Positions 1-56,806 of a stretch of DNA of 56,806 nucleotides are shown in pieces; position 1 is the stretch's first letter, and every line of letters starts with the position of its first letter. The DNA is from Candidatus Methanomicula labiotermitis (lineage in GTDB: Archaea; Thermoplasmatota; Thermoplasmata; Methanomassiliicoccales; Methanomethylophilaceae), in contig WQZU01000006.1 of NCBI GenBank assembly GCA_009780575.1, forward strand, positions 1 through 56,806. The letters are read 5' to 3'. The notes beneath the pieces were generated by a model that saw only the letters and a program-made list of their open reading frames with translations, was not told the DNA's origin and searched no databases. The position numbers and the translations under genes are program-made.

Positions 1-105
1 GAATAAGGACAAGGGAAAAAACCGGCGGAGCGTGTAATTGGATTAAAACATAATTGCCAGAACTCCCACTGAAAACTATTGATTTATAGCCAGCATTGAG
101 AAATG

Positions 106-178
106 TGGGCCCGCCCGGATTTGAACCGGAGTCAATAGCTCCCGAAGCTACAAGGATACCAAGCTACCCCACGGGCCC
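106..178 (-). tRNA. tRNA-Pro (anticodon CGG)
   Basis: Reads on the minus strand as a complete 73-nt cloverleaf. The 7-bp acceptor stem is GGGCCCG/CGGGCCC with discriminator A. The anticodon stem GTAGC/GCTAT encloses the loop TTCGGGA, giving anticodon CGG with G37. The T-loop is TTCAAAT. CCA is not encoded; CAT follows the discriminator. No intron is seen. A T/A-rich TATA-like element lies about 25 nt upstream. Confidence 0.95.
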
Positions 179-201
179 TTTCAAGGTCGGCAATCCGCTT
201 C

Positions 202-213
202 GGTAATAAAAGC
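202..213 (-). promoter_or_regulatory. TATA-like element for tRNA-Pro
   Basis: On the minus strand this reads CTTTTATTACC, centred about 27 nt before the tRNA 5' end, the normal archaeal TATA spacing. No other gene is positioned to use it. The call rests on position and composition only. Confidence 0.45.
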
Positions 214-259
214 GTATTGGTTCATTGCATTGACCGTCCGATCTTCCTGCGGCGTCATA

Positions 260-2884
260 TCATTTGCGGATCATGCTTCTGAGGACCGTCTGCAGGATGC
301 CTCCGTTCCTTATGTATTCCAGTTCCGCGGGGACGTCGACCCTTGAGATGACGGCGAAGTCCATCTTCTTCCCGTCACGGTATGCGGTCACTTTGACAAC
401 GCTCTTCGGTTTCATGTTCTCAAGTTCGATATCAAATATTTCCTCGCCCGTGAGTCCGAGCGATGCGGCGCTCTGTCCTTCCGCGAACTGCAACGGTACG
501 ATCCCCATTCCGATGAGATTGGAACGGTGTATGCGCTCGAATGATTCCGCGATCACCGCTCTGACGCCGAGAAGATACGGACCCTTTGCCGCCCAGTCCC
601 TTGAGCTCCCGGTTCCGTATTCTTTGCCTGCCAGAATGATCCTCGGAGTTCCGTCGGAATCATATCTTCTTGCGGTCTCGAATATGGTGTCCACTTTATT
701 CTCAGGGATGTATCTCGAAAGGCCGCCTTCAGTTCCCGGCGCGATCCTGTTCTTAAGCCTTATGTTGGCGAACGTGCCTCTCATCATAACTTCGTGATTC
801 CCTCTTCTTGAGCCGTATGAATTGAAGTCTTCCGGAGCGATGTTCCTAAGCAGCAGATATCGTCCCGCTTCGGAATCCTCCGAAAATTCGCCTGCAGGAG
901 ATATGTGGTCGGTGGTTATCGAATCCCCAAGGTACGCAAGCGTCCTGGCGCGGTCTATGTTCCTCAGCGACGGCTCGGATGTCAGAGAGTCGAAGAAAGG
1001 AGGATTCTTCACGTATGTGGAATCATCATCCCAGACGTACAGCGATCCGTCCGGTACGTTTATCGCGTTCCATCTCGGACATCCTTCAAAGACGTCGGAG
1101 TACTGTCCGCTGAATGTTTCGGACGTGACATACTTTTCAACCGTTGCCCTTATCTCTTCGTCCGAAGGCCATATGTCCTTCAGGAAAACATTCTTTCCGT
1201 TCACGCTGCCGACGGGGTCTCTGTCAAGATCTATGTCAACGCGCCCGCATATCGCGAACGCGACCACCAGCGGAGGAGACGACAGATAGTTCGCTTTTAT
1301 ATGAGGCGAGATGCGGCCTTCGAAGTTCCTGTTCGCTGAGACAACGCCCGCGGCGATCAGATCGTTCTTCTGCACAGCCGTTCTGATATCATCGGTCAGA
1401 GGGCCGCTGTTGCCTATACACGTCATGCATCCGTATCCGGTCACATGGAATCCGAGTTCCTCCAGATATGACAGCAGACCGGAGTTCTTCAGATATTCGG
1501 TGACCGCTTTGGATCCCGGGGCCAACGATGTCTTAACGTGTTTCTCAGTTCTCAGGCCCGCTTTGACCGCATTTCTCGCAAGGAGTCCGGCGGCCATCAT
1601 GACCGACGGGTTGGCGGTGTTGGTGCATGACGTTATCGATGCTATTAGAACGGAACCGTCGGATATGCCGTCCGCGGTTCTTTTCTTTACGTTCTGCGCG
1701 TCAAGCAATTTGCTGAATTTATCCTTCATGTCACACAGCGTTATCCGGTCCTGCGGTCTTATATGGCCTGCCAATGACGGTACCACGGTGCTCAGGTCAA
1801 GCTCAACGATATCGCTGTATTCCGGTTCTCCGTCATACCAAAGTCCCTGAGCCTTCGCATATCTTTCAACGATCTCGATCTGTTTCTCATTCCTTCCGGT
1901 AAGTCTGAGGTATTCCGTTGTTCTCTCGTCTATGGGGAAGAATCCGGTGGTGGCCCCGTATTCGGGACCCATATTGGCTATCGTCGATCTGTCTGCCAGA
2001 TCCAGTTCTTTGTATCCGGGTCCGCAGAACTCCACGAATTTTCCTACGACTCCTTTCTTTCTCAATATCTCAACGACCGTCAGCACAACATCGGTCGCAT
2101 TCACGCCTTCTCTCATTTTCCCGATGAGCCTGAAACCGACAACATCCGGAAGCTTCATGTAACACGGCTGCCCGAGCATCACGGCCTCCGCTTCAATTCC
2201 ACCCACTCCCCATCCAAGAACGCCGGCGCCGTTGATCTGCGTGGTGTGCGAATCCGTACCGAAACACGAATCCGGGTACGCGGTCTTTTTTCCCTTCACG
2301 TCTTTGACATGGACTATCGGCGAAAGATATTCCAGGTTTATCTGATGGATTATACCTTTCCCGGGAGGAACGACCCTGAAATTATCGAATGCGGACTGAG
2401 CCCATTTAAGCAGAGAATATCTTTCCCTGTTCCGTTTGAATTCCATCTCCTCATTCTTTTCCTGCGCGTCCGGTGTACCCGCGTAATCGGTCTGTATCGA
2501 ATGATCTATCACCAGATCCACGGGAACCAAAGGATTGATCCTCTCAGGATCGCTGCCGAGCGCACTGACCGCCGCTCTCATCGATGCAAGATCGACCACG
2601 GCCGGAACGCCCGTGAAATCCTGAAGTATGACACGTGCGGGTATGAACGGAATGTCAACGTCGTCGTTCCCTTCGGATGTCCATGATGCTATCGTTCTTA
2701 CGTCATCGTCGGTTATGAGGGAGCCGTCATTCTGCCTTATCATCGATTCAATGAGCACTTTGACGGAATACGGCATCCTGCTTATTCCTTTGAATCCGTT
2801 CTCTTCAAGTTTCCTGAGACTGAATATTGTTATCTTCTCTCCATCGGCTGTTATGGTGTCCCTGCAGTCGGCGATCTTTGTCAT
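260..2884 (-). CDS. acnA: Aconitate hydratase (AcnA type)
   Basis: Interconverts citrate and isocitrate in the cytoplasm through a [4Fe-4S] cluster. The 874-residue length is close to the roughly 890 of AcnA/IRP1-type aconitases. Cluster ligands are visible as C420 (in SCTNTANP) and C486 and C489 (in GYGCMTC). The C-terminal swivel domain carries [23 protein letters not shown] and [16 protein letters not shown]. The start is the ATG of [10 protein letters not shown]; an AT-rich promoter region just upstream separates it from the divergent apt. It is monocistronic. In an anaerobe it would serve a partial TCA branch towards 2-oxoglutarate and glutamate; that role is inferred. The family assignment is secure. 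Confidence 0.96.
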
Positions 2885-2910
2885 CTTGATCCGTACGAAG
2901 TGAAGTTTGA

Positions 2911-2930
2911 TGAAATATATCTTTATATCG
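2911..2930 (-). promoter_or_regulatory. AT-rich divergent promoter region, acnA/apt
   Basis: The stretch contains overlapping ATATAT/TTTATAT motifs 27-46 nt before the acnA start, suitable as a minus-strand TATA box. The same segment could serve apt in the other direction at a longer distance (about 80 nt). Confidence 0.4.
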
Positions 2931-3010
2931 CAATCCGTCGCCGCATCAGTAGCGGCGCATATCGATACGAATGCAAAAAACTATTATTTTTGTTCCATGA
3001 TGAGGAAGTG

Positions 3011-3529
3011 ATGACAAAGGACTTCACATCATCGATAAGGACGGTCGAGGATTGGCCGAAGAAAGGCATAAGTTTCAAGGATATCACAACATTGCTCAAG
3101 GATGCGGAATTACTGAGCGCATCGGTCGAAGAAATGGCAGCTCCCTTCAGAAAAGACAAAGTGGACGTTGTAGTGGGTCCGGAAGCAAGGGGTTTCATAT
3201 TCGGAGTACCGGTCGCATTGGCGCTGGGCACCGGGTTCGTCCCGGTCAGGAAAAAAGGAAAGCTTCCGGCGAAGACGGTAAGCGTCTCATATGAACTGGA
3301 ATACGGCACGGATACGCTGGAAATGCACGAGGATGCGATAAGAAAAGGTCAGCGCGTTCTTTTAGTGGACGATCTCCTCGCCACCGGCGGAACCATTTCC
3401 GCGGTAATGGAGATGTGCGAGAACATCGGAGCGGAAATCGCGGGTCTGTCGTTCATGATCGAACTGGAATTCCTGAACGGAAGAGAAAAGCTCGCAGGAA
3501 GGAAGATCAATTCGATAATCAAATATTGA
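3011..3529 (+). CDS. apt: Adenine phosphoribosyltransferase
   Basis: Salvages adenine to AMP using PRPP. The 172-residue protein has the family N-terminus [19 protein letters not shown], the flexible-loop region with [22 protein letters not shown], and the PRPP-binding signature [13 protein letters not shown] near residues 117-129. Start: the frame is open upstream, but the family begins near MTKDFTSS, and that ATG has GAGG five bases before it, so the extra 37 upstream codons are excluded. Archaeal hypoxanthine/guanine PRTases share this fold, but the motifs here match adenine PRT well. Confidence 0.93.
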
Positions 3530-3584
3530 CTCCCGGCATTACGAAGCGGCAACATGGATATACCCAAAACACGATTAAGTGTAA

Positions 3585-5036
3585 ATGAACACTCAGACGT
3601 TCGTCACACACATGCCCGATAAGCCCGGGGCGTTCATGTCGGCCGTGAAGGTGATATCCAGGAACAACGGCAACATAATCCGGGTAAGTTTCAACAAAGC
3701 TGTGGATTTTCATACGCTGTTCGTCGAGGTCAGAGCGGACGACGGTGCATTGGAAAGGATATCCAAGGAATTACTTATGCTCGGGTATCTTAAAAACGAG
3801 CTGAGCGTGTCAAAAGTTGTTGTCGTGAACATAAAGATAGACGACAGCCCCGGGAAACTTTATCCGGTTCTGAAGATACTTGACCGTTACGACATAAACA
3901 TATCGTACATGAATTCCATTGAGCACGGCGGCGGCCATCAGAATTTCAAGATGGGTCTTCTGATCGAGGATCCGCAGATAATCAAGAATGTGCTTGATGA
4001 CATAAGCGAACTGTACCCGATAGACATCATAGACTACAACGACGAAGAACCGAATCTCGACAATACGATATTCTACATCAGGATGGGCAACGAGATACAG
4101 AAGATGTTCAGCCTCAGCAAAATGAAGACAATGGAATTCATACGCGAGTCGAACCGCATCCTTCAGATGCTCCAGGACCGCGGCGAGGACCCGAACAGGG
4201 TGTTCGAACACGTTCTCCATCTGGCAAAGTTCATGGCGGAACACCGCGGCGACAACTTCCGTCCGGACATAAGCGTCACGGACGTTACGGAAAATACGAA
4301 GCTGCATGTGATCGAGCCGCCCTGCGGCAGCAACACGTACATACTCGAGAACGGAAACGAACTGCTGTTCGTTGACACCGGATTTGCAATATATGCGGAT
4401 GAGATGATGCTCATTCTCCGCTCGATATTCGCCGATTTCGATGAACGCGGAAAGAAGATAATGATAACGCACGCCGACGTCGATCACTGCGGTCTGCTTT
4501 CCGTGATAGAGGATGCGGAGATACTTATGAACGAGAAGAGCGCGGAAGGCCTTCTGAAACAATACAATCATCTGACCGACCTGAGGGAAGAGAACGCATT
4601 CTGTTTAGGGTACAGCCGGCTGAGCATGATATTCTCCGGTTATGTTCCTCCGGATCCGTCAAGGTTCAGGATAATGGGGAAAGACGTTCCGAACGATCAC
4701 GAGGAGATGATCAAGATAGATACGCTTGTATTCGGCGATATTTCGCTGGATGTGTACGAAGGGAGCGGAGGCCACCTGCCGGGAGAGATGATATTCGTGT
4801 CCGATGAACCGAAACTGATGTTCACCGGAGACATTTACGTGAACACCGGCGGACTGACAAAGGGAAGGAACGAATTCAATGCGCTCGCGCCGTATCTGAT
4901 GGGATCCGTGAACGTGAACTCCGAACGTGCGAAAAGAATGAGGGAAACGATCACTGAAATGCTTAAGCGAAGCGACGGAACATGGATGATCTGCAGCGGC
5001 CACGGTGCGGTGGAGACGAAACGCGCGGACATATGA
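3585..5036 (+). CDS. ACT-ACT-metallo-beta-lactamase fusion protein, possible di-iron type
   Basis: A 483-residue protein with two N-terminal ACT-like modules (about residues 3-75 and 79-150; note PDKPGAFMSAVKVIS and DDSPGKLYPVLKILD), a helical linker rich in E/R (165-225), and a C-terminal metallo-beta-lactamase domain (about 240-483). Metal ligands are visible: H296, D298, D300, H301, H397, D416, H473. The usual second histidine of HxHxDH is aspartate (THADVDH). Flavodiiron proteins also have a carboxylate there (HxExDH), and the H397-D416 spacing equals theirs. ACT domains usually bind amino acids. It lies directly upstream of thrB-thrC on the same strand, which hints at amino-acid control, but thrB has its own TATA element. 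The enzymatic or sensory role is unknown. Confidence 0.85.
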   Translation: MNTQTFVTHMPDKPGAFMSAVKVISRNNGNIIRVSFNKAVDFHTLFVEVRADDGALERISKELLMLGYLKNELSVSKVVVVNIKIDDSPGKLYPVLKILDRYDINISYMNSIEHGGGHQNFKMGLLIEDPQIIKNVLDDISELYPIDIIDYNDEEPNLDNTIFYIRMGNEIQKMFSLSKMKTMEFIRESNRILQMLQDRGEDPNRVFEHVLHLAKFMAEHRGDNFRPDISVTDVTENTKLHVIEPPCGSNTYILENGNELLFVDTGFAIYADEMMLILRSIFADFDERGKKIMITHADVDHCGLLSVIEDAEILMNEKSAEGLLKQYNHLTDLREENAFCLGYSRLSMIFSGYVPPDPSRFRIMGKDVPNDHEEMIKIDTLVFGDISLDVYEGSGGHLPGEMIFVSDEPKLMFTGDIYVNTGGLTKGRNEFNALAPYLMGSVNVNSERAKRMRETITEMLKRSDGTWMICSGHGAVETKRADI

Positions 5037-5106
5037 TGTTCACGCGATTTTTTTAAAAAAGTTTATTTGCCCCGTTCGGTATCCCCTCTAAGGATTGTGT
5101 GAGCCT

Positions 5107-6039
5107 ATGAGCGGAAAGTGGATAAAGGTCGCGGCGCCGGCCACGATATCTAATATCGGGCCTGGTTTCGATACATTCGGAATGGCGTTGAACAACCCTT
5201 TCGATGTGATCGAAGGGAAGGAGATCGATCACGGTGTTGTCATATCTGAGATAACAGGTCCGGGAGCGGACAGCCTTCCGTCCGACGCAGGCAAAAATTC
5301 GGCGGGTATAGCGGCGTCCGCGGTGCTGGAGAAATGCGGCGCCGACTTCGGCATCGAATTGAAGATCAAAAAAGGCATAAGGCCGTGCAGCGGCATAGGA
5401 TCGTCAGGAGCATCCGCCGCAGGCGGAGCATATTTAGCGAATCTCATATGCGGCGAAAAACTGTCATCCGGCCAATTGGTGATGTGCGCCGCGATGGCGG
5501 AGGACGTGACGTCCGGCGGACTGCACGCGGACAACGTTGCGCCGTCCATATTGGGCGGTTTTACGGCAATACGGTCATACGAACCGCTGGAGGTCATCCG
5601 CATAGAACCTCCGAAGGACCTGGGAGTGGTCGTCGCCATGCCTGACGTAATGGTATCGACGAAAGAGGCAAGGGCCGTTCTGCCGACCGAGGTGTCCGTC
5701 AAGGATCTGGTGTTCCACGTGGGCAACGCATCATCCCTTATCCACGCGATGGTAACGGGAGACATAGATCTTATAGGAAGATCCGTCAAAGATTCGGTCT
5801 TCGAGCCGGCGAGGGCGCATTTGATACCTTATTTGAAGGAAGCGGAAGCGACGGCGATGTCATTGGGCGCTAACGCTTCGTTCCTCGGAGGTTCCGGACC
5901 GTGCGTGATATCATTCTTCAGCAAAGAGAAACACGTAGGCGAAATAATCGCGGACGGTATCAGGAAGATGTACGGGGACAAAGGCATGGAATGCGACACA
6001 TGGGTTACCGACTGGGGTGCCGGATGCAGGAGACTTTAA
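5107..6039 (+). CDS. thrB: Homoserine kinase (GHMP family)
   Basis: Phosphorylates L-homoserine for threonine synthesis. The 310-residue protein shows VAAPATISNIGPGFDTFGMAL at the N-terminus, the GHMP ATP loop PCSGIGSSGASAAGG, and the C-terminal LGANASFLGGSGPCV motif. Start: the frame can be opened 12 bases earlier at a TTG, but the ATG of MSGKWIKV gives the family N-terminus. An AGTTTATTT TATA-like element lies about 45 nt upstream. The stop codon directly abuts the ATG of threonine synthase, so the two are an operon for the last two steps of threonine synthesis. Confidence 0.95.
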   Translation: MSGKWIKVAAPATISNIGPGFDTFGMALNNPFDVIEGKEIDHGVVISEITGPGADSLPSDAGKNSAGIAASAVLEKCGADFGIELKIKKGIRPCSGIGSSGASAAGGAYLANLICGEKLSSGQLVMCAAMAEDVTSGGLHADNVAPSILGGFTAIRSYEPLEVIRIEPPKDLGVVVAMPDVMVSTKEARAVLPTEVSVKDLVFHVGNASSLIHAMVTGDIDLIGRSVKDSVFEPARAHLIPYLKEAEATAMSLGANASFLGGSGPCVISFFSKEKHVGEIIADGIRKMYGDKGMECDTWVTDWGAGCRRL

Positions 6040-7254
6040 ATGGCGGATCACAGGGTGTTATGCTGGGATTGCGGAAAGGATGTTGAGAATCCGTATGCGG
6101 ACGTCTGCCCGTCATGCGGCGGCCTCCTGACAATAAAGATCAATTTAGAACCGTTGAAGGCAATGAAACCTAAAGATCTCAAAATGCCGCTGGGCGTGTG
6201 GAGATATGCGGCGCTCATGCCTGTCGACGCATCAAAAAGAATATCCATACAGGAAGGCGGAACCCCTTTGTACAGGTGCGATGCGTTAGGCAAGGAGATA
6301 GGCGTTGAGAACACATGGGTGAAATACGAAGGCGCCAACCCGACCGGTTCGTTCAAGGACAGAGGGATGACGATAGGGGTTTCCCGCGCTGCGGAGATCG
6401 GCGCGAAGATCGTGGGATGTGCATCCACCGGGAACACATCGGCGAGTCTGGCCGCATATGCGGCAAAGGCCGGCATGAAATGCGCGGTGTTCCTGCCATC
6501 GGGAAAGGTGGCCGCCGGGAAGCTGGCGCAGGCGGTATTCTTCGGTGCTAAAGTGATATCCGTGGACGGCAACTTCGATGATGCGCTGAAAATTGCCAGA
6601 GATCTGTCCGAAGAACGCTCCCTTTATCTTCTGAACTCGATAAACCCGTACCGTCCCGAAGGACAGAAATCCGTTCTCTTTGAGATAATGGATCAGCTGG
6701 CGTTCGATGTCCCGGACAGGATAATACTTCCGGTGGGCAATGCGGCGAACATATGGGCCGTTTATAAGGCCATCATTGAACTGGAGGAAATAGGATGGAT
6801 AGACAAGATACCGATGCTTACAGGCATACAGGCGGAAGGTTCAATGCCGGTGACAAGAGCATTCGAATCGAAGAGTTCTGATTTCACAGCCGAAGAGAAT
6901 CCGGAAACCGTTGCCACGGCGATAAGGATAGGTAACCCGGTAAGCGGCAGGAAGGCGCTGAAAGCGATATACGGTACGGGAGGATATTCCGTGTCGGTAA
7001 CGGACGATGAGATACTCTCGGCGCAGAAACTTCTCGGAAGGAAGGAAGGCGTAGGCGTTGAACCGGCAAGCGCCGCATCCGTTGCCGGCGCCAAAAAGCT
7101 TAGGGAAATGGGTGTAATAGACAAAAATGAAAGGGTCGTGTGCATATGCACGGGTAACGCCCTGAAGGACCCGGATATAATGATCTCATCATGCGAGCCG
7201 CCGATAAGGTGCTCGAAGGACCTGTCCGAGATAAAGAGGATATTGTCCTTATGA
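6040..7254 (+). CDS. thrC: Threonine synthase
   Basis: A PLP enzyme converting O-phosphohomoserine to threonine. It has 404 residues and begins with a zinc-ribbon-like segment (C8, C11, C23, C26), common in archaeal threonine synthases, followed by the fold-type II catalytic domain. PLP lysine is K106 in NPTGSFKDRG. A glycine-rich phosphate loop (LPVGNAANIW) and CASTGNTSASLAAYA are present. It starts on the base after the thrB stop, so translation is probably coupled. Its stop abuts the stop of the convergent helicase with no spacer. Confidence 0.95.
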   Translation: MADHRVLCWDCGKDVENPYADVCPSCGGLLTIKINLEPLKAMKPKDLKMPLGVWRYAALMPVDASKRISIQEGGTPLYRCDALGKEIGVENTWVKYEGANPTGSFKDRGMTIGVSRAAEIGAKIVGCASTGNTSASLAAYAAKAGMKCAVFLPSGKVAAGKLAQAVFFGAKVISVDGNFDDALKIARDLSEERSLYLLNSINPYRPEGQKSVLFEIMDQLAFDVPDRIILPVGNAANIWAVYKAIIELEEIGWIDKIPMLTGIQAEGSMPVTRAFESKSSDFTAEENPETVATAIRIGNPVSGRKALKAIYGTGGYSVSVTDDEILSAQKLLGRKEGVGVEPASAASVAGAKKLREMGVIDKNERVVCICTGNALKDPDIMISSCEPPIRCSKDLSEIKRILSL

Positions 7255-9510
7255 TCAGAAATCCAAAAGGTTCGACTGTTTGACATCCGGAGTTCCGTTG
7301 TCATTCTCTTTGCTCTCGCGGTCTGTCATATCGTTTCCGTCATTGTTTCCGTTGTCCGTTCCGTTTTTCACGTTCTCATACGGTCCGGTTCCGCGATCGG
7401 TAAAATGACCTGCCTGTTCTTTCAGGCTCTTCGCCAGCGATACTCCTATCTTGGGCAAAGCGGCCATCATGTTGACATCCGCTTCCGCGACATCGCGTCT
7501 TCCTCTGATGCCTGCATTGTAGAGTGTCCTCGCCCTTGATCTCCCGATACCTCTGAACGTAGCGAGGTCAGTGAGTTCTTCCTTTATTCCGTATCTCACT
7601 CTGGTGAGCAAAGGCTTCAGTCTCCGGGAGCATTCAGGCCTGAATATCATCGACAGTTCATTCATGGCGTGCAGTATCCACTCCATCGTATCGACCCTCG
7701 AGCGGATGTCCCCCGGACCTATTCCCAATTCTTCGGTGATGGTCTCCTCATCCGTTTCGTTCATCCACATGAGCATAAGGTACGCAACCTTCAGATCCGA
7801 CAGGAAATAAAGGTACTCGGAGCCGTCATCCGGGTCTCCGGACAAGAAATCATCACGGTACTCGTTGATCAGCGCTTTAAGGATCTCAGAATCCGATTTG
7901 CGGGGATAAATGCTGAGCACATCCGGCGTTGATGCGGCCGCATGAAGTATCGGCAATTCCGGCGTATCATCATTCATTTTCAGCAGCGAATCCCTCAGGA
8001 TGATGGCAGACTTCGGATCTATGTACAGATCGGACGCCCTCTTCCCGAACGGGGTTGCCGTAAGCCTTTCGAGGTTTTCAGCCATGTTCTCGGAGATAAG
8101 ATATTCGGTCACGTTTTCAACAGCTTCATCAACGCCGTACAGTTCAGACTGGTGGCCGAAGAACGTCGCTCTCAGGAATTCAATGATCTCCTCCTCGGAC
8201 GACGCGTCCTCTGTTGCTATAAGTCCGAGTATATGACCTCTCAGGACCGCTTCGCTTCCTAGTTTAGAAATTATATCTTCGGATTCCCCGGAAAGGTAGT
8301 CTGTCAGAAGGTGTTTTCTGTCACGTTCCGTCTTTGCGATAAGTATCGCTTCGCCGTACGCATCGTACTTAGGCCTGCCGGCGCGCCCGCACATCTGTTT
8401 GATCTCCATGACGGATATGGGCGTATTCCCGGAATTGGATTCAAACCGTGTTGTGTCCCTGACGATCACACGTCTCGCCGGTATGTTTATTCCCGCCGCA
8501 AGCGTCGGCGTCGCAATGATGCATTTTATCGTTCCCTTTCTGAAACTGTCCTCCACGAATCTTCTTTGCTGATACGTCAGACCGGCATGATGGAACGCCA
8601 TTCCGCATTCCGCGCACGATGCCAGTTTCTTTCCGAGCGAAGTGGATTCACTCTCTCCTTCCAAAACCGCGATGTCGTCATCCGAAAGCTGAGGAGATAC
8701 GATCAGTTTCATATCCTTCGAATGTTTCATTGCAAGCGACTCGGTGGAACGGCGCGCATTGACGAACACCAGACATTGTCCTCCCTGTCCGACCACGTCT
8801 TTTATGAACGGCCACATATCGTCCTTTCCCGCGTCAATTTCAACGACGCTGCCGTCATCAAACGTTATGTTTCCGTTGAAATACACTCCTTCTTTCAGCG
8901 GAACCGGGCGCCAGTCACTTGTCACAAGGTCCGCGTCAAGCCATTCCGCCAGTTCCCGTGAGTTGGATATGGTTGCGGACAATGCGATGATCTGCATGTT
9001 CCTGTTCCTGCGCATCATCTTTGTCAACGCAACCTCAAGCGTCGGACCTCTGGACGGATCATGGATCAGATGGATCTCATCGGCTATCACAAGACCGACA
9101 TCATCCATCCATCGGTTCCCGTGTCTTAACAAAGAATCGGCTTTCTCGGAAGTCGCTACGATGATATCGGCGTCATTCATCCACCTGTCCTCGGAATCAA
9201 GGTCGCCGGTGCTCATCATTATTTTTATACCGAGATGTGAGAATCCGTCAAGATCGTCCCTCTTCTCAGATGCCAGCGCTTTCAATGGAACAATATACAG
9301 AACTTTCCGTCTGTCAACGATGACCGTCTTAAGCGCAGCAATGTACCCTATCAGCGATTTGCCGCTTGCGGTCGGAACAGCGACAACAACATTCTTTCCG
9401 CTCAGCGCTCTCGGAACGGCATCGGCCTGCGGAGGATGCAGCGTAATATATCCTTGCGCTTCCAGAGCATCGATCACGCTGTCCGGAAGTTCAAGTTCGT
9501 TGATGTTCAT
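7255..9510 (-). CDS. hel308: Hel308-type superfamily 2 DNA helicase with C-terminal PIP-like motif
   Basis: An archaeal Ski2-like helicase acting at stalled replication forks. It has 751 residues from the ATG of MNINELELPD. Motif I is PTASGKS (46-52), motif II DEIH (144-147), motif III SATISN, and motif VI is QMCGRAGRP. A winged-helix/ratchet region follows, with a helix-hairpin-helix segment FRGIGRSRARTLYNAG near the C-terminus. The last residues, QSNLLDF, match a PCNA-interacting QxxLxxF box after a low-complexity D/N/G/T tail. Start: a GTG five codons earlier is possible, but a TTTTAA TATA element centred 26 nt before this ATG argues for a leaderless mRNA starting here. Confidence 0.92.
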   Translation of the reverse strand: MNINELELPDSVIDALEAQGYITLHPPQADAVPRALSGKNVVVAVPTASGKSLIGYIAALKTVIVDRRKVLYIVPLKALASEKRDDLDGFSHLGIKIMMSTGDLDSEDRWMNDADIIVATSEKADSLLRHGNRWMDDVGLVIADEIHLIHDPSRGPTLEVALTKMMRRNRNMQIIALSATISNSRELAEWLDADLVTSDWRPVPLKEGVYFNGNITFDDGSVVEIDAGKDDMWPFIKDVVGQGGQCLVFVNARRSTESLAMKHSKDMKLIVSPQLSDDDIAVLEGESESTSLGKKLASCAECGMAFHHAGLTYQQRRFVEDSFRKGTIKCIIATPTLAAGINIPARRVIVRDTTRFESNSGNTPISVMEIKQMCGRAGRPKYDAYGEAILIAKTERDRKHLLTDYLSGESEDIISKLGSEAVLRGHILGLIATEDASSEEEIIEFLRATFFGHQSELYGVDEAVENVTEYLISENMAENLERLTATPFGKRASDLYIDPKSAIILRDSLLKMNDDTPELPILHAAASTPDVLSIYPRKSDSEILKALINEYRDDFLSGDPDDGSEYLYFLSDLKVAYLMLMWMNETDEETITEELGIGPGDIRSRVDTMEWILHAMNELSMIFRPECSRRLKPLLTRVRYGIKEELTDLATFRGIGRSRARTLYNAGIRGRRDVAEADVNMMAALPKIGVSLAKSLKEQAGHFTDRGTGPYENVKNGTDNGNNDGNDMTDRESKENDNGTPDVKQSNLLDF

Positions 9511-9531
9511 CGTAAAGGCGAACACGTCAAT

Positions 9532-9540
9532 GTTTTAACG
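9532..9540 (-). promoter_or_regulatory. TATA box for hel308
   Basis: Reads GTTAAAACA on the minus strand, centred about 26 nt upstream of the hel308 ATG, so transcription would begin at or next to the start codon. Confidence 0.5.
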
Positions 9541-9617
9541 TCTTTCCGATATTCATAACGTTAATTCATTTCTCTGAATCTCCGCGTGCTCCGCGCCGTT
9601 CATTGTTGGTGTGATGA

Positions 9618-9712
9618 ATCAATATATAAACACGATCCGCGAACCTTAAAATTCACCGAACCGCATCAAAAAAATCCGCACCCGCGATTGTTTCGGGAAG
9701 TTCTTTATATAT
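9618..9712 (+). promoter_or_regulatory. Two TATA-like elements upstream of lonB
   Basis: The proximal one, TTTATATATG at 9703-9712, predicts a start near 9733 and a short leader carrying the lonB ribosome site. A second strong element, ATATATAAAC at about 9620-9629, would start a transcript near 9650. No ORF lies between, so it could be an alternative lonB promoter or drive a short RNA. Confidence 0.45.
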
Positions 9713-9745
9713 GCTTATTCATCCCAATGTTTGCAGGAGATGCAG

Positions 9746-12813
<3,068 letters not shown>

Positions 12814-12815
12814 CC

Positions 12816-13529
12816 ATGACGGAAAAACATCTGAGACAAATGCCGATAACGGGCGAGGACGGTCAGAGGAGACTGGAAAGGTCAACGGCGGCCGTGATAG
12901 GTCTCGGCGGACTCGGATGCAATGTCATAACCCATTTGGCGTCAGCGGGCGTCGGGAATTTCATACTGGCAGACTGCCAGTCTCCTGATATAAGCAACCT
13001 GAACCGTCAGTTCGTTTATTCTGCGGACGACATCGGAAAGAGGAAGGCCGGACGCTCGACGGATTGGATAAGAAGGATCAACCCCGCATCGTCAGTAAAG
13101 GAAATAGACACGGAACTGAATGATTCAAATACGGATATGATAGGCGATTGCGACATAATCATGGATTGTCTCGATAACCGAAGATCAAGGATCGCCGTTA
13201 ACAGATACGCGCTTCGTAAGAACATCAGACTGGTGCACGGCGGAGTTGAATCGCTGTACGGACAGGTGAGCGTTATAATTCCCAATGAGACGCCGTGTCT
13301 TGAGTGCATACTTCCGGATGCGGATGCGCGTGAGGTCCCTTCACTGAGCCCGATGGTAGGGATCATAGGGTCGATACAGGCGCTGGAAGCCGTGAAGATC
13401 TTATCTGAAAAACATTCGGCGCTTTCAGGAAAACTGCTGTCGATAGACGCATCCGTGAATTCATACAGAGTATTCGAGGTAATGAAAAAGGACGGATGCG
13501 GATGCTGTTCCGCGGCCGATCTCAAATAA
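12816..13529 (+). CDS. ThiF/MoeB/HesA family adenylyltransferase (E1-like)
   Basis: Such enzymes adenylate the C-terminal glycine of ubiquitin-fold sulfur carriers (MoaD, ThiS, SAMPs). The 237-residue protein has GLGGLG (29-34), the ATP-contacting DISNLNRQF, and DNRRSR near 121. Paired cysteines C161/C164 and C228/C231 would bind the structural zinc. No rhodanese domain is attached. It is third in the nadM-pncC operon. The partner carrier protein is not in this window, so molybdopterin, thiamine or tRNA thiolation cannot be separated. Confidence 0.88.
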   Translation: MTEKHLRQMPITGEDGQRRLERSTAAVIGLGGLGCNVITHLASAGVGNFILADCQSPDISNLNRQFVYSADDIGKRKAGRSTDWIRRINPASSVKEIDTELNDSNTDMIGDCDIIMDCLDNRRSRIAVNRYALRKNIRLVHGGVESLYGQVSVIIPNETPCLECILPDADAREVPSLSPMVGIIGSIQALEAVKILSEKHSALSGKLLSIDASVNSYRVFEVMKKDGCGCCSAADLK

Positions 13530-13613
13530 TGTGCGTAACTCCGCAGCCGGCGTATGCGGTTTCATTAAAATATCTGCGAACCTCATTTATATGCATTACA
13601 AGATACGTATGGC

Positions 13614-14561
13614 ATGGCAGTAGGCGAAATGTTCGGTTATGCGAAATGGTGGTTCAAATCCGTATTGGGAAGCAAGGCGCCGTTGGTGAACACACTTATC
13701 ATACATTACGAATGCAATCTCAGATGCAGACATTGCAGCATACACAGCAACATACCTATCGCGATCGATGATGCAGGATGCACGGAAAACAGCGCAAAGA
13801 TCAAACTCACATACGATGAGATAGTCGAAGACCTCAGACATCAGTTCAAGAGAGGTGCCAGGATAGCTTATTTTGAGGGCGGCGAGACAACGATGTGGAC
13901 CGATGACGGCAAAGACCTCAACGACATCATAAAAGCGGCAAAGAACATAGGATACACCAATGTCGGATACACAACGAACGGAACAAACGGAATGTTCACC
14001 GAGTCCGACGTAATATCAGTCAGCCTGGACGGGCCGCGCGAGATACACGACCTGATAAGAGGAGAGGGCATTTTCGATAAACTCATGAAAAGCATCGATG
14101 AGACGGAATTCAGCGGTGCTATTTACGCTAACATGGTCATTCAGAAAGATAATATAGACCGCATAGAGGAAACGGCGAAGATCGTCAAAGACAACGGAAA
14201 ACTGGCAGGGATAATATTCAATTTCATAACGCCTCCTCCGTACGATCTTGCGCTGGATCCCGATGAAAAGAAAAATGCTCTGGACAGGATCAGAAAACTC
14301 AAAAAGGAAGGATATCCGATACTCAATTCGAGGAAAGGGCTTGAGCTTCTGGCAGAGGAGGACTGGAGCAAAAAGTGCCCGTATCACGTCACGGTGTTCA
14401 TAATTCCGGACGGAACGCATTTCAACGGCTGTCCGATGCAGGGCACCGGATCATGCGAACAGTGCGGATTCGCCGCAGTCCGGGAATATTATCTGATAAA
14501 GAGAGGAAGCATGTCGACCATACGGGAGATGTCGTCAGTGTTCGCTATGTCAAAGAAATGA
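13614..14561 (+). CDS. Radical SAM protein with C-terminal cysteine cluster
   Basis: A 315-residue radical SAM enzyme. The [4Fe-4S]/SAM motif is C34, C38, C41 (CNLRCRHC), with the GGE-like motif YFEGGETTMW. Four C-terminal cysteines (C255, C273, C281, C284) could hold an auxiliary cluster of SPASM/twitch type. The N-terminus has a hydrophobic/aromatic stretch (YAKWWFKSVLG) that may contact the membrane. A TTTATATG TATA element lies 26 nt before the ATG, so the mRNA looks leaderless. Its 3' end overlaps the convergent UbiA gene by 12 bases. The substrate is not recognisable; lipid- or quinone-related chemistry is only a guess from the neighbour. Confidence 0.85.
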   Translation: MAVGEMFGYAKWWFKSVLGSKAPLVNTLIIHYECNLRCRHCSIHSNIPIAIDDAGCTENSAKIKLTYDEIVEDLRHQFKRGARIAYFEGGETTMWTDDGKDLNDIIKAAKNIGYTNVGYTTNGTNGMFTESDVISVSLDGPREIHDLIRGEGIFDKLMKSIDETEFSGAIYANMVIQKDNIDRIEETAKIVKDNGKLAGIIFNFITPPPYDLALDPDEKKNALDRIRKLKKEGYPILNSRKGLELLAEEDWSKKCPYHVTVFIIPDGTHFNGCPMQGTGSCEQCGFAAVREYYLIKRGSMSTIREMSSVFAMSKK

Positions 14562-15563
14562 GACAAGCGGCTGCACATCCAATATATACACGGCCAATAC
14601 AACCGCGACAAATATGATCTCCGCCAGGAAAGCGGTTCCGAAGAAGAAAGGCGGGATCTTCATGGTCCAGTTACCGGACCTTTCGTTCATTATCTTCCAT
14701 ACTTTGAAGGTAAGCGGCAAAGTAAGGAATAACAAAGCATACAGCGGATTGAATAATATCATGACCGCGAATAGAACATAACCGAAGACGATGAACACCT
14801 TCGCGATCTTCACCGCGCCGTCAAGACCGAAGCGCACGGAGATGCTTTTTTCGCCGCGGGCTATATGGGCCTCCTGACCTGACATGGAGTCCGTCAGTCT
14901 CATAAGTCCGACGAGTGTTCCGATGATCACCGCAAAGACGAATATCTCTGTGTTGAAGACTCCGAGGCCGAACATGAATATCTCCGTACCGGACAGATCT
15001 ATCGTTGCAACGTAAAATGAACAGAACACAAGCATGAAGAATGAAACGGCAACATTGATCTCCCCCAATCCCCTTGCACCGAGGTCGAGCGGCGGAGCAG
15101 TGTAAAAGTATGACAGGAAAACGCCGATGCCGCCGAACAATGCAACCATCCATCCGCTGTGCAGGAAGATGGGTATAGCCAGTACTCCTGTCATTGCAAG
15201 AAGCAGGACCATGACGTATTTGCCCTGTTTGCCGGTTATCAGACCGTCATCGAAAGGATTGCCTTCCCAGTAGATCTTCTTCAGAAGTTCGGAATCATGA
15301 GCCTTTGCCAATTCCTCCTTGTCGCTGAACCTTATCTTGTCAACTCCTGATTTATGATCGAAATAATCGTTGGAGAAGTTGACGAACACCGCAAGCAGAA
15401 GGACCACGAGAGGCATAAGTATGACGATGTGCAGCGGCGGATCATAGAAAAGGAACGCAAACAGCGATCCGCAGACGGATGCCATGAAGAAAGGGAGAGT
15501 GTAGCTGAATCTGAATATCAGATTAACACGCCGCATGAGCGAAACATCCCTTTTGACATCCAT
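14550..15563 (-). CDS. UbiA-family prenyltransferase (MenA-like)
   Basis: Integral membrane enzyme of 337 residues with about eight to nine hydrophobic helices. The first aspartate-rich motif is NFSNDYFDHKSG (near 62-73) and the second is LTDSMSGQEAH. A hydrophilic insert (DKIRFSDKEELAKAHDSELL) follows the first motif. The family transfers an isoprenyl chain to an aromatic ring or other acceptor. The layout resembles 1,4-dihydroxy-2-naphthoate prenyltransferases more than the shorter archaeal DGGGP synthases, but the acceptor cannot be read from sequence. A TATATA element lies about 25 nt before the ATG. Confidence 0.85.
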   Translation of the reverse strand: MDVKRDVSLMRRVNLIFRFSYTLPFFMASVCGSLFAFLFYDPPLHIVILMPLVVLLLAVFVNFSNDYFDHKSGVDKIRFSDKEELAKAHDSELLKKIYWEGNPFDDGLITGKQGKYVMVLLLAMTGVLAIPIFLHSGWMVALFGGIGVFLSYFYTAPPLDLGARGLGEINVAVSFFMLVFCSFYVATIDLSGTEIFMFGLGVFNTEIFVFAVIIGTLVGLMRLTDSMSGQEAHIARGEKSISVRFGLDGAVKIAKVFIVFGYVLFAVMILFNPLYALLFLTLPLTFKVWKIMNERSGNWTMKIPPFFFGTAFLAEIIFVAVVLAVYILDVQPLVSFL

Positions 15564-15635
15564 ACGGTCATCATGGTAACTTTGTATATATCGTTTGTTC
15601 AGCCAACCTGAAACTGTTCGGATAAGTTCAATACA

Positions 15636-16598
15636 TCAGAACAGTGAAAGCTGTTTTCTGAATCCAGATATTCTTTCCGAAGGCGTCGGAGCAGATATCT
15701 CGTGCGTTATGTAACTGGGTTTCAGAAGATCGATTATCTTAACGCATGATGCGTCCGTGAACGGTCTGTGCTGATCCACCCTGCATATGTGTTCATACGC
15801 TTCCGACATCATTTCCCTGCTGTCGGCGGCTTTCAGTTCCTTCGGATCTTTGACACATTTATCTATATAATCTGCGGAGAGGCTCATATGAAGATGCACA
15901 ACCTCTATTCTTTCTATCATCTCTTTCGGATATCCTTTAACCGTTCTCAGGACATCTTCTATGCTTTCCGTCTCCTCTCTGCAGTTACCGAGGCGGTTCA
16001 TAAGATGCCCGACATCCAAACAAAGGCCCCAGTTGTCAAATTCCAATCCGGCTTCGAGCATCGTGAAGCCCGAATCATCGGTCATTGTGAGACCGGGCCA
16101 CCAAAGATTTTCCAGCATTATCTTAAACGGAGGCTCTCTTGAAGGAAACGCCGCCGATACGCTGTTCAGCATTTCTGTCAGCGCAAGTATGATGCTTGCG
16201 TCACTATCTCTGTAGCAAAAATGCATTATCTCATTCATCCTTACATTGGATGCATGAACCACGCCGTACTCAGGGAGCAGAGATGATGCGCGGCAGACCG
16301 CATCCGTCAGCGTCCCGATGATCTCTTTCTTATTCTTTCCGTATGATCTGTATCTGATGCTCTCATCATCCGTCGGAACGTATCCGCCGTCTCCTGTCCA
16401 AGCTGAATACCAATCGGTCGCATACGGAAGGTGAACTCCTTTGGCGATGTCGGAGAACATAGGGTCCGGATCGAAATATCCGGTCAGTAATTCAATACCG
16501 CCGGCGCCCGCTTCCTTTATCTTTTCTATTGCAGATGATACGCCGCCGTACTCATCGGTATCGAATTTATAGGCAGACATGCTGAAAAGATGTTCCAT
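15636..16598 (-). CDS. Sugar-phosphate isomerase/epimerase-like TIM-barrel protein
   Basis: A 320-residue protein of the xylose-isomerase-like/AP-endonuclease 2 TIM-barrel group. Barrel-strand motifs that normally carry metal ligands are visible: GVHLPYATDWY, VVHASNVRMNE, IMLENLWWPG, CLDVGHLMN and EVVHLHMS. The family includes endonuclease IV, hexulose-phosphate isomerases and inosose dehydratases; I cannot tell which activity applies. Start: the frame opens 24 codons earlier, inside the intergenic region, but a CTATTAAC TATA element about 28 nt before this ATG supports it; the ATG 18 bases further in is the alternative. It follows the DUF4443 gene on the same strand. Confidence 0.75.
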   Translation of the reverse strand: MEHLFSMSAYKFDTDEYGGVSSAIEKIKEAGAGGIELLTGYFDPDPMFSDIAKGVHLPYATDWYSAWTGDGGYVPTDDESIRYRSYGKNKKEIIGTLTDAVCRASSLLPEYGVVHASNVRMNEIMHFCYRDSDASIILALTEMLNSVSAAFPSREPPFKIMLENLWWPGLTMTDDSGFTMLEAGLEFDNWGLCLDVGHLMNRLGNCREETESIEDVLRTVKGYPKEMIERIEVVHLHMSLSADYIDKCVKDPKELKAADSREMMSEAYEHICRVDQHRPFTDASCVKIIDLLKPSYITHEISAPTPSERISGFRKQLSLF

Positions 16599-16635
16599 TG
16601 CTCCAATAAGGTAAGAAAGAGTTAATAGGTTTGTG

Positions 16636-17220
16636 TCAGAACAGTTCAAATGCGGCTGCGAGGGCCGCATTTACGGATGAGTGAACATCATCCGCACCGC
16701 CGACGATTATTATATCGTCAGCGCCGAGACCAACGTCCTTCCTGATCTTTGCCGCTATTTCAGGCCTTTCCTTGTCGAGATCCCAATCGGGCGGCATCAT
16801 GAGTTTTCCGTCCCGCAGTATGATGGTTGTACATCCAGATGCGCCCACCCTTATCCCTGCGTCCCGCTGCTGCATTCCGTTCTCTATTTTCGACGACACG
16901 CCGCAGACCTTCACGGCCTGTTGATACTTTCCGATGACCACGTCTCCCAGGTCCATGTCCAAGATCTTCACCGGGATCTCATTCAAAAAACCGGAACCGG
17001 TTTTCGTTATTGTGATGCCGGTCTGTTTTATGGACACCATTTCCCAGTCCTTCAGAGTGTCCAGTATCCTGCGCATACTGCCCTCTCCTATGCCCACGCG
17101 GTCTGCCAGTGCTTTCCTGCCCATACGCTTTCCGTCGGAAAGGAGATGGAGCGCCCAGTAAACGTTGGCATCTCCGAACCTAAACCTCGGGCCGTATTGC
17201 GGCACGTCTATTATCTTCAC
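16636..17220 (-). CDS. DUF4443 family winged-helix protein
   Basis: A 194-residue protein. The N-terminal winged helix (about 18-75) has RKALADRVGIGEGSMRRIL as its recognition region. It is followed by a DUF4443-type ligand-like domain with DMDLGDVVIGKYQQAV, GIRVGASGCTTIILRDG and a C-terminal DDIIIVGGADD. It starts with GTG one base after the methionine adenosyltransferase stop, so the two are co-translated. This suggests a role linked to SAM, possibly as regulator, but no function is established. Confidence 0.8.
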   Translation of the reverse strand: MKIIDVPQYGPRFRFGDANVYWALHLLSDGKRMGRKALADRVGIGEGSMRRILDTLKDWEMVSIKQTGITITKTGSGFLNEIPVKILDMDLGDVVIGKYQQAVKVCGVSSKIENGMQQRDAGIRVGASGCTTIILRDGKLMMPPDWDLDKERPEIAAKIRKDVGLGADDIIIVGGADDVHSSVNAALAAAFELF

Positions 17221-17221
17221 G

Positions 17222-18421
17222 TCAGAACGTCCTGACCTTTCCGTCGATTATCATCTCCGATACTTTATCGACGTTATTCAGCCAATCGTTTGCGATCACT
17301 TCCGCCTCTTTCTTCCATTTGGAGAGAAGGGTCTGATCCTTGGATACAAGCTGCACATTCGCATTCAGAGGATGTGACACAGGTTTACCTATCTGTGAGA
17401 GCAGCCTTACGCGCACTTCCACATCCTGTGAGACATTGCGCGCAATGTCTTCCGCTATCAGTCTTGACATTATGTTGTATATCTTTCCGATGTGCGTGAT
17501 CGGATTCTTTCCGGAAGTTGCTTCCATGCTCATCGGCCTGTACGGAGTTATGAGTCCGTTGGCCCTGTTTCCGCGGCCGACGGAACCGTCATCGCCCATC
17601 TCTTGGGAAAGACCTGTGCATGTCATGTAGATAACCTTTTTCTTTATGTTGTCGCCGGTGTTCACTTCCAGGTTCACAACAAGATCGTCATTAACGATCT
17701 TCATTGCGTTATCATATACTTTGTCCTTAAGTTCCTGAACGGCCGATACATAATGGTCAATGTCATCGATGTATTTGTCCACCATCGCGCAGGCGACCGT
17801 CAGCGTAAGTTTCTTTCCGATCCTGGATGCCATGACCTTTACGTCCTGGCCCGTTTCCTTGAGCGATTTCTTCAATTCTCCGTTTATGTATTCTTCCGTT
17901 CCGAGGACAAGTCTGTCCGTAAGGCTGTAAGGTGCATATCCGACACCGAACGAGGTGTCGTTCGCAAGGAACTTCGATGTTTGGTAAACGCCTCTCAGAT
18001 CATCGGAACCGTGGCCGAGTTTTATATCAAGGATCGTTTCCGAGTCAACGTCAAGGTTCGGGAACGTTCTCTTCATGTAGTCGCGCGCAGCTCTCAAAGC
18101 TGTGGGTTTGCAGGGCAGGTCCATTCCTTTGACGTGCGTGGTCGCACGCCCGACGAGAAGGATGTATGCGGGATCAACAATATGTCCGCCTTTGAACCTC
18201 GGACTCGATTGTCCGGCAACGATCTGCGTCTCGTCGGTGTTGTGGTGCAACACTGTCCCAATTTCCTTTCTGTACATTCTGCAGAGCGCTTTGCTGACCT
18301 CTTCTGCCAGAGCGTCCGCCACGCTGTCAGGGTGTCCGATGCCTTTCCTTTCAACGAGTTCCACTTTTCTCTGCGGAACAGGCATTTCATCAATACCTTC
18401 TACATAGATGTTTTTTGCCAT
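17222..18421 (-). CDS. mat: Archaeal-type S-adenosylmethionine synthetase
   Basis: Makes SAM from methionine and ATP. It is the archaeal isozyme, with low similarity to bacterial MetK: ERKGIGHPDSVADALAEEVS, HHNTDETQIVAG, GRATTHVKG, GHGSDDLRG, FGVGYAPYS, TGDN and DDGSVGRGNRANGLITP motifs, and about 400 residues. Start: two in-frame ATGs lie nine bases apart; the second (MAKNIYVEGID) matches the family N-terminus and has GGAG about ten bases upstream. A CATATAAGC TATA element lies near 18460. It heads a two-gene operon with the DUF4443 protein and is divergent from an XRE-CBS regulator. Confidence 0.94.
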   Translation of the reverse strand: MAKNIYVEGIDEMPVPQRKVELVERKGIGHPDSVADALAEEVSKALCRMYRKEIGTVLHHNTDETQIVAGQSSPRFKGGHIVDPAYILLVGRATTHVKGMDLPCKPTALRAARDYMKRTFPNLDVDSETILDIKLGHGSDDLRGVYQTSKFLANDTSFGVGYAPYSLTDRLVLGTEEYINGELKKSLKETGQDVKVMASRIGKKLTLTVACAMVDKYIDDIDHYVSAVQELKDKVYDNAMKIVNDDLVVNLEVNTGDNIKKKVIYMTCTGLSQEMGDDGSVGRGNRANGLITPYRPMSMEATSGKNPITHIGKIYNIMSRLIAEDIARNVSQDVEVRVRLLSQIGKPVSHPLNANVQLVSKDQTLLSKWKKEAEVIANDWLNNVDKVSEMIIDGKVRTF

Positions 18422-18530
18422 TATTTTCATTCTCCGATATGTTACTGCACGGGTTATTGCTTATATGATTTAAAAAGAGTTAGATTGAACATGTCATTGT
18501 GAATATATATGCAATACGATTATACGGCTG

Positions 18531-18577
18531 CGAATATCGTAAATATATTCATATACGAATATCTTTTACACGATATT
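18531..18577 (+). promoter_or_regulatory. Repeated CGAATATC motifs in the mat/XRE-CBS intergenic region
   Basis: CGAATATC occurs at 18531-18538 and 18556-18563. An inverted CGATATT at 18571-18577 ends at the base before the XRE-CBS start codon. The repeats flank and overlap AAATATATTC, the likely TATA element. The layout suits an operator for autoregulation by the adjacent helix-turn-helix protein. AT-rich promoters give chance repeats, so this is tentative. Confidence 0.4.
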
Positions 18578-19141
18578 ATGAAATTTCCTCCTGCATCGGA
18601 TGTCAGGAAAGTGAGAAAGGGATTGGATATAACTCAGGCGCAGTTGGCTGCAGCGTCCGGTATAAGTCAGAGTACGATAGCAAAGATAGAACGAAACAAC
18701 ATATCCGCGAGCTATGCGACGATAGTGAAACTCTTCGAAACAATGGAGGAGATACGAATATCCGGCGGAAAGGACATGGTGGCGTCGGATGTTGCTTCGA
18801 AAGGGGTCGTGACAATACAATGCACGGAAAAGGTAAGGACGGTCTCCGACCTTATGAGAACGACCGGTTATTCTCAAATACCTGTGCTTAGAGGAGATGT
18901 CCCCGTCGGCAGTATATCGGAACGGAACATATTCGAACTGGTGCGTCGGGGAAGGACCATGGAAGAGCTGGCGGATTCCAGCATAGATAAAGTAATGGAA
19001 GAATCGTTTCCCGTGGTCACCGAGAGCACACCGATGACAACGGTCACGTCAATGATGAGTAACTGCAACGCCGTTCTCGTGGCAAAAAAAGGGAAGATAG
19101 TCGGGATCATAACGAATGCGGACATTCTGAAGATGATATGA
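18578..19141 (+). CDS. XRE helix-turn-helix regulator with paired CBS domains
   Basis: A 187-residue predicted transcription regulator. Residues 5-60 form an XRE helix-turn-helix (VRKGLDITQAQLAAASGIS, TIAKIER). Two CBS domains follow (about 70-125 and 132-187; note MRTTGYSQIPVLRGDVPVG and GKIVGIITNADILKMI). CBS pairs bind adenosyl ligands such as AMP, ATP or SAM. It is divergent from the SAM synthetase operon, which makes SAM-related sensing attractive. Start: the frame opens 23 codons upstream within AT-rich promoter sequence; the ATG of MKFPPASDVRK gives the usual N-terminus of this archaeal family. Confidence 0.88.
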   Translation: MKFPPASDVRKVRKGLDITQAQLAAASGISQSTIAKIERNNISASYATIVKLFETMEEIRISGGKDMVASDVASKGVVTIQCTEKVRTVSDLMRTTGYSQIPVLRGDVPVGSISERNIFELVRRGRTMEELADSSIDKVMEESFPVVTESTPMTTVTSMMSNCNAVLVAKKGKIVGIITNADILKMI

Positions 19142-19177
19142 TCCGGCTAAAATTATAAGGCCGCCATTACAGAAGCG

Positions 19178-20065
19178 TCATTTCACGGTGAAGAGCATGA
19201 GGTCCTTCGCCAGCAGTGTGTTCGGAAACACCTTTCTGCATTCTTCCTCTATTTCGGACATGTCTTCGTATCTGTTGCTCATGTGCGTCACCAGAAGCAC
19301 GGAGACGTTCGCATCCTTTGCGGTCGATGCGGCGTCATGGGCGGTGGAATGCATATGCTCTCCGGCAAGCGCCGAATCTTTGGACATATATGTGGCCTCA
19401 TGTATCAGAACGTCCGCGTTCTCGGCCATTTCTTTGACACGGATGCATTTCACGGTGTCCCCGGAATAGACTATCCTGCGCCCTTTCCTCGCAGGTCCGA
19501 TGATATCGCATGATCTCACGCCGTTCACTTCCTCTCCATTCTGAAGCCTTGTGAAATCCGGACCCGGCTTTATACCAAACGACACGGCCTTGGAACGATC
19601 GAACTTACCGGGACGTTCGTTCTCCTCGAACAGGAAACCGAGCGCGGTGACGCTGTGTTTCACTTCGAACACCTTCACAGCAAACTCTTTGAATTCAAAT
19701 TCATCGCCGTCCGATGCTTCCGTTATATTCACGTTATATGTGACGCTGCCGCATGTTTCCGTTAAACGTTTGATAACATCCCCGAATCCTTTCGGACCGA
19801 CCAAGAGTATCCCGTCCTTGCGGCCGGACATGTCCATCGTCTGCAGTAACCCCGGAATCCCAAGAAAATGATCTCCGTGCAGGTGCGACACGAATATCGC
19901 TTTTATTTTCATGAACGAGAAAGGAGATATCATCAATTGGCGCTGGGAACCCTCTCCGCAATCGAAAAGAACGATCTCCTTTCCGATCCTGACGGCAACA
20001 CAGGGCAGGGAACGTTCTCTGGAAGGAACACTCGCACCCGTTCCCGCAAAAAGAATATCAACCAT
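19178..20065 (-). CDS. rnz: Ribonuclease Z
   Basis: Metal-dependent endonuclease that trims tRNA 3' ends. The 295-residue protein has FAGTGASVPSRERSLPC at the N-terminus, the zinc motif HLHGDH, VYSGDT, the EATYMSKD segment and THMSNRY near the C-terminus, all typical of short-form RNase Z. Start: the ATG of MVDILFAGTG lies one base after the stop of the preceding small zinc-protein gene; seven upstream codons in frame are rejected because they would run into that gene. tRNA-Pro in the window lacks encoded CCA, the usual RNase Z substrate type. Confidence 0.94.
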   Translation of the reverse strand: MVDILFAGTGASVPSRERSLPCVAVRIGKEIVLFDCGEGSQRQLMISPFSFMKIKAIFVSHLHGDHFLGIPGLLQTMDMSGRKDGILLVGPKGFGDVIKRLTETCGSVTYNVNITEASDGDEFEFKEFAVKVFEVKHSVTALGFLFEENERPGKFDRSKAVSFGIKPGPDFTRLQNGEEVNGVRSCDIIGPARKGRRIVYSGDTVKCIRVKEMAENADVLIHEATYMSKDSALAGEHMHSTAHDAASTAKDANVSVLLVTHMSNRYEDMSEIEEECRKVFPNTLLAKDLMLFTVK

Positions 20066-20066
20066 C

Positions 20067-20273
20067 TCAGTACCCGAGTTTTTCAAACTTTCTGTCCTTC
20101 TTCGTTTCCTTTTTGAACTCGCGGTAATGTTCCTTGCAAAGATTGGCCGATCTTGTGCATTCGGGTTTGACAGAAAGTTTTGTTTCTTTCACCTTTTTCA
20201 GACTGATGGACCTTTCCGCTTCTTTGGAACATCCCGATATGTCGCATATCTTCGTTCCGCTGCCTGATGTCAT
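20067..20273 (-). CDS. Small zinc-finger-like protein
   Basis: A 68-residue basic protein with C10, C15, C39, C46 and H49 and a strongly charged C-terminus (REFKKETKKDRKFEKLGY). The ILCxxH-type arrangement around residues 45-50 resembles the N-terminal zinc ribbon of TtuA in this same window (LCSEHF). Start: a TAATAATATT TATA element is centred 26 nt before this ATG, so it is preferred over an ATG 12 bases upstream. It is co-transcribed with RNase Z with a one-base gap, which hints at an RNA-related role. No family function is known to me. Confidence 0.75.
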   Translation of the reverse strand: MTSGSGTKICDISGCSKEAERSISLKKVKETKLSVKPECTRSANLCKEHYREFKKETKKDRKFEKLGY

Positions 20274-20359
20274 GATCACAACCATGGCGTGACAATATTA
20301 TTACTTTACCGTTTGGTCACCGGGCATGTTTAAAGATTAAATTCAAAGAGTTTATACAC

Positions 20360-21028
20360 ATGGTCATGATAAAAGTGTCCCCGTCGATGCTGTCCGCAGA
20401 TTTTTCACGTCTCGGAGAGGAATTGAAACGGGCGGAGAACGCCGGTGCGGATTGGATACACATAGACGTAATGGACGGTATGTTCGTTCCGAACATCACG
20501 ATCGGACCGTCGGTGATAAAAGCGCTGAGGCCGTTATCGAAGATACCGTTCGACGTGCATCTGATGATCGAAGATCCCGTAAGATACGTGAAGGATTTCT
20601 CCGACGCCGGTGCGGACATGATAACGGTGCATGCGGAATCGGAAGGAAATTTAAACGATGCGATCAAAAAGATCCGCGAACTGGGTAGGTCGCCGGGCAT
20701 ATCGATCAATCCGGGAACTCCGTTCCGCACGATCGAGGAATACATGGACAAAGTTGACTTGCTCCTGATAATGACCGTACAGCCGGGGTTCGGCGGGCAG
20801 GCGTTCAGAGAGGAATGCGTCCAAAAGATAACGCAGGCGAGGAAATTCATTGACGATAACCGTTTGAACATCGAGATCGCGGTGGACGGCGGCATAAACC
20901 GCGGCACCGGTGAAATATGCGTCAAAGCGGGCGCAACCGTATTGGCGGCAGGCAGCGCCCTGTTCTCACTTGCGGACATGGCCGCCGAGATCAAAATTTG
21001 GAAGTCATTTGAAACATATCGGCCCTGA
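20360..21028 (+). CDS. rpe: Ribulose-phosphate 3-epimerase
   Basis: Interconverts ribulose 5-phosphate and xylulose 5-phosphate. The 222-residue TIM barrel has KVSPSMLSADFSRLGEEL, the metal-ligand HIDVMDGMFVPN, FDVHLMIEDP, MTVQPGFGGQAF and VDGGIN. All family hallmarks are intact. ATG at 20360 is used; a second ATG two codons later would also fit. A TTTAAAG TATA element lies about 26 nt upstream. It is followed by a small membrane protein with its own promoter. Confidence 0.94.
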   Translation: MVMIKVSPSMLSADFSRLGEELKRAENAGADWIHIDVMDGMFVPNITIGPSVIKALRPLSKIPFDVHLMIEDPVRYVKDFSDAGADMITVHAESEGNLNDAIKKIRELGRSPGISINPGTPFRTIEEYMDKVDLLLIMTVQPGFGGQAFREECVQKITQARKFIDDNRLNIEIAVDGGINRGTGEICVKAGATVLAAGSALFSLADMAAEIKIWKSFETYRP

Positions 21029-21113
21029 ACGCCGATCAATGTTAACACATACCTTGCGAAGGTATCGTCTTTATTCAAGAAAGTTTAATTACTCCGTGCG
21101 GATTGGGAGATGC

Positions 21114-21287
21114 ATGCTATTCGGCGGTGACAAGATCAAACTTCTGGTATTCATACTGCTGATCTCGGTTTTTGCGTTCGCGGTCAGCATATTGGCGAAC
21201 GTCAACCTTGTGGTGACGATCGCCATCGGCGTTTGGATGTTCATTCTGATAATACTGATCACGACCTACGGTTACGATAACGAATGA
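21114..21287 (+). CDS. Small two-helix membrane protein
   Basis: A 57-residue protein. After a short polar start (MLFGGDKIK) come two hydrophobic segments (about 10-28 and 31-50) separated by AN, and a polar tail TYGYDNE. A GTTTAATT TATA element is centred about 26 nt before this ATG, which supports it as a leaderless start; the longer in-frame opening runs back into rpe and is rejected. FEN-1 starts 12 bases after its stop, so the two are probably co-transcribed. Function unknown. Confidence 0.7.
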   Translation: MLFGGDKIKLLVFILLISVFAFAVSILANVNLVVTIAIGVWMFILIILITTYGYDNE

Positions 21288-21299
21288 TGCGGTGATAAC

Positions 21300-22334
21300 A
21301 TGGGGGTAAACCTCACCGGCTTAACAGAACCGAAAAACCTTGAACTGACAGACCTCAAAGGAAAGACCGTTGCGATCGACGCGTATAACACAATATATCA
21401 GTTTTTATCAATAATAAGACAACCGGACGGATCCCCGCTGACGGATATGCAGGGAAGGGTCACATCGCATCTGTCGGGCATACTTTACAGAACGGCAAAT
21501 CTCATTGAGGCGGGAATATCACCTTCGTTCGTTTTTGACGGAGTTCCGCATGAACTGAAGATGAATACGATAATGGAACGCAGGTCCAGACGCGACAAAG
21601 CGGAGAAGGAATGGGAAGAAGCAAAGGAAGAAGGAGATCTTAAAAAGGCCTTCTCCAAAGCGCAACAGACGTCCAGGATGACAGATGATATAAAAGAATC
21701 ATCGAAACTGCTGCTCAAACACCTCGGTATGCCGGTGATAGATGCACCGAGCGACGGTGAGGCGCAGGCCGCATACATGTGCTCGAAAGGCGACGTCTGG
21801 GCGTCGGCGTCGCAGGATTTTGATTCCGTATTGTTCGGCGCTCCGGTGCTCGTCAGAAATATGACAATAACCGGAAGGAGAAAGATACCCGGAAGGGATC
21901 AGTACAAGGACGTTAAAATAGAATTGATAGAATGCAGCTCATTCCTATCCGAACTTGAAATAACAAGGGAACAATTGGTGGATGTGTGCATACTCATGGG
22001 CACGGATTTCAATCCCGGCGTCGCGGGAATAGGTCCGAAAAAAGGATTGAAACTGATAAAAACGCACGGAGACATCGAAAACGTGATGAAACATCTCGGC
22101 GAAGAGATAGAATATTATCAGGAGATAAGGAACATCTTTCTCGGAAACGATTATTCCGATGATTATGATCTGAACGCAAAGGACATAGACCGCGATAAAG
22201 TTCACGAACTGATGTGCGAACAGCATGATTTCTCAAAGGAACGCGTCGCATCGGTCATCGATAGGATAGAAGCTTCAAGGAAAGCGGAGGACGCAAGGAA
22301 AAAACAGCGTTCTCTTTTCGATTCATGGAAATGA
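21300..22334 (+). CDS. fen: Flap endonuclease 1
   Basis: Structure-specific 5' nuclease for Okazaki-fragment maturation and repair. The 344-residue protein has the N-terminal nuclease region with GKTVAIDAYNTIYQFL, FVFDGVPHELK, acidic catalytic residues in APSDGEAQAAYM and ASQDFDSVLFG, and the helix-hairpin-helix GTDFNPGVAGIGPKKGLKL. The C-terminus QRSLFDSW is a PCNA-interacting motif. It starts 12 bases after the small membrane protein gene. Confidence 0.96.
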   Translation: MGVNLTGLTEPKNLELTDLKGKTVAIDAYNTIYQFLSIIRQPDGSPLTDMQGRVTSHLSGILYRTANLIEAGISPSFVFDGVPHELKMNTIMERRSRRDKAEKEWEEAKEEGDLKKAFSKAQQTSRMTDDIKESSKLLLKHLGMPVIDAPSDGEAQAAYMCSKGDVWASASQDFDSVLFGAPVLVRNMTITGRRKIPGRDQYKDVKIELIECSSFLSELEITREQLVDVCILMGTDFNPGVAGIGPKKGLKLIKTHGDIENVMKHLGEEIEYYQEIRNIFLGNDYSDDYDLNAKDIDRDKVHELMCEQHDFSKERVASVIDRIEASRKAEDARKKQRSLFDSWK

Positions 22335-22464
22335 TCCGACGATCGTGATGACGCATACAATTCCGTTATCGGAATCAACATCAGCGGCGTGACAGAATGT
22401 TTATATTGATTACGCATTGCGGTCAGAAGGCAGGGCAAGATGATCCCTCCGGGAAGGATGAGCG

Positions 22465-25431
22465 ATGATAAAGCAGGTCCGTGTGAGTTATGATGCACAT
22501 GTTATTGAAAAAGAGATCCAAGAATTCTGGATATCGGAGAACGCTTACGAAAGAACGAAGAAGCTGAGAGAGAACGGAGAACGTTTCTATTTTCTTGACG
22601 GTCCTCCTTACACGACCGGATCGATCCATCTCGGTACCGCGATGAACAAGACCATCAAGGACATCCTGATAAGATATTGGAGGATGAAAGGGTTCAATGT
22701 CCGGGATCAACCGGGATATGACATGCACGGACTTCCGATAGAGGTGCAGGTGGAGAAGAAAGTAGGCCTCAGATCAAAGAAGGACATCGAAGAATACGGA
22801 ATAGACAAGTTCATCGGAACGTGCAGGGAATTCGCGCTGGAACTTCATGAAAGTATGACTGAACAGTTCAAACAGCTGGGAGTCTGGATGGATTGGGATG
22901 ATCCGTACCTTACCATAAGACCGGACTACATAGAGGCGGCATGGTGGACCATCTCCAAAGCACATGAGAAAGGACTTCTGGAGTCGGCCAACCGGGTGCT
23001 CACATGGTGCCCGAGATGCGAAACGGCCTTGGCGGAAGCGGAGATAGAATATTGGGACGAGGACGATCCTTCGGTGATGGTGCGCTTCCCGCTTAAGAAC
23101 GACCGTTCATCGTTACTGATATGGACGACCACTCCGTGGACGCTGCCGTCGAACATGGCGGTGGCGGCACACCCCGATATGGAGTATGCGGTTGCGGAAT
23201 TTTCAGGAAAGGAGGGAAAGGAAACGGTGATCATGATCGCATCCGAAACGGAGAAGGCGGTAAAACTGGGCGGATACGAGAATGTGAAAATAATCAAAAA
23301 GATGAAAGGCAGGGAAATGGAAGGCCTTGAATACACACCTCCTTTCAAAATAGAGGAAAGATTCCTGAAAAAAAGCGAATGGCTGCACAAAGTAGTGCTG
23401 GCGGATTATGTGGAATCCGGAAATACCGGGTTGGTTCACACGGCACCGGGATTCGGCCCGGATGATTACGAGACCGGAAAAAAATATGCTCTGGAACCAT
23501 TCTGCCCGGTAAGCGAAGCGGGACGGTTCACCGACGCGTTCCCTCTGATGGCAAATCAAAAGGTACGATCCGCAAACCCCGAAATAATAAAGTATCTGGA
23601 TGAAAAAGAGGTATTATTCAACTCATCGAAGATAAAACACAGATACGGACATTGCTGGAGATGCAAATCTCCCATAATATACAGGAACACGGATCAATGG
23701 TTCATCAAAGTGACCGACATCAAGGACAGGATGATGAACGAGATAGACAGAGTGAAATGGGTGCCCGACTGGGCCGGTTCATCACGAGAGAAGAATTGGG
23801 TGGAAGGCGCAAGGGACTGGTGCATATCGCGTCAAAGATACTGGGGCATACCGATACCCGTCTGGGTGTGCGGATGCGGAGAGAAACGTGTCGTCGGAAC
23901 ATACAAGGAACTGAAAGAAGGCAAAGGATACAAAGAAGGCATGGACACTCACAGACCGTGGATCGACGAGATCACGTTCAAATGCCTGAAATGCGCGGGC
24001 ACAATGAACCGAATAAAAGATGTGCTAGACGTATGGTTCGATTCCGGCGTCGCGGGATGGGCAACGCTCGGTTATCCTTCGAACGACACGGAATTCAAAA
24101 AATGGTGGCCCGGAAGATTCATAACGGAAGCGCACGACCAGACGAGAGGATGGTTCTATTCTCAGCTGGCCGCGGGAGTAATATCATTTGACAGGGCGCC
24201 GTTCGATGAGGTTCTGATGCACGGCTGGGTACTCGATCCCAAAGGGCAGAAGATGAGCAAGAGCAAAGGCAATGTCATAGAGCCTCTTGACATAATCAAG
24301 GAGACCGGCGCCGATTCATTGAGATTATACGTTACAAGAGTGAATTCCCCGTGGGAGGACACGGCATTCCAGAAGGACGGTCCGAAGAATGCGAGAAAGG
24401 TTCTGAACACATATTGGAACGTTGTGAATTTTGCTTCAACGTACATGAACATAGACAATTACGATCCGAGCGGCAATACATTCGGATCAATGAAGGAACA
24501 CTTCAGAGACGAGGACCTGTGGATGATATCGAAGACCGAACGCATGAAGCGCGAGGTCACCGAGAACATGGAATCCCGCAATCTGCACAAGGTCGGACGC
24601 GCATTGGAAGACTACATCATGGAAGACCTTTCAAGATGGTATGTGCGCCTGGTAAGGGACAGGACGTGGTCGGAGGACGAAAATGCGGAGAAAGATAAGA
24701 ACGCGTCGTACTTCGTACTCCATTATGCGGTGATGAGCACCGCACTGACCATCGCGCCGCTGTGTCCGCACATAGCCGAGGAAGTGTACAGACATATGGG
24801 CGGACCGAACGATTCCGTACATATGGAACGATGGCCTACATATAACGAAAAGCTGATACGCGACGACCTTGAGCACAGTATGAAGCTCATTCAGGACATC
24901 GTTGATGTAATAGCGTCCGAAAAGCAGAAGAAAAATGTGAAGCTCAGATGGCCTTTGAGATCGGTGACCGTTCACGGGGAATCGAATGAAGTGAACGCAT
25001 CTGTAAAAATGTTCGACCACGTTCTGGCGCAGCAGGGCAACATAAAAACGATAAGTTATCTGGACGCAAACTCGGAATGCGGATGCACAGAGAACACGAA
25101 TGTGTCAAAAGTCTCGTTCGGACCGGGGAACATATGCATAGATTTCGAACTGACCGAGGATATCGAAGCGGAAGGTTATGCAAGGGAACTGATACGAAGG
25201 ATACAGCAAATGCGCAAAGATATGAAACTTGACGTTGAACAATACATAAAGTGCAGCGTTTCAGCCGAACCGGAACTGACGAGATTCTTCGAGATCTGGA
25301 AGACGCACATATCGAATGAGGTACGCGCAGACAGCATGATATTCACCGATGCGCCGGCAGGCGACGACGTGAGAACATGGGATGTGCAAGGGAAAGACAT
25401 CATCATAGGAATAACGAAGACAAAACCTTGA
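22465..25431 (+). CDS. ileS: Isoleucyl-tRNA synthetase
   Basis: Charges tRNA-Ile. The 988-residue class I enzyme has the HIGH motif in PPYTTGSIHLGTAMN (residues 48-62), a CP1 editing domain with TTTPWTLPSNMAVAAHPD, LVHTAPGFGPDDYETG, a zinc CxxC (WCPRCETALAEAE), and KMSKS at 596-600. The C-terminal half has the anticodon-binding region typical of archaeal/eukaryotic-type IleRS. An AATGTTTATATTG TATA element lies about 60 nt upstream. A hairpin terminator begins inside its stop codon. Confidence 0.97.
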   Translation: MIKQVRVSYDAHVIEKEIQEFWISENAYERTKKLRENGERFYFLDGPPYTTGSIHLGTAMNKTIKDILIRYWRMKGFNVRDQPGYDMHGLPIEVQVEKKVGLRSKKDIEEYGIDKFIGTCREFALELHESMTEQFKQLGVWMDWDDPYLTIRPDYIEAAWWTISKAHEKGLLESANRVLTWCPRCETALAEAEIEYWDEDDPSVMVRFPLKNDRSSLLIWTTTPWTLPSNMAVAAHPDMEYAVAEFSGKEGKETVIMIASETEKAVKLGGYENVKIIKKMKGREMEGLEYTPPFKIEERFLKKSEWLHKVVLADYVESGNTGLVHTAPGFGPDDYETGKKYALEPFCPVSEAGRFTDAFPLMANQKVRSANPEIIKYLDEKEVLFNSSKIKHRYGHCWRCKSPIIYRNTDQWFIKVTDIKDRMMNEIDRVKWVPDWAGSSREKNWVEGARDWCISRQRYWGIPIPVWVCGCGEKRVVGTYKELKEGKGYKEGMDTHRPWIDEITFKCLKCAGTMNRIKDVLDVWFDSGVAGWATLGYPSNDTEFKKWWPGRFITEAHDQTRGWFYSQLAAGVISFDRAPFDEVLMHGWVLDPKGQKMSKSKGNVIEPLDIIKETGADSLRLYVTRVNSPWEDTAFQKDGPKNARKVLNTYWNVVNFASTYMNIDNYDPSGNTFGSMKEHFRDEDLWMISKTERMKREVTENMESRNLHKVGRALEDYIMEDLSRWYVRLVRDRTWSEDENAEKDKNASYFVLHYAVMSTALTIAPLCPHIAEEVYRHMGGPNDSVHMERWPTYNEKLIRDDLEHSMKLIQDIVDVIASEKQKKNVKLRWPLRSVTVHGESNEVNASVKMFDHVLAQQGNIKTISYLDANSECGCTENTNVSKVSFGPGNICIDFELTEDIEAEGYARELIRRIQQMRKDMKLDVEQYIKCSVSAEPELTRFFEIWKTHISNEVRADSMIFTDAPAGDDVRTWDVQGKDIIIGITKTKP

Positions 25432-25460
25432 AGCGGCTTCGCTTCAATCATTTCCTTTTT
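25428..25460 (+). terminator. Hairpin plus T-rich terminator after ileS
   Basis: An 8-bp perfect stem TTGAAGCG/CGCTTCAA with loop GCTT is followed by a pyrimidine tract ending in TTTTT. The stem begins within the ileS stop codon region. No gene on the other strand ends here, so it serves ileS. Confidence 0.75.
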
Positions 25461-25541
25461 CCGTTCATCCGTCCGCGGAATAATGTAATGGTCTCATTCA
25501 GCACCGTATTCCTTTTTTAATGATCAAACACTCTGCGGAGC

Positions 25542-26459
25542 GTGAAATGCGATATATGCGGTCATGAAGCGGTCACGTACATACGGTACAACGGTACGCA
25601 TCTGTGTTCGGAACATTTCATGAAGTTCGTTGAGAAACGCGTCAAGAAAGAGATACGCAGGCAAGTGAACTTACGTTCCGGAGATGTGATGGGAGTTGCG
25701 GTGTCCGGAGGGAAGGACAGCATGGTGACGCTGCATCTGCTGCACACGATACTGGGTGAACGCCGTGACATCGAAATACAATGCATAACGATAGACGAGG
25801 GCATAGAAGGCTACAGGAAGGACAGCATTGACGTGGTCAAAGGATTCTGTTCCGATCATGAGATAAAATATAACGAATGTTCGTTCTCAGACAGATTCGG
25901 CATAACGATGGATGAGGCTGCGCCGCTTTCGGGAGACAGCAGCCCGTGCACATACTGCGGTGTCTTCAGGCGCAACGCTATGAACGATGTCGCAAGGAGA
26001 ATAGGAGCAACGTATCTGGCGACCGGTCTGAACCTGGATGATACGGCGCAATCCGTAATGATGAATTTCACCAGAGGGGATATAGAGCGGCTGGCAAGGA
26101 TGGGCCCCCATAAGAAAGTGCAGCCGGACCTCATACCGCGTATACAGCCGCTGAGGATGATCCCTGAGAATGAATCCTTATTATATGCGATGGTCACCGG
26201 GATCCCATTCCATAACGGGATATGTCCGTATTCCGATGAGGCGCTGAGGAATCAGTACCGTAACGTCATCGGCGAACTTGAGACGCGTTCTCCGGGAACC
26301 AGGCACAGTATAATATCGTCGTACGATCAGCTGCTTCCGATGCTCTCTTCGTCCGTTAAGCCAGCGACGCTAAAAAAATGTGTATGCGGTGAACCCACTC
26401 TTGGAAAGGAGTGCAAGGCATGCGAATTGACCGGCCTTCTGAATGAACGTAAAAAATGA
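25542..26459 (+). CDS. ttuA: tRNA 2-thiolation protein, TtuA/NcsA/Ctu1 family
   Basis: Adenylates and thiolates a tRNA uridine (U34 or U54, depending on the lineage). The 305-residue protein has an N-terminal zinc ribbon (C3, C6, C22, H25), the PP-loop SGGKDS (55-60), Fe-S ligands C136, C139 (PCTYCG) and C228 (GICPYSD), GLNLDDTAQ, and a C-terminal zinc finger (KKCVCGEP, CKAC). It starts with GTG; a TTTTTTAATG TATA element centred 26 nt upstream fits a leaderless GTG start. Which uridine is modified cannot be read from sequence. A ThiF-like activator at 12816 could supply its sulfur-carrier protein. Confidence 0.9.
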   Translation: MKCDICGHEAVTYIRYNGTHLCSEHFMKFVEKRVKKEIRRQVNLRSGDVMGVAVSGGKDSMVTLHLLHTILGERRDIEIQCITIDEGIEGYRKDSIDVVKGFCSDHEIKYNECSFSDRFGITMDEAAPLSGDSSPCTYCGVFRRNAMNDVARRIGATYLATGLNLDDTAQSVMMNFTRGDIERLARMGPHKKVQPDLIPRIQPLRMIPENESLLYAMVTGIPFHNGICPYSDEALRNQYRNVIGELETRSPGTRHSIISSYDQLLPMLSSSVKPATLKKCVCGEPTLGKECKACELTGLLNERKK

Positions 26460-26487
26460 AACGTTCGGAACCCATATTCATTTTTAC

Positions 26488-27513
26488 TTAAAGGTCTCTG
26501 AACGGAACGAGGTCGCAGCATCCGCATTCGAAGCACATGGTATCGAACGTGCGCGTTGTCAGGCCGTTATCAAAAAATATCTTTTTCTGAAGGTGCACAA
26601 GCCTTATCATTCTCTCTTCGGTCATATTGAATACGACGCCCGCATTTTCCATGTTCTCACGGTTCAGATCGTTCAGCCTTATCGCCCTTAACCCGGCCGC
26701 ACAGCCGAACGATGCAAGCATTTCCATGCATTCCGCGAGATCGTCGTCAGTTTCACCTATGCCCGTTATCAAATTCGTGGTTACCTTTCCGCGGCCGAAT
26801 ATCTCCACGGAATAACGAAGCATTTTCAGTATCCGATCATAATTCAGTTCAGGACAGATCATCTCGAAGATATCTTTCCTCGGCGTCTCCAGGTTTATCT
26901 TCATCTCCGTGGCGCCGGCGTCCTTCAATTTTTTTATTTGGACCTCGGAATCAGCATACGGTTCAACGCCTATCGGTATTTTTGGGAATTCACCGCGTAT
27001 CGCTTTAACGCAAGAGACCATTCTGTCTACGGTATCATTAACACTTTCCGCAACGCCGGATGTCAACGCGACGGAGAGAACATTCTGTTCTTCCGTGGCG
27101 TTCCTGATCATCTCAACTATCTTCTCATCGGTAAGGGTTTTTGTGACATCTTCTTTTAGCAACGGTGATGTGCAGAATTTGCAATTGTATTTACATCTCT
27201 GATCCAGATTGAAGAATGCCTGCTCCGGGGAATGGAAGACAACGGGTTTTATTTCAATACCGTTCAGAAACGGTTCCCCGTTCCTGGTCATCGATAACAT
27301 TCCGTCATTGTCCGTGAGTTCAAACTCGCCGGCGTCATATGATATTCCCTTTTTGACGCGCATCCCGCCGAATGAGAACACGGCGGAACGCTTCCCCGCT
27401 CCCGGACCTGCCGTGGATCGCGATATGCGGTACGGCATCTTGTATCCGGCAGGCAGAAGGACGTCGCCGCCCAGTATCAGCTGCGTTTTCTTTCTTATCA
27501 GATCTTCTTCCAT
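26488..27513 (-). CDS. Radical SAM protein related to biotin/lipoyl synthases
   Basis: A 341-residue enzyme with radical SAM cysteines C107, C111, C114 (CKYNCKFC), an N-terminal ~100-residue domain, and the BioB/LipA-like barrel sequences ALTSGVAESVNDTVDRMV, EMKINLETPRKDIFEMICP and LITGIGETDDDLAECMEML. Extra cysteines C327, C330, C332 and C333 sit at the C-terminus (CFECGCC) and could bind another cluster. It starts inside the last 16 bases of cysS, so the pair is co-translated. Substrate unknown; a lipoyl- or biotin-synthase-like sulfur insertion is a family-level guess. Confidence 0.8.
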   Translation of the reverse strand: MEEDLIRKKTQLILGGDVLLPAGYKMPYRISRSTAGPGAGKRSAVFSFGGMRVKKGISYDAGEFELTDNDGMLSMTRNGEPFLNGIEIKPVVFHSPEQAFFNLDQRCKYNCKFCTSPLLKEDVTKTLTDEKIVEMIRNATEEQNVLSVALTSGVAESVNDTVDRMVSCVKAIRGEFPKIPIGVEPYADSEVQIKKLKDAGATEMKINLETPRKDIFEMICPELNYDRILKMLRYSVEIFGRGKVTTNLITGIGETDDDLAECMEMLASFGCAAGLRAIRLNDLNRENMENAGVVFNMTEERMIRLVHLQKKIFFDNGLTTRTFDTMCFECGCCDLVPFRDL

Positions 27514-28892
27514 TTGGCGCCTTCCGCAGAATCTTCTATCTTTATTCCTGCATCGTTCAGCTTGTCCCTTATCATATCGGTAAGATCGAACAGTTTGCGT
27601 TTCCTGAGTTCGGATCTTATGTCAATGATTATATTCATGACGGAATCCAGCGAATCGTTTGATGTATCGTTGGGAAGTATGCCGAATATGCGGTCGAATT
27701 CCTCAAGCAGCGAGATCGTATCTTCCGCTCCTTTCCTGCTGAGCGTACGTTCCGACATCGCTTTGTTCGTTTCCCTTACCATCTGAAACACAGAGCTCAT
27801 TGCGCCGCGTGTGTTGAAATCGTCATTCATGTTCTCAATGAACTCTTTTTTCGTTTTTTCGATCAGAGCGGAAAGATCATCCGATCCTTGCGCATCTTTC
27901 ACGTACGATTTTAATTCAGAGTAATTGTTCCATAATCTTTTGAGGCTCGCTGTCGCTTCTTCCATGACCTCTTCGCTGTAAATCAGCGGACCGCGGTAGT
28001 GCGTGTTCAGGAAATAGTAGCGCACAGTATACTTGTCATACTTTGAAAGGACCTCTTTAACTCTGAAGAAATTACCGGATGATTTGCTCATCTTCTCTCC
28101 TTTCACCTGTAGCATCCCGTTGTGCATCCAATATTTCGCCAATGGTTTTCCTGTTACCGCTTCAGTTTGCAGTATCTCGTTCTCATGGTGCGGGAACACA
28201 AGATCATTTCCGCCGCCGTGTATGTCGATCATATCGCCCAAATGGCGGCGTATCATGGCCGAACATTCGATATGCCAGCCCGGTCTTCCTTTACCCCACG
28301 GTGAATTCCAGTGTATCTCACCGGGTTTCGCCGCTTTCCAGACGGCGAAGTCCATCGGATTCCTTTTCTGCTCGTCCATGGCAACACGGCCGGACGATTC
28401 CATGTTCTCAAGTTTCTGCTTTGTCAGTCTTCCGTAGTCTTTGACCTTGTCAACGGAGAAATAGACGCTTCCGTCATCGGTCGCATATCCGAACCCCGCG
28501 TTTATTATCTCTTCGATCATTTCGATTATGTCGTCCATGCTCTCGCTCGCCTTCGGGTAGGCGTTCGCGCGGCTGACTCCTATCGAATCTGATTCCTCAA
28601 AATATCTGTCTATGTATCCGGCAGACAGTTCCAGCGGGTCCACGCCTTCTTCGTTGGCCCTGTTTATTATCTTATCATCAACGTCCGTGAAATTTGTTAC
28701 GTGTTTCACATCGTATCCCGCATATCTGAGATATTTGGCAACCATGTCGAATACGATCATGCTCCTTGCGTGACCCATGTGTATATCGTCGTAAACAGTG
28801 ACGCCGCATATGTACATGCTTACCTTTCCGTCATTGATCGGTATGAACTTCTCCTTCTTATTGGTCAATGTGTTATGTATCGTGACCGGCAT
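27498..28892 (-). CDS. cysS: Cysteinyl-tRNA synthetase
   Basis: Charges tRNA-Cys directly. The 464-residue class I enzyme has the N-terminal zinc cysteine in YICGVTVYDDIHMGHARS (HIGH at 38-41), the zinc motif GWHIECSAM, HGGGNDLVFPHHENE and KMSKS at 267-271. Start: the frame is open 46 codons further upstream, but MPVTIHNTLTNKK matches the family, and a TTTATA element about 30 nt upstream fits a transcript starting just before this ATG. Its presence means cysteine is charged directly; the tRNA-dependent SepRS route need not operate. Confidence 0.96.
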   Translation of the reverse strand: MPVTIHNTLTNKKEKFIPINDGKVSMYICGVTVYDDIHMGHARSMIVFDMVAKYLRYAGYDVKHVTNFTDVDDKIINRANEEGVDPLELSAGYIDRYFEESDSIGVSRANAYPKASESMDDIIEMIEEIINAGFGYATDDGSVYFSVDKVKDYGRLTKQKLENMESSGRVAMDEQKRNPMDFAVWKAAKPGEIHWNSPWGKGRPGWHIECSAMIRRHLGDMIDIHGGGNDLVFPHHENEILQTEAVTGKPLAKYWMHNGMLQVKGEKMSKSSGNFFRVKEVLSKYDKYTVRYYFLNTHYRGPLIYSEEVMEEATASLKRLWNNYSELKSYVKDAQGSDDLSALIEKTKKEFIENMNDDFNTRGAMSSVFQMVRETNKAMSERTLSRKGAEDTISLLEEFDRIFGILPNDTSNDSLDSVMNIIIDIRSELRKRKLFDLTDMIRDKLNDAGIKIEDSAEGAKWKKI

Positions 28893-29057
28893 ATGGAACA
28901 GTTCATGCATTTTGTACAGGTATAAATGTTCATTGATTGATGCGCCGCCAGGACATGAAGTGTATGAACACGGGCGCGATCGTATGCGGATGCCAACATG
29001 TTCCGGGATAAAGTTTAACAACCAACACACTATTCAACGCCGAGGAGATCAGACAAC

Positions 29058-29453
29058 TTGAGCGCCATAAGGAAATTGATCGACGAACGATACAGGGAGA
29101 TCGTTGTGATAACGGCTCTGGCAGCCGCTCTGATACTTCTGACAATGGCCGCTCTGTCAATGGGAAAAGCCGAATCATACATGGTGAACGTCGACATCAG
29201 GATCAGCAACATCGATGCTGTATACGCAGTCGTGTTCATCGACGGATGGCATGTTTTCGATGCGGCCGTCAATAACGGTGCTGTCGCCTTTGAAGGAAGG
29301 GTTCCGTTCGATGCGAACATCGCTCGCCACGAGCACATGATGTCCATGACGTTCATACATGCGGACGGGACCGTGACCTCGAACGCGGTAACGATCGATG
29401 CGTCGAAACAAACGCCCTCGGGCGGATCGCTGGTAATTGACATTTCAATGTAA
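29058..29453 (+). CDS. Membrane-anchored extracellular protein, paralogue A
   Basis: A 131-residue protein with one N-terminal hydrophobic helix (about 15-34), then a beta-rich extracytoplasmic domain. It is a clear paralogue of the next gene: both share DAVYAV-x-x-IDGW, F-D-x-x-VNN, a PFD-x-N segment, ADGT and a terminal G-G-x-x-VI. The start is a TTG with GAGGAG about ten bases upstream; no better in-frame ATG precedes the helix. A GTTTAACA TATA element lies near 29013. It is transcribed away from cysS and ends 12 bases before paralogue B. No family name is recognised; an Ig-like fold is a guess. Confidence 0.72.
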   Translation: MSAIRKLIDERYREIVVITALAAALILLTMAALSMGKAESYMVNVDIRISNIDAVYAVVFIDGWHVFDAAVNNGAVAFEGRVPFDANIARHEHMMSMTFIHADGTVTSNAVTIDASKQTPSGGSLVIDISM

Positions 29454-29465
29454 AGGAGGCCGTAA

Positions 29466-29891
29466 ATGAGTCAAGGATCAAAACAAAACGGGAATGTTGC
29501 CAAATTTGCGATAGTTTGCCTTGCTCTTTTTTCATTTGCAATGGTAGCAATGGCGTATCTGATGGTAAACGATGCATATGACGGAGGATACAGGCACGGA
29601 ACGAACGACCACACTCCTTTAATGGTCAATTCCGAGCTTACGGTTGACATAAGCTCATCTGACGCGGTATATGCGGTAGCATCGATAGACGGCTGGTACG
29701 CTTTCGACATGCCTGTGAACAACACTGTCATATGGAACGGAAACCTTCCGTTTGATCGAAACGTATCATCAGGGAATCATGAACTCTCGTTGACGCTCGT
29801 CAATGCTGACGGAACCACTTCAACGGAAACCTTCAAAATCGACAGGTCGGGACACACGGGCGGAGTGTTCGTGATAAACTTGGTTCTCTAA
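29466..29891 (+). CDS. Membrane-anchored extracellular protein, paralogue B
   Basis: A 141-residue protein with one N-terminal transmembrane helix (about 12-33), then a domain homologous to paralogue A: SDAVYAVASIDGWYAFDMPV, NLPFDRN, NADGTTSTETFKID and GGVFVINLVL. The ribosome-binding site AAAGGAGG is nearly perfect and lies directly after the stop of paralogue A. Sequence has diverged more in the juxtamembrane segment, which is longer here. It is probably a surface or periplasm-facing protein. Function unknown. Confidence 0.75.
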   Translation: MSQGSKQNGNVAKFAIVCLALFSFAMVAMAYLMVNDAYDGGYRHGTNDHTPLMVNSELTVDISSSDAVYAVASIDGWYAFDMPVNNTVIWNGNLPFDRNVSSGNHELSLTLVNADGTTSTETFKIDRSGHTGGVFVINLVL

Positions 29892-29898
29892 GCATTCG

Positions 29899-30534
29899 TT
29901 ATTTCCTTTTCAGATCGTCGATCTCCTTTCTGAGCTTCCGTATCTCGGATTCCATCGCTGCGAGCGCATCCCTTACCGGATCAGGGAGATCACCGTGCTC
30001 AAGGTCGTGGCCCACTTTAAGTCCTCCCTGCTTGACCACCTTTCCCGGAACTCCTACCACGGTGGAATCATCCGGAACATCGTTCAGGACCACTGATCCG
30101 GCGCCGACCCTAACGTTGTTGCCTATTTTTATATTACCGAGTATGGTGGCGTTCGCGCCTATGACGACACGGTCCCCTACGGTCGGATGTCTCTTTCCCT
30201 TTTCGAACGAGACTCCTCCGAGTGTTACGCCCTGATATATCGACACATGGTCTCCGATCACCGCCGTTTCGCCGATCACAACGCCGGTCGCATGATCGAT
30301 GAAGAAATCCTTTCCTATGCGGGCGGCCGGGTGTATGTCCGCGCCGGTTATCGTATGCGCTTCATAGTTCAGCGCCCTTGCTCTTGAATATTCACCTCTG
30401 AGCCAAAGTTCATGGCTTTCCCTGTACATGGCGACCGCGTGCAATCCCGCGTGATAGTTCAGGGCGTCGCTCTCGTCTATTATCGCCGGATCTCTTTTAA
30501 GTACGGCCTCAAGGTCTTCGCGGTTTATCTTCAT
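29899..30534 (-). CDS. cysE: Serine O-acetyltransferase
   Basis: Acetylates L-serine for cysteine synthesis. The 211-residue protein has an N-terminal helical region (DALNYHAGLHAVAMYRESH), then left-handed beta-helix hexapeptide repeats: HTITGADIHPAARIGKDFFI, DHATGVVIGETAVIGD, QGVTLGG, KRHPTVGDRVVIGANATILG. The tail is a lysine-rich coiled helix (ESEIRKLRKEIDDLKRK). Start: ATG of MKINREDL lies eight bases after the cysK stop; a TTG overlapping that stop is the alternative. Together with cysK it forms the two-step serine-to-cysteine operon. Confidence 0.94.
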   Translation of the reverse strand: MKINREDLEAVLKRDPAIIDESDALNYHAGLHAVAMYRESHELWLRGEYSRARALNYEAHTITGADIHPAARIGKDFFIDHATGVVIGETAVIGDHVSIYQGVTLGGVSFEKGKRHPTVGDRVVIGANATILGNIKIGNNVRVGAGSVVLNDVPDDSTVVGVPGKVVKQGGLKVGHDLEHGDLPDPVRDALAAMESEIRKLRKEIDDLKRK

Positions 30535-30542
30535 AGAAACAC

Positions 30543-31451
30543 TCAATCGAATATTCCTGTGCTCATATATCTTTCGCCGCTGTCTGCAAGTATGACAACG
30601 ATCTTCTTCCCCGGGCCGTATCTTTTTGCGATCTTCAAGGCGGCGGAGACCGATGCTCCGGATGATATACCGACAAGCAGACCTTCTTCCTTCGCAAGGC
30701 GTTTTGTCATTCTGACGGCGTCTTTTTCCTTTATCGTCAATATCTCGTCAATATATTCCCTATTCAGAACACCGGGAACGAAATTGGCGCCGATCCCCTG
30801 TATCATGTGCTTTCCGTGTATCCCTTTGGTCAGAAGGGGACTTTCATACGGTTCTACGCCGATCATCTTCACATCCGGCGCAAAGTTCCTCAATCCCATA
30901 CCTATGCCGGTTGCGGTGCCCCCGGTCCCTATTCCTGCGACCACCGCATTGACGTCCGGTACGTCCTGCAGTATCTCCCTTGCGGTGCCGAGATAATGCG
31001 CCATGACGTTCGCATGGTTATTGAACTGCTGCGGCATGAATGCCTTACCTTTTGCAACGATCTCTTCCGCTTTCCTCACGGCGGCGGTCATTCCTTCCGA
31101 ACCCGGCGTCATTATTATCTCGGCGCCGTAGGAACGCATGATCTGCACACGCTCCGGGCTCATGGAATCGGGCATTGTTATTATCGCCTTATATCCCAGA
31201 ACGGCCGCGGCCATTGATATTCCGATGCCGGTGTTGCCCGAGGTCGGTTCAACTATCGCGTATCCTTTTTTCAGAAGTCCTTTCGATTCCGCGTCCCGTA
31301 TCATTGATATCGACGCCCGGTCCTTCACAGAACCGGACGGGTTGAAGCTCTCCATCTTAGCGTAAACTTCCGCGTCGTCCTCTGATACGGCCGCATTCAG
31401 TTTTATCACGGGAGTGTTGCCGATCGTTCCGAGGATGTTGTCGTAAAGCAT
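30543..31451 (-). CDS. cysK: Cysteine synthase (O-acetylserine sulfhydrylase)
   Basis: PLP enzyme forming cysteine from O-acetylserine and sulfide. The 302-residue protein has LGTIGNTPVIKLN, the PLP lysine K43 in NPSGSVKDR, PTSGNTGIG, GIGTGGTATGIG, and GISSGAS near the C-terminus. Start: ATG of MLYDNILG; the frame opens 18 codons earlier at another ATG, but that would precede the start predicted from a TTTAAA element near 31513. It is the first gene of the cysK-cysE operon. Confidence 0.94.
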   Translation of the reverse strand: MLYDNILGTIGNTPVIKLNAAVSEDDAEVYAKMESFNPSGSVKDRASISMIRDAESKGLLKKGYAIVEPTSGNTGIGISMAAAVLGYKAIITMPDSMSPERVQIMRSYGAEIIMTPGSEGMTAAVRKAEEIVAKGKAFMPQQFNNHANVMAHYLGTAREILQDVPDVNAVVAGIGTGGTATGIGMGLRNFAPDVKMIGVEPYESPLLTKGIHGKHMIQGIGANFVPGVLNREYIDEILTIKEKDAVRMTKRLAKEEGLLVGISSGASVSAALKIAKRYGPGKKIVVILADSGERYMSTGIFD

Positions 31452-31532
31452 GGCCGTCCCGTCCGTATCTCCGAGTATGCGTAAAAACCTTCTTTCATAT
31501 TCCATTCATTTAAAAAACATGAGATTGAAGAA

Positions 31533-31547
31533 GTTTTTAAAAAAAGA
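31533..31547 (-). terminator. Poly-T tract downstream of the TBP gene
   Basis: On the minus strand the region after the tbp stop reads CTTTTTTTAAAAACTT, an oligo-T run typical of archaeal transcription termination. No strong hairpin precedes it. The same AT-rich segment lies just upstream of the cysK promoter. Confidence 0.5.
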
Positions 31548-31550
31548 CGA

Positions 31551-32099
31551 TCACATCATCAGACCGGCAGCCCTGAGTTCCGCCGCTATTTTGTCAACAG
31601 CGCGTACAACGTCACCGGGGACCTTTGCACCGGTGCATACCATTTTACCCGATCCGAAGAGAAGCACGACGACCTTCGGCTCGTCCAATCTGTAAACGAG
31701 GCCCGGAAACTGCTCCGGCTCGTACTCGACCTTCTCAAGGCCGAGGGTTATGGCAACAGTGTTGAGGTTGATCTCCTGTTCCAGGTCGGACGATGCAACT
31801 ATGTTCTGCACCTCTATGTTAGGTTCGATCTTGATGTGTATGTTCGCTTTCTCAAGGTCCTTTGCAACCTTGCCGATGGCGACCTTCACGTCATCGAGAC
31901 TTTTCGCACCCGTGCACACGACCTTTCCGCTTCTGAACAAAAGCGTGGCGGTCTTCGGTTCCTTGAGTCTGTAAACAAGACCGGGGAACTGCTGAGGATT
32001 ATATTCAGCACCGTCCAATGCGATCTCTATCGCATTCAGGTCCAACTCCTGACCGAGTGATGTTGATGCGACAACGTTCTCTATGTTCTTATTTGCCAT
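31551..32099 (-). CDS. tbp: TATA-box binding protein
   Basis: General archaeal transcription factor. The 182-residue protein consists of two direct repeats of the saddle domain (about 5-92 and 96-182), each with a QFPGLVYRL segment, a VLLF/TLLFxSGK strand and VCTGAK. The family length is normal. Start: ATG of MANKNIEN with AGGTGA five bases upstream; a GTG three codons earlier is less likely. AT-rich boxes (TATTTAAATAG, GTTTAAAC) lie 30-60 nt upstream. It is a single copy within this window and transcribed alone. Confidence 0.97.
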   Translation of the reverse strand: MANKNIENVVASTSLGQELDLNAIEIALDGAEYNPQQFPGLVYRLKEPKTATLLFRSGKVVCTGAKSLDDVKVAIGKVAKDLEKANIHIKIEPNIEVQNIVASSDLEQEINLNTVAITLGLEKVEYEPEQFPGLVYRLDEPKVVVLLFGSGKMVCTGAKVPGDVVRAVDKIAAELRAAGLMM

Positions 32100-32259
32100 A
32101 CAATTCACCTAGGCGGTCTGTATTTAAAAGCTATTTAAATACCTTTTGTTTAAACGGGTTTATGTGCGTTTTCGGACCGAATGTCAATGAGGCGTGAACA
32201 AGGTGTTAATTTAACTGTAGTATAATGTTTATATCCGTCCGAAAGGCAACTGTCTCCAC

Positions 32260-32730
32260 ATGAGGATTTTCCGAAGCGCAAGAAGACTAAGAACGGACAA
32301 GAGCGGAGGCATCGAAGGGATGCCCCTCTATCTTATGATCATAATACTGACGGCAACGCTCGGGACCGCAGTGATCATCGGATGGATGGGAGCGTTGGAA
32401 TTACCCGATCAGATAGGATCGGTGCACGTGGATTCCGATGATATAGTTCTGAACAGTGAATCACGGTACACCGATTCAGGATACCTGAGAGTATACGTGA
32501 CCGACCAGAACGGCAACGGGCTCGCCGGAGCGACCGTGGTGCTGAGCGGATGCAGCGTCAGCACTAGCACCGGAGGCACAGTCTACGGAACAACGGACGC
32601 ACACGGTTACGTTGAGTTCAGTGATATGCACATCTCATTACACGGTCAAAATCTTGGATTCATTACGATACACGTATCCAAACCGGGTTACGGTTCGAAC
32701 TCCGCAACAAAGGCGGCGGTGATCGCTTGA
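32260..32730 (+). CDS. Pilin-like secreted protein with Ig-like domain
   Basis: A 156-residue protein. A basic N-terminus (RSARRLRTDKSGGIEG) leads into a hydrophobic helix (about 24-45), the layout of archaeal class III prepilin signals. The ectodomain carries a Big/carboxypeptidase-regulatory-like segment (GYLRVYVTDQNGNGLAGATV, TTDAHGYVEF), with two cysteine-poor beta sheets expected. First of three overlapping genes. A GTTTATATCC TATA element lies about 27 nt before the ATG. The cleavage site is inferred, not matched exactly. No specific family recognised. Confidence 0.7.
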   Translation: MRIFRSARRLRTDKSGGIEGMPLYLMIIILTATLGTAVIIGWMGALELPDQIGSVHVDSDDIVLNSESRYTDSGYLRVYVTDQNGNGLAGATVVLSGCSVSTSTGGTVYGTTDAHGYVEFSDMHISLHGQNLGFITIHVSKPGYGSNSATKAAVIA

Positions 32731-33164
32731 ATTTCGGAAGGAAAGGTGTTATCGATATGCCCATCAAACTCATGGTGGTAGTGTTAGTGATATCATTATC
32801 GCTTCCGCTTCTGGCGGATGCGGTGGAAAGAGGGGAGTCGAAGAACGCGACGCTGGTCATGAACGGAGAGGTGAACGAGATATTCAATGCCGTTGCGGCA
32901 GTTCACTATTCAGGCATAGGGAGTTCCCGTACGGTATCGATAACAATACCGGACGGCTGTGAGATATCGATACCGGGAGGCAGCGGGTCCGCAGGTTATT
33001 GCGTGAAAATGACATTCAAAGGCCGCGAGACCGGAATAAGATACATGGAAAGACCGCCCGTACAATTTGTTACCGACAATCTGGTGCTCTCAGGTTCCGT
33101 GATGTTACTGATAACAAGCTGCACGGTGAACGGCGGTCCTGCGGTTTCGGTGAATGTCGTATGA
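32727..33164 (+). CDS. Pilin-like secreted protein, second of cassette
   Basis: A 145-residue protein. The short basic N-terminus NFGRKG precedes a hydrophobic helix (VIDMPIKLMVVVLVISLSL), close in layout to a prepilin peptide with processing after RKG. The ectodomain is beta-rich with two cysteines (C57 region CEIS and GYCVKM) and a third pair near SCTVNGG. It starts with TTG overlapping the TGA stop of the previous gene (TTGA), so translation is coupled. It ends overlapping the next start (ATGA). Confidence 0.68.
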   Translation: MNFGRKGVIDMPIKLMVVVLVISLSLPLLADAVERGESKNATLVMNGEVNEIFNAVAAVHYSGIGSSRTVSITIPDGCEISIPGGSGSAGYCVKMTFKGRETGIRYMERPPVQFVTDNLVLSGSVMLLITSCTVNGGPAVSVNVV

Positions 33165-33541
33165 TGGAATTCACATTATCAAGAGTATGCATGGGCGTAT
33201 GCGGCCTGATCCTTCTGGCTGCGGTCGTCGTACCGGTCACGGGTATGTATGAAAAACAGATAGCGAACATGGAATCCGATGCATCGTATGACATCGCCTC
33301 GCTGATAGACTGCTTCTATTATTCGGAGATGGAGTGCATGACGATAAACATGAGCGATATTCTGCCCGTACAGTCATACATTGAGATCAGAGACCGGCGG
33401 CTGACCCTGACGACGGAAAACGGCGAATACAGAAGCTGGACCCGCGTCACGATGATATCGGAAGAAGACACATTCGGATACGGAGACATTGTCAGGATAA
33501 GCAAATGCGCTGACGCGGTTATTTTCGAAAGACTTGCGTGA
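33161..33541 (+). CDS. Pilin-like secreted protein, third of cassette
   Basis: A 126-residue protein with a hydrophobic N-terminal helix (about 8-29, GVCGLILLAAVVVPVTG) directly after a very short start, then a polar domain with conserved-looking cysteines (DCFYY, MECMT, SKCAD). The ATG overlaps the stop of the upstream gene by four bases. The open frame extends far upstream over that gene and is rejected. Its TGA abuts the convergent sufS stop. Probably a minor pseudopilin-like partner of the two preceding proteins. Confidence 0.62.
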   Translation: MMEFTLSRVCMGVCGLILLAAVVVPVTGMYEKQIANMESDASYDIASLIDCFYYSEMECMTINMSDILPVQSYIEIRDRRLTLTTENGEYRSWTRVTMISEEDTFGYGDIVRISKCADAVIFERLA

Positions 33542-34744
33542 TCACTTCGAGAACGATGAAGCGAGTTTCTTCACCGCCGCCGTGAATCTCAGAACGTCGT
33601 CGTCATTGTTGTAAATGTAGAGTGACGCTCTCGCACACCCGTCAATGCCGCGGGATACAAAGAAAGGATGCGCGCAGTGCATCCCCGATCTTATCATTAT
33701 GTTAACGTTGTCAAGCATCATAGCAGTATCATGGGAGTTCATGCCTCTGATGTTGAATGAGAATATTCCGCCGCGTTTCATCGGGTCCGCAGGACCTATG
33801 ATGCTCAGCGGGCGAACGTCCTGCAATTCGCTGTCTATCAGCTTCTGCAGCCTGAGCTCATGTTCTTCCACATTCTTCATTCCTATCTTCATAAGATACT
33901 TCAGTGCGGCGGCAGTTCCTATTATTCCCGCATAGTCCATAAGTCCGGCTTCGAACTTGTCCGGATGCGGCGTGGTCTTCACGGAATCGTATGTGGCAAG
34001 ACCGACGGTCCCTCCTCCGTGCATAAGCGGTCTAAGATCTTTCAAACGTTCCTCCTTTCCGTACAGTATCCCCATTCCGGAAGGTCCGAGCATCTTGTGA
34101 ACGGACGCCGCGTAAAAGTCAACATCCAATTCTTTTAAATCGACGGGCATATGCGGAGCCGCCTGTGCGCCGTCTATGAGAACGGCTGCGCCCCTGTCAT
34201 GAGCTATCTCAATAATTTCTTTCACAGGCATCGAGGAACCGGTAACGTTGCTCGTATGCATCATCGACACAAGTTTAACTCCATCTGACACATCTTTTTT
34301 AAACGCCTCGATATCAAACTCTCCGTTCTCGGTCGTCTTCGTTATCTTCCTTCTTATACCTGTGCCGGAGACCATATCCACCCACTGGGCATGGTTCGAA
34401 TTGTGCTCCAGATCCGTGGTAATGACAACATCTCCTTTCCTGAGGCCGAAGCCTTTGGCAACTATGTTCATGCCTTCGGTGCAATTTTTTGTGAAAATGA
34501 AGCTGTCGGCGTCCTTACATCCGAAGAACGACGCCGCGACGGCACGTGATTCGTCTACGCTCATCGACACCTTCGACGCCATCGAATGTACGCTTCTGCC
34601 TCCGCACGCGGGAAAATCCGTGTAATATGATATTATCGAATCTATGACGCTGTACGGTCTGAGTGTCTGACAGGCACTGTCCAAATAGACCGCATCGCTT
34701 TTCGCGAAGATCGGAAAATCCCTGCGTATCTGTGATACGTTCAT
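33542..34744 (-). CDS. sufS: Cysteine desulfurase, SufS-like class V aminotransferase
   Basis: Removes sulfur from cysteine for Fe-S cluster and thio-nucleoside synthesis. The 400-residue PLP enzyme has LDSACQTLRPYSVID, DLEHNSNHAQW, HTSNVTGSSMPV, PLP lysine K217 in ASVHKMLGPSG and the catalytic cysteine C357 in RSGMHCAHPFF. Start: ATG of MNVSQIRRDFPIF matches the family; the frame is open 17 codons further upstream. No sufBC genes are adjacent. With cysK/cysE in the window, sulfur flow from cysteine is self-contained. Confidence 0.9.
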   Translation of the reverse strand: MNVSQIRRDFPIFAKSDAVYLDSACQTLRPYSVIDSIISYYTDFPACGGRSVHSMASKVSMSVDESRAVAASFFGCKDADSFIFTKNCTEGMNIVAKGFGLRKGDVVITTDLEHNSNHAQWVDMVSGTGIRRKITKTTENGEFDIEAFKKDVSDGVKLVSMMHTSNVTGSSMPVKEIIEIAHDRGAAVLIDGAQAAPHMPVDLKELDVDFYAASVHKMLGPSGMGILYGKEERLKDLRPLMHGGGTVGLATYDSVKTTPHPDKFEAGLMDYAGIIGTAAALKYLMKIGMKNVEEHELRLQKLIDSELQDVRPLSIIGPADPMKRGGIFSFNIRGMNSHDTAMMLDNVNIMIRSGMHCAHPFFVSRGIDGCARASLYIYNNDDDVLRFTAAVKKLASSFSK

Positions 34745-34830
34745 AGGAACCGCAACACCGTACCTGTTTTTGCTATTTCTGGTGATCCGAAGCAAATCGG
34801 TTTTATCTTTGATGCGGATTACGGAAGCGG

Positions 34831-35733
34831 ATGAATCCGTTGGAAACTTACATTGGTCCGCTTAAACTTAAAAATCCGGGCATGGCGGCATCCGGTATAA
34901 TGGATGAGACCGGAGACTCGATGGTCAGGATGCTCAATTCCGGAGCAGGCGCAGTTGTAACGAAATCAATAGGTTCAGTGAAACGCAGCGGCCACATGAA
35001 TCCGTCATTCATTGAATTGCCGTACGGTTACGTGAACGCCATGGGATTACCCGGCCCCGGTATAAACGGATTCAAAGAAGAGATGGAGACCGCAACGAAA
35101 GCGGGAATGATAATCGGTTCAATATTTGCGTCATCGGCCGCAGAGTTCGCCGAACTTGCGAAAAAAATGGAGATATACGGCGCATCGGCCGTTGAACTTA
35201 ATCTCTCGTGCCCGCACGCCGAAGGTTACGGTATGGAAGTGGGTACCGACGCCGATATTGTGCATAAGATCGTCTCCGAAGTAAAGGATTCAGTGAGAAT
35301 ACCTGTTTTTGCAAAGCTCACGCCGAACACGCACATACTCACGAAGATAGGAAAAACGGTACAGGAGGCCGGCGGTGATGCGGTGGTGGCGATAAACACG
35401 CTGAAGGCGATGGTAATATCCCCGGAATTCGCAAGACCCGTGCTGAGCAATCGGTTCGGAGGTCTTTCCGGACCGGCGATAAAACCCGTAGGCGTCAGGG
35501 CGGTGTATGATCTGTACAGGGAACTGGACATACCGCTTATAGGCGTCGGCGGGATATGCAGCTGGAGTGATGCCGCCGAGTACATAATGGCGGGTGCATC
35601 GGCATTCCAGGTTGGCAGCGCAGTGGTTTCGGATATCAATATCTTCGAACAGATAAACAATGGTCTCACGAGATTCATGAAAGAGTTCGGCTATTCATCG
35701 ATAAAGAAAATGGCAGGTGCCGCGCATGAGTGA
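34831..35733 (+). CDS. pyrD: Dihydroorotate dehydrogenase, class 1B catalytic subunit
   Basis: Oxidises dihydroorotate to orotate using FMN. The 300-residue TIM barrel has NPGMAASGIMDETG, KSIGSVKRSGHMNP, the catalytic-base cysteine in NLSCPHAEGYG, AINTLKAMVIS, GGLSGPAIKPVGVRAVYDL and GVGGICSWSDAAEYIMAGA. Its last eight bases overlap the pyrK start, so the two subunits are translationally coupled. Class 1B enzymes pass electrons through PyrK to NAD+. Confidence 0.96.
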   Translation: MNPLETYIGPLKLKNPGMAASGIMDETGDSMVRMLNSGAGAVVTKSIGSVKRSGHMNPSFIELPYGYVNAMGLPGPGINGFKEEMETATKAGMIIGSIFASSAAEFAELAKKMEIYGASAVELNLSCPHAEGYGMEVGTDADIVHKIVSEVKDSVRIPVFAKLTPNTHILTKIGKTVQEAGGDAVVAINTLKAMVISPEFARPVLSNRFGGLSGPAIKPVGVRAVYDLYRELDIPLIGVGGICSWSDAAEYIMAGASAFQVGSAVVSDINIFEQINNGLTRFMKEFGYSSIKKMAGAAHE

Positions 35734-36487
35734 TGTTGTCAGGATAATCTCATACAGAACGGAATCCAAGGATACGAAGACATTCGAGTTCGTGTGGAAC
35801 AAAAATGTGAGGACAGGACAATTCGTTATGATATGGATACCCGGGATCGATGAGATCCCGATGTCCGTATCATCAACGAAGGATGTGAAGAGCATAACCG
35901 TGAAGGCGATCGGCGAGGCCACTGCCGCAATACATAAATTGAAAGAAGGCGACATCATGGGAATAAGAGGCCCGTACGGGAACGGTTTCTCGATAAATGA
36001 GAATGAAAGATTACTCGTCGTGGGAGGCGGCGTAGGTGTCGCGGCAGTAATGCCCGCCGTACGAGAAACGGGTGCGGACATGATCATAGGCGCAAAAAGC
36101 AAGGACGAGATAATAATGGAGCAGGAGGCCCGAAGACATTCGAAGAACGTATGGGTGTCCACCGATGACGGTACTCACGGATTCAAAGGCAACGCGGTCC
36201 AGCTGATGAAAGAAAGAATTACAGAAAAAGAATATGATATGATAATCGCCTGCGGCCCCGAGATAATGCTTTATCACATTCACAAAGCATGCGACGAACT
36301 GAATATAAAATATCAGTTATCGCTGGAAAGGTACATGAAATGCGGCATCGGACTCTGCGGATCGTGCGTCATGGACGGGATGCGCGTCTGCGCGGACGGA
36401 CCGGTGTTCCGCAACGAACAGATACCGATGCTGAAGGAATTCGGAAGATCCAAACGCGACCCGTCCGGAATAAAGATAGATCTGTGA
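35726..36487 (+). CDS. pyrK: Dihydroorotate dehydrogenase electron-transfer subunit
   Basis: The FAD/[2Fe-2S] partner of PyrD. The 253-residue protein has an N-terminal FAD-binding barrel (RTGQFVMIWIPG, EIPMSVSS), the NAD-binding region (RLLVVGGGVGVAAVMP, IACGPEIMLY) and the C-terminal [2Fe-2S] cysteines C206, C211, C214 and C222. Start: ATG of MSDVVRII overlaps the pyrD end; a GTG three codons upstream is the alternative. A TPR-like protein gene follows three bases later. Confidence 0.94.
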   Translation: MSDVVRIISYRTESKDTKTFEFVWNKNVRTGQFVMIWIPGIDEIPMSVSSTKDVKSITVKAIGEATAAIHKLKEGDIMGIRGPYGNGFSINENERLLVVGGGVGVAAVMPAVRETGADMIIGAKSKDEIIMEQEARRHSKNVWVSTDDGTHGFKGNAVQLMKERITEKEYDMIIACGPEIMLYHIHKACDELNIKYQLSLERYMKCGIGLCGSCVMDGMRVCADGPVFRNEQIPMLKEFGRSKRDPSGIKIDL

Positions 36488-36489
36488 CC

Positions 36490-36906
36490 ATGACCAAAAC
36501 GCTTCGTGTAGAGCACGGTTCCCTCGCGCTGAATTTACCATACGGCATATTCGTCACAGGAACATCCAAACTGAATGAATCCTCGGACGAATATTTTTCA
36601 ATGATCCAAAGAAGGTACCCGTGGATATCGGACAATTCCGTCACCGTATTGAGAAAGAGAGCGGAAAGAGAAATGCAGCGGGCCATTGAAGAAAGTCTGT
36701 ACGGTTCGCGCAGATCCAAAATGTTATCGGACGCAGGCAAGGATGCTGAAGCGATACATTATCTGGAATCCTATCTGGAAGAGAATCAGGAAGACGCTGA
36801 CGCATGGTACGCGCTCGGCGAATTATTATGCGGATCCGGAAAAACAGACGAAGGATACAAAGCGATGAACCGCGGGCGGAGAGCGTCTACGAGAACAGAT
36901 CGTTAA
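36490..36906 (+). CDS. Small TPR-containing protein
   Basis: A 138-residue protein. The N-terminal ~65 residues contain EHGSLALNLPYGIFVTG and an YFSMIQRRYPWIS segment with no recognised fold. The C-terminal part holds one or two tetratricopeptide-like helices (DAEAIHYLESYLEENQEDADAWYALGELLCGSGKTDEGYKAM). It starts three bases after pyrK and is therefore probably in the pyrDK operon. Its 3' end overlaps the convergent gene by 20 bases. The upstream open frame inside pyrK is a shadow. Function unknown. Confidence 0.72.
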   Translation: MTKTLRVEHGSLALNLPYGIFVTGTSKLNESSDEYFSMIQRRYPWISDNSVTVLRKRAEREMQRAIEESLYGSRRSKMLSDAGKDAEAIHYLESYLEENQEDADAWYALGELLCGSGKTDEGYKAMNRGRRASTRTDR

Positions 36907-37759
36907 CCGCGTCAACGATCTCGGGAACGGTCGCACCCCACGGGACCTTTGCAATGTTACCTTCTATCAAATGCCCTTTAGCGATCTTGCAGCATTTCAC
37001 TATTGTTTTTACATTTTCGTCGGTTATATGGTCCGCCGGACATACGTTCACAAATTCCGTATCGCGTTTGTAAAGCGATAAGAATATACGTTTCGAGAGG
37101 TCGCAGCCTATAAGCGTAACGTCATGATCCAGATGCGGAGATTCATCCAAGAAATATGTCGGTACGCCGGCAGTGAGGCCGGATACTCTGCAAGGGAACA
37201 TCACCGCTTCCGTTCTGACCTCCGCTATCCTTTCCGTTATGTCCAGAATGATGTCGCTGACAATGATCGGATGTTCAATGAAGCCGGTTGACAACGCTCG
37301 CCTGACCAAAGTTCCGAGCTTTGAAGGCGACGGCGGAACAGTGTCCGCGACATTCAATCGCATGACGTTCATATTACTGACGAAGCTCATATGGGAGAAC
37401 ATACCTCTCACGACAACCGTTTTACCGGGAAACGCGTTCTGTACCGACGCCAACGCCGGAACGTTGACAACGTCTGCTTCCGGAATATCTGTGAAGACCG
37501 TGTTCTCGGGAAGAGAGACGATCTCAAAATCGATCACTTTCTTGAAGAGGTTCACTCCCTCTTCTTTCATCAATCTGACGACGGCGTGATCGCTCCCGTT
37601 GCGAAGTATGACGAATTCCGCTCTTGTATAAGCTTTCCAGTCTGACATAAGGATGCTGATGTTCTCTTCTGTAAGACGGACATCAACATCTCTTACGGAC
37701 ACATCTTTGCAATGCATGCGTTCACACATACGCGATTCGGTTATTATTCTTACCGTCAT
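36887..37759 (-). CDS. Uncharacterised archaeal protein ending in TAG
   Basis: A 290-residue soluble protein of unknown function. Visible features are an N-terminal RIITESRMCERMHCKDVSVRDVDV segment, a central alternating hydrophobic pattern suggesting a mixed alpha/beta fold, conserved-looking PTYFLDESPHLDHDVTLIGCD, and a C-terminal VNVCPADHITDENVKTIVKCC cluster with three cysteines. No signal peptide or membrane helix. It is the only gene in the window that ends with TAG. Reading beyond the TAG runs antisense through the TPR gene and looks non-coding, so termination is the simplest view. Confidence 0.72.
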   Translation of the reverse strand: MTVRIITESRMCERMHCKDVSVRDVDVRLTEENISILMSDWKAYTRAEFVILRNGSDHAVVRLMKEEGVNLFKKVIDFEIVSLPENTVFTDIPEADVVNVPALASVQNAFPGKTVVVRGMFSHMSFVSNMNVMRLNVADTVPPSPSKLGTLVRRALSTGFIEHPIIVSDIILDITERIAEVRTEAVMFPCRVSGLTAGVPTYFLDESPHLDHDVTLIGCDLSKRIFLSLYKRDTEFVNVCPADHITDENVKTIVKCCKIAKGHLIEGNIAKVPWGATVPEIVDAVNDLFS

Positions 37760-37841
37760 TCAGAGGCTGCGCTCAGGATGCTTTGCGAGATCAAAAAATG
37801 CGGAAAGTTGAAATAGGATACCAAAGATTGACGCTGTCAGT

Positions 37842-37915
37842 GTCGGGGTAACATAGGGGCTCTGTGGCGGACTGCAGATCCGCATACGGGAGTTCAAATC
37901 TCCCTCCCGACCCCA
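37842..37915 (+). tRNA. tRNA-Cys (anticodon GCA), CCA encoded
   Basis: Acceptor GTCGGGG pairs with TCCCGAC (last pair G-U). The D stem is ACA/TGT, the anticodon stem GCGGA/TCCGC encloses CTGCAGA (anticodon GCA), and the T arm is GGGAG-TTCAAAT-CTCCC. In this folding base 73 is C, followed by genomic CCA. Cysteine tRNAs normally have U73, the main CysRS identity base, so C73 is unusual. No intron. A weak AT-rich element (GAAATAGGAT) lies about 27 nt upstream. Confidence 0.92.
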
Positions 37916-37982
37916 TTCTTTACCGCTTTTGTATATTAACGGTCAAAAGGTTTTAAACGAATACACATTTCCCGTAGCAGAG

Positions 37983-38927
37983 GTGGGAAACATTTCTGAT
38001 TCAGATAACCCAATTGTGATCGAGAACCTGTCAAAAACGTACGGAGCTTTCACAGCAGTGAACGACCTTACGCTTTCTGTTAAGAAAAACAGTTTCACAG
38101 GTTTTCTCGGACCCAACGGTGCAGGTAAAAGTACAACGCTGAAGATCCTGACGAACCTGATACGCGCATCTTCCGGTTCCGCATATCTTAACGGCATCGA
38201 CGTTACAAAAAATGCAAAAGACGCGTTGATGAACGTCGGCACGGTCGTTGAGACTCCGGAATTCTATTCATATCTTACGCCGGTCGAGACGATGACGTAC
38301 ATCGGCAGGATAAACGGAATGAGCAAGGAATCCCTTTCATCGAGCATACCCGAAATGCTGGAGAAGATGAAAATGGAGGAATGGGCCGACAAACGCATCG
38401 GAACATTCTCCAAGGGAATGAGACAACGCATTGCGCTCGGTCAGGCACTGCTCACGGACCCGTCGGTAATAATTTTGGATGAACCGACGTCCGGACTCGA
38501 TCCGCGCGGAATGGTCGAGATAAGAGAGATACTCAAATCGCTCAAGACGCACAATCTGACGATACTCATGAGTTCGCATATGCTTTACGAAGTCAGTGAC
38601 CTGTGCGACAGGATAGCGATGATCAATCACGGAAAACTTCTGGTGCATGACACCACCGAGGCAATAATGAACAGCGCCGGCGCAAGGATCGTGAAGATAA
38701 GACTGCTTAACGAACCGACACAGGCGGCCGTAAACGAAATATCCGGACTTTCAAACGTCATAAACGCACACATCGACGGCGGAAGCATCGATGTCAGGCT
38801 GAAAGGCGATGATAAGGAACAAGCAGTTCTTCTGAAAGATATCACCGCGCTCGGTATGGATGTCTGCAGCATCACGAACGACAATCTTGAGACGGTGTAT
38901 CTGAATCTCATAAAGGAGTCGAGGTGA
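37983..38927 (+). CDS. ABC transporter ATP-binding protein
   Basis: A 314-residue ATPase subunit. Walker A is GPNGAGKST, the Q-loop region VVETPEFYSYL, signature FSKGMRQRIALGQALL, Walker B VIILDEPTSGLDP and the switch histidine in MSSHMLYEVSDLCDR. A C-terminal extension of about 90 residues follows, typical of multidrug/ABC-2 exporters (CcmA-like). Start: GTG of the codon before GNISDSDNP is favoured because TTTTAAAC lies about 26 nt upstream; a TTG 18 codons earlier is the alternative. The permease starts four bases after its stop. Confidence 0.9.
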   Translation: MGNISDSDNPIVIENLSKTYGAFTAVNDLTLSVKKNSFTGFLGPNGAGKSTTLKILTNLIRASSGSAYLNGIDVTKNAKDALMNVGTVVETPEFYSYLTPVETMTYIGRINGMSKESLSSSIPEMLEKMKMEEWADKRIGTFSKGMRQRIALGQALLTDPSVIILDEPTSGLDPRGMVEIREILKSLKTHNLTILMSSHMLYEVSDLCDRIAMINHGKLLVHDTTEAIMNSAGARIVKIRLLNEPTQAAVNEISGLSNVINAHIDGGSIDVRLKGDDKEQAVLLKDITALGMDVCSITNDNLETVYLNLIKESR

Positions 38928-38931
38928 TAAC

Positions 38932-39732
38932 ATGAACAAAGGAATCAAAGACGACCTCAGACAGATAGGCGTTGTGACCCAATACGAGTTATATAAGCAC
39001 ATACGCAGCAGGAGACTGCTGATATTTGCCGGACTCATGGCGCTGTTGTTCATTCTCATTACCGTGTTGTACATCTATTTCGGCGGATTACCGAATGATC
39101 CCTCGGAATTCATGTCATCATATGTTGCTTTCATATCTCTGCTGATAATCGTCGGCGTATCACTGCTGTGTGCGCCGGCAATAGCGTCCGAGTTCGAAGA
39201 ACGCACAGCGTTGCTGCTGTTTCCAAGGCCTATAAAGAGGACGTCCTTCTTTGTCGGTAAGGTGCTGGCATGCTACATAGTCTGCGGCGTGACGATAATA
39301 GCCTACTATCTGGCTTGCATGCTTTTATCATTCATTGTCGCCGGCGGCGTGGATGTGAAAGCCCTCGGTTCGCTGGGAATGGCGCTGTTGTTCATGCTGG
39401 GAGCAGGCGGATTCGCATTCTTGATGAGTGCTCTCTTCAAAAAGGGATCCACCGCGGTGATAATCACGATAGCGATGCTGCTCTTGGTACTCGGTATGAT
39501 AGAAGGCATAATGATGTTCTTCAATGTCGAACCGCTGTTCAGTCTGACATACGCAAGTTTGGACATCATGAATATAATCGAAGGAAACGTTACGCAGCAG
39601 ATGGCCATAGGAGGAGGGATGTACATGACCCTGTTCTATCCTTCGCATCTGGTCTCCGTGACAATAATGCTTTCGTACTTCGCCGTCACAACGGCGCTGT
39701 CGGCATTCTTGTTCAAGAGGCGTGAATTCTAA
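38932..39732 (+). CDS. ABC-2 type transporter permease
   Basis: A 266-residue membrane subunit with six hydrophobic helices, beginning with an amphipathic cytoplasmic TQYELYKHIRSRRLL segment. Conserved APAIASEFEERTALLLFPRPIKRTSFFVGK is the coupling region of the ABC-2/NosY-like group. It pairs with the preceding ATPase to form a two-gene exporter. Substrate unknown; drug, sodium or lipid export are all found among relatives. A hairpin terminator follows its stop. Confidence 0.88.
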   Translation: MNKGIKDDLRQIGVVTQYELYKHIRSRRLLIFAGLMALLFILITVLYIYFGGLPNDPSEFMSSYVAFISLLIIVGVSLLCAPAIASEFEERTALLLFPRPIKRTSFFVGKVLACYIVCGVTIIAYYLACMLLSFIVAGGVDVKALGSLGMALLFMLGAGGFAFLMSALFKKGSTAVIITIAMLLLVLGMIEGIMMFFNVEPLFSLTYASLDIMNIIEGNVTQQMAIGGGMYMTLFYPSHLVSVTIMLSYFAVTTALSAFLFKRREF

Positions 39733-39733
39733 A

Positions 39734-39764
39734 GGGACGACCGTCCCCCTTTTCATTTTTTATT
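39734..39764 (+). terminator. Hairpin-T terminator after the ABC operon
   Basis: GGGAC-GACC-GTCCC forms a 5-bp stem two bases after the permease stop. It is followed by CTTTTCATTTTTTATT. The T-rich tract supports termination of the ABC operon; the convergent Sel1 gene ends 20 bases further on. Confidence 0.7.
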
Positions 39765-39781
39765 CTTTCGCTGCGGTAGGA

Positions 39782-41677
39782 TCATTTCTGCTGCTTCACG
39801 TAAATGGTCATTGCCTTTTCGGCGTTAAAATGTCCTTGGAGGGCGGCTTTCGTATACCATTTCTTGGCCTCGTTCACATCTTTCTCGATGCCTATCCCTT
39901 CTTCATAATACCTTCCGATTATGTATTGCGATTCCGCGTCGCCGTTGATCGCCTCATCCATATGTTTCTCGAAAGGAGTCATTTCTTTCACCGGGATGAC
40001 CTTTTTGTTGCAGCATTCCTCTATAAGCTGCCGTGAGTACGTGTGTCCCTGTTTTGCGGCTCTCGTGTACCATTTTATCGCGGCGGCCTCATCCGGTTTA
40101 GTACCAATGCCGTTGGCGTAATGATGACCCGCATAATATTGCGCCAGAACATGACCGGTGGATGCGGCCTTCACATACCATTCCAGCGCTTTCTTGTCGT
40201 CTTTGGCGGCGCCGCGCCCGCCGGAATAGCATTGTGCTATGAAATATTGTGATTTCCCGTATCCTGAGTTCGCTGCCAGCATATGCCATTCAAACGCCGC
40301 ATCAATGTCTTTTGCTACGCCTGCGCCCTTGCTTAAACAGACGCCCACATGATACTGCGACCTGTGATAGCCGTTCTTCGCGGATCTTAGAAACCAGCTG
40401 TATCCTTTCTTTTCATCGCGTTTCACTCCGCGCCCGTTCATGTATGCTTCCGCGACATTGAACTGCGCCGCGGCATTCCCGTTCTGCGCCGATCTGAGGA
40501 ACCATTTCAGCGCCTCACGGTCGTCTTTACTGACGCCTTTTCCTTCCGTGTATCTTCGCGCAACGGCAAACTGGGCATATTCCGAATCGTGTTCGGCGGC
40601 TGCCAACATCCATTTGAAAGCCTCATTCTCATTCTTCGGGACGTCCCTTCCGTCCGCATACATGTGGGAAAGCGACACCATCGCATCCTTCTGTCCGAGA
40701 TCCGACGCCGTCTTGTAAAGTTCCACGGCCTTCTTCCTGTCGCGGTCCGCTCCTCTTCCTCGCTGGTAACATTGCGCCAATCCGTACAGTGCGTCCACGG
40801 AACCGTGGTTGGAGGCAACGGAGAACCATCCGAACGCATAATGGGGATCCGCTTCCGTACCGATCCCTTCCAGATAATAGCGGCCGAGCTCATATTCCGC
40901 ATCCGCCGATCCGGTGTCCGCAAGCGCGGATATCATCTCGAACGCTTTCTTTTCATCCTTTTCAACACCGATCCCTTCGGCGTGACACCTTATCAGAGCG
41001 AGAGGAGCAGTCCGGTGTCCCTGTTCCGCCGCTCTCCGGAAAAGTTCATACGCCTTGTCATGATCCTTTTCGGCGCCGACACCGTTACGGTACATCACCG
41101 CAAGTTCACACATGGCGTCAATGTGCCCCTTTTCCGCCGCAGTTTCGCAGAGTTTGAAGGAAACGTCAATGTCAGGCGGAGTACCGATCCCGTAAAAGTG
41201 GAATCTGGATAGCATATAAGAAGCTCCGGTGTCGCCTTCTTTGATCTTACTGCTGTAATGATCGAAAGCGGCTGCAGCGTTAAAATCAAAATAGTTTTCT
41301 GTGTACAGCGATATCGCCCCTATGGATCTCCTGTCGCCTTTCTCGGCGGCCCGTACATACCAAAGGACAGCTTCAAGATCGTTTATTTCAACGGCTATTC
41401 CGTTGGAATAGCATTCGCCCACCATGTATTCCGAAGCGGTATGTCCGAGGTTCGCGGCCGCCTTATACCATTTGAATGACTCCTCTTCATCCACAGCGGC
41501 GCTGACTCCTAGTGCATGAAACTGACCCAACTCGAACATTGCGTTTATGCTGCCGTCGGCGGCAGCCTTTTTCAGATCTTCAAGCGACACGATTCTTTGA
41601 TGGTCATGCGGATATATGAATATAGAGTATATACGGCGGTATAAACTGCGGCTGCGTGTCATATCCTGTGTTAACAT
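39782..41677 (-). CDS. Sel1-repeat protein
   Basis: A 631-residue protein made almost wholly of about 16 Sel1-like (TPR-related) repeats of 36 residues, for example AQYELG-type starts, YxxGxGVxKDxxKAxxWYxKAA cores and G-H-x-x-A-Q joins. An N-terminal 40-residue region (MTRSRSLYRRIYSIFIYPHD) is not repeat. No signal peptide or clear membrane helix, so it is probably cytoplasmic. Start: ATG at 41677; a TTG three codons earlier or ATG five codons later are possible. Such arrays bind protein partners. The partner is unknown. A TATA-like GATATAATTTAA lies near 41757-41770. Confidence 0.85.
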   Translation of the reverse strand: MLTQDMTRSRSLYRRIYSIFIYPHDHQRIVSLEDLKKAAADGSINAMFELGQFHALGVSAAVDEEESFKWYKAAANLGHTASEYMVGECYSNGIAVEINDLEAVLWYVRAAEKGDRRSIGAISLYTENYFDFNAAAAFDHYSSKIKEGDTGASYMLSRFHFYGIGTPPDIDVSFKLCETAAEKGHIDAMCELAVMYRNGVGAEKDHDKAYELFRRAAEQGHRTAPLALIRCHAEGIGVEKDEKKAFEMISALADTGSADAEYELGRYYLEGIGTEADPHYAFGWFSVASNHGSVDALYGLAQCYQRGRGADRDRKKAVELYKTASDLGQKDAMVSLSHMYADGRDVPKNENEAFKWMLAAAEHDSEYAQFAVARRYTEGKGVSKDDREALKWFLRSAQNGNAAAQFNVAEAYMNGRGVKRDEKKGYSWFLRSAKNGYHRSQYHVGVCLSKGAGVAKDIDAAFEWHMLAANSGYGKSQYFIAQCYSGGRGAAKDDKKALEWYVKAASTGHVLAQYYAGHHYANGIGTKPDEAAAIKWYTRAAKQGHTYSRQLIEECCNKKVIPVKEMTPFEKHMDEAINGDAESQYIIGRYYEEGIGIEKDVNEAKKWYTKAALQGHFNAEKAMTIYVKQQK

Positions 41678-41784
41678 ATTGTTCAAGGGCAGGGAAAAAT
41701 CATGTTCTATCGGGCCGCCGTTACATCCTTCGACGGATGCCGAGCGGCATACATGCTTAAATTATATCAAAAATAATTAATATA

Positions 41785-41809
41785 TTTTAGGTAGTATCCT
41801 TTTGATACT
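41785..41809. promoter_or_regulatory. Possible operator upstream of the acyltransferase-ligase operon
   Basis: TTTTAGG at 41785-41791 equals the half-site of the two DtxR-like boxes at 44446 and 44512; the matching right half is degenerate (CCTTTTG after six bases). An overlapping perfect inverted repeat AGTATC-CTTTT-GATACT occupies 41793-41809. It lies upstream of the ATTATTAAC TATA element (about 41833-41841) for the downstream operon and beside the divergent Sel1 promoter. Confidence 0.4.
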
Positions 41810-41864
41810 TATGTCGTGTATAACAGCCACATGTATTATTAACGGCATATGCGTTAGCGTTCCT

Positions 41865-42734
41865 ATGGGGAAGAGGAGATGGAAAGATCGCCGGGACGGA
41901 TATTATCTGTACGATGCGGATCCTTTGCACAAATTCATGCCGCATCTGATGCCAAAGCGCACGGAATGCGAGGTGTTCCTGAAAGAAAGCATAGACGTGA
42001 CGGAAGTTCTCACATATCTGGAAGAGAAAAAAGCTGTTGACGGCAACAACATAACGATGTTCTCATTGCTGATGTCAACGATCGTAAGAGTCTTCGCATT
42101 GCGTCCCAATCTCAACAATTTCATCGCCGGACGCCGTCTGTACCGGAGGAAGAGCATAGACATAGGGTTCGTTGTGAAAAGAGAGTTAAGCGACGCCGGT
42201 GAGGAAACCGTTGTGCGGATAATATTCGATCCTTCGCTGACGATATTCGAGATCAGCGATAAATTGTATGCTCACGTGAATGAATTCAGATCATCCGAGG
42301 CCGCAGGCGTTGACGGGATACTGAAAACATTTTCGAAGATGCCCCGCTTCATGGTAGCTTTCATAGTTTCTTTGCTAAGAATTCTGAGCTATTTCGGAAG
42401 GGTTCCGAGAAGTATAACCGATTCCGATCCGAACCACGCATCGGCATTCGTTGCCAATATGGGAAGTCTGAAAGCGAACGCACCGTTCCATCATCTCAGC
42501 GAGTGGGGAACGAACTCACTTTTCATAACCGTCGGCGCGATCACGGACGCCGTGTGCGCGGTCGACGGCGTACCGGAGGTCCGGAAATGCATAGATCTGG
42601 CATTCACGGTGGATGAGAGAATAGCGGACGGGTATTATTTCATGACGTCGATAAAGCTCATGAAGGACATTCTTTCAAATCCTTCGGTACTCGAGGCGCC
42701 GTTCGTTCCGGAGGCACCGAATGACAGTGAATGA
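41865..42734 (+). CDS. Stand-alone CoA-dependent acyltransferase (E2 catalytic-domain-like)
   Basis: A 289-residue protein resembling the catalytic domain of 2-oxoacid dehydrogenase E2 and chloramphenicol acetyltransferases, with no lipoyl or subunit-binding domain. It has NNITMFSLLMSTIVRVFALRP, SIDIGFVVKRE, ASAFVANMGSLKANAPFHHL and CIDLAFTVDERIADGYYFM. In the active-site HxxxDG motif the histidine is replaced by glutamate (ERIADG), while DG is kept. A basic HLS/HH segment (FHHLSEWG) lies elsewhere. Start: ATG of MGKRRWKD, 26 nt after a TATTATTAAC element. It overlaps the acyl-CoA ligase by 14 bases. It probably transfers an acyl group supplied by that ligase; acceptor unknown. Confidence 0.78.
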   Translation: MGKRRWKDRRDGYYLYDADPLHKFMPHLMPKRTECEVFLKESIDVTEVLTYLEEKKAVDGNNITMFSLLMSTIVRVFALRPNLNNFIAGRRLYRRKSIDIGFVVKRELSDAGEETVVRIIFDPSLTIFEISDKLYAHVNEFRSSEAAGVDGILKTFSKMPRFMVAFIVSLLRILSYFGRVPRSITDSDPNHASAFVANMGSLKANAPFHHLSEWGTNSLFITVGAITDAVCAVDGVPEVRKCIDLAFTVDERIADGYYFMTSIKLMKDILSNPSVLEAPFVPEAPNDSE

Positions 42735-44442
42735 CGCTCCGTGGATGAAACATTACGGTAATGTTCCTCCTTCGCTCTGTTATCCTGACATTACGCTTTA
42801 CGGCATGCTGAAGAAGGCGGCGGAAGGCCATGAGAAAAGATGTGCGTACGAGTTCATGGGCAGGAACACGACGTTCGGAAAACTCATGTCTGATATTGAC
42901 ACCGTATCGAACGCATTGGTCTCCATGGGCGTGAAAAAGGGAGACAGGGTGATGATATGCCTGCCTAACACCCCGCACGCCGTGACGCTGTTCTACAGCA
43001 TAAACAGGATCGGTGCGGTGGCCGTTATGGTGCATCCTCTTTCATCAAAAAAAGAGGTGGAATTCTACATAAACGATTCGGGAAGCGAGATCGCGGTAAC
43101 GCTGGACAGATTCTGCAGATCATTTGACGGACTTGAGAGAACAACTCCTCTGAAAAAACTGGTGGTTGCGGACATATCAAAATTCCTGAATCCCTTGCTC
43201 AAGACCGCATACCGCATCAAATCAAGAAAGATCCCGAAGGTTGAAATGAAAGAGCATATGGTCGCATGGGAGGACATGCTGTCCCTTGCCGCCGGCAATG
43301 CCGAATACACCGACACATCAGGAAAGGATGTTGCCGTGATATTGTACACCGGAGGCACCACAGGCAAATCCAAAGGCGTTCTTCTTTCAAATATGAACTT
43401 CAACGCAACGGCGCTACAGACCTATGCAATGGGCCAATACGAACTGACGGATAAGGATTCAATGCTCGGCGTCCTCCCGATGTTCCACGGATTCGGATTA
43501 TGCATAGGGATGCATATGACCCTGATCCATTCCGCAAAACTGATAATCGTACCGATCTTCAGCCCGGACTCGTATGCACGCCTTATACGCAAGAAACGGC
43601 CGACGTTCATCGCCGGAGTACCAACTCTTTTTGAACTGACGATACGCAACAAGCGTCTTGAAAATACGGATCTTTCGTTCCTGAGGGGAGTGTTCGTAGG
43701 CGGCGACACTCTTACGACGGATCTGAAGAAAAGGATCGATGATTTTTTGAAAGAAAGGAATTCCGAATCGACGGTAAGAGAAGGATACGGGCTCACCGAA
43801 TGCGTGACGGCCTCATGCCTGACGCCAATAAACGGATACAGGGCGGGAAGCATAGGCATCCCGTTCCCCGATACCTTCTATAAGATCGTAAAAATAGGAA
43901 CAGATGAAGAGGTTCCGTACGGAACAGACGGAGAGATATGTATATCCGGGCCGTCCGTCATGATCGGTTATAACAACGAGACGGAAGAAACGGCGGCTGT
44001 TCTGAAAACCCACGATGACGGGAAACTGTGGCTGCACACCGGCGACGCAGGTATGATGGATGAGGAAGGATTCATCTTCTTCAGACAAAGGATAAAGAGG
44101 ATGATCATAAGCTCCGGATACAACATCTATCCGAGTCAGATCGAGAACGTACTTGATTCGCACCCGCTCGTCCAAAGTTCATGCGTCATCGGTATTCCGG
44201 ATGAGATACGCATCCAGAGGGTAAAGGCGTTCGTCGTCCTGAAAGAGGATGCGGACGCAACGGATGCCATGAAACATGATATACGAGAATACTGCAAAGA
44301 GAGCATAGCTAAATATGCGGTCCCTTCGAACATAGAGTTCATCGGCGAACTTCCGAAGACAAAGGTCGGAAAGATAGCGTACACTGAACTCGAGAGGATG
44401 GAAGCGGATAAAAAAGGTCTGTCAGTGAATGAACGCATGTAA
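42721..44442 (+). CDS. AMP-dependent acyl-CoA synthetase/ligase
   Basis: A 573-residue ANL-superfamily enzyme. It has the P-loop ILYTGGTTGKSKGVLLSN, PMFHGFG, the GYGLTECVT motif, TGDAGMMDEEGFIFF with the hinge RIKRMIISSGYNIYPSQIE and the C-terminal catalytic lysine region PKTKVGKIAY. The closest general type is fatty- or aryl-acid CoA ligase. It starts inside the 3' end of the acyltransferase gene, so the two are translationally coupled. It stops four bases before the first DtxR-like box. The acid substrate is not predictable from sequence. Confidence 0.9.
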   Translation: MTVNDAPWMKHYGNVPPSLCYPDITLYGMLKKAAEGHEKRCAYEFMGRNTTFGKLMSDIDTVSNALVSMGVKKGDRVMICLPNTPHAVTLFYSINRIGAVAVMVHPLSSKKEVEFYINDSGSEIAVTLDRFCRSFDGLERTTPLKKLVVADISKFLNPLLKTAYRIKSRKIPKVEMKEHMVAWEDMLSLAAGNAEYTDTSGKDVAVILYTGGTTGKSKGVLLSNMNFNATALQTYAMGQYELTDKDSMLGVLPMFHGFGLCIGMHMTLIHSAKLIIVPIFSPDSYARLIRKKRPTFIAGVPTLFELTIRNKRLENTDLSFLRGVFVGGDTLTTDLKKRIDDFLKERNSESTVREGYGLTECVTASCLTPINGYRAGSIGIPFPDTFYKIVKIGTDEEVPYGTDGEICISGPSVMIGYNNETEETAAVLKTHDDGKLWLHTGDAGMMDEEGFIFFRQRIKRMIISSGYNIYPSQIENVLDSHPLVQSSCVIGIPDEIRIQRVKAFVVLKEDADATDAMKHDIREYCKESIAKYAVPSNIEFIGELPKTKVGKIAYTELERMEADKKGLSVNERM

Positions 44443-44445
44443 TTA

Positions 44446-44474
44446 TTTTAGGCGGAACTAAAATTTTTATATAC
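44446..44474. promoter_or_regulatory. DtxR-like box and TATA element, distal copy
   Basis: TTTTAGG-CGGA-ACTAAAA (44446-44463) is an inverted repeat with one mismatch, directly followed by TTTTATATAC. It shares flanking AATTA and downstream TATATACT with the proximal copy 66 bases later. A transcript from here would start near 44495 and have a roughly 65-nt leader. The binding protein is inferred to be the DtxR homologue encoded next. Confidence 0.65.
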
Positions 44475-44511
44475 TTCGGACCCGTGACAACACTCTCTGA
44501 ACAGGTAATTA

Positions 44512-44540
44512 TTTTAGGTAATCCTAAAAAATTATATACT
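44512..44540. promoter_or_regulatory. DtxR-like box and TATA element, proximal copy
   Basis: TTTTAGG-TAAT-CCTAAAA (44512-44529) is a perfect 7+7 inverted repeat, followed by AATTATATACT. The TATA element is centred about 26 nt before the dtxR ATG, so this promoter gives a leaderless dtxR-feoB mRNA. A repressor on the box would block TBP/TFB access. The TTAGG/CCTAA palindrome resembles known DtxR/IdeR operators. Confidence 0.75.
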
Positions 44541-44561
44541 CATTAGTGTTTGCGTGTTTCA

Positions 44562-45206
44562 ATGTCAACAGGCAACAGAGAGGACTATCTGCTGCGCATA
44601 CTCCGGCTTACTGACGGGGAAAGGGTCGCGAAAACGACGGACATAGCAGCATTGATGAACGTTTCCGCCGCCAGCGTAACGGAGATGCTGAAGGTTCTTG
44701 CGGATGATGGTCTGATCGTACACAGAAAGTACAAAGGCGTTTCACTGACCGATGAAGGTCTGACGCAGGCGAAAAGGATACGCGACAAGCACAAGATCGC
44801 GGAACGGTTCCTCATAGACGTGCTGAACAAGGACCGCGGCTCCGCACACGAGGAAGCGTGTAAGATGGAACACATACTATCCGATGAATCGGCAAAGAGC
44901 ATGTGCAGGATACTCGGCGCAACATCGCCGGAATGCGAAGTATGCGGGACCGAATGCGCAAAGGAAGGAACGGTGATACCGCTGAACCGGCTGTCAGCGG
45001 ACACGACGGCAAAGATATCGCACCTCAAATGCGAAGATTCGGAAAAGATAAGGAAGCTCATATCGATCGGTTTCGTACCGGGACGTGTGGTCTCACTCGT
45101 CAACAGGACGACGAACAACGGCCCGATAATATTTCACATGGGTGAATCCAACATAGCTTTGGATCAGGATCTCGCATCACTGGTGTTCGTGGATGTAGAG
45201 ATGTGA
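44562..45206 (+). CDS. DtxR-family iron-dependent regulator
   Basis: A 214-residue metalloregulator. Residues 1-65 form the winged helix (TTDIAALMNVSAASVTEMLKVL). The dimerisation/metal domain (66-125) retains the DtxR ligand pattern: H77 and E81, H96, C100, E103 and H104 (CKMEH). A cysteine here marks Fe2+-type rather than Mn2+-type members. Extra cysteines (CEVCGTEC) follow, then a FeoA/SH3-like C-terminal domain (about 145-214). Start: ATG of MSTGNRED; a TTG four codons earlier is rejected on promoter spacing. It lies four bases before feoB, consistent with control of iron uptake and of itself. Confidence 0.92.
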   Translation: MSTGNREDYLLRILRLTDGERVAKTTDIAALMNVSAASVTEMLKVLADDGLIVHRKYKGVSLTDEGLTQAKRIRDKHKIAERFLIDVLNKDRGSAHEEACKMEHILSDESAKSMCRILGATSPECEVCGTECAKEGTVIPLNRLSADTTAKISHLKCEDSEKIRKLISIGFVPGRVVSLVNRTTNNGPIIFHMGESNIALDQDLASLVFVDVEM

Positions 45207-45210
45207 TATC

Positions 45211-47121
45211 ATGGATGTTAAGGTAACTCTCGTAGGACAGCCGAATGTAGGCAAATCATCACTTTTCACACGTATGACCGGCGTCGGCGTCATAGTATCG
45301 AATTATTCCGGCACCACCGTACAGATAGAAGAGGCAACGGTCACAAGGAACGGTGTGACGGTGCACGTTCACGATCTTCCCGGCACGCGTTCAATGTCCG
45401 GCAACTCGGACGATGAACGTATTGTTCTGGACGCATTGACAAAGGATGCCGGAGACGTTGTGATAGTGGTTGCGGACGCGACCAACATAGAAGGAAGCAT
45501 TGTTCTGTGCTTTGAAGTGATGGAACTCGGAATACCCACGATACTCGCTCTTAACAAGATGGATCTGGCAATGAATAAATTCGACACGGACGTGAACAGA
45601 CTGAAGGAAACACTCGGAATCCCTGTCGTCCCGGTGTCGGCAAGGTCTGCGCTCGGTGTCAATGATCTGATCGATGAGGTCATAGGCTATGAGAACAAAG
45701 GAACGGATTTCAAGGTAAGATATGACAGTCACATAGAGAAATGCATCGAACTTCTGCTGGAATCGGTAAGCGAAGCAAACGGTCTCGACAAACGAGGTAT
45801 CGCTTTAAAACTGCTTGAGAACGACATCTCGGTATTACCGTTGGTGTCCGAAGAAGGAAAGGCCCTTGCGGATCTCATGAGGTCTGAGTTCGAAAAGACC
45901 CACGGGGAATCGATAAACGTTCACATCGCACGGGACCGTTACGGGCATGCCGGCGTGATAAAAGACGAAGTCCAGAGAAAAACATCACGCGAAAGGACTT
46001 TCTCGGAAAAACTGTCGGATGTTACCACAACTCCTTCCACAGGGATACCGATCATGGTCACTGTCCTTTTCCTTATGTTTCTGACATTCATATCCCTTAG
46101 CGCAATATTGGATGAGATCATAGTGAACGCATACGATTCGGTCGTAGGGGATTCACTCATTGAATTCGGTAAAGGGATAGGCGGCGAGCTGGGCGGCATA
46201 ATAATGGCCGGCATAGACGGGAGCATAATCGCGATACTGGCTATAGTGATACCGTTCATAATGCTGTTCTTCCTGATCCTCGGCGTCATGGAGGATTCCG
46301 GATATATGCCCAGAGTGGTTGTCCTCCTGGACCGCACTATGCACTCGCTCGGCCTCCACGGCGGTTCGTTCATCCCGATGATGGTCGGCCTGGGATGCAA
46401 TGTGCCCGCGATAATGGGAACAAGGACGATCGCATCAAAGAGAGAACGTCTGATACTCAGCACAATAATAGTGATGGCGATCCCGTGCTCAGCCCAGCTG
46501 GCGATAATAATGGGCGCGACTGGCCGTTATGCGGGACTGATGGCGGCATTCTCGATCTTCCTGGTGCTGCTGGCACTGATATTCGTGATCGGTATGCTGA
46601 TGAACAGATGGATGAAGAAGGAACCTTCGTACCTCGCTATGGAACTGCCCGATCTGACGGTCCCGTCTCCGAGGAATGTCCTTTCCAAAACATGGGACCG
46701 CTGCAGGGATTTCTTCATCATCGCCTTCCCGTTACTGGTGGCAGGCGGCATTATAATAGAGCTGTTGCTGCACTATGATGCGCTGGATGCGGTAGTTGAT
46801 CCGTTGTCCTTCATAACGGTCACAATGCTCGGTCTTCCCGCGGTCGTCATAATCGCGTTCATCGCCGGCGTACTGAGGAAAGAGATGGCCATAGGAATGC
46901 TTTTCCTGTTGTCCGGTTCCGGAGACCTTACGGAATTCATGACGCCCGATCAGTTCATTGTGTTCGGCGTGGTCATGGCCATATATCTGCCGTGCGTGGC
47001 AACACTCGCAGTCATAATGAAAGAATTCGGGCCGAAGAATGCGATGCTGATAAGCGGAACATCGCTGATCGTCGCGTTACTGATAGGAACGGCGTTCAAT
47101 GCGGTACTCTCGGTAATTTAA
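45211..47121 (+). CDS. feoB: Ferrous iron transport protein B
   Basis: The GTPase-linked Fe2+ permease. The 636-residue protein has an N-terminal G domain: GQPNVGKSSLF (9-19), HDLPGTRSMS and NKMD. A helical spacer follows and then about eight to nine membrane helices with the gate motifs VGLGCNVPAIMGTR and IPCSAQLAIIM. FeoA is not separate; the upstream DtxR protein has a FeoA-like domain. It is co-transcribed with dtxR. Its 3' end overlaps convergent gltX by four bases. Confidence 0.96.
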   Translation: MDVKVTLVGQPNVGKSSLFTRMTGVGVIVSNYSGTTVQIEEATVTRNGVTVHVHDLPGTRSMSGNSDDERIVLDALTKDAGDVVIVVADATNIEGSIVLCFEVMELGIPTILALNKMDLAMNKFDTDVNRLKETLGIPVVPVSARSALGVNDLIDEVIGYENKGTDFKVRYDSHIEKCIELLLESVSEANGLDKRGIALKLLENDISVLPLVSEEGKALADLMRSEFEKTHGESINVHIARDRYGHAGVIKDEVQRKTSRERTFSEKLSDVTTTPSTGIPIMVTVLFLMFLTFISLSAILDEIIVNAYDSVVGDSLIEFGKGIGGELGGIIMAGIDGSIIAILAIVIPFIMLFFLILGVMEDSGYMPRVVVLLDRTMHSLGLHGGSFIPMMVGLGCNVPAIMGTRTIASKRERLILSTIIVMAIPCSAQLAIIMGATGRYAGLMAAFSIFLVLLALIFVIGMLMNRWMKKEPSYLAMELPDLTVPSPRNVLSKTWDRCRDFFIIAFPLLVAGGIIIELLLHYDALDAVVDPLSFITVTMLGLPAVVIIAFIAGVLRKEMAIGMLFLLSGSGDLTEFMTPDQFIVFGVVMAIYLPCVATLAVIMKEFGPKNAMLISGTSLIVALLIGTAFNAVLSVI

Positions 47122-48791
47122 CGGTGTGTGAATATTGCCAGAACCGAATCGTCATTTTTCTCTATTCTGGCAAATCCCACTCTCTCAAACTGCACCGTGC
47201 TGCCTTTCTCTTTCGAGATGGCGCTTTCTGTCATTCCCTTTAAGATCGTACCGTCCGGCATATGCAGTTCCGCAGGTATCCCTGAGGAGACCCACTGTAT
47301 CACGCGTACGCCTTTCTTAAGCACCGAAAGGTCCGTTCCCGCATACGCGGCAGGTTTACCGTACTCGATGTTGCACAGATCCTTCAGCCGAACCATTCCT
47401 TTCTTCTCAAAATCGTCAACGTCCTGAGAGGATATTGAAACGCTTATGTCTCCGGAAAGGGAGTAATCCCTTGTTCCCCTTTCCGGATGATCGGGATGCA
47501 GAGGCGCCTTACCTGTGATCTCCTTAGCTCCGAATATATCAAACTCAACGGGATCCGCGACAAAGAAATATCTGTTCGCTTCGCCGTCTATGATGTCGCG
47601 GTTCATTGCATACAGATTTTCCCATGTGAACTGTATGTCTATCGGCTTCATGCCGCTCTCCACCCAATATCTGCGTATCGCTTCCGGCCGTATACCTCGT
47701 TTTTTCATAGCTCTAAGCGTACCTGTCCGGACGTCATCCCATCCCGCATACTCGCTGCCGGCGATGCCTTCTTTGATCAATGACGTTTTCAAAACGGAAT
47801 CAGGTATGCTGACCAATCCGTAATGATGGAAATGCGGCGTCTTCCAACCCATGTGGCGATAGATGTATTCCTGCCTGAACGTATTGTTCAGATGATCCTT
47901 TCCGCGGATCACGTGTGTCATGCCCATAAGATGATCGTCGATCGCAACGGAGAGGTTCATCATCGGATATACGTTGTATTTGGAACCAACGCGGGGGTGC
48001 GGATGATCAACGATACGCAATGCAACAAAATCTCTCACCGCGGGGTTCGGGTGGCGCAGATCGGTTTTAACGACCGCTATAGCTTCTCCTTCTCCGTAAC
48101 CATTGGAAAGCAAACGGTCATATCTTTCCGATTGTTCTTCTTCAGAAAGACCGCGGCAAGGGCAAGCGCGCATATTTTCTTTCAGATCCCTCCATTCATC
48201 GGCGTTGCATGTGCATACGTATGCTGTCCCGCCCGAGATCAATTTTTTTGTAATATCGTAATATATCTCAAAGCGGTCGCTCTGCATCACCGTTTTGTGT
48301 ATCTTAACGCCTAGCCATTCAAGATCCTCCGGTATCATGTCGTAGGCTTCCGGGGCGATCTTCTCCGGATTCGTGTCCTCAAAACGGTTTATCAGCGTAC
48401 CGCCGTATCTTTTCACATACTCATCGTTAAGAACGGAAACGCGTGAATGCCCTATGTGCAAAGGACCGGAAGGCCCGGGAGCAATCCTCATCACAACTCC
48501 TTTATCCGCACCGTCCAACGGCGGAAGTTCATGTGTCCTTTCTTTCTTCTCTTTGACCATAAGGTTCGAATCAAGAGTCTGCAATTCCTTCGTCTGATCT
48601 TCCAAACTCATTCTGTTCACGCTTGCGACTATATCATCCGCCATCGAAATGATCTCGGCAGACCTGCTTCTGAATTCGGGACATTCTCCCAGGACCTTGC
48701 CGACGACCGACTTGGGGTTCGCGGCGCCTTTGAAGAAAACAGCGTTCTGAAGAGCGTATTTTCTTATCACGTCATGCATGGGATCGGACAT
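47118..48791 (-). CDS. gltX: Glutamyl-tRNA synthetase, archaeal type
   Basis: Charges tRNA-Glu, and in archaea usually tRNA-Gln as well for later amidation. The 557-residue protein has an N-terminal ~95-residue archaeal extension, HIGH in APGPSGPLHIGHSRV (about 104-118), FEDTNPEKI, and a divergent KMSKS equivalent (LKTSLIKEGI). The C-terminal domain is the beta-barrel anticodon type shared with GlnRS, as in Archaea and Eukarya. Start: ATG of MSDPMHDVI lies 26 nt after an ATAATATATG element; an ATG five codons upstream would precede the transcript start. Confidence 0.94.
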   Translation of the reverse strand: MSDPMHDVIRKYALQNAVFFKGAANPKSVVGKVLGECPEFRSRSAEIISMADDIVASVNRMSLEDQTKELQTLDSNLMVKEKKERTHELPPLDGADKGVVMRIAPGPSGPLHIGHSRVSVLNDEYVKRYGGTLINRFEDTNPEKIAPEAYDMIPEDLEWLGVKIHKTVMQSDRFEIYYDITKKLISGGTAYVCTCNADEWRDLKENMRACPCRGLSEEEQSERYDRLLSNGYGEGEAIAVVKTDLRHPNPAVRDFVALRIVDHPHPRVGSKYNVYPMMNLSVAIDDHLMGMTHVIRGKDHLNNTFRQEYIYRHMGWKTPHFHHYGLVSIPDSVLKTSLIKEGIAGSEYAGWDDVRTGTLRAMKKRGIRPEAIRRYWVESGMKPIDIQFTWENLYAMNRDIIDGEANRYFFVADPVEFDIFGAKEITGKAPLHPDHPERGTRDYSLSGDISVSISSQDVDDFEKKGMVRLKDLCNIEYGKPAAYAGTDLSVLKKGVRVIQWVSSGIPAELHMPDGTILKGMTESAISKEKGSTVQFERVGFARIEKNDDSVLAIFTHR

Positions 48792-48963
48792 CGGACTGAC
48801 GAACATCCGTCACATATATTATTGTCACGATATCGAGAATTACTTTTTCCGAGAAATTCAACCCGTTTGAATTGTTATTCTGATATTTTGAAATAGAACG
48901 ACGGCTGTGCTTTTTCAGACGGACTATCCTTCATCTTAAATATTCAGGATAAGATTGGGAGTC

Positions 48964-50223
48964 ATGTCAGTCAGGAAATTCCTGTCATCCGATGCCGTGC
49001 TCGAAAGTAAAAAGATAGATGCGGATTCCCAAGAGGTAACGAAGATACTTCTCAGCGACCAGGACAGGACATTCCATTTCAAAGACGTTAACGGAAAGGA
49101 AGCGGTCGGAAATCTTTTCTCAACAAGGGCGAAGATCGCTGCCGCAATGAACATTGAGGCAGGCGGTATAGTAGATCACATTTCCGATGCGATCGCCAAT
49201 CCTAAACCCGTGAAGGTCGTTGACAAACCCGCTTTCAGAAAAGCTTCCGTTCCCGCGGATCTTTATTCTTTACCGATACCTAAATATTTCCCGGAGGACG
49301 GCGGAAGATACATCACCGCCGGCGTGATCATAGCTGAATGGAACGGTGTCAAAAATGTCTCTTTCCACAGGATGATGATCGCCGGAAAGAATAAGATCGC
49401 AGTCAGATTGGTACCCCGTCATCTTTTCACAATGCACAAGATGGCCAAGGCCGCCGGGAAGGAGCTGAACATATCGATATGCGTAGGCATTCGTCCGGAG
49501 GTCTTACTCGCTGCGGCAATATCATTGGATTACGGGATCGATGAGATGGAGATCGCATCATCGATGCATATGTCGTCATTCAAAAGACCGCTGGAGGTCG
49601 GAAGATGCGACAATGGCATCCTGGTGCCGGCGGATGCCGATTACGTTCTCGAAGCGAGAATAACAATGGACGAGATGAAAGAAGGTCCGTTCGTTGATAT
49701 AACGGGAACATATGACACGATACGTTCCCAGCCGGTGATCGAAGTTGATAAGATATGGACATCCGACAAGCCGGTGTTCCAGCTGCTTTTACCGGGAGGC
49801 AATGAGCATTATCTGTTCATGGGACTTCCCAGGGAACCGATGATGCTCAGGACCGTCCGCCAGGCCGTTCCGAGGACGCATGCTGTCCGTCTCACGGAAG
49901 GAGGCTGCTGCTGGCTGCACGGAGTGGTGTCGATAACAAAGAACAAGGAAGGCGATGCGGTGAACGCCATAATGGCAGCGTTCACAGGACATCCGTCGAT
50001 GAAACAGGTAACGATCGTTGACGGAGACATCGATATCTTCGATGACCGGCAGGTGGAATGGGCCATTGCCACGAGATTCCAAGGGAACAGATTGCTCAGG
50101 ATACCCGACGCTGCCGGTTCCTCACTCGATCCGAGCATCGAAGGAACCACTTGGAAGATCGGTATCGATGCAACACTTCCGTTCGGTTCCGATGGGAAGA
50201 TGTTCAAAAAGGCAACACTCTGA
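48964..50223 (+). CDS. UbiD-family decarboxylase, probable anhydromevalonate phosphate decarboxylase
   Basis: A 419-residue prenylated-FMN-type decarboxylase with LPIPKYFPEDGGRYITAG, NVSFHRMMIAGKNKIAVRLV, RHLFTMHKMAKAAGKELNIS, EIASSMHMSSFKRPLEVGRC, EGPFVDITGTYD and RFQGNRLLRIPDAAGSSLDP. Archaeal proteins of this size and type include the enzyme that converts anhydromevalonate 5-phosphate to isopentenyl phosphate in the archaeal mevalonate pathway; this assignment is by family and taxon. Start: ATG of MSVRKFL; CTTAAATATT lies about 26 nt upstream. UbiX is not in the window. Confidence 0.8.
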   Translation: MSVRKFLSSDAVLESKKIDADSQEVTKILLSDQDRTFHFKDVNGKEAVGNLFSTRAKIAAAMNIEAGGIVDHISDAIANPKPVKVVDKPAFRKASVPADLYSLPIPKYFPEDGGRYITAGVIIAEWNGVKNVSFHRMMIAGKNKIAVRLVPRHLFTMHKMAKAAGKELNISICVGIRPEVLLAAAISLDYGIDEMEIASSMHMSSFKRPLEVGRCDNGILVPADADYVLEARITMDEMKEGPFVDITGTYDTIRSQPVIEVDKIWTSDKPVFQLLLPGGNEHYLFMGLPREPMMLRTVRQAVPRTHAVRLTEGGCCWLHGVVSITKNKEGDAVNAIMAAFTGHPSMKQVTIVDGDIDIFDDRQVEWAIATRFQGNRLLRIPDAAGSSLDPSIEGTTWKIGIDATLPFGSDGKMFKKATL

Positions 50224-50252
50224 CCGCCGCAACGGACAGATAAGTCAACGGA

Positions 50253-51542
50253 TCAGCGCCGGTCTATCGTTTCCGATCTTTTCGGTCCGATGCTGATGAT
50301 CTCCGCAGGGACCTTCAGTTGCTTCTCTATGAATTCAATATATTTCCTCATGTTTTGAGGGAGAGCGGCATATCCCTCCGACGCTAATTTCTCAGACGAA
50401 TCCCAATCATCCCATCCGTCGAATTCCTCATAGACCGGCACGGCCCTTCCCAATTTTGAAAGCGAAGCGGGGAAATGTTTTACCGTTTTTCCGTCGATCT
50501 CATAGCCGGTGCAGACGTTGATCTTTCTGTATTCATTGAGAACATCAAGTTTCGTGACAGCCAGCGATGTTATTCCGCACAATCTAACGGAATGTTCCGC
50601 AACGACGAGATCAAGCCAGCCGCATCTTCTTCCTCTGCCGGTCGTGACGCCGAACTCTCCGCCTTTCTCCATGAGATATTTTCCTTCTTCGCCGTAAAGC
50701 TCGGTCACGAGAGGGCCTTCCCCCACGCGCGTGGTGTAAGCTTTCAGGCAGCCGAATATCTTGCCGATGCGGTTGGGCGCCACACCGCTGCCGGTGCACA
50801 TACCGCCGCTTGAGGTGTTCGATGAGGTCACATAAGGATACGTGCCGTGGTCAACGTCGAGCATCACGCCCTGCGCTCCTTCGAAAAGCACGGTCTTTCC
50901 GCTGTCAAGCGCATCGTTCAGAAGGACGGACGTGTCGCATACGTATTTTCCGAAGATATTTCTCCACGAGGTGAATTTTTCCATAAGACTTTCTTCGGTG
51001 CATTCGCATTGTTCGCCCTGAAGCATCTTAAGAAGATCCTTTTTGTAAGGAACGTTGAATTTTATCTTTTCCGAAAGTGCATCATCCTCAAAAAGGTCGC
51101 AGACCCTGAATCCGCTTCTTGCGATCTTATCCTGATATGACGGCCCTATTCCCTTTTTTGTTGTTCCGACGGTTTTGTCGCCGCGATATATCTCTTCGGC
51201 ACCGTCCAGCTTTTTATGATATCCCATTATCAGGTGCGCCCGGTCGGATATCCTGAGGCCGTCAAGCTTTCTGCCGCTTTTGGTTATCTGATCCATTTCG
51301 CCGATCATTTCCGCCATGTTGATAACAACACCGTTGCCGATGACTGCCAGCTTCCCTTCTCTCAGTATGCCCGAAGGAAGCAGATGGAGTTTGAACGTCT
51401 CGTCGTTCACTTTGATAGTATGACCTGCGTTGTTCCCGCCCTGAAATCTCACAACCATGTCCGCTTCCTCGGCGAGATAATCGGTTATCTTACCTTTGCC
51501 TTCGTCTCCCCATTGAGTACCTACGATAGCTATTGACGGCAA
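50253..51542 (-). CDS. purA: Adenylosuccinate synthetase
   Basis: Condenses IMP and aspartate with GTP in AMP synthesis. The 429-residue protein has GTQWGDEGKGKITDYL with catalytic Asp13, GGNNAGHTI with the catalytic histidine, GTTKKGIGPSYQDK, LFEGAQGVMLDVDHGTYPYVTSSN and TTGRGRRCGWLD. It uses a TTG start: the family N-terminus MPSIAIVG begins there, and AGGTG lies five bases before it. No alternative ATG or GTG precedes the P-loop. Transcribed alone. Confidence 0.95.
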   Translation of the reverse strand: MPSIAIVGTQWGDEGKGKITDYLAEEADMVVRFQGGNNAGHTIKVNDETFKLHLLPSGILREGKLAVIGNGVVINMAEMIGEMDQITKSGRKLDGLRISDRAHLIMGYHKKLDGAEEIYRGDKTVGTTKKGIGPSYQDKIARSGFRVCDLFEDDALSEKIKFNVPYKKDLLKMLQGEQCECTEESLMEKFTSWRNIFGKYVCDTSVLLNDALDSGKTVLFEGAQGVMLDVDHGTYPYVTSSNTSSGGMCTGSGVAPNRIGKIFGCLKAYTTRVGEGPLVTELYGEEGKYLMEKGGEFGVTTGRGRRCGWLDLVVAEHSVRLCGITSLAVTKLDVLNEYRKINVCTGYEIDGKTVKHFPASLSKLGRAVPVYEEFDGWDDWDSSEKLASEGYAALPQNMRKYIEFIEKQLKVPAEIISIGPKRSETIDRR

Positions 51543-51728
51543 TTATACACCTGTTCCGTCCATCGTGCACTCAATATAAGAATCATGCCATCGCCCCGAG
51601 ATACAAACGGTCGCGCCCCCACACGGCGCTCAACGGAATAAAGCCGGACAGAATCGTCAACCTTCAGCTATTCGGTTCTGAAACCGAAGTTTACGGGTAC
51701 ACATAATAATTGTCTGCGGACGACCCGA

Positions 51729-53060
51729 TCAACGATCACCATTGTTGTTCTGCATTCTCTGCAGCCGGTCTGCAATGCTCCAGACGGCATATCGCGGTAT
51801 GTACGTTACGACACTGCTGCCGGTAATCCTTTCCGAAGTTATTATTGCAACCTTCGGATCATATTTTTTTATGAATTCCGTGAGACTTTTCGTTTTATTA
51901 TTTCCAGCTTTTGCTTCTATCGGTACCATTCTGCCGTTGATCTGTGCAACGAAATCTATTTCCGCATTGCTTCCCGACCTCCAATAATACGGTATCTCCT
52001 TTGTAGACGAAACGATCTCATTCAGAACAAAGTTTTCCATTATCGCTCCTCTGAAACGATCATATTCTTTGTCTTTACTGAATGCGAAATTCGGCGGCAT
52101 TCCCGCCATTCTCCTGAGTACGCCTATATCTGCCATATAGACCTTGAAACTGGTGTTGTCTGCGAACATTGACAACGGAACCTCCGGAGGATCGACCTTT
52201 TTCACCTTGTAGACAAGCCCCGCATTCACCAACCACTCCAGGGCATCCTCCAGATCCCTTGATCGTGATCCCGTCTTGACGTGACTGAAAATGAATTTAT
52301 TATTCTCCTTTGCCAATTGAATCGGTATGGATCCCCATATCAATGTCAATTTCGATATATTCTCCGAAGAATGATTTGCAATATCGTCCCTATAATCCTT
52401 TATTATGGCGTCAAGGATTGCATCGATTTTTTCAATATCCCTTTCAGCGTTCCATGATGCGACTGCGGCAGGCATTCCGCCGATCAGGAAAAAGTAATCG
52501 AGATATGTGTTCAATTTAGTGACAACCGGTTCCGAAAGCACCTCTGTGCTGATGTTATCTTCGTTGTCTATATACTCCACCAAAAGGTCTTCGGAACCGG
52601 CAAGCAAGAACTCTTTGAAGTTCATCGGAAACATTTTCAGCCGATCGACCTTGCCGACAGGAAAAGAATCGGCCTTGGAGAGCATAACGCCCAGCAAGGA
52701 TCCCGCGCACGCGACATGGTATTCCGGTGCATTCTCGCAGAAGAATTTCAGAGAAGTGAGCGCGCGGCCGCACAATTGTATCTCATCCAATATAAGCAAG
52801 GTCTTCTCGGGTTCTATTTTTTTCGCGCGCATAAAACCGAGTCGATCCGTTATTCTTTTCGTATCAAGGTTATTCCGGAAGACATCAGAGAGCTCAGGGT
52901 TGTCTTCGAACGTGAAGTACGCAACATCATCATAATTTTCTTCTCCAAATTTTTTCAGTATATACGTCTTCCCGCATTGTCTGACTCCTTCCAACAGTAA
53001 CGGCTTACGTGTTCCGCTCTTCTTCCATTTCAGAAGCTCATCGTAGATCATTCTTCTCAT
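51729..53060 (-). CDS. AAA/DUF4143 family ATPase with nuclease-like C-terminus
   Basis: A 443-residue protein of the widespread AAA_14-DUF4143 group. The ATPase part has Walker A LEGVRQCGKT and Walker B LLILDEIQLCG, then CAGSLLGVML. The C-terminal DUF4143 domain carries YYWRSGSNAEIDFVAQ and PIEAKAG, a D-x(n)-ExK pattern of PD-(D/E)XK nucleases. Start: ATG of MRRMIYDELLK; in-frame ATGs two and six codons earlier are possible. The gene is preceded on its own strand by 3.5 copies of a 33-bp tandem repeat. The family is often mobile or multi-copy; function is unsettled. Confidence 0.88.
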   Translation of the reverse strand: MRRMIYDELLKWKKSGTRKPLLLEGVRQCGKTYILKKFGEENYDDVAYFTFEDNPELSDVFRNNLDTKRITDRLGFMRAKKIEPEKTLLILDEIQLCGRALTSLKFFCENAPEYHVACAGSLLGVMLSKADSFPVGKVDRLKMFPMNFKEFLLAGSEDLLVEYIDNEDNISTEVLSEPVVTKLNTYLDYFFLIGGMPAAVASWNAERDIEKIDAILDAIIKDYRDDIANHSSENISKLTLIWGSIPIQLAKENNKFIFSHVKTGSRSRDLEDALEWLVNAGLVYKVKKVDPPEVPLSMFADNTSFKVYMADIGVLRRMAGMPPNFAFSKDKEYDRFRGAIMENFVLNEIVSSTKEIPYYWRSGSNAEIDFVAQINGRMVPIEAKAGNNKTKSLTEFIKKYDPKVAIITSERITGSSVVTYIPRYAVWSIADRLQRMQNNNGDR

Positions 53061-53097
53061 AGACATAAATTGAATCATTGTTCTGGTATATCTGGAT

Positions 53098-53214
53098 TGC
53101 GTTTTCGGGACGAATAATTGACAGTTTCACTGCGTTTTCGGGACGAATAATTGACAGTTTCACTGCGTTTTCGGGACGAATAATTGACAGTTTCACTGCG
53201 TTTTCGGGACGAAT
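53098..53214. repeat. 33-bp direct tandem repeat, 3.5 copies
   Basis: Three identical 33-bp units occupy 53098-53130, 53131-53163 and 53164-53196. An 18-bp partial copy ends at 53214. There are no spacers. Each unit contains TTCGGGACGAA, a short inverted repeat (TTCG-N3-CGAA), followed by TAATTGACAGTTTCAC. The array lies 38 bp before the DUF4143 ATPase start on that gene's 5' side and ends 17 bp before the trm1 stop. The zero divergence means recent expansion or strong homogenisation. Confidence 0.97.
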
Positions 53215-53230
53215 GATATTGCTACCGTTG

Positions 53231-54328
53231 TTACCTGGGCATTGCTTTGTAAGCGGATATTATATCTTTCAGGTCGAGGTCCGTTTTGAATGAGGCCGGC
53301 GAGACATGTGTTCTTGAAGCGTTTCCGATGCCGTTGAGCGCATTAACGAAATCATCAATGGGGGGCGGCGAGATCTTCAGAAAGGAGGAAAGCTCACTGA
53401 TGTCATATATGAAAGGGACGGCGTCCAGTTCATTTTTCCACGTTCTGAGCATCTTATCGCACTTTTTTTCCATGGCGGTTGAAGACGGATCCATTCTGCT
53501 CAGATGCGCTGAACTGTGCAGGCTGCCGCCCCAGAATGGGCCGTATTTGTGTTCGGAGTCATATTCGCTTGAATACGAACGCTCTAACGTGTTCGGATCG
53601 TATTTAACATACACAAGCTTCGAAAGAGTACGGTCGGCGTTCTGAGCGCCTTCCGTAACGCGTACGTACGTCCTGAAATAATGATCCGAATAGAACGAGA
53701 GCATAGGTTCCATACCTCTGTCAAATTTTGCCAATTCTTTGGCAATCGAGCACATGAGTATCCTCAGGCCCATTTCATGGCACATCGGTCCTCTGATGGG
53801 TCTGGATCGATACCTTCGCTCGCATTTAGCTCTGTGTGCACCCGCCAGCGGAGCCGTGTCCGTTGCCGTTATAGCCAATATGCCTTTCTTCCTGCATCCT
53901 CTTATCGCAGGCTGTATGAAATGCGCCGGCGACCCGAAAGGGTCGATGTCCACGTAATCGAACGCCTCTTCGGAGAAAAGCACATTCAGATCCTTATTGG
54001 ACGCGCGGCAGTTCACCAATCTGTTCAATTCGATATTTGCATTTATGAAATACATTGACGCGGGATTCATATCATTGGCCACGACCTCCTTTGCGTTGGG
54101 GACCTCGTTCGCTATCCTGGTCGCTCTGGAACCGGTTGCCGTCATTGCATCCGCCACGGTTATCTCGTTTTCCAATGCGCGGAGGAACATGACGCTCACG
54201 TCGCGATTGAACGCCATCTGTTCGTTGAAAAACACTGAAGCGGTCCTTTTCCCGGGGCCGTTCTTGGAATGTTCGAAAGGAACTATGAGCTTCGTCCCGC
54301 CTTCCGTTATTTCCATTATGTCGGGCAT
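53231..54328 (-). CDS. trm1: tRNA (guanine(26)-N(2))-dimethyltransferase
   Basis: Dimethylates G26 of tRNA with SAM. The 365-residue protein has EGGTKLIVPFEHSK, VFFNEQMAFNRDVS, the SAM-binding ADAMTATGSRATRIA, VVANDMNPAS, the catalytic YVDIDPFGSPAHFI and ATDTAPLAGAH. Start: ATG overlaps the TGA of the upstream NTPase gene (ATG in GTGATG); a GTG one codon earlier is possible. The C-terminal domain is of the archaeal length. Co-transcribed with the NTPase. Confidence 0.94.
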   Translation of the reverse strand: MPDIMEITEGGTKLIVPFEHSKNGPGKRTASVFFNEQMAFNRDVSVMFLRALENEITVADAMTATGSRATRIANEVPNAKEVVANDMNPASMYFINANIELNRLVNCRASNKDLNVLFSEEAFDYVDIDPFGSPAHFIQPAIRGCRKKGILAITATDTAPLAGAHRAKCERRYRSRPIRGPMCHEMGLRILMCSIAKELAKFDRGMEPMLSFYSDHYFRTYVRVTEGAQNADRTLSKLVYVKYDPNTLERSYSSEYDSEHKYGPFWGGSLHSSAHLSRMDPSSTAMEKKCDKMLRTWKNELDAVPFIYDISELSSFLKISPPPIDDFVNALNGIGNASRTHVSPASFKTDLDLKDIISAYKAMPR

Positions 54329-54873
54329 CACATATTTTCTCCGTTCATGAGACGAATGATCTTATGCGGAAGCAGATTCCTATTGGTCGGCGTTACCTCA
54401 AGTATTCTGACGTCATCCCTTCTCCTTATGTCCTGAAGCAAAGGGTTCCTTGATTTTTTATGAAGGGTGAGTATCATCGGTTTACCCGCATCCAGCGCAA
54501 ACTTCACGGCATCGATGAACGGCTGGCTCTCAACTTCCACTTTACCGACTTCGTCAATGACGATGACGTCGCATGTTTCGCAGGCATCGCGTATCGCGCT
54601 CACTGCCACCGACTCAAACTTTGAAAGATCCACGCCGATCTTCCCGTCCATGATCTTACTTTCAATATCGATATGCGCAAAGACCTGGCTCTCCATGGTG
54701 ACAATGTTGCGCACAGAGAATCCGACCTTACGGCGGCCGTCCGCTATCGGTTCATTTATCATCCCGCCTATTTTGAGTTCTTCGGCGCCAAGCATCTCTA
54801 TCACCCGGAGAAGCGTCTTCGTTTTCCCTGCTCCGGGCAGACCTGTGATGCCTATCTTTATGTCCGTTATCAT
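54328..54873 (-). CDS. THEP1-type nucleoside-triphosphatase
   Basis: A 181-residue P-loop NTPase. Walker A is GLPGAGKT (10-17), followed by GGMINEPIADGRRKVGFSV, and Walker B VIVIDEVGKVE. The length and motifs match THEP1, an archaeal/eukaryal NTPase of uncertain physiological role. GAGG lies about seven bases before the ATG. The gene overlaps trm1 by one base. The intergenic region upstream has one TTTAGGTAA sequence, a single half-site of the DtxR-like box. Confidence 0.88.
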   Translation of the reverse strand: MITDIKIGITGLPGAGKTKTLLRVIEMLGAEELKIGGMINEPIADGRRKVGFSVRNIVTMESQVFAHIDIESKIMDGKIGVDLSKFESVAVSAIRDACETCDVIVIDEVGKVEVESQPFIDAVKFALDAGKPMILTLHKKSRNPLLQDIRRRDDVRILEVTPTNRNLLPHKIIRLMNGENM

Positions 54874-54928
54874 CTCGAATCCTCGTAAGAATTACCTAAA
54901 CCCGTATGGCCATACGTATATTAATGCA

Positions 54929-55309
54929 TCATTGTGAAACATCAGAGACGTACATGAGAGGATATTCCAATTCTTCAAGATATCTCATCTCTGCGGTAAC
55001 CGATACGCCGTTCACCTTTATCCTTATGACGGCGTCGATCATCTCTCCTTTCAAAGACACGTAATCGTATACGTCTTTCTTTTCATCGTTCATGTTTATC
55101 TTTATATTAACGGATGCAGATTCAACGAACGGCTGCACCATAACCGAATGTTCGATGGTCTTCTCAAGCTCGGCAACATTGTACGGACTTACCGGCGTAC
55201 CGACGAACTGATGGTATACGGCGCCCATCTTCACCCCGGCTTCGAATAATGCCCGCTCCCTTTCGGAACATCCGAACATGCGTGACGCCTTCTCTTCTCT
55301 TGAGGTCAT
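54929..55309 (-). CDS. mptD: Archaeal dihydroneopterin aldolase (MptD)
   Basis: Cleaves dihydroneopterin to 6-hydroxymethyl-dihydropterin for methanopterin synthesis. The 126-residue protein matches the archaeal family, unrelated to bacterial FolB: MFGCSERERALFEAGVKMGAVYHQFVGTPV, then the SxxNIKINMND strand and MRYLEELEYPLMYV. A TATAAACC element lies 26 nt before the ATG, so the mRNA is leaderless. Divergent from nadA. Its presence is evidence for a tetrahydromethanopterin-type C1 carrier. Confidence 0.88.
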   Translation of the reverse strand: MTSREEKASRMFGCSERERALFEAGVKMGAVYHQFVGTPVSPYNVAELEKTIEHSVMVQPFVESASVNIKINMNDEKKDVYDYVSLKGEMIDAVIRIKVNGVSVTAEMRYLEELEYPLMYVSDVSQ

Positions 55310-55403
55310 CAGTGACCGGTATGCAAAAGAGCGGTTTATACTTAGTTATTTATCCTTTGTTAATTCACAATATTTTTTAATGTTGTCAAATTTAAGAGTG
55401 ACA

Positions 55404-56306
55404 ATGGCATCCTTGAACGAGAAGATCGTTTCTTTGAAAAAAGAGCGGAAAGCGGTGATACTCGCGCACAATTATTGTCTTCCGGAGGTTCAGGACATTG
55501 CCGACCATGTCGGCGATTCACTCGGGCTTTCTCTGATCGCGTCGGAATCTGATGCTGACATCATAGTTTTCTGCGGAGTCACGTTCATGGCGGAAAGCGC
55601 CAAGATACTCAATCCGAAGAAAAAGGTCATAGCGCCGGAACCGTATGCGACATGCCCGATGGCGTCCATGTGCACGGCCGAACAGATAATCGACGCAAGG
55701 AAGTGTTACAGGGGCGCATCCGTTGTCGGATACGTGAACAGTTCGGCGTCATCCAAAGCAGAGATGGATGTTTGCTGTACATCGTCCAACGCCGTGGGCG
55801 TCGTATCCTCACTGAAGGAAAAAGACATCATATTCGTTCCCGACATGAACCTCGGAGCGTACGTGGCGTCCCAAGTACCGTCAAAGAATATGATACTCTG
55901 GAGCGGATATTGTCCAATCCATCAGGCAATAACGGAGCAGAACATATCGGATCTGAAGGAAAAATATCCGAACGCATCCGTTGTGGCCCATCCGGAATGC
56001 AGAAAGGATGTGCTGGACATGGCCGATATGATCTGTTCCACCGAAAAGATGTTCAATTACGTCAAAACGTCGGATTCAAAGGAATTCATAATGGCCACCG
56101 AGATCGGGATGAGGCACAGGCTTTCCAAAGAATGTCCGGATAAGAAGTTCTATTTCATCGATCATGCGCTGTGCTCCGTAATGAAGATGACATCCCTGTC
56201 GTCCGTTGTCAGAGCATTGGAGAACATCGGTCCCGAGGTGATCTTGGATGAGGATACGATGCGCCGCGCCGAAGGGCCGCTGAGAAAGATGATAGAGATG
56301 AAATAA
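55404..56306 (+). CDS. nadA: Quinolinate synthase
   Basis: Forms quinolinate from iminoaspartate and dihydroxyacetone phosphate, the first committed NAD step. The 300-residue protein has AHNYCLPEVQDIADHVGDSL, the cluster cysteines C84 (ATCPMA), C170 (SGYCPIH) and C257 (HALCSVMKM), and VAHPECRKDV. Start: ATG of MASLNEKIV; TTTTTTAATG lies about 27 nt upstream. The frame opens 42 codons earlier inside the divergent mptD gene, which is rejected. nadB and nadC are not in the window. Confidence 0.94.
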   Translation: MASLNEKIVSLKKERKAVILAHNYCLPEVQDIADHVGDSLGLSLIASESDADIIVFCGVTFMAESAKILNPKKKVIAPEPYATCPMASMCTAEQIIDARKCYRGASVVGYVNSSASSKAEMDVCCTSSNAVGVVSSLKEKDIIFVPDMNLGAYVASQVPSKNMILWSGYCPIHQAITEQNISDLKEKYPNASVVAHPECRKDVLDMADMICSTEKMFNYVKTSDSKEFIMATEIGMRHRLSKECPDKKFYFIDHALCSVMKMTSLSSVVRALENIGPEVILDEDTMRRAEGPLRKMIEMK

Positions 56307-56474
56307 TTGTTGCGCCATTTGCACCGAGAGGCCGGATGAAGATAACTGAACTCTGAAGGATGATGAACCCTATGAGTGCTGACGGCCTCTAACTCCGCTG
56401 GCGTTACCGTTCCTGCAGTATGCACACTCTGTACTTCAGACGGCATTAATAAATGCAAGAACGATAAGGGGAAT

Positions 56475-56732
56475 GTGGACTTAAAAACTCAAAAAATACT
56501 TTCCATCGAAGAACTGAAGTCAATAGTGAAACCGATAGCAGAAGAATATGGTGTCAAAAAGGTATTACCTATTCGGATCAGTTGCAAAGGGAACTCATAC
56601 CGAAGAAAGCGACTATGACTTCTGCATAGAGAAAGGAGAACTTAGAGACTTTTTCGAATTCTCCGCATTTTATACAGATATGGAAGGGTCACGTTGTCGA
56701 ATTCAGTTGACATTTTGTCTATGGGGAAATAA
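56475..56732 (+). pseudogene. Frameshifted minimal nucleotidyltransferase (MNT-like)
   Basis: From a GTG at 56475 the frame reads LKTQKILSIEELKSIVKPIAEEYGVKKV. The next frame then continues as YLFGSVAKGTHTEESDYDF, the GS...DxD core of MNT nucleotidyltransferases. The shift falls at about 56563-56566 (GGTATTAC), as if one T were inserted. A second shift near 56690-56706 is needed to reach VDILSMGK followed by TAA. TTAATAAAT lies about 26 nt before the GTG. Such proteins usually pair with HEPN proteins as antitoxins; no HEPN partner is seen in the remaining 74 bases. Confidence 0.7.
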
Positions 56733-56806
56733 CATCAGTTCACGCATGCTCCAGACATGGTCCGTCAGCCCGATCGCCATCGCCGGTGTCACGTGTTTGT
56801 ACGTCC

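Follow-up and report, generated by a model that had tools for sequence, protein, structure and literature searches.

What does a perfect 33-bp tandem repeat do directly upstream of an archaeal ATPase gene? The question was raised by a 56,806-nt stretch of contig WQZU01000006.1 of Candidatus Methanomicula labiotermitis (hereafter the window), in which Tandem Repeats Finder located an array at 53098-53214 with a period of 33, 3.5 copies, 100% match and a score of 234. The runner-up tandem array in the window scored only 53. Three units and half a fourth had been noticed 5′ of the ATPase gene in a preliminary description of this DNA, and the program recovered precisely that. The features concerned are as follows.

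53098..53214, strand not assigned: array of three perfect 33-bp tandem units and an 18-bp part of a fourth
53098-53130, 53131-53163 and 53164-53196: the complete units, followed by the partial fourth at 53197-53214
53085..53092, minus strand: TATA-like stretch GATATACC, immediately 3′ (gene direction) of the last unit, placed by eye
51729..53078, minus strand: 449-residue ORF of an AAA_14-DUF4143 ATPase, PADLOC phage-defence candidate PDC-S01
53231-54331, minus strand: trm1

The array consists of three copies of TGCGTTTTCGGGACGAATAATTGACAGTTTCAC followed by TGCGTTTTCGGGACGAAT; in the orientation of the ATPase gene (minus strand), each unit reads ATTATTCGTCCCGAAAACGCAGTGAAACTGTCA. It lies between two minus-strand neighbours, trm1 (stop codon 53231) and the ATPase ORF. 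Within the array, exact matches to the palindrome TTCGGGACGAA stand at 53104, 53137, 53170 and 53203; elsewhere the 1.37-Mb assembly has a single one, in an ORF on contig C10. The gap between array and start codon depends on the ATG chosen, being 19 nt for that of the longest ORF (53078), 31 nt for ATG 53066 and 37 nt for ATG 53060. ATG 53060 is favoured because homologues begin MxR, and it is probably the true start; the distance of 38 bp given previously depends on this choice. A degenerate single copy of the unit, TGCATTTTCGACACGAATAATTT, was observed on contig C37 of the same assembly (10222-10244; L012 1501-1523), at an intergenic position with no DUF4143 gene immediately adjoining.

The protein was assigned using curated profiles and structure prediction. 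Both domains scored above their curated cut-offs (DUF4143, 110.1 bits against 28.1; AAA_14, 96 bits against 27), in line with the AAA/DUF4143 identity proposed earlier, and PADLOC profile PDLC04786 (PDC-S01) matched residues 5-437, the whole length, with E 7.2e-155. The following parts were delimited.

52965..52988, minus strand: Walker A GVRQCGKT, residues 31-38, with G31, R33, Q34, G36 and K37 invariant
52134..52367, minus strand: predicted winged helix, residues 238-315, the candidate DNA-reading part, from AlphaFold models and structural comparison
51795..52070, minus strand: predicted PD-(D/E)xK nuclease fold, residues 337-428, with E348, E373, E388 and K390 invariant

An AlphaFold model obtained with 17 window, Lachnospiraceae and viral-contig sequences had a mean pLDDT of 87.6. 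Residues 1-326 of the model resembled archaeal ATPase_2 structures (2qen, Z 17.3, rmsd 4.4, 273 aligned residues; 2fna, Z 15.9) and STAND NTPases (CED-4 and plant NLRs, Z 13 to 15), with Orc1/Cdc6 more distant. For the C-terminal half alone, winged-helix matches were the DNA-binding regulators CymR and IscR (Z about 5) and nuclease-fold matches were Can2, McrBC, EcoT38I and Hjc (Z 5 to 7.4); each of these values is weak by itself, yet they are consistent with the invariant E...E-x-K residues. With Foldseek alone, this half had no match below E 0.001. The E-x-K motif, already pointed out in the preliminary description, is invariant in the alignments. The ATPase is thus predicted to join a STAND-like AAA+ module to a winged helix and a PD-(D/E)xK nuclease. 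In its passage on PDC-S01, an archaeal immunity survey describes an ATPase joined to PD-(D/E)xK, with 9986 archaeal and 29 494 bacterial copies, and reports phage-activity assays as pending for most PDCs (PMC12988326).

Upstream regions of related genes were then scanned for self-similarity. The first scan took in 250 bp upstream of each DUF4143 start codon in the archaeal family, with one genome per species and a threshold score of at least 26/40. Out of 96 usable archaeal regions, 58 passed, all with a period of 33 (37 loci) or 32 (21 loci), while no coding control passed. The extended scan, open to every period between 20 and 60 bp, added 15 bacterial plasmid loci, 15 distinct viral-database contigs and one Lachnospiraceae locus. 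Of these 126 regions upstream of DUF4143 ATPase genes, 77 passed, with period 33 in 48, 32 in 28 and 42 in one. Dinucleotide shuffles passed in 6 of 630 cases, at scattered periods, and regions upstream of other ORFs in the window in none of 72. With the threshold dropped, the best period was 32 or 33 in 96 of the 126 regions.

Periods of 32 or 33 were found in 57/95 archaeal, 10/15 plasmid-borne and 8/15 viral-contig loci and in the single Lachnospiraceae locus, and after dereplication by protein distance in 71 of 115 loci. Since all groups are positive and the dereplicated figure holds, the association of array and gene rests neither on clones nor on one lineage. Period-32/33 arrays therefore precede most of the DUF4143/PDC-S01 ATPase genes examined, in archaea and in bacteria, as a cis element of fixed spacing. 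The archaeal part of this sample is Methanomassiliicoccales; the loci were the top of similarity lists, so that distant family members are less represented, and the assemblies are fragmentary. About 40% of the DUF4143 upstream regions fell below the threshold, some of them with one unit or strongly diverged units. In the search of viral-contig proteins, the single Lachnospiraceae protein as query gave no match and an alignment as query gave 20 loci. The open-access papers searched yielded no previous description of such arrays.

The sequence of the unit behaves differently from its spacing. Close copies of the window unit occur within the family in this genus only, in 3 of 8 species, and some lie away from any DUF4143 gene. 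When the four central bases were relaxed, matches adjoined close DUF4143 homologues in G003, G036, G046 and G032, and three tandem copies appeared upstream of a DUF4143 ATPase gene in a Lachnospiraceae bacterium. A reading of the motif as a dispersed genus-specific repeat was dropped, as the relaxed motif fell beside DUF4143 genes. Searches of plasmids and phages for sequences closely related to the window array gave no meaningful match, because sequence diverges faster than spacing.

Units from 65 loci, aligned in gene orientation, share one architecture in archaea and bacteria: they begin A/T-rich, continue with a variable 5-7-bp block in which most of the G+C lies, and then read AAAA(A)nG[TC][GA], or AAAA(A)nGYR. 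Examples are ATTATTCGTCCCGAAAACGCA in the window, ATTATTCGATGGAAAAACGTGG in Collinsella, CATTTTACCCCCCTAAAAGTAGA in archaeal paralogues and the nearly palindromic CACTTTTATGCGCATAAAAATGTA in Acinetobacter. The A-run provides the most conserved columns. The variable block is common to the units of one locus, and it changes from locus to locus and among the paralogues of a genome. The element that is conserved is accordingly not the palindrome TTCGGGACGAA put forward in the preliminary description, whose unit is confined within the family to the genus, but the spacing together with the AAAA(A)nGYR block beside a locus-specific block. The presence of the motif near other DUF4143 genes had been proposed as a check; the exact motif is nearly absent there, the relaxed motif and the periodicity are present, and a literal reading would mislead. 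When windows were picked blind to the core, agreement between adjacent units was 0.868 in the core versus 0.790 in the linker, a difference reached by random registers in 5 of 2000 trials. Distance between units was weakly coupled to distance between proteins (Mantel r 0.097, 27 of 2000 permutations), some units being mis-registered. Slippage may maintain the likeness of units, but core and spacing are under selection of some kind.

The position of the array is likewise constrained. The median distance from the end of the last core to the start codon was 36 bp in archaeal loci and 34 bp in bacterial and viral loci. By eye, a TATA-like stretch such as GGAAAATGCAAGCCAGCAAAATATTAATA often follows the array directly in archaeal loci, and in several bacterial loci, e.g. 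those of Acinetobacter and Fusobacterium, the array extends into a hexamer resembling a -10 element; a sigma-70-type scan of the bacterial loci was too noisy for promoter placement. As in a direct-repeat operator, at least two direct repeats thus stand beside the gene's promoter, as positioned by eye, and are conserved with the gene. The spacing of 32 or 33 bp corresponds to about three helical turns, as had been calculated for the cores of the window, and places the sites on one face of the DNA. In G048, array and ATPase gene are about 1.1 kb apart, an apparent exception explained by an insertion with IS630-like transposase ORFs between them, as judged from the sequence (L026 2831-3870, G048:C1). 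In G032:C1, the array is inverted relative to the adjoining DUF4143 gene and lies about 150 bp before that gene at 3454 (L083).

Array and gene also share their presence and absence. In the sister genome G006, trm1 is followed by a few dozen bases and then purA, with neither array nor ATPase gene; homology with the window stops at the trm1 stop codon and restarts about 20 bp before purA. The corresponding insert is as follows.

~51563..53230, strand not assigned, ends approximate: array, ATPase gene and 3′ flank, absent from the trm1-purA junction of G006

Both being absent from G006, array and gene arrived or were lost together. The insert contains one gene, the ATPase, and neither a transposase nor an integrase. 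Across the loci seen, no neighbour gene travels with array and ATPase, and no conserved transposase, integrase or replication gene lies alongside. Downstream of the gene, where a transposon would carry a related copy at its other end, a unit match was found in 1 of 14 loci. Arrays of two units standing alone, with neither a DUF4143 gene nor a remnant of one in the stretch examined, were found in G003:C13 (L003 1501-1556) and G004:C69 (L002 1501-1564); one of these solo arrays precedes a DUF6577 gene, which is followed by an AbiEii-like gene. Copy number varies between strains, a comparison that had been suggested from the window: among Vibrio coralliilyticus plasmids, those of OCN008 and RE22 carry three units and that of RE98 one.

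In the 1.37-Mb assembly to which the window belongs (G000), 23 DUF4143 matches were counted, a large expansion of PDC-S01-like genes for such a small genome. Several of these paralogues are preceded by arrays of unrelated sequence, with periods of 32 and 33. A second DUF4143 subfamily, whose proteins start RTEYLDRL- or RDTYLNRL-like, has period-39 repeat pairs in two members (L170, contig C51; L172, contig C5), and no arrays were found for the 'KWCGKT' subfamily of this genome.

If a gene-specific array accompanies one gene through both domains, its reader must be either the general transcription machinery or the product of that gene. We are highly confident that the array functions as a cis element of the DUF4143/PDC-S01 gene family, and it is probably a control switch of the ATPase gene itself. 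That it is, more precisely, a cis-acting control element serving as a cooperative autorepression operator read by the ATPase appears reasonably likely. The ATPase is favoured as reader by the locus-specific block, by the several differing arrays per cell and by the predicted winged helix, and the own product is the simplest specific reader because no neighbour gene travels along; cooperative autorepression is suggested by sites three turns apart on one face, beside the promoter. We infer that a protein binds the array, that this protein would be the ATPase and that the effect would be repressive. The control element would belong to the ATPase gene and travel with it, and would typically offer two to four binding sites on one DNA face, 32-33 bp apart, directly upstream of the gene's own promoter and partly overlapping it. 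The ATPase may read these sites via its predicted winged helix, its AAA+ domain bridging neighbouring protomers, and occupied sites would hold the promoter down. Site sequences specific to each paralogue would prevent cross-regulation among the many copies in one genome. The idea of a binding platform or operator, voiced in the preliminary description, thus gains from the arrays before most DUF4143 genes examined and loses the exact palindrome as its conserved element. Counted against the ATPase as reader of an operator are the roughly 40% of regions below threshold, the weak Mantel coupling, the solo arrays, the inverted G032 array and the one-unit Vibrio plasmid; in addition, the winged helix of a STAND protein need not bind DNA.

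Three further readings were considered. The array might be the self-address of an immune switch, on which the ATPase-nuclease would be parked as an inactive, self-repressing oligomer until released by infection; infection or competing foreign DNA would then free the ATPase, so that expression would rise and active nuclease would be set free, while paralogue-specific arrays would insulate the many copies of one genome from one another. We regard this as unlikely. We give a similarly low chance to a phased A-tract or upstream promoter element read by the host (RNA polymerase, TFB/TBP or nucleoid proteins), i.e. a portable promoter to which the ATPase does not bind: the conserved A-run, a spacing that keeps A-runs in helical phase and can bend DNA, and the location upstream of the start codon all fit, but a host factor needs no gene-specific sequence, whereas the G+C-bearing block differs between loci and paralogues, and one layout stands before archaeal and bacterial promoters despite their different machineries. 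In Tn7, multiple TnsB sites lie at the end, TnsC is an AAA+ ATPase and TnsA a nuclease. A comparable recognition or assembly site for mobility of the ATPase or action of its nuclease, akin to TnsB sites or iterons and distinct from a promoter operator, would accord with the joint absence in G006, with the solo arrays and with the fusion of an AAA+ ATPase to a predicted PD-(D/E)xK nuclease, as in TnsC plus TnsA. It is nevertheless quite improbable, since the array stands at one end, no conserved mobility gene accompanies it and its distance from the start codon is held within limits for which a mobility site has no need. The insertion-site idea of the preliminary description gains no support either, as array and gene are missing together from G006 and a downstream copy is rare.

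Two further explanations are very improbable. A functionless minisatellite, made and kept by replication slippage alone, would account for the perfect identity of the window units and for three units versus one in the Vibrio plasmids; it leaves unexplained why 76 of 77 arrays have a period of 32 or 33, why they stand before the ATPase gene and why cores agree better than linkers. As a full explanation, slippage is refuted by the fixed period across unrelated sequences. The divisibility of 33 by three and the three of six frames that are open through the window array could point to a repeated peptide, if not to a structured RNA or a degenerate CRISPR array. These readings were rejected: the window array has no Rfam match and folds no better than its shuffles (z -0.25), the ATPase frame has stops inside it, many arrays have a period of 32, and no unique spacers occur, the window units abutting one another and being identical over the full 33-bp period.

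AAA+/STAND ATPases acting on repeated DNA sites are familiar from MalT-type STAND regulators and Orc1/Cdc6 initiators. Their AAA+ and winged-helix parts are structurally similar to those predicted for the ATPase, but they are transcription activators or replication initiators and lack a C-terminal nuclease. In plasmid iterons, helically phased direct repeats lie near the gene of the protein that reads them; the window array is chromosomal, with trm1 and purA as its neighbours and no recognised replication gene, and the ATPase resembles Orc1/Cdc6 by fold only. A defence locus controlled through serial direct repeats in its promoter is known from RptR, which represses an RM/DarTG defence island and for full repression needs at least two repeats (PMC12255303). 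RptR, a small dedicated repressor, has a single conserved site of 6 bp, TAGCTA (PMC12255303), whereas the DUF4143 units are longer, spaced at 32-33 bp and variable between loci, with the ATPase-nuclease as sole candidate reader. The likeness to PDC-S01 itself is a whole-length protein match with ATPase and PD-(D/E)xK parts; the passages on PDC-S01 in two reports treat it as a defence candidate and mention no upstream array (PMC12988326, PMC13356809).

The array supplies a defined DNA ligand for each ATPase and hence a handle for a direct test of autoregulation. Dozens of natural protein-site pairs could reveal the code by which the winged helix reads its sites, and gene plus array form an added mark for recognising PDC-S01 members and tracking their transfer. 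Separately, a different dispersed palindrome, TTATTCACCGCATTTTTGCGGTGAATAA, was observed in four species of the family (L019, L069, L074 and L076).
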